The notes under the pieces: model-generated
Database searches by the model: none
What the model was told of the DNA's origin: nothing
The model's input: the letters and a program-made list of their open reading frames with translations, nothing else
Position numbers and translations under genes: made by a program
NCBI GenBank assembly: GCA_021802585.1
Contig: JAJZRQ010000016.1
Coordinates: 1 to 44,908 of the forward strand
Length of the DNA: 44,908 bases
Reading direction: 5' to 3'
Source of the DNA: Chloroflexota bacterium
GTDB taxonomy: Bacteria > Chloroflexota > Limnocylindria > Limnocylindrales > CSP1-4
Shown here: piece after piece, positions 1 through 44,908 of the stretch
Layout of the letters: each line of letters starts with the position of its first letter
Numbering within the stretch: position 1 is the stretch's first letter

Positions 1-7
1 CCCGCGG

Positions 8-27
8 CCGGGGGCGCCGGCCCCCGG
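8..27. terminator. GC-rich hairpin before wecB
   Basis: An 8-bp perfect stem (CCGGGGGC at 8-15 with GCCCCCGG at 20-27) closes a four-base loop. It has no T tract. It probably ends a transcript that enters from the left edge, because it lies before the -10 box of the first gene. Confidence 0.4.
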
Positions 28-66
28 AGCCCGTCCGGGCACGCGGGCGACCCGCGCCGCGCGTGC

Positions 67-72
67 TACGGT
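67..72 (+). promoter_or_regulatory. -10 box for leaderless wecB
   Basis: TACGGT (TANNNT type) ends seven bases before the GTG start at 80. No ribosome binding site fits between them. The spacing predicts that transcription starts at or next to the start codon. No clear -35 is visible. Confidence 0.4.
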
Positions 73-79
73 ATCGGCC

Positions 80-1222
80 GTGTCGAACCCCGATCCGGCC
101 GCCCCGGCGGCGCCCCGCGTGACCGGCGCGCGCCCGGAACCCCGCCCGGTGGCCCACGTCGTCGGCGCGCGGCCCAACTTCATGAAGGCGGCCCCCGTCA
201 TCGCCGCGCTCCGGGCGCGGGGCATCCCCCAGGTCGTCGTCCACACCGGGCAGCACTACGACGCCCTGATGTCGGACGTCTTCTTCCGCGACCTCGGGCT
301 CCCCGAGCCGGACGTGAACCTCGGCGTCGGGTCGGGCTCCCACGCCGTCCAGACCGCGGCGATCATGACCGCCCTCGAGACGACGTTCGCGGACCTGCAG
401 CCCTCGCTCGCGATCGTCTACGGCGACGTGAACTCGACCCTCGCCGCAGCCGTCGTCGCGGCAAAGGTCGGGCTCCCCCTCGCCCATGTCGAGGCCGGGC
501 TCCGGAGCTTCGACCTGTCGATGCCGGAGGAGGTGAACCGGCGGGTCACCGACATCCTCTCGGACCTCCTCTTCGCGACGAGCCCCGAGGCGATCGGCCA
601 CCTCGCCGCGGAGGGCGTCCCCGTCGACCGGGTCCACCTCGTCGGCAACCCGATGATCGACACGCTGCTCGCGAACCTCGACCGCTTCGACCCCGCCGGC
701 CAGCGCGCCGCCCTCGACCTCGGCGACGCGCCGTACGCCGTCGCGACGATGCACCGCCCGGCGAACGTCGACGACCCGGCGAGCGCCGCCCGGGCGGTCG
801 CGGCGCTCCGCGGCGTCGCCGACCAGGTCCGCCTCGTCATCCCGCTCCACCCGCGTGGGCGGGCGACGCTCCAGGGGGCCGGCCTCGCCGCCTCCGACCG
901 GCTCCGGGTCATCGAGCCGCTCGGTTATGTCGAGTTCCTCTCGCTCGTCCGGGGGGCCGCCCTCGTCGTCACCGACTCCGGCGGGATCCAGGAGGAGACG
1001 ACGATCCTCGGCGTCCCCTGCCTCACGATGCGCCCCAACACGGAGCGGCCGGTCACGATCAGCCACGGGACGAACCGCCTCGTGCGGCCCGAGGAGGTCG
1101 CCGCTGCCGCGCGGGCCGTCCTCGCCGGCGAGGCTCGCTTCCCGGAGGAGCGCCCGCCGCTCTGGGACGGGCATGCCGGTGCGCGGATCGCGGCGATCGT
1201 CGAGGCCTGGCTGGGGCGGTGA
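80..1222 (+). CDS. wecB: UDP-N-acetylglucosamine 2-epimerase (non-hydrolysing)
   Basis: This cytosolic enzyme interconverts UDP-GlcNAc and UDP-ManNAc for surface polysaccharide synthesis. The 380-residue length is normal for the family. Visible family motifs are GARPNFMK (29-36), HTGQHYD (55-61), GDVNST (115-120), HVEAGLRSFD (136-145), MPEEVNR (148-154), HRPANVD (225-231), SGGIQEE (300-306) and RPNTERP (318-324), which together form the UDP-binding and catalytic GT-B fold. The GTG start is chosen because a -10 box sits 7 bases upstream; the first 22 residues are a low-complexity extension. The next gene overlaps its stop by four bases (GTGA), so the two are translationally coupled. A related 2-epimerase acting on UDP-GlcNAc(3NAc)A (WbpI type) cannot be excluded given the dehydrogenase downstream. 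Confidence 0.93.
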   Translation: MSNPDPAAPAAPRVTGARPEPRPVAHVVGARPNFMKAAPVIAALRARGIPQVVVHTGQHYDALMSDVFFRDLGLPEPDVNLGVGSGSHAVQTAAIMTALETTFADLQPSLAIVYGDVNSTLAAAVVAAKVGLPLAHVEAGLRSFDLSMPEEVNRRVTDILSDLLFATSPEAIGHLAAEGVPVDRVHLVGNPMIDTLLANLDRFDPAGQRAALDLGDAPYAVATMHRPANVDDPASAARAVAALRGVADQVRLVIPLHPRGRATLQGAGLAASDRLRVIEPLGYVEFLSLVRGAALVVTDSGGIQEETTILGVPCLTMRPNTERPVTISHGTNRLVRPEEVAAAARAVLAGEARFPEERPPLWDGHAGARIAAIVEAWLGR

Positions 1223-2442
1223 GCGGCGCCCGCCCCGGCGCGCGACGGCGGCCCGTCGCGATGCTCGTCCACAGCTACTACGAGGAGGACCCGCGGGTCC
1301 GCCGGCAGGCCGAGACCCTCGTGGCGGCCGGCCGCCCGGTCGACGTCTTCTCGCTCCGTCGCGCCGGCGACCCGCCCGCCGGGACGCTCGCCGGCGTGCG
1401 GATCCGCCGCCTCGACGTCCAGCGGCACCAGGGCTCGCCGATCGCGACGTACCTCGCCGAGTACACGGCGTTCCTCGCGCGGGCGGCCCTCGCCCTCGCC
1501 CATGCCCACCGGCGCCGCCGCTACGCGCTCGTGCAGGTCGCGACCCCGCCCGACTTCCTCGTCTTCGCCGCCCTCCCGCTCCGTCTCCTCGGCGTGCCGG
1601 TCATCCTCGACCTCCACGAGGCGACCCCGGAGTTCTTCCGCTCGCGGTGGCCCGGCGCGGCGCGCCCGGTCGTCATCGCCGGCCTCGCCGCCGTCGAGCG
1701 CCTCTCGATCGCGGCCGCGACCCGCGCGCTCTCGGTCACCGAGGCCCGCCACGAGCGGCTCCTCGCGCTCGGGATCCCCGCGGACCGCCTCGCCGTCGTC
1801 CACAATGGGCCCGTCCTCGCCCGCTTCGACCCGGACGCGCACCCGCGCCGGCCGTTCATGGCCGACGGGACGCTCCGCCTCGCCTACGCCGGCGCGCTCA
1901 CGCCGCTCTACGGCCTCGAGGACGCCGTCGAGGCGCTCGCGATCCTCGCCCGCGAGCGGCCGGGCCTGGCGGTCACCCTCGACCTCTTCGGCCGCGGGGA
2001 CCGCGAGATCGAGCTTCGCGACCGCGCCGCCCGGCTCGGGGTCGCCGGCGGGGTCCGCTTCCATGGCCGGCTCCCGCTCGACGCCGTCGCCGCAGCGCTC
2101 GCCGGCGCCGACGTCGCCCTCTCGCCGATTCGCCGGAACCGGTACGCCGAGATGAGCCTCTCGACGAAGGTCTTCGAGGGAGCGGTGATGGAGAGGCCGG
2201 TCGTCGCCGCCGACCTGCCCTCGGCCCGCGCCGAGTTCGAGGCCGACATGCTCGCGTGGTACGAGCCGGATGACCCGGCCGACCTCGCCCGGGCGATCCT
2301 CCGGATCGTCGATGAGCCCGCCTGGAGGGCGACGGCCGTCGCGCGCGCCCGCGAGCGCGCCCGGGAGCTGTCGTGGGACGCCGAGGCGCCGCGCTACGTC
2401 GCCCTCGTCGAAGGCCTCGCCCGCGACCGGGTATCCTCCTGA
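1219..2442 (+). CDS. GT4-family glycosyltransferase
   Basis: Predicted GT-B glycosyltransferase, 407 residues, that probably adds a sugar to a lipid-linked polysaccharide intermediate on the cytosolic side of the membrane. The N-terminal domain begins at HSYYEEDPRVRRQ. The C-terminal nucleotide-sugar domain carries HNGP, LAYAGALTPLYGLEDAVEA and the late KVFEGAVMERPVVA segment with the family glutamate, typical of GT4. The GTG start overlaps the stop of the epimerase gene by four bases, which fixes the start and indicates one operon. A nucleotide-sugar dehydrogenase follows after 29 bases. Donor and acceptor cannot be read from the sequence; UDP-ManNAc or a uronic derivative is a guess from the neighbours. 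Confidence 0.85.
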   Translation: MSGARPGARRRPVAMLVHSYYEEDPRVRRQAETLVAAGRPVDVFSLRRAGDPPAGTLAGVRIRRLDVQRHQGSPIATYLAEYTAFLARAALALAHAHRRRRYALVQVATPPDFLVFAALPLRLLGVPVILDLHEATPEFFRSRWPGAARPVVIAGLAAVERLSIAAATRALSVTEARHERLLALGIPADRLAVVHNGPVLARFDPDAHPRRPFMADGTLRLAYAGALTPLYGLEDAVEALAILARERPGLAVTLDLFGRGDREIELRDRAARLGVAGGVRFHGRLPLDAVAAALAGADVALSPIRRNRYAEMSLSTKVFEGAVMERPVVAADLPSARAEFEADMLAWYEPDDPADLARAILRIVDEPAWRATAVARARERARELSWDAEAPRYVALVEGLARDRVSS

Positions 2443-2471
2443 CCGGTCGGGGGCAGCGCACGGGAGGCGTC

Positions 2472-3773
2472 GTGGAACAGGATCGGTCGGTCGTCGTCGT
2501 CGGGCTCGGGTACGTCGGGCTCCCCCTCGCCCTCGGGTTCGTCGAGGCCGGCCTCCGCGTCACCGGCGTCGACGCGAGCCCGCGCCGCGTCGACGAGGTG
2601 AACCGCGGCAGCTCCCCGATCGAGGACATCTCGGACGAGCGGCTCGCGACGGCCGTCGCCGGGGGATTCCGGGCGATCGCCCCCGATGCCGCCGCGGTGC
2701 GCGCCGCCGACGCGGTCTTCGTCTGCGTCCCGACCCCGGTGACGGCGACCCGCGACCCGGACCTCGGGCCGGTCCTCTCCGCGGCCGAGCTCGTCCAGTC
2801 CGGGCTGCGGGCGGGCCATCTCGTCGTCCTCCAGTCCACGACGTTCCCGGGCACGACGACCGGCCCCTTCCGGGCGGTCCTGGAGCGCGACACGGAGCTC
2901 CGCGCGGGAGCCGACTTCGACCTCGCCTTCGCCCCCGAGCGGGTGAACCCCGGCGACCCGGCAAGCTCCGGGAAGCGGGTCCCGCGCCTCGTCGGCGGGT
3001 CCACCCCGGGGGCCACGGCGCGCGCCGCCGCGCTCCTGCGGAACATCAACGACGTCGTCGTCGAGCTCTCCTCGCCCGACGCCGCCGAGATGGCAAAGCT
3101 CCTCGAGAACGTCTTCCGGAACATCAACATCGCCTTCGTCAACCAGCTCGCCCTCCTCTGCGAGCGGATGGGCCTCGACGTCTGGGAGGTCATCGACGCC
3201 GCCGCGACGAAGCCGTTCGGGTTCATGCGCTTCACGCCCGGCCCGGGGGTCGGCGGGCACTGCATCCCCGTCGACCCGTACTACCTCGCCTGGCGGGCCC
3301 GCGAGTTCGACTTCACCGACCGCTTCATCGAGCTCGCCGCCGACGTGAACGTGGGGATGCCGCGCCACGTCGTCGACCTCGTCGCCGAGGCCCTGAACGA
3401 CCGCGCCCGGTCTCTTCGCGGCGCGCGGGTCGGGGTCCTCGGCGTCGCCTTCAAGCCCGACGTCGCCGACGCCCGCGAGGCGCCGGCGGCCCACGTCCTC
3501 GCCGGGCTCGCCAGGCGCGGCGCGGACGTGCGCTACCACGACCCGCACATCGCCCGCTTCCGCGACGCGGCGGGCGTCGAGCGCGGCGGGTCCGCGCTCG
3601 ACGAGCTCCTCGCGTGGGCCGAGGTCGTCGTCATCGTGACGCCGCACCGGGCGATCGACTGGGACGCCGTGTACGACCGGGCCGGCCTCATCGTCGACAC
3701 GGTGAACGCATCGCACGGCCGATCCCCGCGGCCGCGGCAGGTCCTCCGCCTCGGCGCCGGCTGGAGCGCCTGA
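2472..3773 (+). CDS. UDP-N-acetyl-hexosamine 6-dehydrogenase (WecC/WbpA family)
   Basis: NAD-dependent oxidation of a UDP-N-acetylhexosamine to the uronic acid. The Rossmann motif GLGYVG is at 11-16. The central substrate loop FAPERVNPGD and the catalytic cysteine (C264, in PGVGGHCIPVDPYYL) are intact, and the C-terminal UDP-binding domain starts near FKPDVADAREAP. Length 433 is normal. The GTG start has GGAGG five to six bases upstream. Together with the epimerase at 80 it could make UDP-ManNAcA. However, the segment after the catalytic Cys (IPVDPYYLAWRARE) is closer to what I recall of WbpA-type UDP-GlcNAc dehydrogenases than of enterobacterial WecC, so the exact substrate is left open and no symbol is given. 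Confidence 0.88.
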   Translation: MEQDRSVVVVGLGYVGLPLALGFVEAGLRVTGVDASPRRVDEVNRGSSPIEDISDERLATAVAGGFRAIAPDAAAVRAADAVFVCVPTPVTATRDPDLGPVLSAAELVQSGLRAGHLVVLQSTTFPGTTTGPFRAVLERDTELRAGADFDLAFAPERVNPGDPASSGKRVPRLVGGSTPGATARAAALLRNINDVVVELSSPDAAEMAKLLENVFRNINIAFVNQLALLCERMGLDVWEVIDAAATKPFGFMRFTPGPGVGGHCIPVDPYYLAWRAREFDFTDRFIELAADVNVGMPRHVVDLVAEALNDRARSLRGARVGVLGVAFKPDVADAREAPAAHVLAGLARRGADVRYHDPHIARFRDAAGVERGGSALDELLAWAEVVVIVTPHRAIDWDAVYDRAGLIVDTVNASHGRSPRPRQVLRLGAGWSA

Positions 3774-3797
3774 CCGGCCGAGCGGTCCGGGCGGGCC

Positions 3798-4946
3798 TCA
3801 GCCGGCCCCGGCCATCCTCCGCCGGAGCTCGTCCACGAACCTCCGCGAGATCGCGCGCGGCTCGTGGGCGGCCGCGATCTCCCGCGCCCGCGCCGCCGCA
3901 CCGTCCGCGAGGAGCGCCGGCGCCCGGACGAGCGCGCCGGCGAGCCCGTCCGGGTCCGCCGGGTCGTAGAGGCGGGCGACGCGCTCGTCGAGGAGGTCGG
4001 CCGTCGCGGGGATCCGGGGCGCGACGACGGGGAGCCCGAACGTGAGGGCGAGGAGGAGGACCCCGGAGTTCAGGGCCGCGCGGTGCGAGAGGACGGCGAC
4101 GTCGGCGGCGCGGAAGATCTCGCCGACCGATTCCGGCGGGATCCGCCGGGTGAGGGCGACGACGCCCGGCGCGACGTCGAGCTCGGCGAGGAGCGCGTCC
4201 GTGCCGGGGCCCGGCGTCGGGCGCCCCGCGACGACGAGGCGACGGGCCGGCCCGGCGACCGCGCGGGTGGCCCGCCAGGCGGCGAGGAGCTCGGGGATCC
4301 CCTTGTACGGCCGGATCGCCCCGAAGGCGAGGAAGACGAGCTCGTCCGGCCAGAGGCCGAGCGCGAACCGCGCCGCAGCGCGGGCCGTCGCGTCCGGGTA
4401 GACGCCCGCATAGCTCGGGTGGGGGATCACCGCGAGGCGCTCGGCGGGGATCGGGAACCACGGCGCGACCTCGTCCGCCGTCGACGGCCCGAGCACGTGG
4501 ACGAGCACCGCCCGCTCCACGACGCCCCGCCGGACCGCGACCGCGGCGTCGACGAACCGGGCGTCGTGGGGGAGGACGTTGTGGACGGTCCAGGCGATGG
4601 CGCAGCCGGCCCCCCGGAGCCGGTCGAGGTCGTCGAGGAACGCGCGGGCGTGGGCAGCGGCCTCCTCGGCCGTCGCCGCCCGCTCCGTCACGCCGGCGAG
4701 CCAGTGGAGGTGGAGCGCGACCCGGGCGCGGCCGCGGGCGACGTCCGCGATCGCCGCCGCCTCCGCCAGGTCGGCGACCGGCACCGGGGCCACGCCGGCG
4801 GCCCACGCCTCCCCGTAGAGGAGCGCCTGGAAGGGATTTGTCCGGGCCGGCGGGTGGTAGAGGAGGAGGAGGGGGTCGGGCACGCGCGCCGCCTCGAGGT
4901 AGCGGAGCGCGCGGACTGCCTCGAGGAGCGCGTCGGGTGCACTCAT
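3798..4946 (-). CDS. GT4-family glycosyltransferase
   Basis: Last gene of a three-gene - strand operon. The 382-residue protein has a short Rossmann-like N-terminal half with HLHWL and TVHNVLPHD, and a C-terminal GT-B donor domain with FGAIRPYKGIPELL and the ALTFGLPVVAP stretch. It probably acts on the cytosolic face of the membrane in polysaccharide assembly. The start ATG (4946-4944) overlaps the stop of the upstream glycosyltransferase as ATGA, which decides it over upstream in-frame codons. It converges with the dehydrogenase gene with only 24 bases between the stops. Sugar specificity is unknown. Confidence 0.82.
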   Translation of the reverse strand: MSAPDALLEAVRALRYLEAARVPDPLLLLYHPPARTNPFQALLYGEAWAAGVAPVPVADLAEAAAIADVARGRARVALHLHWLAGVTERAATAEEAAAHARAFLDDLDRLRGAGCAIAWTVHNVLPHDARFVDAAVAVRRGVVERAVLVHVLGPSTADEVAPWFPIPAERLAVIPHPSYAGVYPDATARAAARFALGLWPDELVFLAFGAIRPYKGIPELLAAWRATRAVAGPARRLVVAGRPTPGPGTDALLAELDVAPGVVALTRRIPPESVGEIFRAADVAVLSHRAALNSGVLLLALTFGLPVVAPRIPATADLLDERVARLYDPADPDGLAGALVRAPALLADGAAARAREIAAAHEPRAISRRFVDELRRRMAGAG

Positions 4947-6691
4947 CCCGCCACGCCCCGGCGCTCGCGGGCGAACGCGTACGCGGCGTCGAGGCGCGGG
5001 ACGTCCGCCGCCCACGCCCGTTCCCGGACGACCCACGCCCGGCCCGCCTCGCCGATCGCCCGCCCGAGGTCGGGCGCGGCGACCAGCCGCTCGAGCGCGG
5101 CTACGAGGCCGTCGACGTCGCCGGGCGGGAAGGCGAGCCCGCGCTCGTCGGGGGCCGCGATCTCGCGGAGCGCCGGCAGGTCGCTCACGACGAGCGGCCG
5201 CGCCATCGCCATCGCCTCGAACGGCTTCAGCGGCGTGACGAAGCGCGACGCGCGCTCATCCCGGCGCGGCACGACGAACGCGTCGAGGATCGCGTAGTAG
5301 TCGAGGACGTCGGCGTGGGGGACGGCGCCGGCGAAGACGACCGCCCCGCGGGCCCCCGCGCGACGGGCGTGCTCCTCGAGCTCCGCCCGGCGCGTGCCGT
5401 CGCCGACGATGAGGCAGGTCGCCAGGCGCCCGCGGGCGCGGAGGCGGACGGCGGCGTCGACGAGGAGCTCCTGGTTCTCGCGGGGATGGTCGAGGTTGCT
5501 GACGTACCCGAAGACGAACCCGCGGAGGCCGAGGCGCGCGCGGAGCGCGGGATCCGGCGGCCGGGGGGCGAACCACGCCGCGTCGACGCCGTTCGGCACG
5601 ACGAAGACCTTCTCCGCCGCGATCCCCCGGGCCACGATGTCGTCGTGCATCGCCTCGGCGATCGTGACGACGGCGTCCGCGGCGGCCATGACCCGCCCGT
5701 CGGCCGCCTCGCGGCGGCTGGCGAGCTCGGCGGCGGCCGCATCCTCGCGCCGGCTCCATGACGTCTCGAAGAACGAGCGGACGTCGTAGACGAGGGGCAC
5801 GCCGTGGCGCTCGCGGAGGGCGAGGCCGACGAGCGCCGCGTCGTAGCCCCGGATCCCGGAGCTGGCGTGGATCACGGCCGGTCGCTCGGTCCGGACGACC
5901 CCCGCGGCGAGCCATGCGTAGTCCTCGAGGTAGCGGTCCGGCGCGGCGTCGGCAGGGTAGGCGGGGCCGAGGTCGAGGCGGTGGAAGCGGATCCCGTCGA
6001 CCGTCTCCGTCGGGGGCGCCGGCCGTCCGGTCGTTGAGCGCGGGAAGCCGAGCGCGGTGACGACGACGGGGTCGAGGCCGGCCGCCCGCTGGGCCCGGGC
6101 GATGTACTGGCTCCGCATCGTGTAGCCGCTCTGGCGGTCCGGGACGGACTCCTTCAGGAGGTGGAGCACGCGGCCGGGGTCCGCCGCCACGAGCGGCTCC
6201 GGCGGCCCGGGAATCCGCGGCAGCCAGCCCGGGTCGCTCTCGCGGAGCATCGCGAGGATCCGCTCCTCGAGCCGGGCCCGCTCCGGTCGGTCCGCGATCG
6301 CCCGCACGGCGCGGAGGGCCGCGAGGCTCGCGGTCGGCTCCCCGAGGCGGAAGAGGGCGACCTGGCGGACCTCGAGGGCGGCGACGAGGCGGGGGTGCGC
6401 GGCGAGCACGCGGTCGGCGATCGCGAGGGCATCGTCCGGCCGCCCGCCCGCGAGGGCCTCCTGGGCGGCCGCGGCCCACGCCGGGTCGAGGAGCGGCTCG
6501 CCCTTCGCGACGCGCCACGAGGCCGGGGGGCGCCCGGCGACGAAGTCCCCGGTCGCGCGGACCGCCCGGCGGGCCGCGTCGCGGCGGGCCGCCGGGAGGA
6601 TTGCGGCGGCGCGGCGGATGGCGCGCCGGACGGCGGACGGGCGCCCGCGGTCGGGTCGGGCGCCGGGTCCCGGGGCCGGCGGGTCGGCCAC
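4943..6691 (-). CDS. GT4 glycosyltransferase with N-terminal helical (TPR-like) extension
   Basis: A 582-residue protein. Residues 1-60 are basic and rich in Arg/Ala. About 70-160 form alanine/arginine-rich helical pairs resembling a tetratricopeptide solenoid. From about 170 a complete GT4 enzyme follows, starting VLHLLKESVP and SGYTMRSQYIARAQ, then VYDVRSFFE, VVPNGVDAAWF, FGYVSNLDHPREN and LKPFEAMAMARPLVVSDL. The SGYTxRS opening resembles glycosyltransferases linked to exosortase/EPS clusters, although no exosortase is present here. The GTG start lies three bases after the stop of the methyltransferase gene, and the end overlaps the next glycosyltransferase by ATGA. Specificity is unknown; the extension could mediate assembly with other EPS proteins. 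Confidence 0.83.
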   Translation of the reverse strand: MADPPAPGPGARPDRGRPSAVRRAIRRAAAILPAARRDAARRAVRATGDFVAGRPPASWRVAKGEPLLDPAWAAAAQEALAGGRPDDALAIADRVLAAHPRLVAALEVRQVALFRLGEPTASLAALRAVRAIADRPERARLEERILAMLRESDPGWLPRIPGPPEPLVAADPGRVLHLLKESVPDRQSGYTMRSQYIARAQRAAGLDPVVVTALGFPRSTTGRPAPPTETVDGIRFHRLDLGPAYPADAAPDRYLEDYAWLAAGVVRTERPAVIHASSGIRGYDAALVGLALRERHGVPLVYDVRSFFETSWSRREDAAAAELASRREAADGRVMAAADAVVTIAEAMHDDIVARGIAAEKVFVVPNGVDAAWFAPRPPDPALRARLGLRGFVFGYVSNLDHPRENQELLVDAAVRLRARGRLATCLIVGDGTRRAELEEHARRAGARGAVVFAGAVPHADVLDYYAILDAFVVPRRDERASRFVTPLKPFEAMAMARPLVVSDLPALREIAAPDERGLAFPPGDVDGLVAALERLVAAPDLGRAIGEAGRAWVVRERAWAADVPRLDAAYAFARERRGVAG

Positions 6692-6694
6692 CGG

Positions 6695-7564
6695 TCAGGC
6701 CGGAGACGCGGCGGGGGCGGGCTCCCGCTGCAGGACGAGCGTGACGAACGTGTACTGGAGCCCGAACCGCGCCCAGGTCACGACCCGCTCGTCGCAGGCG
6801 AGGTCGAGGTCGCGAACCGGCCGCAGGCCGAGCGGGGCGGCGCGCTCGACCCAGCCCGCGATGTCGGCGGGGCCGAAGATCCGCACCGGGCCGCCGTACG
6901 CTTCGAGGCCCTCGGTCGGGACCGGCTCGCACCAGAAGTCCGTCGAGGTGACGAGGAGGCCGCCCGGACGCAGGAGGCGGGCCGCCTCGCGGAGGTAGGC
7001 GTCGACGCCGACGCCGTGCTCGACGACGCTGAGGCAGGCGATCGCCCCGAACGAGGCGTCGGGGAACGTCGTCGCGGTGAGGTCCATCTGCTCGTAGAGG
7101 ATCGGGCCGGTCCGCAGCGGCGCCCCGTGGGTCAGGTCGATTCCCCGGAGGTCGCGGTAGCCGAGGAGGGCGAGGCAGGGCAGGAGGCGAGCGTAGCGCG
7201 GCGCGCCCATCTCGAGGACCGGGTCCGTGGGGCGCGTCGTGGCGAGGATGCTCCCGATCGCGACGAGGAGGTCCCAGTTCTTCGGGCGGTCGTTGTGGGC
7301 AGGGAGCCCGCAGCGCCGGAGCTCGGCGAGGGCCGCGTCCGCCTCCGCCGAGGTCCGGAGGGCCCGGTTCACCCACGGCCGCCAGGCGTCGCCCGGTCGC
7401 GAGGGGTTCGGCGACGCGCCCTCGGCGATGAGCCGCCGGCGGAGCGCCGCCAGCGAGTCCGGGGCGGGCGGCTTCCCGCGGAGCCGGGTGCGCACGGTGC
7501 GGGCGGCGCGACGCGCCACGCCCCGCGCGCGGGTGAGGAGGGAGCGGCGCTCGGTCGTCGGCAT
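6695..7564 (-). CDS. class I SAM-dependent methyltransferase
   Basis: First gene of the - strand polysaccharide operon, 289 residues. The Rossmann SAM site is visible as VLEMGAPRYARLLP with the acidic residue in YRDLRGIDLT. It is followed by the motif IACLSVVEHGVGVDAYLREA and the LLRPGGLLVTS strand typical of small-molecule methyltransferases. The first 50 residues are basic. The ATG is chosen because TATCAT lies six bases before it, predicting a leaderless transcript; in-frame sequence further upstream is low-complexity Arg/Gly. It probably methylates a sugar or a lipid-linked glycan, by context only. Confidence 0.8.
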   Translation of the reverse strand: MPTTERRSLLTRARGVARRAARTVRTRLRGKPPAPDSLAALRRRLIAEGASPNPSRPGDAWRPWVNRALRTSAEADAALAELRRCGLPAHNDRPKNWDLLVAIGSILATTRPTDPVLEMGAPRYARLLPCLALLGYRDLRGIDLTHGAPLRTGPILYEQMDLTATTFPDASFGAIACLSVVEHGVGVDAYLREAARLLRPGGLLVTSTDFWCEPVPTEGLEAYGGPVRIFGPADIAGWVERAAPLGLRPVRDLDLACDERVVTWARFGLQYTFVTLVLQREPAPAASPA

Positions 7565-7570
7565 GGCGTG

Positions 7571-7576
7571 ATGATA
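7571..7576 (-). promoter_or_regulatory. -10 box for leaderless methyltransferase operon
   Basis: On the - strand TATCAT is followed by six bases and then the ATG at 7564. The region is relatively AT-rich compared with its surroundings. No Shine-Dalgarno sequence is present between box and start, so the mRNA probably begins at the start codon. Confidence 0.5.
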
Positions 7577-7686
7577 GAGGCCGGCCGGCCGGCCCGGCCC
7601 CGGTGGCCCGACCGGCCGCGCCCCGCCGCGACACGCGGGCGGCCCTCGGCGGTGCCGGGCGGCACGGGCCCTCCCGCGCGGTGCGG

Positions 7687-7692
7687 TACCAT
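7687..7692 (+). promoter_or_regulatory. possible -10 box for the foldase operon
   Basis: TACCAT (TANNNT type) lies about 100 bases before the ATG at 7792 in the divergent gap. No matching -35 is seen. It would give a leader of about 90 bases. Confidence 0.3.
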
Positions 7693-7791
7693 GCGCCGGG
7701 CCGCTCGCCGCGCCCGCGCGGCGGCCTCCTCGGCCTCCGGGCGCCTCCTTCCGGCCCCGGCCCACCCAGATCGCGAGTCCAAGAGAGCACG

Positions 7792-9519
7792 ATGACCTTC
7801 CGCGCCCGTCCGACGACGCGGACCGGCCGCCGCAGCGGCCACGAGTCCGACGCCCGCCGCAACCTCTACTTCAACCTCGGCTTCGGCGCGGTCGTCGCCG
7901 TCGCCGTCCTCCTCCTCGTCGGCGCCGGCGCCGCCAGCTGGTACGGCGACCACCTTGCCGCGGTCGCGATCGTCAACGGCGAGACGATCACGAAGGACGC
8001 CCTCCGGGCCCGCGTGGCGGTCGATTCCTTCCGCCTCGACATCCTCGAGTCGCGGACCCGCGAGAAGGTGAACGCCGGCCGGATGTCCGCGGCGGTGGGA
8101 ACCCAGCTCCTCAACTCCATCGCGCAGCAGCGCCAGCAGGTCGCGAGCCAGGCGTACGAGAACGTCATCGACGAGGCGCTCATCCTCCAGCTGGCGCCGA
8201 AACGGAGCGTCGCCGTGACCGCCGCCCAGATCGACGAACAGGTGACGAAGGACGCCACGACCCCCGAGAGCCGCCACACGTTCGTCATCACGGTGGCGCC
8301 GGCGGTCTCGAGCGGCGCCGCCGCCCCGACGCAGGAGCAGAAGGACGCCGCCCGCAAGAAGGCCGAGGGGCTCCTCGCCGACCTCGAGGGCGGGACGTCG
8401 TGGGAGGACGTCGTGAAGGCCTCCGGCGACGCGAGCGCGGCCGACACGAACGGCGACCTCACGTTCATCGACAAGGGGACGACCTCCCCGGACCAGGCCT
8501 TCGTCGACGCCGTGTTCGCCCTGGCGGCGCCCGGCTACACGGACGTCGTCGAAGGCGCCGACGGCGCGTTCCGGATCGGCCGGGTGACGGAGATCGTGCC
8601 CGCCGTGACCGACCCCAACTACATGAAGCGCGCCGCCGACGCGGGCGTCGACGAGGCCGCCTACCGGCGGGCCAGCGAGGCGGTCCTGGCCCGCGACGGG
8701 ATCGAGGCGAGCCTCATCGCGGAAGTCGTGGACAAGCCGTCGGAGCAGCGCCGCGTCGCGGAGATGGTCCTCGAGGACAACGGCGGCCAGACGATCTCCC
8801 CCGGCGCCGTCCTCGTCCGGCACATCCTCTACGCGCCGAAGAACGACCCGGGCGGCGCCTCGAAGCTCGCCGCCGACGATCCGGCCTGGAAGGCCGCCGA
8901 GGAGGAGGCCCAGGCCGCGTACGACGAGCTGAAGGCCGGCACGAAGCGCTTCGTCGACCTCGCCGCGGGAAGCGACGACACGGGGTCGGCATCGTCGAAC
9001 GGGTTCCTCCCGTACGTCTCGCAGGACGACCCCAGCGCGCAGCTCGACCCGGCCTTCGCCGCGGCGATCTTCGCCCCGGGGCTCCAGCCGGGCCAGCTCC
9101 TGGCCCCCGTCAAGTCGGCCTTCGGCTGGCACGTCATCCAGTTCGTCACGACGGACGACCCGGCCGTCCGCGCCCAGAAGCTCATCGTCGAGGCGTCGAA
9201 GCCCGGCGCCGACTTCGCCCGGATCGCCGCCGACAACTCGATCTCCTCGAACGCCGCGACCGGCGGCGAGGTCGGCTGGGTTGCCCGCTACCAGCTCCCG
9301 AAGGAGCAGGAGGACGCGATCTTCGGGGCCCAGGCGAACGCCCTCACGACACCGATCGAGAGCAGCGGGCTCGTGATCTACCGGATCCAGGAGGTCGCGA
9401 CCCGGATGCCCGATCCCGACCAGGCGAAGACGCTTCGCTCGAGCGCGTTCTCGAACTGGTACTCGGGGATCAAGAACGACCCGGCCCAGACGACGATCGA
9501 GCGCCTCATCTCGGGCTGA
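7792..9519 (+). CDS. membrane-anchored parvulin-type peptidylprolyl isomerase (SurA/PrsA-like)
   Basis: Extracytoplasmic foldase of 575 residues. A basic N-terminus is followed by one membrane segment (about 22-46, FNLGFGAVVAVAVLLLVGAG) and a SurA_N-like chaperone helix region starting IVNGETITKDALRAR. Three parvulin-like segments follow: about 160-270 (degenerate), about 340-460 (begins LVRHILYAPK, ends SAFGWHVIQFV) and about 465-560 (QKLIVEASKPGADFARIA to GLVIYRIQEV). Only the middle one looks like a full PPIC domain by eye. The ATG has AAGAGAG upstream. There is no lipobox, so it is held by the uncleaved helix. It precedes mazG by 11 bases and is probably cotranscribed with it. Confidence 0.87.
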   Translation: MTFRARPTTRTGRRSGHESDARRNLYFNLGFGAVVAVAVLLLVGAGAASWYGDHLAAVAIVNGETITKDALRARVAVDSFRLDILESRTREKVNAGRMSAAVGTQLLNSIAQQRQQVASQAYENVIDEALILQLAPKRSVAVTAAQIDEQVTKDATTPESRHTFVITVAPAVSSGAAAPTQEQKDAARKKAEGLLADLEGGTSWEDVVKASGDASAADTNGDLTFIDKGTTSPDQAFVDAVFALAAPGYTDVVEGADGAFRIGRVTEIVPAVTDPNYMKRAADAGVDEAAYRRASEAVLARDGIEASLIAEVVDKPSEQRRVAEMVLEDNGGQTISPGAVLVRHILYAPKNDPGGASKLAADDPAWKAAEEEAQAAYDELKAGTKRFVDLAAGSDDTGSASSNGFLPYVSQDDPSAQLDPAFAAAIFAPGLQPGQLLAPVKSAFGWHVIQFVTTDDPAVRAQKLIVEASKPGADFARIAADNSISSNAATGGEVGWVARYQLPKEQEDAIFGAQANALTTPIESSGLVIYRIQEVATRMPDPDQAKTLRSSAFSNWYSGIKNDPAQTTIERLISG

Positions 9520-9530
9520 CCGGAGGTCGC

Positions 9531-10793
9531 GTGCTCGACGCCCTGCTCGCTGAGGCCCGGCTCCGCTGGGGGCTCGACCCGGCGGAGGGCCTCGCCGTCG
9601 TCCCCGCGGAACGGCTCGTCGCCGTCCCGCTCGAGCCGTCGCGGCCGGCGCTCCTCGTGCCCCTCGCGCTCCTCCACGCCGCCGCGCCGGCGGAGCCGCC
9701 CGCCCCGCTCCCCGGTCGCCACGGCCCGGCGGGGCGCGACGCGCTCGGCGTCCTCCGCCGCCTCTACCCGCCCGACCACCCGGTGGGGCGCCTCGGGGCG
9801 GCCGAGGGGACGACCATCGCATCCCTCGCGGAGGCGGATCTCGCGGGCCCGCTCTATCTGCGGCCCGTCGCCCCCGAGCTGGCGGCCGCCTCGCCGTGGG
9901 GGATGCCCTGGATCTCGAACCGCCTGCGGGCCCCGGACGGCTGCCCGTGGGACCGCGAGCAGACCCACGAGTCGCTCCGGAACCACCTCCTCGAGGAGGC
10001 GTACGAGGTCTACGACGCCCTCGCCGCAGGCGCCACGCCGGAGCTCGCCGGGGAGCTCGGCGACCTCTGGCTGCAGGTCGTCCTCCACGCCCAGCTCGCG
10101 GCGGAGGCCGGCGTCTTCGACCTCGCCGACGTCCAGGCCGCGATCGCCGGCAAGATCGTCCGCCGCCACCCCCACGTCTTCGGCGACGCGGTGGTCCGCA
10201 CGGCGGGCGACGTGAACCGCCAGTGGGAGCGGATCAAGGAGGCCGAGCGGGCGGCCGAGGCGGCAGCGGCCGCCGGGGAGGGCGATGCGCCGGGCCCGAA
10301 GAGCGCCCTCGACGGCGTCAGCCGGTCGATGCCCGCCCTCGCGGCGAGCCAGGAGATGCAGGAGCGGGCGGCCCACCTCGGCTACGACTGGCCGTCGATC
10401 GACGGGATCCTCGGGAAGGTCGCCGAGGAGCTCGGCGAGCTCGCCGCGGCCGAGGGGTCGGCGGCCCGGGCGGAGGAGCTCGGCGACCTCCTCATGGTCG
10501 TCGTCAACCTCGCCCGCCACCACGACGTCGAGGCCGAGGCGGCTCTCCGGGCGGCGAACGAGAAGTTCCGTCGCCGCTTCGGGATCGTCGAACGCCTCGC
10601 GGCCGAGCGCGGCGTCGCCCTCCGCGACCTCTCGTTCGCCGAGCTCGACGGCCTGTGGGACGCGGCGAAGCGCGAGCTGGCGCGCCAGAATGAGGCTGCC
10701 GGGCCGCTGTCGCCCGGCGCAGGTGGCTCCGCCGGGCTCCCGTCCGGCGCGCCGGCGCCGCGGACGCGCGAGCCCGCGGACGAGGAGGGGTGA
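9531..10793 (+). CDS. mazG: nucleoside triphosphate pyrophosphohydrolase MazG with degenerate N-terminal domain
   Basis: Hydrolyses (d)NTPs to NMP and pyrophosphate, removing aberrant nucleotides. Two MazG helical units are visible: about 130-235 ([30 protein letters not shown]) and about 275-390 ([31 protein letters not shown]). These carry the ExxE and ExxD magnesium ligands. The first 115 residues resemble only the tail of the tetrapyrrole-methylase domain of YabN-type fusions ([25 protein letters not shown]) and lack a SAM-binding site. The GTG start has GGAGG upstream. The tail (390-420) is low complexity. Its stop overlaps the ATG of rph (TGATG). Confidence 0.88.
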
Positions 10794-11530
10794 TGACGAT
10801 CGGGAACCGCGGACCGGCCGTCCGGCCGTCGGGACGGCGCCCGGACGAGCTCCGGTCGGTCGCGATGACGCTCGGCGTCCAGAAGTGGGCCGAGGGCTCG
10901 TGCCGGATCCGGGTCGGCGACACGGAGGTCCTCTGCGCGGCGACGATCGAGGACCGCGTCCCGCCCCACCTCCGCGGCAAGGGGAGCGGCTGGGTCACCG
11001 CCGAGTACTCGATGCTCCCGCGCTCGACGGCGGAGCGGACGCAGCGGGAAGCGGCGGCCGGCCGGATCGGCGGCCGGACGCACGAGATCCAGCGACTCAT
11101 CGGCCGCTCCCTGCGGGGCGTCGTCGACCTCGGGCGGCTCGGGGAGCGGACGGTCACGGTCGACTGCGACGTCCTCCAGGCCGACGGCGGCACGCGCACG
11201 GCGAGCATCACCGGCGGATACGTCGCCCTTGCCGCCGCCCTCATGACGTACGGGATGGAGCGGCTCCTCGTCGGGAAGGTCGCGGCGGTCTCCGTCGGGA
11301 TCCACGCCGGCGTCCCGCTCCTCGACCTCGACTATGCGGAGGACCGCGTCGCCGAGGTCGACTTCAACGTCGTCGGTACGGACGCCGGGACGTACGTCGA
11401 GCTCCAGGGGACGGCCGAGGGGCGGGCGTTCTCCCGCGACGACCTCGGGCGCCTCCTCGACCTCGCCGGCTCGGGGCTCACCCGCCTCTTCGAAGCCCAG
11501 GCGGCGATCCTCGCGACCGTCCAGCGGTGA
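10793..11530 (+). CDS. rph: ribonuclease PH
   Basis: Phosphate-dependent 3'-5' exonuclease that trims tRNA 3' ends. At 245 residues it is standard length. Family hallmarks are [17 protein letters not shown] at the start, [16 protein letters not shown], the phosphate-site [36 protein letters not shown], and [17 protein letters not shown] near the end. The ATG at 10793 is preferred over a GTG three bases earlier because GAGGAGG sits at normal spacing. One-base stop/start overlap with mazG and a GTGA overlap with rdgB show a housekeeping operon. The rph-rdgB pairing is common in bacteria. Confidence 0.96.
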
Positions 11531-12183
11531 CCGCCGGCCGATCGGGTGCCCCTCCCCGGCCGCGGCTCCTCGTCGCGACCCGCTCGCGCCACAAGCTCGC
11601 CGAGCTCCGCGACCTCCTCCACCTCGGGCGGGCGGAGCTCGTCGACCTCGACGACGTGGGGATCGCCGACGACGTGGAGGAGACGGGGGCGACGTTCGCC
11701 GCGAACGCCGCCCTCAAGGCCCGCTTCTACGCCCGCCGGAGCGGACTCCCGACCATCGCCGACGACTCCGGCCTCGAGGTGGACGCCCTCGGCGGCGGCC
11801 CCGGCGTGCGCACCCGGCGGTACGCGGGCGAGCGCGCCACGGATGCCGAGAACAACGCGAAGCTCCTCGCGGCGCTCGCCGGCCTGCCGCCCGACCGGCG
11901 CGGCGCCCGGTACCGCTGCGTCCTCGCCCTCGCCCTCCCCGCGCGCGGCGGGCCCCGCGGCGGGCTGCCGGTGACGCTCACCCGCGGCACGTTCGAGGGC
12001 CGGATCGGCACGGCGCCGCGCGGGACGAACGGGTTCGGCTACGACCCGATCTTCGAGCCGGCCGGCGAGTCGCCCGGCGGGGCGACGGTCGGGGAGTGGC
12101 CGCCGGAGCGCAAGCAGGCTGTCTCCCACCGCGCCCGCGCCGCCCGGCGGATGGCCCCGATCCTCGAGGGCCACGGGTTCTGA
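11527..12183 (+). CDS. rdgB: XTP/dITP diphosphatase (RdgB/HAM1)
   Basis: Removes deaminated purine nucleotides (XTP, ITP, dITP) by hydrolysis to the monophosphate. The 218-residue protein has the N-terminal [18 protein letters not shown], the [18 protein letters not shown] helix, [37 protein letters not shown] and the terminal [14 protein letters not shown], covering the whole family. The GTG start overlaps the stop of rph by four bases. Together with MazG it forms a nucleotide-pool sanitising operon. Confidence 0.95.
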
Positions 12184-12283
12184 GGCTACGGCTCCACGAT
12201 GACGGTTCCCCTGCCCCGGACGCGTCGTACGGGTTGCCCGCCGAGCCGCGGCGGAGGACACTGCGCGCGAAGGAGGGACTCCG

Positions 12284-12469
12284 ATGGTGAAGGACGCGAA
12301 TGGGCGCGAAGGGCTGTCCGCCGGGGCGATCGCGAAGGAGCTGGGAGTCACGGCCCCGGCTGTGAAGAAGGCGCTCGCCGCCCTCAAGATCGAAGCGGAC
12401 TTCGTGAAGGCGGGCTGCGCCTACTACTACGCGGACCGGATCCCGAGCATCCGCGCGGCGATCACGTAG
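12284..12469 (+). CDS. small helix-turn-helix protein
   Basis: A 61-residue protein with a near-complete HTH: GLSAGAIAKELGVTAPAVKKALAAL, where helix 2, the GV turn and the recognition helix are evident. A short C-terminal part follows with one cysteine and a YYYADRIPSIRAA tail, possibly a small wing. The ATG has a strong GGAGG (GAAGGAGGGACTCCG before it). It stands alone between rdgB and cpaF. It is probably a DNA-binding regulator; its target is unknown, and its own promoter region or the divergent -10 before cpaF are the nearest candidates. I do not recognise a named family. Confidence 0.75.
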   Translation: MVKDANGREGLSAGAIAKELGVTAPAVKKALAALKIEADFVKAGCAYYYADRIPSIRAAIT

Positions 12470-12547
12470 GACGCCGCCGCGTCCCGCGGCGGTTGCGCCC
12501 CGACACCGGATCGGTACCACCGGGTACCCCTGCCGATGGCGCGGAGG

Positions 12548-12553
12548 TATGCT
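12548..12553 (+). promoter_or_regulatory. -10 box upstream of cpaF
   Basis: TATGCT (TANNNT) lies about 95 bases before the ATG at 12648, in a region without coding signal. No convincing -35 is visible. A second transcript from the small HTH gene could also read through. Confidence 0.4.
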
Positions 12554-12647
12554 CGCGGGGTCGACGCGCGCGGTGGGCGCCTCGCCCGCGAGGGCCCGAT
12601 CCCTGGACCTCCCGGATCGCGTCGCCGGCCGAACGAGGTGGAACCCG

Positions 12648-14477
12648 ATGTCGCTGCTCCGGCGGGTCGAGCAGGCGCAGCACGACGCCGACGCGCAGAG
12701 CGCCGGCACCACCCCGCCGCCGCCGCCCCCGGCCGCCCCGAAGCCGCCGCCGGCCCCGATGCGGCCGGCCCAGGCCGCGGCCCGCGAGGTCCTCCTCCGC
12801 GACATCCGGGTGCGCCTCCTCGACGAGCTGAGCGGCTCGTCCGGCGCGCTGTTCGACGCCGCCGCGGCGACGGACGTCCGCCAGCGGATCGAGGTGATCG
12901 TCGACCGGATCATCCGGGCGAACGGGTTCGCGGTCACGGGGGACGAGCGCCTCCGCCTCGTCGAGGAGCTCATCGGCGAGATCGGCGGCCTCGGGCCGCT
13001 CGAGCCGCTCCTCCGCGACGAGACGATCACCGAGGTCATGGTGAACGGCCCGCGCCAGATCTACATCGAGCGGCGGGGCAAGATCGAGCGGGTCGACCGG
13101 GCGTTCCTCAACGACGAGCACGTGCTCCGGATCATCGACCGGATCGTCACCCCGATCGGCCGCCGGATCGACAAGTCGAGCCCACGGGTCGACGCCCGCC
13201 TGCCCGACGGCTCGCGCGTCAACGCGATCATCCCGCCGCTCTCCCTCGTGGGGCCCGTCATCACGATCCGGAAGTTCGCCGCCCGGCCGTACACCGTCGA
13301 GGACCTCATCGGCTTCGGGACGGCGACGGCCGAGATGTTCGACTTCCTGCGGGCCTGCGTCGAGGCGCGCCTCAACCTCTTCGTCTCGGGCGGCACCGGC
13401 TCGGGCAAGACGACGACCCTCAACGTCATCTCCTCGTTCATCCCGAACGACGAGCGGATCGTCACGATCGAGGATGCCGCCGAGCTCCAGCTCCGCCAGG
13501 AGCACGTCGTGACCCTCGAGTCCCGGCCCCCGAACCTCGAGGGCCGCGGCGAGATCACGATCCGCGACCTCCTGCGGAACGCCCTCCACATGCGCCCCGA
13601 CCGGATCATCGTCGGGGAGTGCCGCTCGGGCGAGGCGCTGGACATGCTCCAGGCGATGACCGTCGGCCACGAGGGCTCCCTCTCGACGGGCCATGCCAAC
13701 AGCCCGCCGGACATGCTCCGGCGCCTCGAGACGATGGTCCTCATGGCCGGCGTGGAGCTGCCGCTGCGGGCGATCCGCGAGCAGATCGCCTCCGCCGTCG
13801 ACCTCATCGTCCACACCGCGCGCCTCAAGGACGGGACCCGGAAGATCGTCAACATCACCGAGGTCTACGGCATCGAGGACGACGACATCCTCACCCAGGA
13901 CGTCTTCGTCTTCCAGCAGACGGGCGTCGTCGAGGGCAGGATCCAGGGGCTGCTGAAGCCGACGGGGATCCGCCCCACGTTCATGGCGAAGTTCAGGACG
14001 CGCGGCATCCAGCTGCCGCCCGACGAGTTCGGGATCCCCCCCGAGGATCCGCAGAACCCGGACGTGGCCCGCCAGCGGAAGGGGCGGATGACGACGGGCG
14101 AGGGGGTCCCGGTCGGCGACGGGTCGCGCCCGACGGTGGGCGCCGCTCGCGCGGTGAAGGCCGGAGGGATGGTCTACGTCTCGGGGATCGGGCCGACGGA
14201 CCCCGCGACGGGGCAGGTCGCGAGCGCCGCGATCAAGGAGCAGACGCGGCAGTGCCTCCAGAACCTCAAGGCGCGGCTCGAGGCCGAGGGGAGCTCGCTC
14301 GAGAGGGTCGTCTGGGCGAACTGGGCGCTCCGCGACCCGGCCGAGTTCGACGCGTTCAGCGAGGAGTGGGCGCGCTGGTTCCCCGGCGACACGCCGGTCG
14401 GCCAGGGCACGCTCATGCCACCGCTCCAGCGGCGGGCGGGGTTCCGGATCTCGATCGGCGTCATCGCCGAGGCGTAG
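12648..14477 (+). CDS. cpaF: CpaF/TadA-type secretion ATPase fused in frame to a RidA-family domain
   Basis: Residues 1-40 are Pro/Ala-rich. Residues 45-460 are a complete CpaF ATPase that powers Tad/Flp pilus or related secretion: DLLIGEI-like N-domain, Walker A GGTGSGKTT (248-256, Lys254), Asp box IVTIEDAAEL, EGRGEITIRDLLRNALHMRPD, Walker B IVGECRSGEALDML and His-box STGHANSP. After a short linker, residues 485-609 form a full RidA/YjgF domain (RPTVGAARAVKAGGMVYVSG, FRISIGVIAEA). No stop separates them. An internal ATG at 14088 with GGAAGGGG before it would give a 129-residue stand-alone RidA, the usual family length. By hand alignment the RidA catalytic Arg position is Gly, so imine deaminase activity is doubtful. 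ATG at 12648 is chosen for its GAGGTGG. No other tad/flp genes are nearby. Confidence 0.85.
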   Translation: MSLLRRVEQAQHDADAQSAGTTPPPPPPAAPKPPPAPMRPAQAAAREVLLRDIRVRLLDELSGSSGALFDAAAATDVRQRIEVIVDRIIRANGFAVTGDERLRLVEELIGEIGGLGPLEPLLRDETITEVMVNGPRQIYIERRGKIERVDRAFLNDEHVLRIIDRIVTPIGRRIDKSSPRVDARLPDGSRVNAIIPPLSLVGPVITIRKFAARPYTVEDLIGFGTATAEMFDFLRACVEARLNLFVSGGTGSGKTTTLNVISSFIPNDERIVTIEDAAELQLRQEHVVTLESRPPNLEGRGEITIRDLLRNALHMRPDRIIVGECRSGEALDMLQAMTVGHEGSLSTGHANSPPDMLRRLETMVLMAGVELPLRAIREQIASAVDLIVHTARLKDGTRKIVNITEVYGIEDDDILTQDVFVFQQTGVVEGRIQGLLKPTGIRPTFMAKFRTRGIQLPPDEFGIPPEDPQNPDVARQRKGRMTTGEGVPVGDGSRPTVGAARAVKAGGMVYVSGIGPTDPATGQVASAAIKEQTRQCLQNLKARLEAEGSSLERVVWANWALRDPAEFDAFSEEWARWFPGDTPVGQGTLMPPLQRRAGFRISIGVIAEA

Positions 14478-14501
14478 CCTCCGGCACGGGGCCTCCGGGC
14501 G

Positions 14502-15335
14502 TCAGCCCTCCGGCACGGTCCGCGGGGGCGCCGGCGGGATGCCTTCGCGCGGAAGGCCGTGCGGAGCCTCGGCCACCGCGGCCGGCGGCTTCCGCCGGCG
14601 GAGCCGCAGGAGGTCGAAGACGAGGTCCCGCTTCATGAGCTGGATCGCCTTCGCCGGGTCCACGCCCTTCGGGCAGACCTGCGAGCACTCCCCCGCGAAG
14701 TGGCAGCGCCACGGCCCGTCCCCGCCGGACAGCACCTCGCGACGCTCGCCGAACCCGGCGTCGCGCGAGTCGCTGTCGTAGCGCTGGGCCTGTGCGAGGG
14801 GCATCGGCCCCGCGTAGTGCGGGTCGGTCGCGACCGTCGGGCAGGCGGCCATGCAGCAGCCGCACTTGATGCAGTAGCTGAACTGGAGGTACTCCTCCAG
14901 CTCGTGCGGCGACTGCCAGTACTCGCGGGTCGGGTCGTCCTGCTCCTCGGTGTCGTCCCGCAGCAGGTACGGCCGGAGGTCGCGGTGGGTCTCGAACATC
15001 GGGCGCAGGTCGGGGACAAGGTCCTTGACGATGTCGAAGTTGGGGAGCGGCCCGACCGCGACGACCTCGCTGCCCAGCTCCGCGACCTGCGTGTTGCAGG
15101 CGAGCCGGGGCCGCCCGTCGATGAGCATCCCGCAGGAGCCGCAGATCCCCATCCGGCACGACGAGCGCCAGGCGAGGCTGGGAGCGCTCTGCTCCTTCAC
15201 CTTCCATAACCCGTCGAGCACCGTCATTCCGGGCGTCACCTCGACGCGGTGATCCTCCCAGCGCGGCCGCTCGTCCCGGCCGGGCTCGAACCGCCGGACG
15301 CGGAAGGTGACCGTCCTCGGGCGTGCGTCAGCCAC
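14502..15335 (-). CDS. sdhB: succinate dehydrogenase iron-sulfur subunit
   Basis: Electron-transfer subunit of complex II on the cytosolic face. The 277-residue protein has the plant-type [2Fe-2S] site C60, C65, C68, C80, then the bacterial ferredoxin part with C155, C158, C161, C165 and C211, C217, C221, which are the usual ligands for the [4Fe-4S] and [3Fe-4S] clusters. An extra cysteine (C160) lies inside the CIKCGCC motif. The C-terminal tail after about 245 is Arg/Pro-rich and longer than usual. It is the last gene of the sdhACDB operon; its ATG lies one base after the stop of sdhD. It converges with cpaF. Confidence 0.95.
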   Translation of the reverse strand: MADARPRTVTFRVRRFEPGRDERPRWEDHRVEVTPGMTVLDGLWKVKEQSAPSLAWRSSCRMGICGSCGMLIDGRPRLACNTQVAELGSEVVAVGPLPNFDIVKDLVPDLRPMFETHRDLRPYLLRDDTEEQDDPTREYWQSPHELEEYLQFSYCIKCGCCMAACPTVATDPHYAGPMPLAQAQRYDSDSRDAGFGERREVLSGGDGPWRCHFAGECSQVCPKGVDPAKAIQLMKRDLVFDLLRLRRRKPPAAVAEAPHGLPREGIPPAPPRTVPEG

Positions 15336-15336
15336 G

Positions 15337-15717
15337 TCAGCCTCCCACCGTCGTGGCCGCGCCGGGGGCGGCGAGAGCGGTCCAGGTCCCGAAGGCGAAC
15401 AGCGCCAGCCCGACGACGGAGAGCCCGACGTCGATCACCTTCCGGAGGGCCGGCCCCGGGTTCAGCTCCAGGAGGATGTTCCGCAGGCCGTAGAGCCCGT
15501 GGTAGAGGGTGGCCCCGACGAGGATGACGTACGTGACGGCGAAGAAGACGCTCTGGGCGCGCAGCGCGACGCTCGCCCAGTCGATGGCCTTGTCGCCCGG
15601 GACGCCGAGGCCGTCCCCCGTCAGGCCGAGGTGCATGATCGCCATGTGGAGGCCGAGGAAGACGAGGATCAGCCCGCCTGCGCCGAGGTGAGCCGTCCAG
15701 AGCGTTCGATCGCGCAT
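15337..15717 (-). CDS. sdhD: succinate dehydrogenase membrane anchor subunit
   Basis: Small membrane subunit of complex II, 126 residues with three membrane helices (about 8-30, 54-76, 92-116). Histidines at 10, 24, 29 and 73 lie in or next to helices and are candidate heme or quinone-site residues. The ATG at 15717 was chosen because it directly precedes the first helix and follows sdhC by 8 bases; the longer in-frame version would overlap the sdhC coding end. Assignment as the D subunit follows from position and its YHGLYGLRNILLE segment. Confidence 0.85.
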   Translation of the reverse strand: MRDRTLWTAHLGAGGLILVFLGLHMAIMHLGLTGDGLGVPGDKAIDWASVALRAQSVFFAVTYVILVGATLYHGLYGLRNILLELNPGPALRKVIDVGLSVVGLALFAFGTWTALAAPGAATTVGG

Positions 15718-15725
15718 GTCGGCTC

Positions 15726-16160
15726 CTACCGCAGGGTGAGGAAGTCGAGGCCGCCCCACAGCGCGATCACCCCGGCGACGATCATCACCGCCACGGCGAG
15801 CGGGCGCTGCCGGCCCACCGAGGTCGCGTAGGGGTAGATGGGCTCGATCGGCGGCCCGATGAGGAAGCCGTGCTCGATGAGCGCGAGCCGGACCCCGTTC
15901 ACGGCATGGAACGCGAAGGCGGCGAAGACGAGGTACTCGCCGACCGCGAACAGCGGGCCCGAGACGGCGTCCATCGCCTGCTTCCAGCTGGCGGGCCCGA
16001 GGACGCGGGTCGACGTGACGAAGATGTGCATGAGGAAGTAGGCGAGGAGGCCGAGGCCCGTGATCCGGTGGAGCGTGTAGAGGTACCGCTCGAAGCCCCA
16101 GCGGCCGCCGCCGACCCAGCCGCGGATGCCGAGCCGGTTGGGGTGTGCGCGCGATGCCAT
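15726..16160 (-). CDS. sdhC: succinate dehydrogenase cytochrome b subunit
   Basis: Cytochrome b-type anchor of complex II, 144 residues, three helices (about 32-54, 70-95, 118-140). The family motif YLYTLHRITGLGLLAYFLMH is split around H31 and H45, and FAFHAVNGVRLALIEHG contains H85; these are the likely heme ligands. The ATG at 16160 has GGGAGG six bases upstream and lies 14 bases after the stop of sdhA, so an upstream in-frame ATG inside sdhA is rejected. Confidence 0.9.
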   Translation of the reverse strand: MASRAHPNRLGIRGWVGGGRWGFERYLYTLHRITGLGLLAYFLMHIFVTSTRVLGPASWKQAMDAVSGPLFAVGEYLVFAAFAFHAVNGVRLALIEHGFLIGPPIEPIYPYATSVGRQRPLAVAVMIVAGVIALWGGLDFLTLR

Positions 16161-16174
16161 CGATGTCCTCCCGG

Positions 16175-17890
16175 CTAGTACGTGCGCTCGACGGGCTTCC
16201 ACATGTCGACCGTCACCGGCTTGTGCTCGAACCGGGGACCATCAGCGGCGTGGAAGGCGAGCGTGTGCCTGAGCCACCGCTCGTCGTCGCGGGTGGGGAA
16301 GTCGCGCCGGGCGTGGGCGCCGCGCGACTCCTCGCGGGCGAGTGCCCCGGCGACGGTGACCTCGGCGAGGTCGACGAGGTTCTCCAGCTCGAGGGCGTGG
16401 ACGAGGTTCGAGTTGTAGACCCGCGATTTGTCGGCGACCGGTGCCCGCCGCGCCCGCTCGCGGATCTGGCGGATCGTCGCGAGGGCCGTCGCCAGGTCGT
16501 CGCCGCTGCGGAAGACGCCGACGTCGGCGTCCATCGTCGCGCGCAGCTCGCGGCGCAGCTCGTAGAGGTTCTCGTCGCCCTGGCGCGCCAGCACCTGCCG
16601 GACGCGCTCCTCGGCGGCGGCCGTGCCGGCGGCCGGCAGCGGCGCGGCCGCGGCCAGGCCGGGGAGCGCGGCGACGATCTCGCGCCCGGTGATCCCGCCC
16701 CAGACGAGGCACTCGGCCGTCGAGTTCGAGCCGAGCCGGTTGGCGCCGTGGAGCGAGACGCAGGCGGCCTCGCCGGCCGCCCAGATGTTCGGCACGCGGG
16801 TCCGGCCGTCGATGTCGGTCTCGATGCCGCCCATCGAGTAGTGGGCGACCGGGCGGATCGGGATCGGCCTCTCGATCGGGTCGAGCCCCAGGAACTTGAT
16901 CGTCACCTCGCGGATGAGCGGCAACCGGGTGTTGATCCGGTCGGCCCCGAGGTGGGTGAGGTCGAGCTCGAGGTAGTCCTGCCCGTCGGCGGTCCGGAAG
17001 CCCCGCCCGGCGAGGATCTCCTCGGTCTCCGCGCGCGAGACCATGTCGCGCGGCGCGAGCTCCATGAGCTTCGGCGCGTAGCCCGCCATGAACCGCTCGC
17101 CGCGGTTGTTCTTCAGGTAGCCGCCCTCGCCGCGGCAGGCCTCCGTCATGAGGATCCCGCTCGGCACGAGGCCGGTCGGGTGGAACTGGAGGAACTCCAT
17201 GTCCTCGAGCGGGAGGCCGGCGCGGTAGGCCATCGCCATCCCGTCGCCGGTCACGGTCTGGGAGTACGTCGTGAACCCGTAGAGGGTGCCGCCGCCGCCG
17301 GAGGCGACGAGGAGGGCCTTCCCGCGGATCGCGACGGTCTCGCCGGTTCCCATGTCGAGGCCGGCGAGCCCCGCGAACGAGCCGTCGTGGACCAGGATGT
17401 CGGTGACGAAGAGCTCGTCGTACCGGGTGAACGTCCGGTAGCGCTGGAGCTGGTCGTAGAGCGTCTGCATCTCGAAGAAGCCGGTCTTGTCAGCCGCCAG
17501 CGTCGCCCGGGGGTAGCTGTGCCCGCCGAACGGGCGCTGCGAGATGTAGCCGTCGTCGTCGCGGGTCCAGGGGATGCCCCAGTGGTCGAGCTGGCGGATC
17601 TCCTTCGGGATCGTGTCGACGAACGTCTGCACGACGTCCTGGTCGGCGAGGAAGTCGGACCCCTTCACCGTGTCCCAGGCGTGGAGCTCCCGCGAGTCAC
17701 CGAGGTCCTCGCGCAGCACGGCCGCGGTGCCACCCTCGGCGCAGACCGAGTGGGCCCGCATGAGCTGGACCTTCGAGACGATGCCGATGTCGACGCGGCC
17801 TTCCATCCTGCGGGAGATCTCGACCGCGGCCCGCAGGCCGGCCAGGCCGGCCCCCAGGATCACGACATCGTGCCGGAGCTCTCGATCCAT
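16175..17890 (-). CDS. sdhA: succinate dehydrogenase flavoprotein subunit
   Basis: Catalytic flavoprotein that oxidises succinate to fumarate in the TCA cycle and respiratory chain. The 571 residues include the dinucleotide site GAGLAG (13-18) and AHSVCAEGG with H47 as the likely covalent FAD attachment. Also visible are WGIPWTRDDDGYISQRPFGG, the substrate-loop HPTGLVPSGILMTEACRGEGG and HGANRLGSNSTAECLVWG near the C-terminal part. It is the first gene of sdhACDB. The ATG at 17890 has GAGG upstream and follows a long structured leader. It could function as fumarate reductase; the anchor type and operon order cannot distinguish this. Confidence 0.95.
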   Translation of the reverse strand: MDRELRHDVVILGAGLAGLRAAVEISRRMEGRVDIGIVSKVQLMRAHSVCAEGGTAAVLREDLGDSRELHAWDTVKGSDFLADQDVVQTFVDTIPKEIRQLDHWGIPWTRDDDGYISQRPFGGHSYPRATLAADKTGFFEMQTLYDQLQRYRTFTRYDELFVTDILVHDGSFAGLAGLDMGTGETVAIRGKALLVASGGGGTLYGFTTYSQTVTGDGMAMAYRAGLPLEDMEFLQFHPTGLVPSGILMTEACRGEGGYLKNNRGERFMAGYAPKLMELAPRDMVSRAETEEILAGRGFRTADGQDYLELDLTHLGADRINTRLPLIREVTIKFLGLDPIERPIPIRPVAHYSMGGIETDIDGRTRVPNIWAAGEAACVSLHGANRLGSNSTAECLVWGGITGREIVAALPGLAAAAPLPAAGTAAAEERVRQVLARQGDENLYELRRELRATMDADVGVFRSGDDLATALATIRQIRERARRAPVADKSRVYNSNLVHALELENLVDLAEVTVAGALAREESRGAHARRDFPTRDDERWLRHTLAFHAADGPRFEHKPVTVDMWKPVERTY

Positions 17891-17950
17891 CGACGAACCT
17901 CGTGCGACATGCCTCCGAACCCGCGGTCACCAGGTCGCGCGGGCACGGAT

Positions 17951-18000
17951 CGCGGCGGGCGCCACGACGGCGCCCGCCGCGACGCGCGTCGCGGCGGGCG
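17951..18000 (-). promoter_or_regulatory. mutually exclusive hairpins in the sdh leader
   Basis: Three copies of one GC-rich arm occur here. CGCGGCGGGCGCC (17951-17963) pairs over 13 bp with GGCGCCCGCCGCG (17969-17981), and that same middle arm can instead pair over 11 bp with CGCGGCGGGCG (17990-18000). On the sdh strand the middle arm must choose between the upstream and the downstream partner, as in attenuators. The hairpins end about 60 bases before the sdhA start. No T tract follows. Confidence 0.5.
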
Positions 18001-18014
18001 AACCCGGTGGCCTC

Positions 18015-18020
18015 AGGGTA
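18015..18020 (-). promoter_or_regulatory. possible -10 box for sdhACDB
   Basis: On the - strand TACCCT (TANNNT) precedes the alternative hairpins and would give a leader of roughly 115-120 bases. No -35 is evident. Confidence 0.3.
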
Positions 18021-18158
18021 GGCGCGGGTCGGCCGTCGGATAGGTCCGATGGCCTTGTTCCGCCGGGCCTGGGGTCACACGTCCGGCCAGGCGGCTCCGG
18101 AATCGGGGGCCCGCCGACGAGGATGGGACCGTCGCGGAGCGAGGCCGGGCCCGCGGCG

Positions 18159-18262
18159 CCGGGCCCGCGACGGCGATCTGCCGGCGACGCCGGGCCCGCG
18201 ACGGCGATCTGCCGGCGACGGAACCGCGGGGCCGGGCCCGCGACGGCGATCTGCCGGCGACG
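18159..18262. repeat. 31-bp direct repeat, three copies
   Basis: Identical 31-base units lie at 18159-18189, 18190-18220 and 18232-18262. The first two are directly abutting and the third is separated by 11 bases. Each begins with GCCGGGCCCGCGACGG and ends with GATCTGCCGGCGAC. A partial copy (GGCCGGGCCCGCG) precedes the block near 18144, and an inverted partial copy (CCGCGGGCCCGGCG) follows near 18278-18291. There are no unique spacers, so this is not a CRISPR array. Confidence 0.85.
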
Positions 18263-18316
18263 CCGCCGCGTGTCACCGCGGGCCCGGCGTGGCTGCATCC
18301 TGCGCTCCGGGCGCGG

Positions 18317-18322
18317 TAGGCT
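18317..18322 (+). promoter_or_regulatory. probable -10 box for tRNA-Pro
   Basis: TAGGCT (TANNNT) lies about 50 bases upstream of the mature tRNA 5' end, between the repeat block and the tRNA. The -35 region is not recognisable. Confidence 0.35.
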
Positions 18323-18372
18323 AGGCACGTGGCGGCTCGGGACCACCCACGCGGTCCCGGGCACGAACCCGT

Positions 18373-18447
18373 CGGGGTGTGGCGCAGTGGTAGCGCACGT
18401 GCTTTGGGAGCACGAGGTCGTGGGTCCGAATCCCACCGCCCCGACCA
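18373..18447 (+). tRNA. tRNA-Pro (anticodon UGG)
   Basis: A complete cloverleaf can be folded by hand. The acceptor CGGGGTG pairs with CGCCCCG, the D stem GCGC with GCGC, the anticodon stem CGTGC with GCACG around the loop TTTGGGA (anticodon TGG), and the T stem GTGGG with CCCAC. The discriminator is A and CCA is encoded at 18445-18447. The T loop reads TCCGAAT, so the base at position 55 (normally U, modified to pseudouridine) is C. Confidence 0.95.
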
Positions 18448-18486
18448 GCCCCCCGGGCGGGGGTCGATCCGCCCGTGGCCGCCGGC

Positions 18487-19047
18487 TCAGCGGTTCGGGT
18501 CGCCGGGCGCTTCCGATTCCTCCGCCACGAGCGGCCAGACGAGCTCCGTCCGCCACTCGTCCGGCTCGACGCCGCTCCCCGGGCCGACGAAGTAGATCTC
18601 CCACGGGTCGTCGGCGCGGCGGCGTCCGAGTGCATCGATCCCCGCCTTCAGCGCCGACCAGGCCGCGTCGAGGCCGTCGTACGGGCCGATGTGCGTCGCG
18701 GTCGCCGCGGGCCCGGCGGGCAGCTCCGACGACACGATCGGTCCGCGCCCGAGGTACGGCGTGGCGATCGGCAAGCCGACGCCCACGTCGAGGCCGTCGG
18801 GGCCACTCCCGAAGTAGCGGGCGAACGGCGGCCCGGCGGGGGCGATCCCCGCACGGGCGAGGGTGTCCGACACGCCGGCGAGCGCGTCGGCGATGAACTC
18901 GGCGAAGTCGGCCGGAGCGACGACGCTCCGCAGCACGGCAGCGTGCTGCGGCTCCAGCTCCACGACCTCGATCGCGGGCGCGGGCAGGCCCCCCGGCGCG
19001 GGCACATCACCCGGCGCGGGCAGGTCAGTGCCGCCCGGCGGGCTCAT
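18487..19047 (-). CDS. GyrI-like / AraC effector-binding domain protein
   Basis: A 186-residue protein made of a Pro/Gly-rich first 35 residues and one GyrI-like (SHOCT-less, AraC_E_bind) domain: IEVVELEPQHAAVLRS, FARYFG, VGLPIATPYLG, LPAGPAATATHIGPYDGLDAAWSALKAGI, DPWEIYFVGPGS and the final TELVWPLV strand. Such domains bind small hydrophobic ligands or act as stand-alone effector-binding or hydrolase-like proteins. There is no DNA-binding domain. The ATG at 19047 overlaps, as ATGA, the stop of an ABC-2 permease remnant, so it was probably once the downstream gene of a drug-efflux operon. Function is not established. Confidence 0.8.
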   Translation of the reverse strand: MSPPGGTDLPAPGDVPAPGGLPAPAIEVVELEPQHAAVLRSVVAPADFAEFIADALAGVSDTLARAGIAPAGPPFARYFGSGPDGLDVGVGLPIATPYLGRGPIVSSELPAGPAATATHIGPYDGLDAAWSALKAGIDALGRRRADDPWEIYFVGPGSGVEPDEWRTELVWPLVAEESEAPGDPNR

Positions 19048-19280
19048 CGGGTGAGGATCCGCCGGAACCGCCATGTCCCGACCGCGAGGACCACCGCCCC
19101 GTAGAGCGCCAGCACCCCGACCTCGGTCACCACGCCGACGATCGTACCTCCCCGGAGGGCCACCTCGCGGAGGCCCTGGATCGCCCAGGCGTGCGGCGTC
19201 GCGAAGGAGAGGGTGTGCCTCGGCTCGGGGAAGATCTCGAGCGGCACCATCGCGCCGCCGAGGCGCCACTGCTGAATGGC
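19044..19280 (-). pseudogene. remnant of an ABC-2 type transporter permease (C-terminal end)
   Basis: About 78 codons open from an in-frame TAG at 19283-19281 to a TGA at 19046-19044. The translation carries the C-terminal hallmark of ABC-2 permeases: LGGAMVPLEIFPEP, then ATPHAWAIQGLREV, and a last hydrophobic helix (VGVVTEVGVLALYGAVVLAVG) with a basic end. Permeases of this family are normally about 250 or more residues; everything before the LGGAM motif is missing and the space is taken by the luciferase-like gene on the other strand. A peptide could start at the ATG at 19250, but a working permease cannot be made. Its stop overlaps the GyrI-like start. Confidence 0.72.
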
Positions 19281-19281
19281 C

Positions 19282-19287
19282 TACGAT
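19282..19287 (+). promoter_or_regulatory. -10 box for luciferase-like gene
   Basis: TACGAT (TANNNT) ends 17 bases before the ATG at 19305, and GAGGAGG lies between them at 19293-19299. It sits exactly at the junction with the permease remnant. Confidence 0.4.
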
Positions 19288-19304
19288 CGCGCGAGGAGGT
19301 GCGC

Positions 19305-20225
19305 ATGGCCGGTCGCCCGCTGCGGGTCGGGATCCAGCTCCCCGAGGTCGAGTGGGAGGCCCGCTGGCCGGACCTGCGGGCGATGGCGCTGCGGGCCGAG
19401 GAGGTCGGCTTCGACTCCCTCTGGTACGGCGACCACCTCCTCTACCGGCGCCCCGGCGACGCCCGCGCCCGCGGGCCGTGGGAGGCGTGGACGACGCTCG
19501 CCGGGCTCGCCGCGGTCACCTCGCGGATCGCCCTCGGGCCCCTCGTGGCGGCGACCGCGTTCCACGCCCCGGCGATGCTCGCGAAGATGGCGGCGACTGT
19601 CGACGAGGTGAGCGGCGGGCGCCTCGTCCTCGGCCTGGGCGCCGGCTGGAACGAGACCGAGTTCGCGGCGTTCGGATTCCCGTTCGACCGCCGGATCGAC
19701 CGCTTCGAGGAGGCGTTCACGATCGTCCGGACGCTCCTCCGCGAGGGCGCGGTCGACGTCGCCGGCGCGTTCTACACGGCCCGCGATTGCGAGCTCGTGC
19801 CGCGGCCGCGGCCCGGCGGCCCGCCGCTCATGATCGGCTCGTCGGGACCCCGGATGCTCGCGATCGCCGCCCCGCACGTCGACGCCTGGAACGCCTGGTT
19901 CGACGCGTTCGGGAACCGGCCGGCGGGGATCGCCCCCCTCCGCGAGCGCGTGGACGCCGCGGCCCGCGCCGCGGGGCGCGACCCCGCCGCGATCGAGCGG
20001 ACGGTCGCCGTCCTCGTCCGCCTGCCGGGCGGCCGTGGCCGCGTCCAGGGCGGGGCCGCGAACGACCCGGTTCCGCCGGTCGAGGGCTCGCCGGCGGAGA
20101 TCGCGGCGACCCTCCGCGCCTTCGCCGCCGAGGGGATCGCCCACGTCCAGCTCGTCGTCGACCCGATCACCCTCGCCTCGATCGAGGCGCTCGCGCCGGT
20201 GCTCGCGGACCTCGACCGCGGCTGA
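19305..20225 (+). CDS. LLM-class (luciferase-like) F420- or flavin-dependent oxidoreductase
   Basis: A 306-residue TIM-barrel oxidoreductase of the luciferase-like monooxygenase family. The order of motifs is GIQLPEVEWEARWPDL, AEEVGFDSLWYGDHLLYR, TSRIALGPLVAATAFHAPAML, SGGRLVLGLGAGWNETEF, FPFDRRIDRFEEAF and PPLMIGSSGPRML. These form the coenzyme pocket shared by F420-dependent and FMN-dependent members. Substrate is not predictable. The ATG has an ideal GAGGAGG five bases upstream. It stands alone, 172 bases before the peptide transporter operon, which has its own promoter. Confidence 0.87.
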   Translation: MAGRPLRVGIQLPEVEWEARWPDLRAMALRAEEVGFDSLWYGDHLLYRRPGDARARGPWEAWTTLAGLAAVTSRIALGPLVAATAFHAPAMLAKMAATVDEVSGGRLVLGLGAGWNETEFAAFGFPFDRRIDRFEEAFTIVRTLLREGAVDVAGAFYTARDCELVPRPRPGGPPLMIGSSGPRMLAIAAPHVDAWNAWFDAFGNRPAGIAPLRERVDAAARAAGRDPAAIERTVAVLVRLPGGRGRVQGGAANDPVPPVEGSPAEIAATLRAFAAEGIAHVQLVVDPITLASIEALAPVLADLDRG

Positions 20226-20296
20226 TCGCCGGCCCCCGGGACGCCGGTCCGGCCGTCCCGCCGACGTCCGGCCCGGCCCGCCACGCGCGCCCCGAT

Positions 20297-20326
20297 TTGA
20301 CCCGGCCGTCCGGGCGTGCCTAGAGT
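20297..20326 (+). promoter_or_regulatory. sigma70-type promoter of the peptide ABC operon
   Basis: TTGACC (20297-20302) and TAGAGT (20321-20326) are separated by 18 bases. It is the clearest housekeeping promoter in the window. It gives a leader of about 65 bases to the ATG at 20398. Confidence 0.75.
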
Positions 20327-20397
20327 GGCGCCGGGCGGGTGGAGCCTGCCCGTGGCATGTCCCGACCGGGGCCGGGGCATGGAGGAGAGGAGCACCG

Positions 20398-22314
20398 ATG
20401 CGCGCACCCGTCCGCACTCGCTTCGTTCGCCTGCTCGCCGCCATGGGCCTGGCCGGGGCGCTCCTCGCGCCCTCGCTCGCGGTGCCGGCGCGGGCCGCCG
20501 ACACGAAGCTCGTCCTCCGCGTGGGGACGACGCAGGACCTCGACTCGATCAACCCGTACCAGACGCTCCTCGTCGTCGGCTACGAGGTCTTCCAGCTGAC
20601 CTACAACCTCCTCGTCGACTTCGGGCCGAACCTCGAGCCCGTCCCCGGCTTCGCCGACTCGTGGGAGCGCTCGGCCGACGGGACCTCGTGGAAGTTCCAC
20701 ATCCGGTCCGGGATGAAGTGGTCCGACGGGCAGCCGGCGACGGCGCAGGACGCCTGCTTCTCGTGGGGCCTCGCGCTCGCCGCGATCAAGGACGAGGCGA
20801 ACATCGGCGCCGGGTACCTCGACCCGAACCTCAAGGACGCCGGGGTCACGAAGGTCGAATGCCCCGACGACCAGACGATGATCGCCTCCACGACCGACGC
20901 CTCCGACCGGATCTTCCAGGTCTACCTGCCGATCATCCCCAAGCACATCTGGGGGAAGATGGACTACAAGGCGATCGGCGAGGCGAAGTTCGAGGCGCCG
21001 CTCGTCGGCACCGGGCCGTACACCCTGGCCGAGTGGAAGACGAGCGAGTACGCCCGCTTCGTGCGGAACCCCAACTACTGGGGCACGCAGGGCGCCGCCG
21101 ACGAGGTCGTCATCCAGTTCTTCAAGACCGACGACACGATGGTCCAGGCCCTCAAGGCCGGCGAGATCGACTACGCCCGCAGCCCGAACGCGGACCAGCT
21201 GAAGGCGCTCCAGGGCCAGCCGAACATCCGGACCGTCGTCGGGAGCGCGAACGGCTGGACGCAGCTCGCCTTCAATGAGTACGGCGCCTCCGACGGCAAG
21301 ACGATCAAGGACGGCGGCCCGTCGACGAAGGCTCTCCTCGACCCCGCGTTCCGCGATGCCCTGGGCTACGCGATCGACAAGAAGCTCCTCGTCGAGCGGG
21401 TCCTCGGCGGCTACGGGGACGTCGGCACGACGGTCGTGCCGCCGGTCCTCGGCCAGTGGCACGTCGAGCCCGACCACCCGCGGACGTTCGACATCGCCCT
21501 CGCGAAGCAGAAGCTCGACGCCGCCGGCTACAAGCTCGACGCGAGCGGCGCCCGTCTCGACAAGGAGGGCAAGGCGATCAGCCTCCGCCTCTACTACCCG
21601 GACACCGACTCCACGTACGCGAAGGCCGCCCAGTTCGTGAAGGACTGGTACGGCCAGCTCGGGATCAAGGTGACCGCCCAGCAGTTCGACTCGGCGACGC
21701 TCGGCAACATCGTCCTCCCGCCGGAGGCCGGGGCCGAGTACAAGGCGAACTACGACATCGAGCTCTGGGGCTGGGCCGGCAACCCCGACCCGAACGCCCT
21801 CCTCCAGATCTTCCGCTGCGACGCGATCGGGTCGTCCTCGGACAGCCAGTACTGCAACCCCGAGTACGACAAGCTCTACGACGAGCAGACGAACGCGAAG
21901 ACCGCCGCGGAGCGGAAGACGATCCTGGCCCAGATGCAGAACATGATCTACGACCAGGCCGTCTACGACATCCTCTACTACGACGCGAACCTCGTCGCGT
22001 ACCGCACCGACCGCTTCGCCGGCTGGCAGAACCAGCCGCTCGCGAACGGGACCCCGCTGTTCACGTATGGCACGCTCGACTACACGCTCCTGACCGACGC
22101 GACCGCCGTCGCGTCGCCGACGCCGGCCGCGTCGGCCGCGTCGGAGGCCTCGGCGACGGCCGCCCCGACGCCCGCGCCGGGCACGACCGGGGGGACAGGC
22201 GACAACACCGCCCTCATGGTCGGGATCCTCGCCGCCGTCCTCGTCGCGGCCGGCGTCATCCTCGCGATGATCTTCCGGCGGCGCTCCGGCGGCGGCACGG
22301 GCGAGGAGGAGTAG
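20398..22314 (+). CDS. peptide ABC transporter substrate-binding protein (family 5) with C-terminal membrane anchor
   Basis: Extracellular solute-binding protein for di/oligopeptides, 638 residues. The signal peptide covers about 1-33 (RLLAAMGLAGALLAPSLA, then ARAAD). The mature part has the family-5 opening LRVGTTQDLDSINPY, a WKFHIRSGMKWSDGQPATAQD segment, FVRNPNYWG, and WGWAGNPDPNALLQ near the end. No lipobox is present. Instead, after a Ser/Ala/Pro/Thr-rich linker (about 575-605), a single C-terminal helix (about 607-628, ALMVGILAAVLVAAG) and a basic RRR stop-transfer anchor it, as in many archaeal and some Chloroflexota binding proteins. The ATG has GGAGAGGAG upstream. First gene of the transporter operon. 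Confidence 0.92.
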   Translation: MRAPVRTRFVRLLAAMGLAGALLAPSLAVPARAADTKLVLRVGTTQDLDSINPYQTLLVVGYEVFQLTYNLLVDFGPNLEPVPGFADSWERSADGTSWKFHIRSGMKWSDGQPATAQDACFSWGLALAAIKDEANIGAGYLDPNLKDAGVTKVECPDDQTMIASTTDASDRIFQVYLPIIPKHIWGKMDYKAIGEAKFEAPLVGTGPYTLAEWKTSEYARFVRNPNYWGTQGAADEVVIQFFKTDDTMVQALKAGEIDYARSPNADQLKALQGQPNIRTVVGSANGWTQLAFNEYGASDGKTIKDGGPSTKALLDPAFRDALGYAIDKKLLVERVLGGYGDVGTTVVPPVLGQWHVEPDHPRTFDIALAKQKLDAAGYKLDASGARLDKEGKAISLRLYYPDTDSTYAKAAQFVKDWYGQLGIKVTAQQFDSATLGNIVLPPEAGAEYKANYDIELWGWAGNPDPNALLQIFRCDAIGSSSDSQYCNPEYDKLYDEQTNAKTAAERKTILAQMQNMIYDQAVYDILYYDANLVAYRTDRFAGWQNQPLANGTPLFTYGTLDYTLLTDATAVASPTPAASAASEASATAAPTPAPGTTGGTGDNTALMVGILAAVLVAAGVILAMIFRRRSGGGTGEEE

Positions 22315-22344
22315 CGGATCATCGGCCCCCGTCCGTGACGATCT

Positions 22345-22375
22345 CGGCGGAGGGTCGTCCCTCGACTCTCCGCCG
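22345..22375 (+). promoter_or_regulatory. intra-operon hairpin after the binding-protein gene
   Basis: CGGCGGAG (22345-22352) pairs with CTCCGCCG (22368-22375) across a 15-base loop, in the 157-base gap between the binding-protein and permease genes. It could stabilise the upstream message or partly terminate, raising the binding protein over the permeases. No T tract follows. Confidence 0.35.
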
Positions 22376-22471
22376 CGTCCCCGTGGGCGCCCCGGCGCCC
22401 GGGCGTCCACGTGCCGGCGGTGAGGCGGCGCGCGGGGCCGTTCGGCGCCGCCGGGGTCGGGGGCGCCGCGC

Positions 22472-23446
22472 GTGAGCGGCCGCTACCTGGCCCGCCAGTC
22501 GGCGCAGGCGATCTTCACGATCGTGATGATCGTCCTCCTCAACTTCCTCCTGTTCCGGATGATGCCCGGCTCCCCGGACCGGGTGAACCCTCGCAACCCG
22601 AACGTCACCGTGGAGCAGCGGGAGGCCGCGAAGGCCCGCTGGGGCCTCGACAAGCCGCTCGTCCCCGACCAGCTCGTCGCCTTCGTCGTCGCGACGGCGC
22701 AGGGCGACCTCGGCTACTCCATGAAGTACCAGGGCCAGCCCGTCGTCGAGGTGATCGGCGACCGCTTCTGGCCGACGATCCTCCTCATCGGCCTCGCCGA
22801 GCTCATCGCGATCTTCGTCGGGCTCACCCTCGGGGCCTGGACCGGCTGGCGGAGAGGCGGGCTCGTCGACCGGGTCGGGAACGGCCTCAGCCTCATCCTC
22901 TACTCGATGCCGTACTTCGTCATCGGCATGCCCCTCATCATCATCTTCGCCGCGGGCCTCGGCTGGTTCCCGACCTCCGGGATGCTCACCGCGGGGGCGA
23001 CGTACTCCGGCCCCCTCGACTTCCTCGGGGACCTCCTCGCCCACCTCGCGCTCCCCCTCGCGACGATCAGCCTCGGCCTCATCGGCGGCTACTCGATCCT
23101 CATGCGCTCGTCGATCACCGAGACGCGGAACGAGGACTACATCGCCACGGCCCGGGCGAAGGGTCTCCCTGACGGGAAGATCCTGCGGTCCCACGCGATC
23201 CCGAACGCCCTCCTCCCGGCGGTGACCCTCATCGCGATCAACCTCGGGTACGTCGTCGGCGGGGCGATCACCGCCGAGATCGTCTTCAACTGGCCGGGCC
23301 TCGGGACGCTCACGGTCGACGCCCTGAACTCGCGCGACTACCCGGTCCTCCAGGGGATCTTCCTGTTCCTCGGCGTGTCCGTCGTCCTCGCGAACTTCGT
23401 CGCCGACATCGTCTACGGCTATCTCGACCCGCGCGTGCGCCGGTGA
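22472..23446 (+). CDS. peptide ABC transporter permease (OppB/DppB type)
   Basis: Inner-membrane permease of 324 residues. It has the family N-terminus with the first helix (AIFTIVMIVLLNFLLFRMMPG), followed by the periplasmic insertion with RWGLDKPLVPDQ that is characteristic of DppB/OppB proteins. The BPD_transp_1 region follows with five further helices. The coupling-helix EAA-like motif TARAKGLPDGKILRSHAIPN contacts the ATPases. The GTG start at 22472 lacks a strong Shine-Dalgarno. Its stop overlaps the next permease start by four bases. Confidence 0.92.
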   Translation: MSGRYLARQSAQAIFTIVMIVLLNFLLFRMMPGSPDRVNPRNPNVTVEQREAAKARWGLDKPLVPDQLVAFVVATAQGDLGYSMKYQGQPVVEVIGDRFWPTILLIGLAELIAIFVGLTLGAWTGWRRGGLVDRVGNGLSLILYSMPYFVIGMPLIIIFAAGLGWFPTSGMLTAGATYSGPLDFLGDLLAHLALPLATISLGLIGGYSILMRSSITETRNEDYIATARAKGLPDGKILRSHAIPNALLPAVTLIAINLGYVVGGAITAEIVFNWPGLGTLTVDALNSRDYPVLQGIFLFLGVSVVLANFVADIVYGYLDPRVRR

Positions 23447-24393
23447 GCGCCGCACCGATCGCCCCGGCCGACCTCCGCGGAGCCCGCTGGCGCCTCCGGC
23501 TGCGGAATGCTCGCGGCTTCGCACGGCGCTACGCTTCGCGGCGCGACGGCCTCGTGGGGGCCGCGATCCTCCTCGCGTTCGCGGTCCTCGCGATCGCCCC
23601 GGACCTCTTCGTCGGCCCGCTCCAGACGGTCACGACCGCCACGGGGGGCCCGCTCGAGCCGCCGTCGGCGGCCCACCTCCTCGGCACCGACGAATCCGGG
23701 CGCGACATGCTCAACCTCACCCTCCACGGGGCCCGGATCTCGATGGTCATCGGCCTCCTCGCGACGCTCATCACGATCGTCCTCGGCGCCGTCATCGGGA
23801 TCGTCTCCGGCTACGTCGGCGGGCGCTGGGACCAGGTGCTCATGCGGGTCACGGACTTCTTCCTCGTCCTGCCGACCTTCGTCCTCGCGATCGTCCTCGC
23901 CCCGATCATCCTCGACATCGTCGGGACGGACGCGGAGCTGCTCGGGATCCGGGCGACGCTCCTCGTCATCGTCGTCGTCATCGGCCTCACGAGCTGGGCC
24001 TCGACGGCGCGGATCATCCGCTCGCAGACGCTCTCGGTGAAGGAGCGGATGTTCGTCGACCGGGCCCGGGTGATCGGCGGTGGCCCGGCCCACATCATGC
24101 GGCGCCACATCCTCCCGAACGTCGTGAACCTCATCGTTGCGAACACGGTCCTCACGTTCGCCGGCGCGATCTTCACCGAGACGACGCTCTCGTTCATCGG
24201 CCTCGGGGATCCCTTCGCGCCGTCGTGGGGTCAGCTCCTCAACGCGGCCCAGGAGGCCGGCGCGCCCGGGCTCGGGGCCTGGTGGTACATCGCCCCGCCG
24301 GCGTTCTGCGTCGTCGTCGTCATCGTCGCGTTCACCCTCGTCGGGAACGCCCTCGATGACGTCCTGAACCCGAAGGCGGGGCTGCGTCGATGA
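23443..24393 (+). CDS. peptide ABC transporter permease (OppC/DppC type)
   Basis: Second permease of the heterodimer, 316 residues. A basic N-terminus precedes the first helix. HLLGTDESGRDMLNLTLHGARIS is the OppC/DppC-specific signature after the first external loop. The EAA-like coupling motif is DRARVIGGGPAHIMRRHILPN, and DALDDVLNPK-type residues close the protein (NALDDVLNPKAGLRR). It begins at a GTG overlapping the upstream stop and its own stop overlaps the ATPase start (ATGA). Confidence 0.92.
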   Translation: MSAAPIAPADLRGARWRLRLRNARGFARRYASRRDGLVGAAILLAFAVLAIAPDLFVGPLQTVTTATGGPLEPPSAAHLLGTDESGRDMLNLTLHGARISMVIGLLATLITIVLGAVIGIVSGYVGGRWDQVLMRVTDFFLVLPTFVLAIVLAPIILDIVGTDAELLGIRATLLVIVVVIGLTSWASTARIIRSQTLSVKERMFVDRARVIGGGPAHIMRRHILPNVVNLIVANTVLTFAGAIFTETTLSFIGLGDPFAPSWGQLLNAAQEAGAPGLGAWWYIAPPAFCVVVVIVAFTLVGNALDDVLNPKAGLRR

Positions 24394-25544
24394 CCGCGGA
24401 GCCGGCAGGGGTCGCGCGGTCCGCCGCGGACCGCGCGACGATCCGGGGCCGCCGGCAGTGGCCGCTCCCGAGGCAGGCCGACCCCGATGCCCCGCTCCTC
24501 GTCGTCGAGGGGCTCACGACGCACTTCCGCCTCGGCGGAGCGACCGTCCATGCCGTCGACGACGTGAGCTTCACGCTCGAGGACGGCGAGGCCCTCGGGA
24601 TCGCCGGTGAGTCGGGCTGCGGGAAGACGACGACGGCCCTCTCGCTCGTCCGCCTCCTCCCCTCGAACGCGGAGGTCGTCGGGGGGAGCGTCCGGCTCTT
24701 CGGGATCGACCTCCGGACGAAATCGGACAACGCCCTCCGGCGGTATCGCTGGCGGGAGATCTCGATCATCTTCCAGGGGGCGATGAACGCCCTCAACCCG
24801 GTCCGCCGCGTCGGCGACCAGGTCGCCGAACCGCTCATCGAGCGGCTTGGGCTCTCGAAGGCGGCCGCCATGACGCGGGCCGGCGAGCTCCTCGACATGG
24901 TGGGGATCCCGAAGGGGCGGGCGCGGGCGTACCCCCACGAGCTCTCCGGTGGGATGCGGCAGCGGGCGATGATCGCGATGGCGCTCGCCTGCGACCCGGC
25001 GGTCGTCATCGGCGACGAGCCGACGACGGCCCTCGACGTCATGGTCCAGGCCCAGATCCTGGAGCTCCTCGAGACGCTCCGCGAGCGCCTCGGGCTCTCG
25101 CTCATCCTCATCACCCATGACCTCTCGGTCATCGCCGAGACCTGCGACCGGGTCATGGTCATGTACGCCGGCCGCGTGGCCGAGGAGGGCCCCGTCGGGA
25201 CGGTCTTCGCCACGCCCCGCCACCCCTACACGCAGATGCTCCTCCGGGCGTTCCCCGACGTCCACGCGGGTCGGCGCGACCTCGGGACGATCCCCGGCAC
25301 GCCGCCCGACCTGCGGAAGCCGCCGCCCGGCTGCCGGTTCCATCCCCGCTGCCCGGTGGCGATGGACGTCTGCCGGACGGTGACGCCGCCCGAGGTGACG
25401 TTCTGCGACCGCGTCCGGGTCGCCTGTCACCTCTACCCGCCCGGGAGCGACGGGGCGCCGCGGCCGCTGCCGCCCGCCCGCGCGGGGGCCGGGGCCGCAC
25501 TCCCCCGCGCGTCGGCCGCCCCGCCCGAGGAGGGGGCCTCGTGA
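24390..25544 (+). CDS. peptide ABC transporter ATP-binding protein (OppD/DppD type)
   Basis: Cytosolic ATPase of 384 residues. Walker A GESGCGKTT starts at 73, the ABC signature LSGGMRQRAMIAMAL follows, then Walker B VVIGDEPTTALD and the H-loop LILITHDLSVIAE. The C-terminal oligopeptide-transporter extension has GCRFHPRCPVAMDVC, a Cys-rich region shared by this family. The first 30 residues are an Arg-rich extension. ATGA overlap with the OppC-type gene fixes the start; its stop overlaps the second ATPase gene. Confidence 0.94.
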   Translation: MTAEPAGVARSAADRATIRGRRQWPLPRQADPDAPLLVVEGLTTHFRLGGATVHAVDDVSFTLEDGEALGIAGESGCGKTTTALSLVRLLPSNAEVVGGSVRLFGIDLRTKSDNALRRYRWREISIIFQGAMNALNPVRRVGDQVAEPLIERLGLSKAAAMTRAGELLDMVGIPKGRARAYPHELSGGMRQRAMIAMALACDPAVVIGDEPTTALDVMVQAQILELLETLRERLGLSLILITHDLSVIAETCDRVMVMYAGRVAEEGPVGTVFATPRHPYTQMLLRAFPDVHAGRRDLGTIPGTPPDLRKPPPGCRFHPRCPVAMDVCRTVTPPEVTFCDRVRVACHLYPPGSDGAPRPLPPARAGAGAALPRASAAPPEEGAS

Positions 25545-26635
25545 CCGTCCCGACGCGCCCCGGCGCCGAGCTCGTCCGCCTCGAGGGCCTCCAGGTCCAC
25601 TTCCCGATCCGGCGCGGGGCCGCGAGCCTCCTCCGGCGCCGCGCCGCGGGCGCGGTGCGGGCCGTGGACGGGATCGACCTCGCGATCCGCGCCGGCGAGG
25701 TCCTCGGCCTCGTCGGCGAGTCGGGCTCCGGCAAGACGACGACGGGCCGGGTCATCGTGAAGCTCACCCGGCCCACCGCGGGGCGCCTCCTCCTCGACGG
25801 CGAGGACGTGACGGGCGTCTGGGGCGGCGAAGCGCTCCGGCGGTACCGGCGGCGCGTCCAGCTCATCTTCCAGGACCCGTACGAGACGCTGAACCCCAAG
25901 CAGACGATCCACGACTTCGTCGCCGAGCCGCTCGAGGTCCAGGGCGTCGGCGGGAGCGCCGCGGGCCGCGAGGAGCGGGTCATCGCCGCCCTCGAGTCGG
26001 CCGGCCTCCGGCCGGCGGCCGACTTCGCCTTCCGCTACCCGCACGAGCTCTCGGGCGGCCAGCGGCAGCGAGCCGTGATCGCCGGGGCGCTCGTCCTCGA
26101 CCCGGCGCTCGTCGTCGCCGACGAGCCGGTGAGCATGCTCGACGTCTCGATCCGGACGGAGATCCTCAACCTCATGCTCGACCTCCGCCGGGAGCACGAC
26201 CTCACGTACCTCTTCATCACCCACGACCTGTCGGTGGCGTGGGTCATCGCCGACCGGATCGCGGTCATGTACCTCGGCCGGGTCATGGAGCTCGGGACGG
26301 CCGAGGAAGTGATCCGCGACCCGCGCCACCCCTACACGCGGGCGCTCGTCTCGGTCATGCCGACCCCCGAACCGCCGCGCCCCGGCGAGCGTGCGCGGCG
26401 GGTGATCCTCGCCGGCGAGACACCGGACGCCGCCCACGTCCCGACGGGCTGCCGGTTCCACCCGCGGTGCCCGCTCGCCGAGCAGGCCGGGATCCTGGAG
26501 CGCTGCCGGACGGAGGAGCCGCCGCTCATCGACCTCGGGCTCGGGCGCGCGTCGGCGTGCTGGCTCGCGGAGTCGGGCAGGCCGCTGCCGGCGGTCGAGC
26601 GTCGGCTGCTCCCCTCCGGCGGGCCTGCCGCCTGA
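25541..26635 (+). CDS. peptide ABC transporter ATP-binding protein (OppF/DppF type)
   Basis: Second ATPase, 364 residues. Walker A GESGSGKTT starts at 59, the Q-loop region IFQDPYETLNPKQ is typical for OppF/DppF, the signature is LSGGQRQRAVIAGAL, Walker B VVADEPVSMLD and H-loop FITHDLSVAWVIAD. The C-terminal extension has GCRFHPRCPLAEQ. The GTG start overlaps the stop of the first ATPase gene. It ends the five-gene operon and converges with the Lrp-type gene 60 bases downstream. Confidence 0.94.
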   Translation: MTVPTRPGAELVRLEGLQVHFPIRRGAASLLRRRAAGAVRAVDGIDLAIRAGEVLGLVGESGSGKTTTGRVIVKLTRPTAGRLLLDGEDVTGVWGGEALRRYRRRVQLIFQDPYETLNPKQTIHDFVAEPLEVQGVGGSAAGREERVIAALESAGLRPAADFAFRYPHELSGGQRQRAVIAGALVLDPALVVADEPVSMLDVSIRTEILNLMLDLRREHDLTYLFITHDLSVAWVIADRIAVMYLGRVMELGTAEEVIRDPRHPYTRALVSVMPTPEPPRPGERARRVILAGETPDAAHVPTGCRFHPRCPLAEQAGILERCRTEEPPLIDLGLGRASACWLAESGRPLPAVERRLLPSGGPAA

Positions 26636-26695
26636 CGATCCGCAGGCGATCGCCCCCGGCAGCGGGGCCGCGCCGCCAGCGATCCCTCGCGAGGC

Positions 26696-27190
26696 TCAGC
26701 GCGTGCCCCAGGCGTAGGTCTGCTTCACCATCCGGAGGTAGACGAACGTCTCGGTCTCCCGGACGCCGTCGACCTGGCGGAGGCGGTCGGAGAGGAACCG
26801 GAGGAGCGCGTCGTTGTCCTCGCAGACCACCTCGACGAGGAGGTCGTACGACCCGGCCGTGACGACGAGGTAGGAGACCTCGGGGAACGCGGCGACGACC
26901 TCGGCCACCTCGATGAGGCGGTCGGCCTGGCAGCGGACCCCGATCATCGCCTGCTGCTGGAAGCCCAGCTTCAGCGGGTCCGTGACCCCGACGACCTGGA
27001 GGATTCCCCGCTCGATGAGGCGGTTCGTCCGCGCCCGGACCGCCGCCTCCGACACGCCGAGCTCGGCGGCGATCTGGGTGAAGGGCCGCCGGCCGTCCTG
27101 CTGGAGGTGCTCGATGATCCGCTTGTCGAGGCCCGACACGTCCGCGCCCGGCCCGCCGCCGTTGGCGCGCGCCCGAGGCTGCTGGGTCAC
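26696..27190 (-). CDS. Lrp/AsnC-family transcriptional regulator
   Basis: A 164-residue regulator. The N-terminal winged HTH is LDKRIIEHLQQDGRRPFTQIAAELGVSEAAVRARTNRLIERGILQ, split here as helix 1 (LDKRIIEHLQ), helix 2 (FTQIAAELG) and recognition helix (EAAVRARTNRLI). The C-terminal RAM domain binds an amino acid and drives oligomerisation (GVRCQADRLIEVAEVVAAF, SYDLLVEVVCEDNDALLRFL). The GTG at 27190 is preferred because GGGGAGGCGGAGG precedes it and no longer frame shows homology. Neighbours (peptide transporter, PLP sulfur amino acid enzyme) suggest amino acid control, which is inference. Confidence 0.9.
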   Translation of the reverse strand: MTQQPRARANGGGPGADVSGLDKRIIEHLQQDGRRPFTQIAAELGVSEAAVRARTNRLIERGILQVVGVTDPLKLGFQQQAMIGVRCQADRLIEVAEVVAAFPEVSYLVVTAGSYDLLVEVVCEDNDALLRFLSDRLRQVDGVRETETFVYLRMVKQTYAWGTR

Positions 27191-27501
27191 CGCCTCCGCC
27201 TCCCCTGGGCCGTGCCGGACTCGCGGCGCGGCGTCGGGCGACCGTAGCAGACCGGGCGGCGGGCGGCACCGAATCCCGCGGGCCGCAACGACCGGCCCGC
27301 GGTCGGGCGCGTCCCGGGACCCACCCGGTACGATCGTCCGGGGACGCTCCGGTGCGTCCGCGCACCGCCGAGCATGCGCTGGCGTGCCCGCCGGCCCGCT
27401 GCCAGGCGTTCCGGCCTCGCCGGGCGGCCGGGCGGCATGCAAGAATCGCGAGCGGCAGGCAGCCGCCTGGCCGGGCACGCCCGCCGGACAAGGGGAGAGT
27501 C
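27191..27501. other. divergent intergenic region Lrp / diguanylate cyclase
   Basis: No gene is supported in these 311 bases. The region holds a - strand TACGGT -10 candidate at 27246-27241 for the Lrp gene and a GGGGAGAG ribosome binding site for the GTG at 27502. Nothing else is recognised. Confidence 0.5.
27241..27246 (-). promoter_or_regulatory. -10 box for the Lrp/AsnC gene
   Basis: On the - strand TACGGT lies about 50 bases upstream of the GTG start, giving a short leader that contains the GGGGAGG ribosome site. No -35 is visible. Confidence 0.35.
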
Positions 27502-28809
27502 GTGACGAACGCCTGGCTCGCTGCGGGGCTTGGCGTCGTCGTCGTGCTGGACCTCGCGCTCCTCGCGGTCGCGCTGCAGCCGATGCTGGCCCGGCGCCTC
27601 GACGAGCGGCGTGCCGCGCGCGACGTCGACGCCAGCGGCGCCCTGCTCGACCTCCGGGCGATCGCCGCGCTCGACCCGGCGGCCATGCTCTCCGACGGCG
27701 TCCCGGCGGCGGCCTTCGACCGGGTCGTTCGGGTGGCGAGCTGGGCGTACCTCCTCTCGACCGCCCTCGTCGTCTACGCCACGGGGCTCTGGCCGATGGC
27801 CGAGGAGCCGCTCCTCCTCGTCCTCGCGATCGGCGGTCTCTTCATCCTCGTCGCCCACGACATCCTCCCGGCCGCCGACCTCGGGGTCGCGCGCTTCGCC
27901 GTGGAGGGCGCCGTCGCGATCACGCTCGCGAGCATCGTCGTCGCCCTCACCGGGGGCGCGGCAAGCCCGTTCTTCTACGCCTACCCGCTCGTCGTCGCCG
28001 GGGCCGCGCTCGTCGTGCGGCCGCTCCTCACCGTCGCCCTCGCCGCCGCGGCGATCGGCGGGTACGCCCTCGCGGCGGGGGTCGCCGCGGGCGGAACGCC
28101 CCTCGACGCCGGCGCCCTGGCCCTCGTCCTCGTGAACCTCGTCGCCCTCGTCCTCCTGTCGTCGGTCGCGACCGCGATCGCCCACGAGCAGCGGCGGGCG
28201 CGCGACGCGGCCATCCGCCTCTCCACGATCGACGCGCTCACCGGGCTCGCGAACCGCGGCTACATCCTCGCGGCCGTCGAGCGGGAGATCGAGCGGGCGA
28301 CCCGCTATCGCCGGGGCTTCTGCCTCCTCATGGCCGACCTCGACGGGCTGAAGGACCTCAACGACACGTTCGGCCACCGGGTCGGCGACCGGGCCCTCGC
28401 CGACGTGGCCGCCGTCATCCGCGACAACGTCCGCCGGATCGACACGCCGGCCCGTCTCGGCGGCGACGAGTTCCTCGTCCTCCTCCCCGAGACCGACCCG
28501 GACGGGGCGCGCGTCGTCGCCGACAAGATCCGCCTCGGCGTTGCCGCGATCCGCCTCGGCGAGCCCGGCGAGCCGATCCCGATCGGCGTGTCCGTCGGGA
28601 TCGGCGAATGGGCGCCGGGCCGCTCGGTGGACGACATCATGGTCGCGGCCGACGAGGCGATGTACGAGGCGAAGCGCCTGCACCGCCGCCGCCCGAACGG
28701 GCGCGGCTGGCTCGCGCCCGTCGGCCCGGGGCGGGCGTCCGCGGCACCGGCGGGGCATCCCGGGCGCGAGGCGGGCGTCGGAGCGGGGAGGGCCGACGGC
28801 CGGCGCTGA
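27502..28809 (+). CDS. membrane diguanylate cyclase (GGDEF)
   Basis: Makes cyclic di-GMP from two GTP. The 435-residue protein has an N-terminal membrane sensor region of about six to seven hydrophobic segments (5-25, 80-95, 102-120, 132-150, 156-195, 205-225), a short helix with EQRRARDAAIRL, then the GGDEF domain from DALTGLANRGY (about 244). The active-site GGDEF is at 320-324, and an intact inhibitory site RxxD (R311 to D314) lies the canonical five residues before it, so product feedback inhibition is expected. No EAL or PAS domain is seen. The GTG start has GGGGAGAG upstream. The C-terminal 35 residues are low complexity. Confidence 0.92.
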   Translation: MTNAWLAAGLGVVVVLDLALLAVALQPMLARRLDERRAARDVDASGALLDLRAIAALDPAAMLSDGVPAAAFDRVVRVASWAYLLSTALVVYATGLWPMAEEPLLLVLAIGGLFILVAHDILPAADLGVARFAVEGAVAITLASIVVALTGGAASPFFYAYPLVVAGAALVVRPLLTVALAAAAIGGYALAAGVAAGGTPLDAGALALVLVNLVALVLLSSVATAIAHEQRRARDAAIRLSTIDALTGLANRGYILAAVEREIERATRYRRGFCLLMADLDGLKDLNDTFGHRVGDRALADVAAVIRDNVRRIDTPARLGGDEFLVLLPETDPDGARVVADKIRLGVAAIRLGEPGEPIPIGVSVGIGEWAPGRSVDDIMVAADEAMYEAKRLHRRRPNGRGWLAPVGPGRASAAPAGHPGREAGVGAGRADGRR

Positions 28810-28842
28810 CACCGCCCGCTCGGCCGCGGCGGCCCGCCGGTG

Positions 28843-28848
28843 TAGGAT
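28843..28848 (+). promoter_or_regulatory. -10 box for leaderless PLP-enzyme gene
   Basis: TAGGAT (TANNNT) is followed by eight bases and the ATG at 28857. No Shine-Dalgarno sequence is present, so the transcript probably starts at the ATG. Confidence 0.5.
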
Positions 28849-28856
28849 CGGACGCC

Positions 28857-30044
28857 ATGGACGGCTTCACGACGCGGGCGATCCGCGCCGCCTCGCGTGC
28901 CCCGCGCGTCGACCAGCGGCCGACGTCCGTGCCGATCTACCAGGTCGTGACGTTCTCCGCGGCCGATGCCGACGAGCTGGGGGCGGTGACGACCGGCGCG
29001 ACCGAGGGCTACGTCTACGCCCGGATGGCGAACCCCACCGTCGACGCGCTTGCCGCGACCGTCGCCGAGATCCACGGCGCCGAGGCCGGCTACGCGGTGG
29101 CCTCGGGGATGGCCGCGATCCACGTCGCGGTCGGCTCGCTCGTCCGGGCCGGGGACCGGATCGTCGCGACCCGGAACCTCTACGGGACGACCCGCTCGCT
29201 CCTCACCCGCGTCCTCGGCCGCGCCGGGGTCGAGACGACGTTCGTCGATCCCGCCGACCTCGACGCCGTCGAGGCGGCCCTCGCGGCGGCCCCGACCCGC
29301 GTCCTCTACCTCGAGACGATCTCGAACCCGACGATCGCGGTCGCCGACCTTCCCGCGCTCGCCGCGCTCGGCCACCGGCACGGCGCGGCGGTCGTCGTCG
29401 ACAACACGTTCGCCTCGCCGGCGCTCTGCCGTCCGATCGAGCTCGGCGCCGACCTCGTCGTCGAGTCGGCGACGAAGTACCTCTCCGGCCACTCCGACGT
29501 GCTCGCCGGCGTCGTCGCCGGGTCCGCCGAGCGGATCGCCGCCGTGCGCGCCCTCCAGGTCGACACGGGGGCGACGCTCGCGCCGTTCTCCGCCTTCCTC
29601 GTCCTCCGCGGGATCCCGACGCTCGGCCTCCGGATGGAGCGCCACGCGGCGACGGCCGCCCGCCTCGCTGCGCTCCTGGGGACGGCGCCGGAGGTCTCGC
29701 GCGTCCTCTACCCGATGCTCTCCTCCCACCCCGACCACGCCGTCGCCCGCCGGCTCCTCCCGAACGGCGGGGGGATGCTCGCCGTCGAGCTCGCCGGCGG
29801 GGCGCCGGCGGCGCGGGCGTTCGTCGACGCCCTCCGGATCCCGGAACGGACCGCGTCGCTCGGGAGCATCCACACGATCGTCGTCCACCCGCCGTCGACG
29901 ACCCACCGGCAGCTGACGCCGGCCGAGCTCGCCGCCGCGGGGATCGCCCCCGGGCTCCTCCGGATCAGCGTCGGCCTCGAGGACCCCGACGACCTCCTCG
30001 CCGACGTCGCGCAGGCCCTCGCGGCCGCCCGCACGGCCGCGTGA
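28857..30044 (+). CDS. PLP-dependent Cys/Met metabolism enzyme (cystathionine gamma-synthase / gamma-lyase family)
   Basis: A 395-residue fold-type I PLP enzyme. Landmarks are GFTTRAIRA and TSVPIYQVVTF at the start, YARMANPTVDALAATVAEI, SGMAAIHVAV, YLETISNPTIAVADL, VVDNTFASPALCRPIELGAD, and SATKYLSGHSD with the PLP lysine at K207. Cystathionine gamma-synthase, gamma-lyase, O-acetylhomoserine sulfhydrylase and methionine gamma-lyase share these; sequence by eye does not decide among them. The protein would act in methionine/cysteine interconversion in the cytosol. The leaderless -10 box fixes the ATG. ResB follows after 22 bases. Confidence 0.9.
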   Translation: MDGFTTRAIRAASRAPRVDQRPTSVPIYQVVTFSAADADELGAVTTGATEGYVYARMANPTVDALAATVAEIHGAEAGYAVASGMAAIHVAVGSLVRAGDRIVATRNLYGTTRSLLTRVLGRAGVETTFVDPADLDAVEAALAAAPTRVLYLETISNPTIAVADLPALAALGHRHGAAVVVDNTFASPALCRPIELGADLVVESATKYLSGHSDVLAGVVAGSAERIAAVRALQVDTGATLAPFSAFLVLRGIPTLGLRMERHAATAARLAALLGTAPEVSRVLYPMLSSHPDHAVARRLLPNGGGMLAVELAGGAPAARAFVDALRIPERTASLGSIHTIVVHPPSTTHRQLTPAELAAAGIAPGLLRISVGLEDPDDLLADVAQALAAARTAA

Positions 30045-30066
30045 CGGGCCGGCGCCGCCGGACCCC

Positions 30067-31515
30067 ATGACCGCTCCGCGCGTCGCCCTGCCCGCCGGGT
30101 CGCGGGCGCTCTCCGCCCGGGCGCCGCTCAACCCGCCGGCCCGCCTCGGCCGGGCGCTCTACGGCCTCCTCACCTCCGTCCGCTTCGCCGTCGTCCAGAT
30201 CGTCGCGATCGCCCTCGCCGGCGTCGTGGGGATCGTCCTCCCGCAGCTTCCCGGGGCCGCGCTCCGGTCGCCCGCGGACTACGCGGAGCAGATGGGGATC
30301 CTCCGGGCGCGGGTCGAGCCGTCGCTCGGGCGCGGGCTCGTCGACGCCTTCGAGGCGCTGGGGCTCTTCCGCGTCTTCAGCGCCCCATGGTTCACGGCGC
30401 TCCTCGTCCTCCTCGTCGTCTCGATCGTCGTCTGCACCCTCGACCGGACCCCGCGCCTGTGGCGTGCGGCGCGCGACGTGCGGGTCGTCCAGCCGGATGC
30501 GTTCTTCGACCCGGTCCTCCCCGATCGGGCCGTCATCGCGGGGGGCCTGACGGCCGACGACGTGCGGGCGGCGCTCCGCCGGGCGCGCCTCGGGGTCCGC
30601 GAGGCGACGACCGCCGACGGGGTCCGCTACCTCTACGGCGACCGGAACCGCAACGCGAAGCTGTTCACCCTCGTCACGCATGCCGGCCTCGTCGGGTTCC
30701 TCGTCGCCGCGGCGGTGACGAGCCGTCTCGGGTTCGAGAGCGGGATCCTCCTCCCGGAGGGCCAGGCGATCCCCGTCGAGAGCATCGGGACGGCCGGTCT
30801 CGTGGCGGTGAAGAACCTCGGCTTCACCGCCCCGCGCGACGCGACCGGGCGGTTCACCGACTTCACGACCGATCTCGCCGTCTACCGCGACGGGAAGGAG
30901 ATCGCCCGGAAGGTCATCCGGGTGAACGACCCGCTCCAGGCCGCCGGTTACACGTTCCACCAGAACTTCTTCGGGCCGGCGGTCGACCTCACGCTCCGCG
31001 ACGCGGCCGGGAGCCTCCTGTGGACCGGCCCGGTGCCGCTCGACCAGGTGAACGCCGGGCGGCCCTACGGGCGCTTCACGATCCCCGGGCGCGACGAGGG
31101 GATCGAGCTGCTGCTCGACGCTGCGGCCGGCCAGCCTCCGCTCCTCGTCATGCTCGGCTTCCGGCCGACTGGGACGGCCCCCGACGGCACGCTCCAGGTC
31201 GAGACGACGTTCATCGGCGGGGCGTCGCCCGGGCGGACGTACGCGACGCCCGACGGCCTCTCGATCGCCTTCGAGCGGGTCGGCGCGTACAGCGGGATCA
31301 TCGTGCGCCGCGACCCTGGCGCCCCGATCGTGTGGGTCAGCTTCCTGCTCCTCCTCGTCGGCCTCTCCCTGACGTTCTACTTCCCCCGCCGCCGGGCCTG
31401 GGCCCGCCTCGACGCGTCCGGAGAGCTGCGGATCGTCGCCCGCGCCGACCGCTCCGTCGACCTGCGCCGGGAGTTCGGCCGGCTGCTGGAGGACCTCGTC
31501 GCGCGACGTCGGTAG
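30067..31515 (+). CDS. resB: cytochrome c biogenesis protein ResB (CcsB1-like)
   Basis: System II cytochrome c maturation membrane protein that helps carry and attach heme outside the membrane. The 482 residues have the ResB pattern: helix 1 (RFAVVQIVAIALAGVVGIVLPQ) after LLTSVRFA, helix 2 (TALLVLLVVSIVVCTLDR), helix 3 (VTHAGLVGFLVAAAVTS), a long extracytoplasmic domain with LQAAGYTFHQNFFGPAVDL, and a last helix (VWVSFLLLLVGLSLTFYF). No ResA or ResC/CcsA gene is adjacent, so the partner must be elsewhere. The ATG has no Shine-Dalgarno and lies 22 bases after the PLP enzyme, suggesting readthrough transcription. Confidence 0.9.
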   Translation: MTAPRVALPAGSRALSARAPLNPPARLGRALYGLLTSVRFAVVQIVAIALAGVVGIVLPQLPGAALRSPADYAEQMGILRARVEPSLGRGLVDAFEALGLFRVFSAPWFTALLVLLVVSIVVCTLDRTPRLWRAARDVRVVQPDAFFDPVLPDRAVIAGGLTADDVRAALRRARLGVREATTADGVRYLYGDRNRNAKLFTLVTHAGLVGFLVAAAVTSRLGFESGILLPEGQAIPVESIGTAGLVAVKNLGFTAPRDATGRFTDFTTDLAVYRDGKEIARKVIRVNDPLQAAGYTFHQNFFGPAVDLTLRDAAGSLLWTGPVPLDQVNAGRPYGRFTIPGRDEGIELLLDAAAGQPPLLVMLGFRPTGTAPDGTLQVETTFIGGASPGRTYATPDGLSIAFERVGAYSGIIVRRDPGAPIVWVSFLLLLVGLSLTFYFPRRRAWARLDASGELRIVARADRSVDLRREFGRLLEDLVARRR

Positions 31516-31564
31516 CCTCCGTCGTGGGGCTGGCGGCGACCTCCTGGGGCCGAGGGAGCCTGCA

Positions 31565-31585
31565 GCCCGTTCACACCGAACGGGC
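31565..31585. terminator. hairpin between resB and the ROK-like gene
   Basis: GCCCGTTC (31565-31572) and GAACGGGC (31578-31585) form a perfect 8-bp stem with loop ACACC. It lies in the gap between two convergent genes and could serve both. No T tract is present. Confidence 0.5.
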
Positions 31586-31614
31586 ACGCCGCCGGACGCG
31601 GGCGCCCATCTCGG

Positions 31615-33030
31615 TCAGAGGAGCGCCGGCAGGCTCGCCGCCGCGACGGCCTGGCCGTGGCGCTTGTCGCGCTCGGACGGGACGTGGATCGTGAGCGCCT
31701 CGGCGGCGGCCGGGTCCTCGGCGCGGAGGACGGCCCGGGCCCGCTCGATGATCACGTCGCCTCCGGCACCCGTCATCACCCGCCCCAGGAGGAGGAGGTG
31801 CTCGACGTCGTACAGCTCGCGGTAGTCGAGGAGGGCGTAGCCGAGGTACGTCCCGATCGTGGCGTAGACGAGCGAGGCCCGCGGGTCGCCTGCTGCCATC
31901 AGCTCCTGGAGGCGGACGAGGCGCTGGGGGAGGGGAGCGCCGGGGTCGACGTCGATCCCGGCCGGGCCGAGGAGCCGCCCGACGGCCTGCTGGGAGAAGT
32001 ACTGGACCCCGCAGCCGCGGTCGCCCGACCACTCGTCGAGGGGGGCGTCGGGGGCGTCGTCGACCGGGACGAAGGCCAGCTCGTCGAGCCACGTCGTGAG
32101 CGTCCGCTCGCGGGTCACGTAGCCGGCCGCCTGGCTGGACCCCATGGCGATCCCCAGGAGCGCCCCCGCCCCCGCCATCAGCGAGCCGGCGAGGGCCGTC
32201 ACCTCGCCGTCGTTCACGACGACGAAGGGGACCCCGCCCCACGCGCGCCGCAGCTCGTCGAAGAGGCCGCGCACCCGGGCGGCGAACAGGTCGCGGGGCA
32301 CCGCGCGGAAGAGCGAGGCGACCCGCACCTCGTTGTCGACGTAGGCCCCGGCCGCGCTGCCGCCGATCGCGTCGACCCGCGGCAGGTGGGCCGCCGCCCG
32401 GCGGAGCGAGTCGTCGATCTCGTCGTGATGCCACTGCGGGTCGGCGTGGGTGGCGGGATCCCAGGGCACCTCTTCGCTGAAGACGACCTCGCCGTCGACG
32501 ACGGCGGCGACCTTGCGGTCGGAGGCACCCAGGTCGAAGCCGATCCGGCAGCCGTCGAGGTGCCCGCCGAGCGCCGTCGTCGTCCCCCGCGGGGACGGGA
32601 TCTCCGCCGCCGGTGTTCGGACGATCTCGAGGGGGCGGAGGTAGAACTGCTCGGTGATCGCGGCGTCGAAGCGCCCGGTGGCCTCCACGGCGTAGTGGCG
32701 CCGGAGGTGGGCGACGAGGGCGGCGGGGCCGTCGACGTGGACGCGGCAGCCGCCGCGGGCCCAGAGGAGCGTCTTGAGGAGGCGCTCGGCGTCGCGGTTG
32801 GAGGCGGGGGCCTCGGGGTGGCCGTCGGGCCAGGCCACGGTTTCGGCCCGGCTCACGGTCCCGCCGGGCTGCTCCAGGGCGAGGGTCACCGGAACGGCAA
32901 CGCCGGAGGCGCGGATCCGGTCCGCTCGGGCGCGGCGGGCCCGGCCGGCGGGCCGGAAGGCGGGGTCGAGCGGGGGCGGGACGCGGAGCGAGTCGGGGAG
33001 GGCCGGGGAGCCGGGATCGGGCATCGTCAT
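31615..33030 (-). CDS. ROK-like / ASKHA sugar kinase-fold protein
   Basis: A 471-residue protein. The first 160 residues are of unknown fold, with a basic stretch at 26-40. From about 163 an actin-like ATPase core begins with IGFDLGASDRKVAAVVDG (phosphate-1 loop), continues with PFVVVNDGEVTALAGSLM, whose Asp matches the catalytic base of ROK kinases, and GIAMGSSQAAGYV (phosphate-2 loop). The ROK zinc-binding cysteine cluster is not evident. It may phosphorylate a sugar or be a sensor with the same fold. The ATG at 33030 is preferred because CACAAT lies six bases upstream. It is divergent from the PucR-type regulator. Confidence 0.7.
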   Translation of the reverse strand: MTMPDPGSPALPDSLRVPPPLDPAFRPAGRARRARADRIRASGVAVPVTLALEQPGGTVSRAETVAWPDGHPEAPASNRDAERLLKTLLWARGGCRVHVDGPAALVAHLRRHYAVEATGRFDAAITEQFYLRPLEIVRTPAAEIPSPRGTTTALGGHLDGCRIGFDLGASDRKVAAVVDGEVVFSEEVPWDPATHADPQWHHDEIDDSLRRAAAHLPRVDAIGGSAAGAYVDNEVRVASLFRAVPRDLFAARVRGLFDELRRAWGGVPFVVVNDGEVTALAGSLMAGAGALLGIAMGSSQAAGYVTRERTLTTWLDELAFVPVDDAPDAPLDEWSGDRGCGVQYFSQQAVGRLLGPAGIDVDPGAPLPQRLVRLQELMAAGDPRASLVYATIGTYLGYALLDYRELYDVEHLLLLGRVMTGAGGDVIIERARAVLRAEDPAAAEALTIHVPSERDKRHGQAVAAASLPALL

Positions 33031-33036
33031 GACGCG

Positions 33037-33042
33037 ATTGTG
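33037..33042 (-). promoter_or_regulatory. -10 box for leaderless ROK-like gene
   Basis: CACAAT on the - strand, six bases before the ATG at 33030. The box is an AT-rich island in GC-rich sequence and leaves no room for a ribosome binding site. Confidence 0.45.
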
Positions 33043-33179
33043 GCACCCGGCCGCCGACCGGGGCCGGACGCCGCGCGGCTCGTCTCCGGCTCCGCGCTCG
33101 GCCATCCCGCCGCGCCCCGCCCCGAGGCGCGGTCGGCGCCGTGCCGCGGGGCACCCTTCGCGGGAGCCGCCCGAGGCGC

Positions 33180-33185
33180 GACAAT
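33180..33185 (+). promoter_or_regulatory. -10 box for leaderless PucR-type gene
   Basis: GACAAT ends eight bases before the ATG at 33194. A weak -35 (TTCGCG) lies 17 bases upstream at 33157-33162. No Shine-Dalgarno is present. Confidence 0.45.
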
Positions 33186-33193
33186 CCGGGGCG

Positions 33194-34723
33194 ATGGCAA
33201 CGCTCCGCGACCTCCTCGGCACCCTCCTGCCGTCCGCTGCGCTCGCCGCGCCCCTCGCGGACGGCGCGGCCGACCGCGAGGTCGGCTGGGTCCGCGTCCT
33301 CCGGGCCCGCGTGCCCGCGCTCGACGCGCTCGAGCCGGGCGACATCGTCATCGCGCCGGGCCCGGTCGTCGCGACCGCCGCACGCACCGCGGAGGACGCG
33401 GCCGCCCTCCTCGACGCGATCGCGGGTCGCGCCGCGGCGCTCCTCGTGACCGGCCCCGCGGGCGGGTCGTCCGTCCTGGACGTCGCGGCGGCCGACCGCG
33501 GCGTCCCCGTCGTCCGCCTCCCGGCCGCCGACGCCGCGACCCTCGAGCGGACCGTCATCGGCTGGCTCGTGAACCGGCGCGCCGCCGTCGCCGAGCAGGC
33601 CGCCGCCCTGGAGCAGCGGCTCGAGCGTCTCGCGATCGCCGGCGCGGACCTGCCCGAGCTCGTCGCCGCGCTCGGGACGTTCCTCGGCCGGGCGATCGTC
33701 CTCGAGGGTCGGCGGGGCGACGCTCTCGCGGTGCACGCCCCCGCCGACGTCCCCGCTGCCGCCGCCGCGGCGAGCCGGTTCCTCGCCGGCGGCCGGGACG
33801 TCGCCCTCCGCGTCCCGCTCCCGCTCGTGCCGGCGGACCCCCTCCGGCGGCCGGACCGCGGGCGGGCCGGCGAGCCGCCGCCGCGCGGCTCGCTCGTCGT
33901 CCTCGGCGACGCGCCGGTCGGGGAGCTGGAACGCGCCGCCGCCGATCGCGCCGCAGCGCTCCTCGCGCTGGGGCTCGTCCGCGACGCCGCCGTCCACCGG
34001 GCGCGCGACGTCGCCCGCCGCGCCGAAGCGCTGCCGCCGGACGGCCCGCCGTGGGTCGTCCTCGTCGCCCGCCAGGCCGGCCGGGCCGACACCGCGAGCC
34101 TCGAGCAGCGCGAGGCATTCCGGGCGGAGCTCCGGCTCCTCGCACCGAGCCGCCGCCTCGTCCTGCGGGGCGACGCCCAGAGCCTCGAGTTCCGGATCGT
34201 CGTCGTTGCCGATGCGGCGGATCCGCAGGGGCTCGCGATCTCTGCCCGGGTCGCCGCGTTCCTCCGCGGGACCGTCGCCCTCTCGCGCCCCTTCGCCGAG
34301 CCCACCGGCCGGCCCGTCGCCGAGGCGGAGGCCCGCGCGACGCTCGAGGCGGCCGAGCGGTACGGGGCCGCGCCGTCCGTCGTCCGCGCGGACCGGCTGC
34401 CGGCGTACCGCCTTCTCGGCAGCCTCCGCCACGTGCCGGACGGGACCGACCTCGCGCGCGACCTCCTCGAGCCGATCCTCCGCGGACGCCCGGCGCTCGT
34501 CTCCGCGCGGCTCGCGACGCTCCGGGCGATCCTCGACCGGCCGGGCCTCGCCGAGGCCGCGGCCGCGCTCGGCGTCCACCGCAACACCATCGCCTACCGG
34601 GTGCGCCGGATCGAGGCGCTCGGCGGCTGGGACCTCCGCGACCCGGAGCTCCGCCTCGCGCTCGGCGTTGCCGTGAGGATTGTGCAAAGAGAACAAGGTC
34701 TCGGCGAGGGCGCCTCCGCCTGA
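33194..34723 (+). CDS. PucR-family transcriptional regulator
   Basis: A 509-residue regulator. The N-terminal half has a PucR-type purine-catabolism sensor-like domain (about 1-125: VGWVRVLRARVPALDALEPGD, then LLVTGPAGG). A variable middle with GAF-like character follows. The C-terminal PucR/CdaR HTH is complete: ARLATLRAILDRPGLAEAAA, LGVHRNTIAYRVRRIEAL and LRDPELRLALGVAVRI. Such proteins activate nitrogen-compound or purine utilisation genes. It sits directly upstream of glutamine synthetase (124 bases) and divergent from the ROK-like gene; control of glnA is an attractive inference but unproven. The ATG is set by the leaderless -10 box. Confidence 0.88.
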   Translation: MATLRDLLGTLLPSAALAAPLADGAADREVGWVRVLRARVPALDALEPGDIVIAPGPVVATAARTAEDAAALLDAIAGRAAALLVTGPAGGSSVLDVAAADRGVPVVRLPAADAATLERTVIGWLVNRRAAVAEQAAALEQRLERLAIAGADLPELVAALGTFLGRAIVLEGRRGDALAVHAPADVPAAAAAASRFLAGGRDVALRVPLPLVPADPLRRPDRGRAGEPPPRGSLVVLGDAPVGELERAAADRAAALLALGLVRDAAVHRARDVARRAEALPPDGPPWVVLVARQAGRADTASLEQREAFRAELRLLAPSRRLVLRGDAQSLEFRIVVVADAADPQGLAISARVAAFLRGTVALSRPFAEPTGRPVAEAEARATLEAAERYGAAPSVVRADRLPAYRLLGSLRHVPDGTDLARDLLEPILRGRPALVSARLATLRAILDRPGLAEAAAALGVHRNTIAYRVRRIEALGGWDLRDPELRLALGVAVRIVQREQGLGEGASA

Positions 34724-34736
34724 GCAACGATCGCGC

Positions 34737-34745
34737 TGGTATCCT
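34737..34745 (+). promoter_or_regulatory. extended -10 promoter for glnA
   Basis: TGG directly followed by TATCCT (34740-34745) matches an extended -10 element. It lies about 100 bases before the glnA start in the short gap behind the PucR-type gene. Confidence 0.4.
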
Positions 34746-34847
34746 CCGCCCATTCACGTTGGACGCCCATCGTTCATGGTGCGGTCGACACAAGATCGAG
34801 TGACGGGTGTCCCGGCGCCGCCGGGCCGCGTGGTCGATGCGAGGAGG

Positions 34848-36206
34848 ATGGCTTTGGCCGAGGCAGGCGCGCTGGAGAGGATCGCGAAGGCGGAGAAGGA
34901 CGGGATCCGCTTCGTCCAGCTGCAGTTCACGGACATCCTGGGGGTCGTCAAGGCCGTCACGATCCCGATCCACCAGATGCAGAGCTCGGTGGAGCACGGG
35001 ACGTGGTTCGACGGATCGTCGATCGAGGGGTTCACCCGGATCGCCGAATCCGACCAGTACCTCATGCCCGACATGAGCACGTTCGCCGAGATCCCCTGGC
35101 AGAAGGGGGACGGCCCGCGCGGCACCGCCCGGGTGATCTGCGACGTCTTCACGCCCCGCGGCGAGCCCTTCGTCGGCGACCCGCGCTTCGTCCTCCGCCG
35201 CCAGGTCGAGCGGGCGCGGAAGCTCGGCTACGTCGTGAACATGGGGCCCGAGCTCGAGTTCTTCCTCTTCCGCCGCGACGAGACCGGGAAGGTCGTCCCG
35301 CTGCCCCACGACCTCGCCGGCTACTTCGACTTCTCGACCGACCTCGCCCAGGAGGTCCGCCAGGACATGGTCGACGCCCTCGAGGCGTTCGGGATCCGGG
35401 TCGAGGCGGCGCACCACGAGGTCGCCGCCGGCCAGCACGAGATCGACTTCGAGTACAGCGACGCGCTCCGCACGGCCGACAACGCGATCACCTTCAAGTT
35501 CACCCTCAAGGCCGTCGCCCAGCAGCACGGCCTCTACGCGACGTTCATGCCGAAGCCGATCTTCGGGATCAACGGCTCCGGCATGCACACCCACCAGAGC
35601 CTCTACTCGATCGAGAAGGACCGCAACGCCTTCGCCGACCCGGACAACAAGTACGGCCTCTCCGACGTCGCGCGGTCGTACATGGCAGGCGTCCTCGCCC
35701 ACGCCCGCGGGATGGCGGCGGTCCTCGCCCCGACGGTGAACTCGTACAAACGGCTCGTGCCGGGCTACGAGGCGCCGACGTACATCACGTGGGGCCGCAC
35801 GAACCGCTCCGCCCTCATCCGCGTCCCGATGATCTCGCCCGGCAAGTCGATCGAGGGCACGCGGGCCGAGGTCCGCTGCCCGGACCCGTCGTCGAACACG
35901 TACCTCGCGTTCGCCGTGATGATCGCCGCCGGCCTCGACGGGGTCGAGAAGGGGATGACCCTCGCCGACCCGGTCGAGGAGAGCCTCTTCGAGATGGACG
36001 CCGCCCGGGTCGCCGAGCGCGCGATCAAGGAGCTGCCGGGGACCCTCGGCGACTCGATCGAGGAGCTGAAGGCCGACCCCGTCATCTGCGCGGCCCTCGG
36101 CGACCACGTCCTCGAGCACTACGTCGAGGCGAAGACGGCCGAGTGGAACGAGTACCGGACGCAGGTCACCCAGTGGGAGCTCGACCGGTACCTCGAGGCG
36201 TTCTGA
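34848..36206 (+). CDS. glnA: glutamine synthetase type I
   Basis: ATP-dependent synthesis of glutamine from glutamate and ammonia. The 452 residues contain FDGSSIEGF, metal-site NMGPELEFFLF, HHEVAAGQHEIDF, FGINGSGMHTHQSL, NSYKRLVPGYEAPTYITWG, RSALIRVP and RCPDPSSNTYLAFAVMI. The region where beta-type enzymes carry the adenylylated tyrosine motif reads RNAFADPDNKYGLSD, so this is a GSI-alpha type not regulated by adenylylation. The start is ambiguous: GAGGAGG touches the ATG at 34848 directly, whereas it is ideally placed (six bases) for an in-frame TTG at 34854. Two strong hairpins follow the stop. Confidence 0.95.
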   Translation: MALAEAGALERIAKAEKDGIRFVQLQFTDILGVVKAVTIPIHQMQSSVEHGTWFDGSSIEGFTRIAESDQYLMPDMSTFAEIPWQKGDGPRGTARVICDVFTPRGEPFVGDPRFVLRRQVERARKLGYVVNMGPELEFFLFRRDETGKVVPLPHDLAGYFDFSTDLAQEVRQDMVDALEAFGIRVEAAHHEVAAGQHEIDFEYSDALRTADNAITFKFTLKAVAQQHGLYATFMPKPIFGINGSGMHTHQSLYSIEKDRNAFADPDNKYGLSDVARSYMAGVLAHARGMAAVLAPTVNSYKRLVPGYEAPTYITWGRTNRSALIRVPMISPGKSIEGTRAEVRCPDPSSNTYLAFAVMIAAGLDGVEKGMTLADPVEESLFEMDAARVAERAIKELPGTLGDSIEELKADPVICAALGDHVLEHYVEAKTAEWNEYRTQVTQWELDRYLEAF

Positions 36207-36217
36207 ACGGACCACGC

Positions 36218-36254
36218 GGTGGCCGGCGCCTTCTGGGGGGAGGCGCCGGCCACC
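36218..36254. terminator. 14-bp hairpin downstream of glnA
   Basis: GGTGGCCGGCGCCT (36218-36231) pairs perfectly with AGGCGCCGGCCACC (36241-36254) around a nine-base loop, starting 12 bases after the glnA stop. No U tract follows, as in tail-less terminators of GC-rich bacteria. Confidence 0.7.
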
Positions 36255-36275
36255 CGCTCCCGGTTCGTCGTCGGC

Positions 36276-36309
36276 CACGGCCCCGGCGCCCCGCGGCGCC
36301 GGGGCCGTG
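36276..36309. terminator. 15-bp hairpin between glnA and amrB
   Basis: CACGGCCCCGGCGCC (36276-36290) pairs perfectly with GGCGCCGGGGCCGTG (36295-36309) with the loop CCGC. It lies 55 bases beyond the stop of the convergent amrB gene and is probably its terminator. A 14-bp palindrome CCGCGAGCTCGCGG follows at 36324-36337. Confidence 0.7.
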
Positions 36310-36364
36310 CCGTGTCCGGCGCGCCGCGAGCTCGCGGGGTGCGGTGCCGCTGGCGAGCCGCCGC

Positions 36365-37333
36365 TCAGGCCGCGGCGAAGCCGACGGCGAGGTACCCCAC
36401 GGTGCGACGCTCGTCGCCCCCCGCGTCTGCCGAGGTCGCGGCCGCGAGCGGGAACGCGACGCCGGCGCCCATCGCCCGGAGCGCGGCGAGGCCGAGGACC
36501 GCCGGCTCGATCCCGCACATCCCGCACGAGACGCCGGGCCGGCTCCACGCCGCCTCCGCCTCCGCGACCGCGAGCCCCGCCGGATCGAGGGCGAGGATCG
36601 GCGGCAGGAGGGCCGTCGTCACCGCCGTCGCGACGCTCGCGGCCGGGTAGTGGGCCATGTCCGAGCTGATCGCGAGGAGGACCGCCGCTCCCCCCGCCCG
36701 GCGCTCCGCGAGGAGACGGCCGAGCCGCTCCCCGGCGTCGATCGCCGGCGGGCCGGTCCCCGTCCCGACGGCGAGGGCGACGATCCGGGCGTCCGGCGCA
36801 AGGCGGGCGATGAACGGCAGCTGCACTTCGAGGGAGTGCTCGCCGAGGTGGCAGCGCGAATCCGCCGCGAACGGAGGCCCGAGCCGCAGGATGCGCTCGG
36901 TCAGGTCGTCGTCGACGGCGACGTCGCCGAGCGGCGTCCGCCATGGGCCGCCGACCCAGGCGCCGATCCCGTCGAGCCACGCGGCCCGGTGGTTCGTGCC
37001 GAGGAGGACGATCGTGCGCGTCTCCCCGCCCCTGGCCGGGAGCCGGGGCACGCCGGGCGCCCCCGGCACCTCGACCGCCGCGAACGCCGAGGGGAGCAGC
37101 CGCCACGCCGCCGCCGCCACGATCCCCGAGTAGACGAGCCCCGCGTGGGGCACGAGGATCCCCGCCAGCCGGGCAGGGTCGAGATCGGCCGGCGCCGGCC
37201 AGGCGTCGTCGGCCGCGTCGAGGAGCACGTCCACCATCCGCCGGAGCTCCCCGGCCGGGCCCGGGTAGAACGTGTCCGCCACGGCCGGCGGCCGCGGCGC
37301 GGGCGACGCCGGCCCGCCGCCCTCGGCGCTCAT
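36365..37333 (-). CDS. amrB: AmmeMemoRadiSam system protein B (MEMO family)
   Basis: A 322-residue MEMO-fold protein of the three-part AmmeMemoRadiSam system, whose biochemical role is not firmly established. The conserved pattern is present: VADTFYPGP start, LVPHAGLVYSGIVAA, VLLGTNHRA, HLGEHSLEVQLPFIARL, ALAVGTGTG, ISSDMAHYP and CGMCGIEPAVLGLAALR. The His and Cys residues match the metal-binding pocket of MEMO/extradiol-dioxygenase-like folds. The ATG overlaps the stop of amrS (ATGA), so the two genes are coupled. Confidence 0.92.
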   Translation of the reverse strand: MSAEGGGPASPAPRPPAVADTFYPGPAGELRRMVDVLLDAADDAWPAPADLDPARLAGILVPHAGLVYSGIVAAAAWRLLPSAFAAVEVPGAPGVPRLPARGGETRTIVLLGTNHRAAWLDGIGAWVGGPWRTPLGDVAVDDDLTERILRLGPPFAADSRCHLGEHSLEVQLPFIARLAPDARIVALAVGTGTGPPAIDAGERLGRLLAERRAGGAAVLLAISSDMAHYPAASVATAVTTALLPPILALDPAGLAVAEAEAAWSRPGVSCGMCGIEPAVLGLAALRAMGAGVAFPLAAATSADAGGDERRTVGYLAVGFAAA

Positions 37334-38427
37334 CCGCAGGGGACCCGGCCGTCGTGGTCGAGCGCCCGCCCCGCGAGCGCCCGGCCGCAGCCGGGGCACG
37401 TCGCTCCCGGCCCGAGGCGGTCGATGACCCGGTACCCGTGGCGCTCGAGGAGGACCTGCCCGCATCCGGCGCAGCGCGTGTCCTCGAGCCCGAGCTGGGG
37501 GGCGTTCCCGACGTAGACGTGGGCGAGCCCCGCCTCCCGCCCGATGTCGGCCGCGCGGCGGAGCGTCTCGGGAGGGGTCGGCGGGACGTCGAGCATCCGG
37601 TGGGCCGGGAAGAAGCGGCTGACGTGCCACGGTGTCTCGGCGCCGAGCTCCGTCGCGATCCAGCCGGCGAGGGCCCGGAGCTCGCCGGGATCGTCGTTCC
37701 GGCCGGGGATCACGAGCGTCGTCACCTCGACCCAGACCCCGGCCGCGCGGTACGCCTTGAGGGCGTCGAGGACGGGGGCGAGCCGGGCCCCGCAGAGGCG
37801 CCGGTAGAAGGCATCGTCGAACGACTTGAGGTCGACGTTCGCGGCGTCGAGGACGGGGCGGAGGAGGTCGATCGCCTCGGCGGTCGCGTAGCCGTCGGTG
37901 ACGAAGACGTTGAGGAGCCCGGCGGCCCGGGCCTCGCGGGCGGTGTCGAGCGCGTACTCGAGGAAGACCGTCGGCTCGACGTACGTGTAGGCCACCGCGC
38001 GCGCGCCCGCCGTGAGCGCCTCGTCGACGACCTTCGACGGCGGGAGATGGCGGGTCGGGAGGTCGAGCCCGAGGCGCGGCGCCTGGGCGATCTCCCAGTT
38101 CTGGCAGAACGCGCAGTGGAACGGGCAGCCCACGGTTGCGATCGAATAGGCGAGCGCCCCCGGGGCGACGTGGAAGAGAGGCTTCTTCTCGATCGGGTCG
38201 ACCCCGACGGCGACGGCCCGCCCGTACACCGTCGAGACGAGCACCCCGTCGCGGTTCTCCCGGACGCCACAGATCCCCGAGCGACCCGGCCGGACGAGGC
38301 AGCGCATCGCGCAGGCATGACAGCGGACGCTCCCGTCGCCGACGGGCTCGGCGAGGAGCGCAGGCACGACGCCCACGGCCCGGGGGGACGGGGCGGCACG
38401 GCGGCCGGCGACGGGCGACGGGGACAT
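37330..38427 (-). CDS. amrS: AmmeMemoRadiSam system radical SAM enzyme
   Basis: A 365-residue radical SAM protein. The [4Fe-4S]/SAM motif CX3CX2C is at C101, C105 and C108 in VGCPFHCAFCQNWEI. An N-terminal Cys cluster (C36, C39, C43, C53 in CHACAMRC and GICGVREN) and a C-terminal double zinc-ribbon (CAGCG and CPGCG) are also present, as usual for this family. KKPLFHVAPG and RFFPAHRMLD are family-specific. The substrate is unknown. First gene of the amrS-amrB pair; a GCCAAT box lies six bases before the ATG. It is divergent from amrA. Confidence 0.93.
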   Translation of the reverse strand: MSPSPVAGRRAAPSPRAVGVVPALLAEPVGDGSVRCHACAMRCLVRPGRSGICGVRENRDGVLVSTVYGRAVAVGVDPIEKKPLFHVAPGALAYSIATVGCPFHCAFCQNWEIAQAPRLGLDLPTRHLPPSKVVDEALTAGARAVAYTYVEPTVFLEYALDTAREARAAGLLNVFVTDGYATAEAIDLLRPVLDAANVDLKSFDDAFYRRLCGARLAPVLDALKAYRAAGVWVEVTTLVIPGRNDDPGELRALAGWIATELGAETPWHVSRFFPAHRMLDVPPTPPETLRRAADIGREAGLAHVYVGNAPQLGLEDTRCAGCGQVLLERHGYRVIDRLGPGATCPGCGRALAGRALDHDGRVPCG

Positions 38428-38561
38428 GGACGGATTGGCCTCGTCGCCGAGTGTCGCCGCCGCGGCATCCCCGGGACAGTGCCCTCCGGCCCATGTTGCC
38501 GCCCCCGTTCGGTACTGGGCGTCGCGGCGCGGTGACGCCCACGATGCGGCGGGAGCACGAG

Positions 38562-39485
38562 ATGCGCACGACCCACCAGCCGCCGCACGCCGCCGGACAC
38601 CCGCCGGGCGGCGCCCCCGAAGAGGCCCCGACCCACCTCCTCGACCTCGCGCGCGCGGCGGTCGTCGCGACGGTCACCGGCGCCCGCGCCCCGACTCCCG
38701 ACGTGGGGGCCCACCCGGAGCTCGCGGACCCGGGCGACGCGTTCGTCACGCTCACGGACGCGGGGTCCCTCCGCGGGTGCATGGGGACGCTCGAGGCCGG
38801 CATCCCGGTGGGGGTCGCGATCGTCCAGGCCGCCGGGCTCGCCGCGGGCCGGGACCCGCGCTTCTGGCCGGTCGCGGCCGGCGAGCTCGCCCGCCTGCGC
38901 CTCGAGGTGAGCGTCCTCGGGCCGCCGCGCCCGCTCGCGGATCCGTCCGGCTTCGTCGCCGGCCGCGACGGGATCGTCGTCGAGGCGCGCGGGCGCCGGG
39001 CGCTCCTCCTGCCCCAGGTCGCGACCGAGATGGGCTGGGGCGCGACGGAGATGCTCGGCGCCGTCTGCGAGAAGGCGGGCCTCCCGGCGGACGCGTGGCG
39101 CGACCCGGCGGCCCGGCTCCTCGTCTTCGGGGCGGCGCGCGTGGCGGGCCCGGTCGTCCCGGCGGGCGTCCGCCCGGGCGACGGGCCGAGGTCAGGCCTC
39201 GAGCGCGGCGACGAGGGCCCGCAGCCGGGCGAGCCGCTCGGTCCGGGGGAGGCCGGCGAGGGCGATCCCCGCGAGGTACGTCGAGATCGGGGCAGCGGTC
39301 CGCACGCTGCCGTGGGCGGCGACGCGGGCGAGGTCGAGGAGGACGGCGCGTTCCCCCGGCCCGGCCTCGGCGACGACGTCGGGCGGGAGGAACGCGGCGA
39401 GGTGGTCGAGCCACGCCTCGAGGTCGAGCGGCGGGATCGGGTCGGTCATCGAGGGTCCTCCGGGATGCGGGCGCGTCGATGGTAG
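38562..39485 (+). CDS. amrA: AmmeMemoRadiSam system protein A (AMMECR1 family), frame runs on
   Basis: AMMECR1-domain protein. Residues about 25-205 hold the domain: LLDLARAAVVATV, FVTLTDAGSLRGCMGTLEAG with the hallmark RGCMG core, RFWPVAAGELARLRLEVSVLGPP, GRDGIVVEARGRRALLLPQVATEMGW and EMLGAVCEKAGLPADAW. The ATG at 38562 is chosen over one 18 bases earlier because GGGAG is correctly placed. The frame then continues without a stop for about 100 codons of Gly/Arg/Glu-rich sequence, antisense to the whole DUF6457 gene. That tail has no recognisable fold and may be an artefact of a lost stop codon or a sequence error, so the true end is uncertain. Confidence 0.82.
   Translation: MRTTHQPPHAAGHPPGGAPEEAPTHLLDLARAAVVATVTGARAPTPDVGAHPELADPGDAFVTLTDAGSLRGCMGTLEAGIPVGVAIVQAAGLAAGRDPRFWPVAAGELARLRLEVSVLGPPRPLADPSGFVAGRDGIVVEARGRRALLLPQVATEMGWGATEMLGAVCEKAGLPADAWRDPAARLLVFGAARVAGPVVPAGVRPGDGPRSGLERGDEGPQPGEPLGPGEAGEGDPREVRRDRGSGPHAAVGGDAGEVEEDGAFPRPGLGDDVGREERGEVVEPRLEVERRDRVGHRGSSGMRARRW
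39192..39449 (-). CDS. DUF6457-domain protein
   Basis: An 85-residue protein matching my recollection of DUF6457: LDLEAWLDHLAAFL, ERAVLLDLARVAAHGSVRTAAPISTYLAGIAL (split here as LLDLARVAAHGSVR and TAAPISTYLAG). GGAGG precedes the ATG at normal distance. I recall this family occurring near or fused to molybdenum cofactor proteins in actinobacteria. That would suit the molybdoenzyme operon starting 160 bases away on the other strand, but no activity is known. The gene is entirely antisense to the run-on of amrA. Confidence 0.75.
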   Translation of the reverse strand: MTDPIPPLDLEAWLDHLAAFLPPDVVAEAGPGERAVLLDLARVAAHGSVRTAAPISTYLAGIALAGLPRTERLARLRALVAALEA

Positions 39486-39533
39486 GCCCGCGGCGGCGTC
39501 GCGCGCGGGGCGCCACGCGTCGCGCGCGGCTGG

Positions 39534-39563
39534 CTGACGGACGGTCGTAAATATCACTATTCT
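39534..39563 (+). promoter_or_regulatory. promoter of the molybdoenzyme operon
   Basis: CTGACG (39534-39539) and TATTCT (39558-39563) with an 18-base spacer form a good -35/-10 pair in the most AT-rich short stretch of the window. The -10 is covered by an inverted repeat. The leader to the ATG at 39609 is about 40 bases. Confidence 0.6.
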
Positions 39564-39568
39564 AGTGA
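39554..39568. promoter_or_regulatory. inverted-repeat operator overlapping the -10
   Basis: TCACTA (39554-39559), TTC, TAGTGA (39563-39568) is a perfect 6+6 inverted repeat with a three-base centre, placed on the -10 box. This is the geometry expected for a dimeric repressor blocking RNA polymerase. The cognate regulator is not identified in the window. Confidence 0.5.
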
Positions 39569-39608
39569 GCGATCTTCGTCCCTCGGTCATCCGCAGATGG
39601 AGGGTGGC

Positions 39609-39830
39609 ATGAGCCTCTCTCGACGCCGTCTCCTCGCCGCGGCCGCTGCCGCCCCGGCGCTCCTTCTTGCCGGGCGCAGCCTCCGCGCCGCGGGCGATGC
39701 GGTCGGCGGCGCGATCCGCGCCGTGCGCCCGCCGGCCGACGGGACGAGCGCGACCCGCTGCGCGCTCTGCGGGGCGGGCGACCACGCGATGCTCGACCCG
39801 CGCTGCCCGGCCGCGCGCCGGGTGGTCTGA
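39609..39830 (+). CDS. small Tat-exported Cys/His protein
   Basis: A 73-residue protein with a twin-arginine signal (SRRRLLAAAAAAPALLLAG, residues 4-22) and a mature part of only about 45 residues. The mature part carries C51, C54, H59 and C66 (RCALCGAGDHAMLD, then PRCP), a CX2CX4HX6C pattern that could bind a metal or a small cluster. The ATG at 39609 is chosen over one at 39597 because GGAGG lies five bases before it. The gene is the first of the operon and ends two bases before the molybdoenzyme ATG, so it is probably an accessory or electron-transfer component of that enzyme. No known family is recognised. Confidence 0.72.
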   Translation: MSLSRRRLLAAAAAAPALLLAGRSLRAAGDAVGGAIRAVRPPADGTSATRCALCGAGDHAMLDPRCPAARRVV

Positions 39831-39832
39831 CG

Positions 39833-42370
39833 ATGGACATCGACCGCCGCACGCTCCTCAAGGGCGCCGCCGGGGCGGCCGCCGCCGTCGGCGCGGGGGC
39901 CGTCCTGCCGGTCCTCGACCCGCCTCCCGCCCGTGCCGGCCGCGACTACGACGTCCCGGCGAGCCTCCCGGTCGATCGGGTCGTCCGGACGACGTGCTCC
40001 CCGAACTGCACCGGGAGCTGCGGCCAGCTCGCGTTCGTGCGCGATGGGGTCATCGTGAAGATCCAGCAGGCGGCCGACTACCCGGACCTCGCCTACCGGC
40101 CGCGCGGATGCATGAAGGGCCTCTCGTACGTCAACCACGTCTACGGCGCCGACCGGATCCGGACGCCCCTCATCCGGACCGGCGAGCGTGGCTCCGGCGA
40201 GTTCCGCGAGGCGACGTGGGACGAAGTCCTCGACCGGATTGCCGGCGACCTGACGCGGATCGGGGAGACCTGGGGCTGGGACACGATCCATGTGTTCGGG
40301 CAGGTGCCCGGGTCCGGCTACATCCAGAAGGGCGCGAACTACCGGGCGGCGGCCACCCTCGGGCTGAGCCACGGGACGAGCTTCGACTTCAACGGCGACC
40401 TCCCGATGGGGATGCCGATCACCTTCGGCGTCCAGAATGCCGAGCACGAGGCGAAGGACTGGGCCAACAGCCGCTTCCTCCTCCTGATCGGCTCGAACCC
40501 CGTGGAGACCCGGATCCCGGACGTCCACTTCCTCTTCGACGCGATCGAGCAGGGAGCGCGGCTCGTCGTCGTCGACCCGAGCTTCTCCCCGACGGCCGCG
40601 AAGGCCGACGCGCACCTCCGGATCCGGCCCGGGACCGACGCCGCGCTCGCCCTCGCGCTCTGCCGGCAGGTCATCGCCGACGGGTCCTGGGACGCGGAGT
40701 TCATGAGGACGTACACGGACGCCCCGCTCCTCGTCCGCGGCGACAGCGGGGTGCGCCTCCGCGAGGCGGACCTCGTCGCCGGGGGCGCCGCGGACCGCTT
40801 CGTCGCGTGGGACGAGGTCGCGGGGGCCCCGCTCGTCGTCGGCACCGAGCGGCTCGGCTTCCCGGCCGGGTCGCGCCCGGCCCTCGAGGGAACCCGGCGG
40901 ATCGCCCTCGCCGACGGGTCCGCCGTCGACGCCGCGCCGGGCTTCGCCTCCGTCCGCGAGGAGCTCGACCGCTGGACGCCCGAGGCCGCCGAGGCGGTGA
41001 CCGGCGTCGCGGCGGACCTCATCGTGAGGGTTGCCCGCGCGTACGCGGCGGCGAAGCCGGCGGCGATCCTCATGGGCGGCGGCTCGAACCACTGGTACCA
41101 CGGCGACCTCACGGGCCGCGCGCTCGCCCTCCTTGCCGCCCTCACCGGGAACATCGGGAAGTCGGGCGGCGGATTCTCCGTCTACGTCGGGCAGTACAAG
41201 GTCCGGGTGAACACCGCGCCGTGGTGGAACGCCGGCGAGACGAAGGCGAAGGTCGTCCCCTCGATCTACTTCGTCCGCGGCCGGACGGACACGATGCACC
41301 CCGACGTCCCGTACCCGGAGAACGGCTGGCACGGGCTCGTCTGCACGTTCGCGAACCTGTTCGTCCAGGCGATGGACGTGAACCGCCTCCACGAGACCCT
41401 CGCCGGCCTCGACCTCATCGTCGTCGTCGACCATCAGATGACCGAGACCGCGAAGTGGGCCGACGTCGTCCTCCCGGCGACGACGTGGTACGAGAAGACC
41501 GACCTCACCGCCACGCCCCTCCACCCGTTCCTCCAGCTCCAGCAGCCGGCGATCGAGCCGGTTGGCGAGTCCCGCTCGGAGCTCTGGATGTGGCGCGAGA
41601 TCGTCCGCCGGATCGACCCGGCGAAGGCTGCCGCGTTCTTCGAGATGGACGAGGTGGCCGCGATCGAGGCGATCCTCGCCGCGGGGGCCGAGCCCGGCGG
41701 GCCGACCGAGGGGATCACCCTCGAGCAGCTCCGGGGCGGCCCGGTCCGGCTGAACGTCCCCGATCCGGACGTCCCCTTCCGGCGCCAGGTCGAGGAGCTC
41801 GTGCCCTTCCCGCCGCGCTCGCTCCCGGTCCCCCTCGAGAAGACGGCGGCCTTCATCCCCACGGGCCGGATCGAGTTCTACAAGGAGGAGGCGCGATTCC
41901 GCGAGCTCGGGGAGACCGTCCCGACGTACCGGCCCCCGTTCGACGACACCGTCCATCCGCCGGCCGACTGGCCGCTCGCCCTCCTGACGCCGCACAGCAA
42001 GTGGCGGATCCACTCGACGTACGCGAACAACCCGTGGCTCGCGGAGATCCACGGCGGGAGGCCGGAGGTGTTCATCGCTCCGCCCGACGCCGCGGCCCGG
42101 GGGATCGCCACGGGCGACCCGATCCGGGTCTGGAACACCCGCGGCGAGGTCGTCGCCTGGGCCCACGTGAGCGAGTCGGAGCAGCCCGGCTCGGTGACCC
42201 TCCACGAGGGCTGGTGGCCGCGCCAGTTCCGCCGCGGGAAGGGCGTGAACGAGCTGACCTCGTCGGCCGTGAACCCGATCCACGAGGTCCATTTCGTCGG
42301 GAACATGTGGGCGCCGTCGACGGGCTGGAAGGACTGTCGCTGCCAGGTGGCCAAGGCGGAGGAGGCCTGA
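39833..42370 (+). CDS. Tat-exported molybdopterin oxidoreductase, DMSO reductase superfamily, type II-like
   Basis: Catalytic subunit, 845 residues. A Tat signal (DRRTLLKGAAGAAAAVG) is followed by the N-terminal [4Fe-4S] site C55, C59, C63, C93, with all four ligands Cys. The Mo region reads FDFNGDLPMGMPITFGVQ; D189 aligns with the Asp ligand of NarG-type enzymes. Further type II-like segments are NSRFLLLIGSNPVETRIPD, IRPGTDAALALAL and YTDAPLLVR. The C-terminal molybdopterin-binding domain ends HEVHFVGNMWAPS. It is shorter than NarG and lacks its extensions. Substrate (an oxyanion such as nitrate, selenate, chlorate, or an organic substrate) cannot be read. The gene precedes its ferredoxin and NrfD subunits by one base and an overlap respectively. 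Confidence 0.88.
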   Translation: MDIDRRTLLKGAAGAAAAVGAGAVLPVLDPPPARAGRDYDVPASLPVDRVVRTTCSPNCTGSCGQLAFVRDGVIVKIQQAADYPDLAYRPRGCMKGLSYVNHVYGADRIRTPLIRTGERGSGEFREATWDEVLDRIAGDLTRIGETWGWDTIHVFGQVPGSGYIQKGANYRAAATLGLSHGTSFDFNGDLPMGMPITFGVQNAEHEAKDWANSRFLLLIGSNPVETRIPDVHFLFDAIEQGARLVVVDPSFSPTAAKADAHLRIRPGTDAALALALCRQVIADGSWDAEFMRTYTDAPLLVRGDSGVRLREADLVAGGAADRFVAWDEVAGAPLVVGTERLGFPAGSRPALEGTRRIALADGSAVDAAPGFASVREELDRWTPEAAEAVTGVAADLIVRVARAYAAAKPAAILMGGGSNHWYHGDLTGRALALLAALTGNIGKSGGGFSVYVGQYKVRVNTAPWWNAGETKAKVVPSIYFVRGRTDTMHPDVPYPENGWHGLVCTFANLFVQAMDVNRLHETLAGLDLIVVVDHQMTETAKWADVVLPATTWYEKTDLTATPLHPFLQLQQPAIEPVGESRSELWMWREIVRRIDPAKAAAFFEMDEVAAIEAILAAGAEPGGPTEGITLEQLRGGPVRLNVPDPDVPFRRQVEELVPFPPRSLPVPLEKTAAFIPTGRIEFYKEEARFRELGETVPTYRPPFDDTVHPPADWPLALLTPHSKWRIHSTYANNPWLAEIHGGRPEVFIAPPDAAARGIATGDPIRVWNTRGEVVAWAHVSESEQPGSVTLHEGWWPRQFRRGKGVNELTSSAVNPIHEVHFVGNMWAPSTGWKDCRCQVAKAEEA

Positions 42371-42371
42371 G

Positions 42372-43082
42372 ATGGGCGACAAGGTCTCGCCGATCGCGGC
42401 CCTCTCCCCGGCCTCGCGCGCCTGGGGGGAGATCGGGGAGCGCTCGGAGCACCCCCGCTGGGGGATGGTCGTCGACCAGGAGCGCTGCATCGGCTGCTGG
42501 TCGTGCGCGGTCATCTGCAAGAGCGAGAACGACCTCCCGCTCGGGATGTGGTGGAACCGGATCCTCACCGAGGGCGATGCCCTCGACCAGCCGGCGCAGG
42601 CCCGCGGCGAGGCCCTCGAGATGCACTGGCTCCCGCTCGCGTGCCAGCACTGCGAGAACGCGCCGTGCGTGAAGGTCTGTCCCGTCCAGGCGACGTACCA
42701 CCGCGACGACGGCCTCGTCATGCAGGACAACGACCGCTGCATCGGCTGCCGCTACTGCATGATCGCCTGCCCGTACGGGGTCCGGAACTTCAACTGGGGC
42801 GCGCCGGTGCGGCCGACGCCGTACGAGACCGGGATGGTCGCCGCGCGGCCCGTCGGCACCGTGGAGAAGTGCACGCTCTGCGTCCACCGCCTCGCGGAGG
42901 ACCAGGTGCCGTCGTGCGTCTGGTCGTGCCCCACCGGTGCCCGCGTCTTCGGCGACCTCAATGACCCGGAGGGCCGCGTCGCGACGCTCATCCGTGATCG
43001 CGAGGGCTTCGCGCTCCTCGAGGAGGTCGGCACGAAGCCCGCGGTCCACTACCTGCCGCCGCGCCGGAGGAACCCGCTGTGA
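42372..43082 (+). CDS. four-cluster ferredoxin subunit of the molybdoenzyme (DmsB/PsrB/NrfC type)
   Basis: Electron-transfer subunit of 236 residues with sixteen cysteines in four groups: 39/42/45/49, 91/94/99/103, 123/126/129/133 and 167/170/182/186. All are complete, so four [4Fe-4S] clusters are predicted. NarH-type subunits of type II enzymes replace one cysteine and bind a [3Fe-4S] cluster; this one does not. CPYGVRNFNWG after the third group resembles subunits that pair with NrfD anchors. There is no signal peptide, so it is probably exported together with the Tat-tagged catalytic subunit. Its stop overlaps the NrfD start (GTGA). Confidence 0.92.
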   Translation: MGDKVSPIAALSPASRAWGEIGERSEHPRWGMVVDQERCIGCWSCAVICKSENDLPLGMWWNRILTEGDALDQPAQARGEALEMHWLPLACQHCENAPCVKVCPVQATYHRDDGLVMQDNDRCIGCRYCMIACPYGVRNFNWGAPVRPTPYETGMVAARPVGTVEKCTLCVHRLAEDQVPSCVWSCPTGARVFGDLNDPEGRVATLIRDREGFALLEEVGTKPAVHYLPPRRRNPL

Positions 43083-44344
43083 GCGCCACGACGATGCCCG
43101 CCGCGCCCGCGGCGGCGCCCGTCCCGGGCCGCCGGGCGCTTGCGCTGTGGATCGGCCTCCTTCTCATCCTCATCGCGGCCGGCGTCGCCGCGTTCGCCTA
43201 CCAGTTCGCCACGGGCCTCGTCGTCACCGGAATGCGGAACACGGTGATGTGGGGCAACTACATCCTGTTCTTCATGTTCTTCGTCGGCCTCTCGGCCGGC
43301 GGGCTCATCGTCGCCTCCGCCGGGCGACTCTTCGGGGTGAAGGCGTTCAAGCCGATCACCCGGCTGGCCGTCCTCGAGGCGACCATCGCGGTCGTGCTCG
43401 CGGCGACGTTCATCCTCCCCGACCTCGGCCGGCCGGAGCGGCTCCTCAACATCTTCCTGTTCTTCAACCCGACCTCCCCGATGATCTGGGACATCACGAT
43501 CGTCATCGTCTACATGGGGCTGTCGGCGTTCTACGTCTGGCTCTACGCCCGGGCCGACCTCGCCCGCCGCGGCTCGTGGCTCGCGCTCGGGACGGGGACG
43601 TCGGAGCGGACGCTCGCCCGCGAGGAGCGGCTGAAGTCGGCGATGGCGTGGGTCGCTCTCCCCGCGGCGATCCTCCTCCACTCGATCACGGCGTGGATCT
43701 TCGGCCTCCAGATCAGCCGCGGCTTCTGGTACAGCTCGATCATGGCCCCGATGTTCATCACCTCGGCCCTCGTGTCGGGGATGGGCCTCGTCATCCTCCT
43801 CGCCCTCGTCCTCCGGCGGCTCGGGCGGCTGCGGTTCGAGGACGACCTCGTGGCGATGCTCGGCGGGCTCCTCGGCACGTTCATCGCCGTCGAGGCGTTC
43901 CTCGTCTTCGCCGAGTACCTCACGGCGAGCTACCCGGGGGCGCCGGAGGGCGCCGCCGTGGCGCGGATGCTCGTCGGGCCGTACGCCCCGCTCTTCTGGT
44001 TCGAGGTGGGGGTCGGCCTCGGCCTGCCGTTCGTCGTCCTCGCGATCCACCGCCTCCGACGGGATCCGCGAGCGGTGGCAGCGGCGTCGGGGGTCGCGAT
44101 CCTCGGGATCTTCGTCCACCGCCTCAACCTCGTCCTAAACGGCCTCTCGTACGCGAACATCCAGCTCCCGCCGGGCCTCCCCGTGGGCGTCGACCAGGGC
44201 GCCGGCACGTCGTTCGCGACGAGCTACTGGTACGTCCCGACCGCCGTCGAGTGGCTCATCGTGGCCGGGATCCTCGCCTTCGGCGCGCTCCTCTTCACGA
44301 TCGCCGTCCGCGTCCTCCCGATGCAGGAGCCCGAGGCGCACTGA
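43079..44344 (+). CDS. NrfD/PsrC-family quinone-interacting membrane subunit
   Basis: Integral membrane anchor of 421 residues with at least eight hydrophobic helices. It has the family features NTVMWGNYILFFMFFVGLSAGGLIV, split here as WGNYILFFMFF and GLSAGG, FILPDLGRPERLLN, FNPTSPMIWDI and HSITAWIFGLQISRGFWYSS. It exchanges electrons between the quinone pool and the ferredoxin subunit. The N-terminal 20 residues are Ala/Pro-rich. The GTG start overlaps the stop of the ferredoxin gene by four bases. It closes the operon; a small GC hairpin follows. Confidence 0.92.
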   Translation: MSATTMPAAPAAAPVPGRRALALWIGLLLILIAAGVAAFAYQFATGLVVTGMRNTVMWGNYILFFMFFVGLSAGGLIVASAGRLFGVKAFKPITRLAVLEATIAVVLAATFILPDLGRPERLLNIFLFFNPTSPMIWDITIVIVYMGLSAFYVWLYARADLARRGSWLALGTGTSERTLAREERLKSAMAWVALPAAILLHSITAWIFGLQISRGFWYSSIMAPMFITSALVSGMGLVILLALVLRRLGRLRFEDDLVAMLGGLLGTFIAVEAFLVFAEYLTASYPGAPEGAAVARMLVGPYAPLFWFEVGVGLGLPFVVLAIHRLRRDPRAVAAASGVAILGIFVHRLNLVLNGLSYANIQLPPGLPVGVDQGAGTSFATSYWYVPTAVEWLIVAGILAFGALLFTIAVRVLPMQEPEAH

Positions 44345-44346
44345 GG

Positions 44347-44362
44347 CCCGCCCCCCGGCGGG
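44347..44362. terminator. small hairpin after the NrfD gene
   Basis: CCCGCC (44347-44352) and GGCGGG (44357-44362) form a 6-bp stem with loop CCCC three bases after the stop. The stem is short and lacks a T tract, so it is a weak terminator candidate. Confidence 0.4.
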
Positions 44363-44463
44363 TCGCGTTCCTCCTCGTGGCGACGAGCTATCTCGTCGCG
44401 ATCGTGCCGGTGCTCGGGATGCGCGCGGGGAGCCGCCCGGCGGCAGGAATCGGCCGGCTTCAG

Positions 44464-44469
44464 TAGCAT
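44464..44469 (+). promoter_or_regulatory. -10 box upstream of the cupredoxin gene
   Basis: TAGCAT (TANNNT) lies about 65 bases before the ATG at 44534, beyond the NrfD gene. No -35 is recognised. If used, the cupredoxin gene is transcribed separately from the molybdoenzyme operon. Confidence 0.35.
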
Positions 44470-44533
44470 TCGCCGGTCCCCGGAGCGTCACGGGACCCGC
44501 CCCGCGCCCGGACGCGTCCGCCCTCAGCAGGAG

Positions 44534-44908
44534 ATGCTCCGCTCGATGCGCCTCGCCCGCCCGCTCGTCCGCCCCCTCGCGATCCTCGCCCTCCTCGCCG
44601 CGGCCGCCGCCGTCCTCGGCGCATGCGCGGCGGAGTCCGCCCCCGGCTGGACGTTCGCCCCGACGCCGACCCCCACGACCGCCGCGGCCACGCCGGCGCC
44701 CGCCTCGGGCGCGCCCTCCGCCGCCCCGTCCGGCTCGGCCTCAGGCGCGCCGTCCGCCGCCCCGAGCGGCGACACGGGAGCGGCCGTCGTCCTGCGGATC
44801 AGCGCCCAGGGGATCGCCTACGACACGAACGCCCTCGAGGCCCCGGCGAACACCCCGTTCCAGATCGTCTTCACGAACAACGACGCGGGGATCCCCCACA
44901 ACGTCGCG
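44534..44908 (+). CDS. cupredoxin-like lipoprotein (partial, cut by window end)
   Basis: The first 125 residues of an exported copper protein. The signal peptide (about 5-30, LAILALLAAAAAVLGAC) ends in a lipobox with C31. A Pro/Thr/Ala/Ser-rich linker follows (about 35-83, with two GAPSAAPSG repeats), then the start of a cupredoxin domain: VVLRISAQGIAYDTNALEAP and FTNNDAGIPHNVA, where H122 would be the first copper ligand. The remaining Cys/His/Met ligands lie beyond the window. The start could be the ATG at 44534 (AGGAG touches it) or the in-frame ATG at 44546. It may exchange electrons with the adjacent molybdoenzyme; that is inference from position. Confidence 0.82.
   Translation, partial: MLRSMRLARPLVRPLAILALLAAAAAVLGACAAESAPGWTFAPTPTPTTAAATPAPASGAPSAAPSGSASGAPSAAPSGDTGAAVVLRISAQGIAYDTNALEAPANTPFQIVFTNNDAGIPHNVA

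Follow-up and report, generated by a model that had tools for sequence, protein, structure and literature searches.

What does a molybdoenzyme reduce or oxidise when its catalytic subunit resembles nitrate reductase, its FS0 cluster site consists of cysteines only and its partners are a four-[4Fe-4S] subunit and an NrfD-type anchor, and is such an enzyme a hybrid or an old design? These questions are raised by a 44,908-nucleotide stretch of the Chloroflexota contig JAJZRQ010000016.1, hereafter called the window. The enzyme is encoded by four tightly coupled genes, tat-A-B-C, at 39609-44344 on the plus strand (Table 1), with gaps of 2 nt between tat and A and 1 nt between A and B, and a 4-nt overlap between B and C. 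The earlier note, which was made from the sequence alone, placed the system at 39833-44344, a span that contains A, B and C in full but misses the mini-gene upstream (39609-39830). The gene order is kept in about 12 relatives of the same class and in about 50 loci elsewhere, and the arrangement is therefore not due to chance. A cupredoxin-like ORF downstream was rejected as a member of the operon because it is not conserved across loci.

Table 1. Genes of the tat-A-B-C operon and sites in its catalytic subunit (window coordinates).
Feature	Position	Strand	Description
tat	39609..39830	+	73-residue Tat-signal mini-protein, C-terminal CCHC motif C51-x2-C54-x4-H59-x6-C66
A	39833..42370	+	845 aa catalytic Mo-bisPGD subunit with Tat signal, predicted Tat-exported; Pfam domains PF04879, PF00384, PF01568
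FS0 [4Fe-4S] site of A	39995..40111	+	C55, C59, C63, C93, all-Cys
NGDLPM loop of A	40391..40408	+	Mo ligand position D189, clade-specific N187
B	42372..43082	+	Electron-transfer subunit, four [4Fe-4S] motifs, DsrO/ArrB/PsrB-like
C	43079..44344	+	NrfD-type membrane anchor / quinone-site subunit; PF03916

The NarG-like motifs that had been read in subunit A (NGDLPMGMP, GSNPVETRIPD, PGTDAALALA and YTDAPLLVR) are all present, as is the all-Cys FS0 site, C55-x3-C59-x3-C63-x29-C93, with Cys at all four positions in 52 of the 52 clade members defined below. Elsewhere, the first FS0 position is occupied by His (NarG, haloarchaeal NarG, PcrA, EbdA and ClrA1) or Asn (ClrA3), and NxrA-like proteins have Cys-x3-Asp at this site. 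The His ligand, stated to be apparently fully conserved in type II enzymes (PMC8840923), is thus a hallmark that the clade lacks. An all-Cys FS0 together with an Asp ligand is uncommon but not confined to the clade, since a type II enzyme from Halobaculum (L140) has both. In E. coli NarG, the H49C exchange reportedly yields an inactive enzyme because the FS0 potential is lowered; an all-Cys FS0 next to an Asp ligand would hence need compensation elsewhere, which counts against the nitrate reading given below.

The candidate Mo ligand D189 aligns with PcrA D170 and NarG D222 and is invariant in all 52 members, so that the alignment, which had been proposed as a check, did not move it away from the ligand position; we infer that it ligates Mo. 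No Ser or Cys occurs at positions 184-192 of A or of any of the 52 relatives, and out to position 196 the sole instance among them is one Ser at 193; in place of the DmsA/PsrA-type Ser or Cys ligand there is an Asp loop. N187, G188, D189 and L190 are invariant throughout the clade, and Asn at position 187 is unique to it: Nar, Pcr and ClrA3 have an invariant Tyr here, and Nxr-like proteins a His. N58, R91, D189 and H423, which make up a NarG-like active-site set, are likewise invariant. The best solved relative by sequence is PcrA (4ydd), which is also the best fold match (TM-score 0.85/0.81) of an AlphaFold2 model (pLDDT 83.8). Overall, the best sequence and fold matches are PcrA, EbdA, NxrA and NarG, and not PsrA or DmsA. 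The alignment used for structure prediction left out one row that came from a plasmid record.

The two partner assignments of the earlier note were both borne out. B has 16 Cys in four complete motifs, scores 211 bits against the DsrO model NF045797 (cut-off 200) and has ArrB and PsrB as its best solved relatives; it is not a NarH-like beta subunit with one [3Fe-4S] cluster. C matches PF03916 (E 1.5e-55), has about ten hydrophobic segments and finds ActC in the PDB, and at every complete locus an NrfD protein stands in the place of a heme b gamma subunit. The architecture is accordingly that of an NrfD-anchored CISM complex, with a Mo subunit, a four-[4Fe-4S] subunit and NrfD, following the Psr/Dms/Arr/Ttr plan.

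In two trees, A was placed in a fully supported clade of its own (100/100), with members from the Chloroflexota, the Actinomycetota, Desulfosporosinus-type Bacillota and the Eggerthellaceae. The clade lies outside the group of NarG, haloarchaeal NarG, PcrA, ClrA1, ClrA3 and EbdA (98/96), and is sister to NarG, PcrA, ClrA, EbdA and NxrA taken together. A placement inside any of the substrate clades sampled is ruled out by these trees, and our search for a characterised member of the clade found none, in agreement with the earlier suggestion of a distinct clade to which no substrate is assigned. The Asp ligand position is a type II feature of the enzyme; in the tree it forms a sister clade, and the best NCBIfam model, TIGR03479, gives 540 bits against a cut-off of 985. 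The clade is a distinct, widespread and undescribed deep branch beside the type II DMSO reductases.

We suggest, with a probability of about 45%, that the clade enzyme faces outward and uses menaquinol to reduce an oxyanion, nitrate being the most likely one. Subunit A would fold with Mo-bisPGD and then be exported by the Tat pathway with B carried along, and C would oxidise menaquinol on the outward side of the membrane. The electrons would leave C for B, run along its four [4Fe-4S] clusters to the all-Cys FS0 of A and reach the Mo held by D189. There, Mo(IV) would abstract one oxygen atom from a small oxyanion; the likeliest reaction is that of nitrate to nitrite.

The evidence for nitrate is indirect. 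Nitrate reduction is recorded for two carriers of the operon, D. metallidurans (L089; PMC10949509 Table 1 and PMC11771766 Table 1) and Desulfosporosinus sp. I2 (L080; PMC10949509 Table 1). Neither genome contains NarG, NapA or NasC above curated cut-offs, and the best match to the NarG model in both is the clade A gene itself, although this elimination covers three enzyme types only and each genome has several other DMSOR-family enzymes. Furthermore, the neighbouring genes point to nitrogen oxides or nitrosative stress: a hybrid cluster protein gene adjoins the operon in six loci, five from Desulfosporosinus and the distant L093, where it occurs together with the mini-gene. ScdA/RIC and Rrf2 are encoded upstream of the operon at L058, and other clade loci have hemerythrin, DUF438 or DUF2249 proteins as neighbours. 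The hybrid cluster protein is common in Desulfosporosinus, which weakens the argument from neighbourhood. Caution is also called for because D. fructosivorans, which carries the operon (L083), is listed as nitrate-negative (PMC10949509), and because the invariant N187, in place of the active-site Tyr of NarG, speaks against nitrate. The genome to which the window belongs contains no hybrid cluster protein, no siroheme nitrite reductase and no confident NirK, and any nitrite formed would therefore need to exit the cell.

We also considered the rather doubtful possibility that the same architecture serves another oxyanion, such as chlorate or perchlorate, selenate, arsenate, iodate or similar. 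ClrA3, the chlorate reductase of group 3 (PMC9751292), belongs to the closest relatives outside the clade (about 37% identity), an AU test does not strictly reject a joint clade with it (p 0.078), and N187 is found in the clade alone. However, ClrA3 has Asn at FS0 and a cytochrome c partner rather than Cys and NrfD, and the spread of the clade over soil, lake, mine and gut taxa would fit a common acceptor better. Chlorite dismutase is encoded beside A at every ClrA3 locus but at no clade locus, which rules out chlorate respiration as a reading of the neighbourhood; the only Cld-family gene in the genome of the window sits on another contig.

Reduction of a sulfur compound or of an S- or N-oxide (polysulfide, tetrathionate, DMSO or TMAO) is unlikely. 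B and C are of the PsrB/DsrO and NrfD types found in PsrABC, TtrABC and DmsABC, the neighbouring outgroup includes a haloarchaeal DmsABC with the same subunits, and many of the Bacillota carriers respire sulfur; yet A combines the Asp ligand with a NarG-like pocket, has neither the Ser nor the Cys by which those enzymes ligate Mo and finds its top matches elsewhere, as described above. It is quite unlikely that the enzyme works in the oxidative direction, passing electrons from nitrite, a hydrocarbon or another reduced substrate to the quinone pool. EbdA, DdhA and NxrA, which are relatives, work in this direction, the class of the window organism has a true NxrA-like protein, and many of the Chloroflexota and Actinomycetota carriers may be aerobes. 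On the other hand, NrfD complexes with such four-[4Fe-4S] subunits are usually quinol-linked reductases, the operon is present in strict anaerobes (Desulfosporosinus and gut Eggerthellaceae), and reduction of quinone by nitrite, which is too oxidising, would need an input of energy. Finally, a recent swap of NarH/NarI for a PsrBC-type pair in an ordinary type II enzyme would agree with the branching of A beside enzymes whose usual partners are NarH-like, but it is very unlikely, given that all members of this deep clade have A, B and C together and that basal outgroups show the same subunit set and an all-Cys FS0. The NrfD/all-Cys plan is more likely to be ancestral than hybrid, since outgroups such as the haloarchaeal DmsABC have a Cys FS0, a DsrO-like B and NrfD. 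The unusual combination of subunits that had been noted is thus real, but it probably does not represent a type II enzyme with borrowed foreign partners.

The Tat mini-protein is a novel conserved part of the system, and most genomes that encode it lack NarJ/TorD chaperones. Its CCHC motif is encoded upstream of A in 27 loci. Among the loci that are not truncated by the end of a contig, only L075 is without it, having a divergent Tat ORF, and the residues R40, P41, C51, C54, G55, H59, L62 and C66 are invariant among 22 aligned relatives. Searches of Pfam and NCBIfam gave no match. The similarity to zinc knuckles is a weak profile match (E 0.015); their spacing, C-x2-C-x4-H-x4-C, is exact in several Actinomycetota members, whereas the window has H-x6-C. 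AlphaFold2 predicted a helical signal but no compact domain, and a fold search returned no match. No chaperone gene is conserved inside the operon across loci. NarJ/TorD is absent from 14 of the 19 genomes with the mini-protein and present in 9 of the 10 clade genomes without it (Fisher p 0.0017, a value confounded by phylogeny and MAG incompleteness). The most likely roles of the mini-protein are those of a metal-binding assembly factor or a small accessory subunit.

It is possible, albeit speculative, that respiratory nitrate reductases include a further class besides NarGHI, Nap and Nxr, and that the clade is this class. Its enzyme would be exported by Tat, be anchored by NrfD, have an all-Cys FS0 and transfer electrons from menaquinol to nitrate; it would retain the ancestral type II wiring, and the exported CCHC mini-protein would be either a new subunit or a stand-in for the NarJ/TorD chaperone. 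If nitrate is the substrate, some Chloroflexota, Actinomycetota, Desulfosporosinus and Eggerthellaceae reduce nitrate unnoticed by the standard markers narG and napA; if the acceptor is another one, the operon encodes an unassigned respiratory enzyme of soils, lakes and animal guts. Either way, it provides a natural all-Cys FS0 beside a putatively Asp-ligated Mo, against the published rule of a universal His in type II enzymes, and a likely glimpse of the ancestral electron-transfer wiring behind Nar, Pcr and Nxr.

Several known systems share parts of this design. In Acididesulfobacillus acetoxydans, a relative of the Bacillota carriers, NrfD-containing molybdopterin complexes (DEACI_2560-2564 and DEACI_3268-3271) are about 13-fold up under nitrate (PMC10949509); they resemble the clade system in their NrfD-type make-up. 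PsrABC, ArrABC and DsrOP-type modules have the same 16-Cys B, which is above the DsrO cut-off in the clade, and the same NrfD anchor, but the clade has a catalytic subunit that is not of the Cys- or Ser-ligand type and no DsrMKJ genes alongside. The haloarchaeal DmsABC (L137), annotated as a DsrO/NrfD operon, shares the all-Cys FS0, a DsrO-like B, an NrfD-like C and an aligned Asp; it differs in belonging to a separate outer group with about 30% identity, in lacking the NGDLPM signature and the CCHC mini-protein, and in having a chaperone gene in the operon. Of the named proteins outside the clade, ClrA3 is the nearest (36-39% identity). It has the WYHGD and GQY motifs in common with the clade, but the two form separate, fully supported clades, and ClrA3 is encoded alongside chlorite dismutase, TorD and a cytochrome c, has Asn at the first FS0 position and no NrfD. 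PcrAB (4ydd) and NarGHI (1q16) have the same Asp ligand in a GD(L/H)P loop, as well as the NCTG, PRGC and WYH regions, and pair with NarH-like beta subunits containing one [3Fe-4S] cluster and with heme b or soluble cytochrome partners (PMC8840923). They have His at FS0 and Tyr two residues before the Asp, whereas the clade has an all-Cys FS0, Asn before the Asp, and a four-[4Fe-4S] B together with NrfD.

Four tightly coupled genes, encoding a Tat mini-protein, a catalytic molybdenum subunit (A), an iron-sulfur subunit (B) and an NrfD anchor (C), occupy positions 39609-44344 (+), with successive gaps of 2, 1 and -4 nt. The window is the entire 44908-base contig (G000:C23) of a 2.65 Mb genome that is 95.9% complete, and near relatives of this genome carry the label Chloroflexi. 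The encoded enzyme has a predicted type II-like Mo site and PsrABC-like wiring; what the earlier note had picked out is an enzyme both real and unusual. The top family model for A was TIGR03479 (type II DMSO reductase alpha), although its 540 bits fall far under the curated cut-off of 985. Assignment of the enzyme as a type II member was rejected on the features tested.

Features of the operon and its surroundings in the window
Feature	Position	Strand	Remarks
Apparent AmmeMemoRadiSam cluster	36365-39200		Memo-like, radical SAM and AMMECR1-like ORFs (translations read by eye)
DUF6457 gene	39192-39443	-	PF20058; transcribed away from the operon; L048 likewise has it 5' of the ortholog
Tat mini-protein	39609-39830	+	73 residues; Tat signal
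A, Mo subunit	39833-42370	+	Tat signal and three Mo-bisPGD domains
B, iron-sulfur subunit	42372-43082	+	16 Cys in four complete motifs; DsrO cut-off passed
C, NrfD subunit	43079-44344	+	NrfD family match
Lipoprotein start	44534-44908		Cupredoxin-like end, interrupted by contig end; other loci without conserved counterpart

About a dozen genomes from the window's class carry orthologs of A at 72-89% identity. A wider scan of 84,980 species genomes recovered relatives at 64-89% in Chloroflexota, in Actinomycetota MAGs (Thermoleophilia, Acidimicrobiia, Nitriliruptoraceae) and in one Myxococcales-labelled MAG, then at 41-45% in Desulfosporosinus, Desulfitobacterium, Paradesulfitobacterium, other Bacillota and Eggerthellaceae, and after these the group 3 chlorate reductases (ClrA3) at about 37%; the Chloroflexi relative at locus L075 is more divergent (55%). 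Two trees of A, with 78 and 45 rows (SerA, DdhA, ArrA, TtrA and SreA not among them), agreed in placing the NGDLPM-bearing proteins in one clade (100/100), apart from NarG, PcrA, ClrA1, ClrA3 and EbdA, as suspected from the sequence. Its sister comprised these families and haloarchaeal NarG (98/96), and the two together received 100/99; in the larger tree, NxrA-like rows grouped with the NarG/PcrA/ClrA/EbdA side. We consider it likely from these trees, yet unproven, that the clade is sister to all type II enzymes, because joining it with ClrA3 by constraint was 8.9 log units worse and was not rejected (p-AU 0.078). NxrA-like genes are also present in the class of the window (L017, L018, L019, L024, L040), and the L040 protein matches anammox NxrA 7b04 with 1722 bits; as in 7b04, FS0 ligand 2 is Asp.

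The [4Fe-4S] site of A (FS0) reads C55-x3-C59-x3-C63-x29-C93, so that the all-Cys site proposed previously was confirmed, and all four cysteines are invariant in 52 clade members, together with N58, R91, N187, G188, D189, L190 and H423. FS0 ligand 1 is His in NarG, haloarchaeal NarG, PcrA, EbdA and ClrA1 and Asn in ClrA3, while NxrA-like proteins have Cys as ligand 1 and Asp as ligand 2. An all-Cys FS0 was likewise seen in a haloarchaeal type II enzyme on a Halobaculum roseum plasmid (L140), a second exception to the seemingly complete conservation of an FS0 His that PMC8840923 gives for type II enzymes, with an ethylbenzene-dehydrogenase-related gene at the locus. The proposed active-site Asp, D189, lies within FDFNGDLPMGMP and was aligned by HMMER with YDWYGDHP of PcrA and YDWYCDLP of NarG; two positions ahead of the Mo Asp, the clade has Asn (N187), Nxr-like proteins have His, and Tyr is found in Nar, Pcr and ClrA3. 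This column is not by itself proof of ligation, since enterobacterial DmsA also has Asp there and its Mo ligand is the Ser two residues later. The stronger argument for D189 as the predicted ligand is the loop itself, as none of the 52 members has Ser or Cys at positions 184-192.

An AlphaFold2 model of A, built on 35 clade and ClrA3 sequences (pLDDT 83.8, pTM 0.85; signal peptide and some active-site loops of low confidence), was closest to the solved folds of PcrA (TM-score 0.85/0.81), EbdA, NxrA and NarG, in that order. Confidence in the loop at residues ~181-200 was too poor for a reading of the pocket geometry.

Haloarchaeal DmsA, the L037 enzyme and others branch farther out in the trees, and several of them share the DsrO-like B and the NrfD subunit. 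Most simply, an all-Cys FS0 with an NrfD anchor would represent the older plan, and the FS0 His and the NarH and heme b partners would have come later. L037 (4379-9404 in G064, same family) encodes a second NrfD-paired all-Cys enzyme, intermediate between DmsA and type II; a NarJ/TorD-family gene and what look like moaA and moeA lie close by. A proteobacterial DMSOR group (L044, L118, L121, L122, L126) has a DsrO-like B in the four loci checked (all except L126); the L044 enzyme of Novosphingobium is possibly catabolic rather than respiratory, because an FAD oxidoreductase follows and TonB receptors flank it.

Wherever a clade locus extends far enough to show it, the order is A-B-C; the four-gene set is confined to the Chloroflexota/Actinomycetota half. 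There, 27 loci have the mini-protein motif upstream of A. Those without it are truncated at a contig end, apart from L075, where a divergent Tat ORF and a TorD gene are present; no mini-protein was found in the Bacillota/Eggerthellaceae half. Its invariant residues include C51, C54, G55, H59 and C66, and several copies show a zinc-knuckle-like C-x2-C-x4-H-x4-C spacing (weak profile match, E 0.015), but the predicted model had no compact domain. Of 19 genomes that encode the mini-protein, 14 lack NarJ/TorD-family chaperones, which 9 of the 10 genomes lacking the mini-protein possess. This contrast is weakened by MAG incompleteness and phylogeny, but the mini-protein may have a role in assembly. 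At L031 (8616-10107, G020), a YedY-like Mo protein, an ORF without known function and a DUF2249 gene lie immediately 5' of tat-A.

The Tat signal of A and the NrfD anchor indicate that the enzyme would face outward and be quinone-coupled, as is established for PsrABC-type complexes. No characterised clade member was found in the databases and open-access literature searched. No nitrate enzyme is among the complexes named in PMC8076601. The evidence on the substrate is indirect, and nitrate is the leading guess. Five Desulfosporosinus loci have a hybrid cluster protein next to the operon, and at L093 a C-terminal fragment of this protein lies directly upstream of tat-A-B-C; ScdA/RIC and an Rrf2 regulator precede the operon at L058, and hemerythrin, DUF438 or DUF2249 proteins occur at L031, L057, L080, L087 and L090. 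Such neighbours are typical of nitrosative stress. D. metallidurans (L089) and Desulfosporosinus sp. I2 (L080), which carry the operon, are listed as nitrate reducers with no E. coli-type NarG/NapA and just a 30-31% NarG match (PMC10949509, Table 1; D. metallidurans also in PMC11771766); whole-genome searches of both recovered no NarG, NapA or NasC over cut-off, and the top NarG-model match in each was the clade A gene. The subunit also retains the NarG-like N58, R91, D189 and H423. However, N187 differs from the NarG residue, each of these genomes has other DMSOR enzymes, D. fructosivorans (L083) carries the operon yet is listed as nitrate-negative, and no hybrid cluster protein, siroheme nitrite reductase or confident NirK was found in the window genome. 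The operon is also present in D. nitroreducens (L086), whose nitrate phenotype is taken from its name alone. On balance, we put the odds for nitrate at about even at most.

The position of ClrA3 close to the clade prompted a look at chlorate as the substrate. Group 3 chlorate reductases have been described via their association with chlorite dismutase (PMC9751292). In each of the single loci L103, L108 and L115, this gene is found with adjacent ClrA3-type and PcrA-type reductases. The sole Cld-family gene of the window genome is on a different contig, and while no clade locus has chlorite dismutase next to A, it adjoins A at every ClrA3 locus in our comparison.
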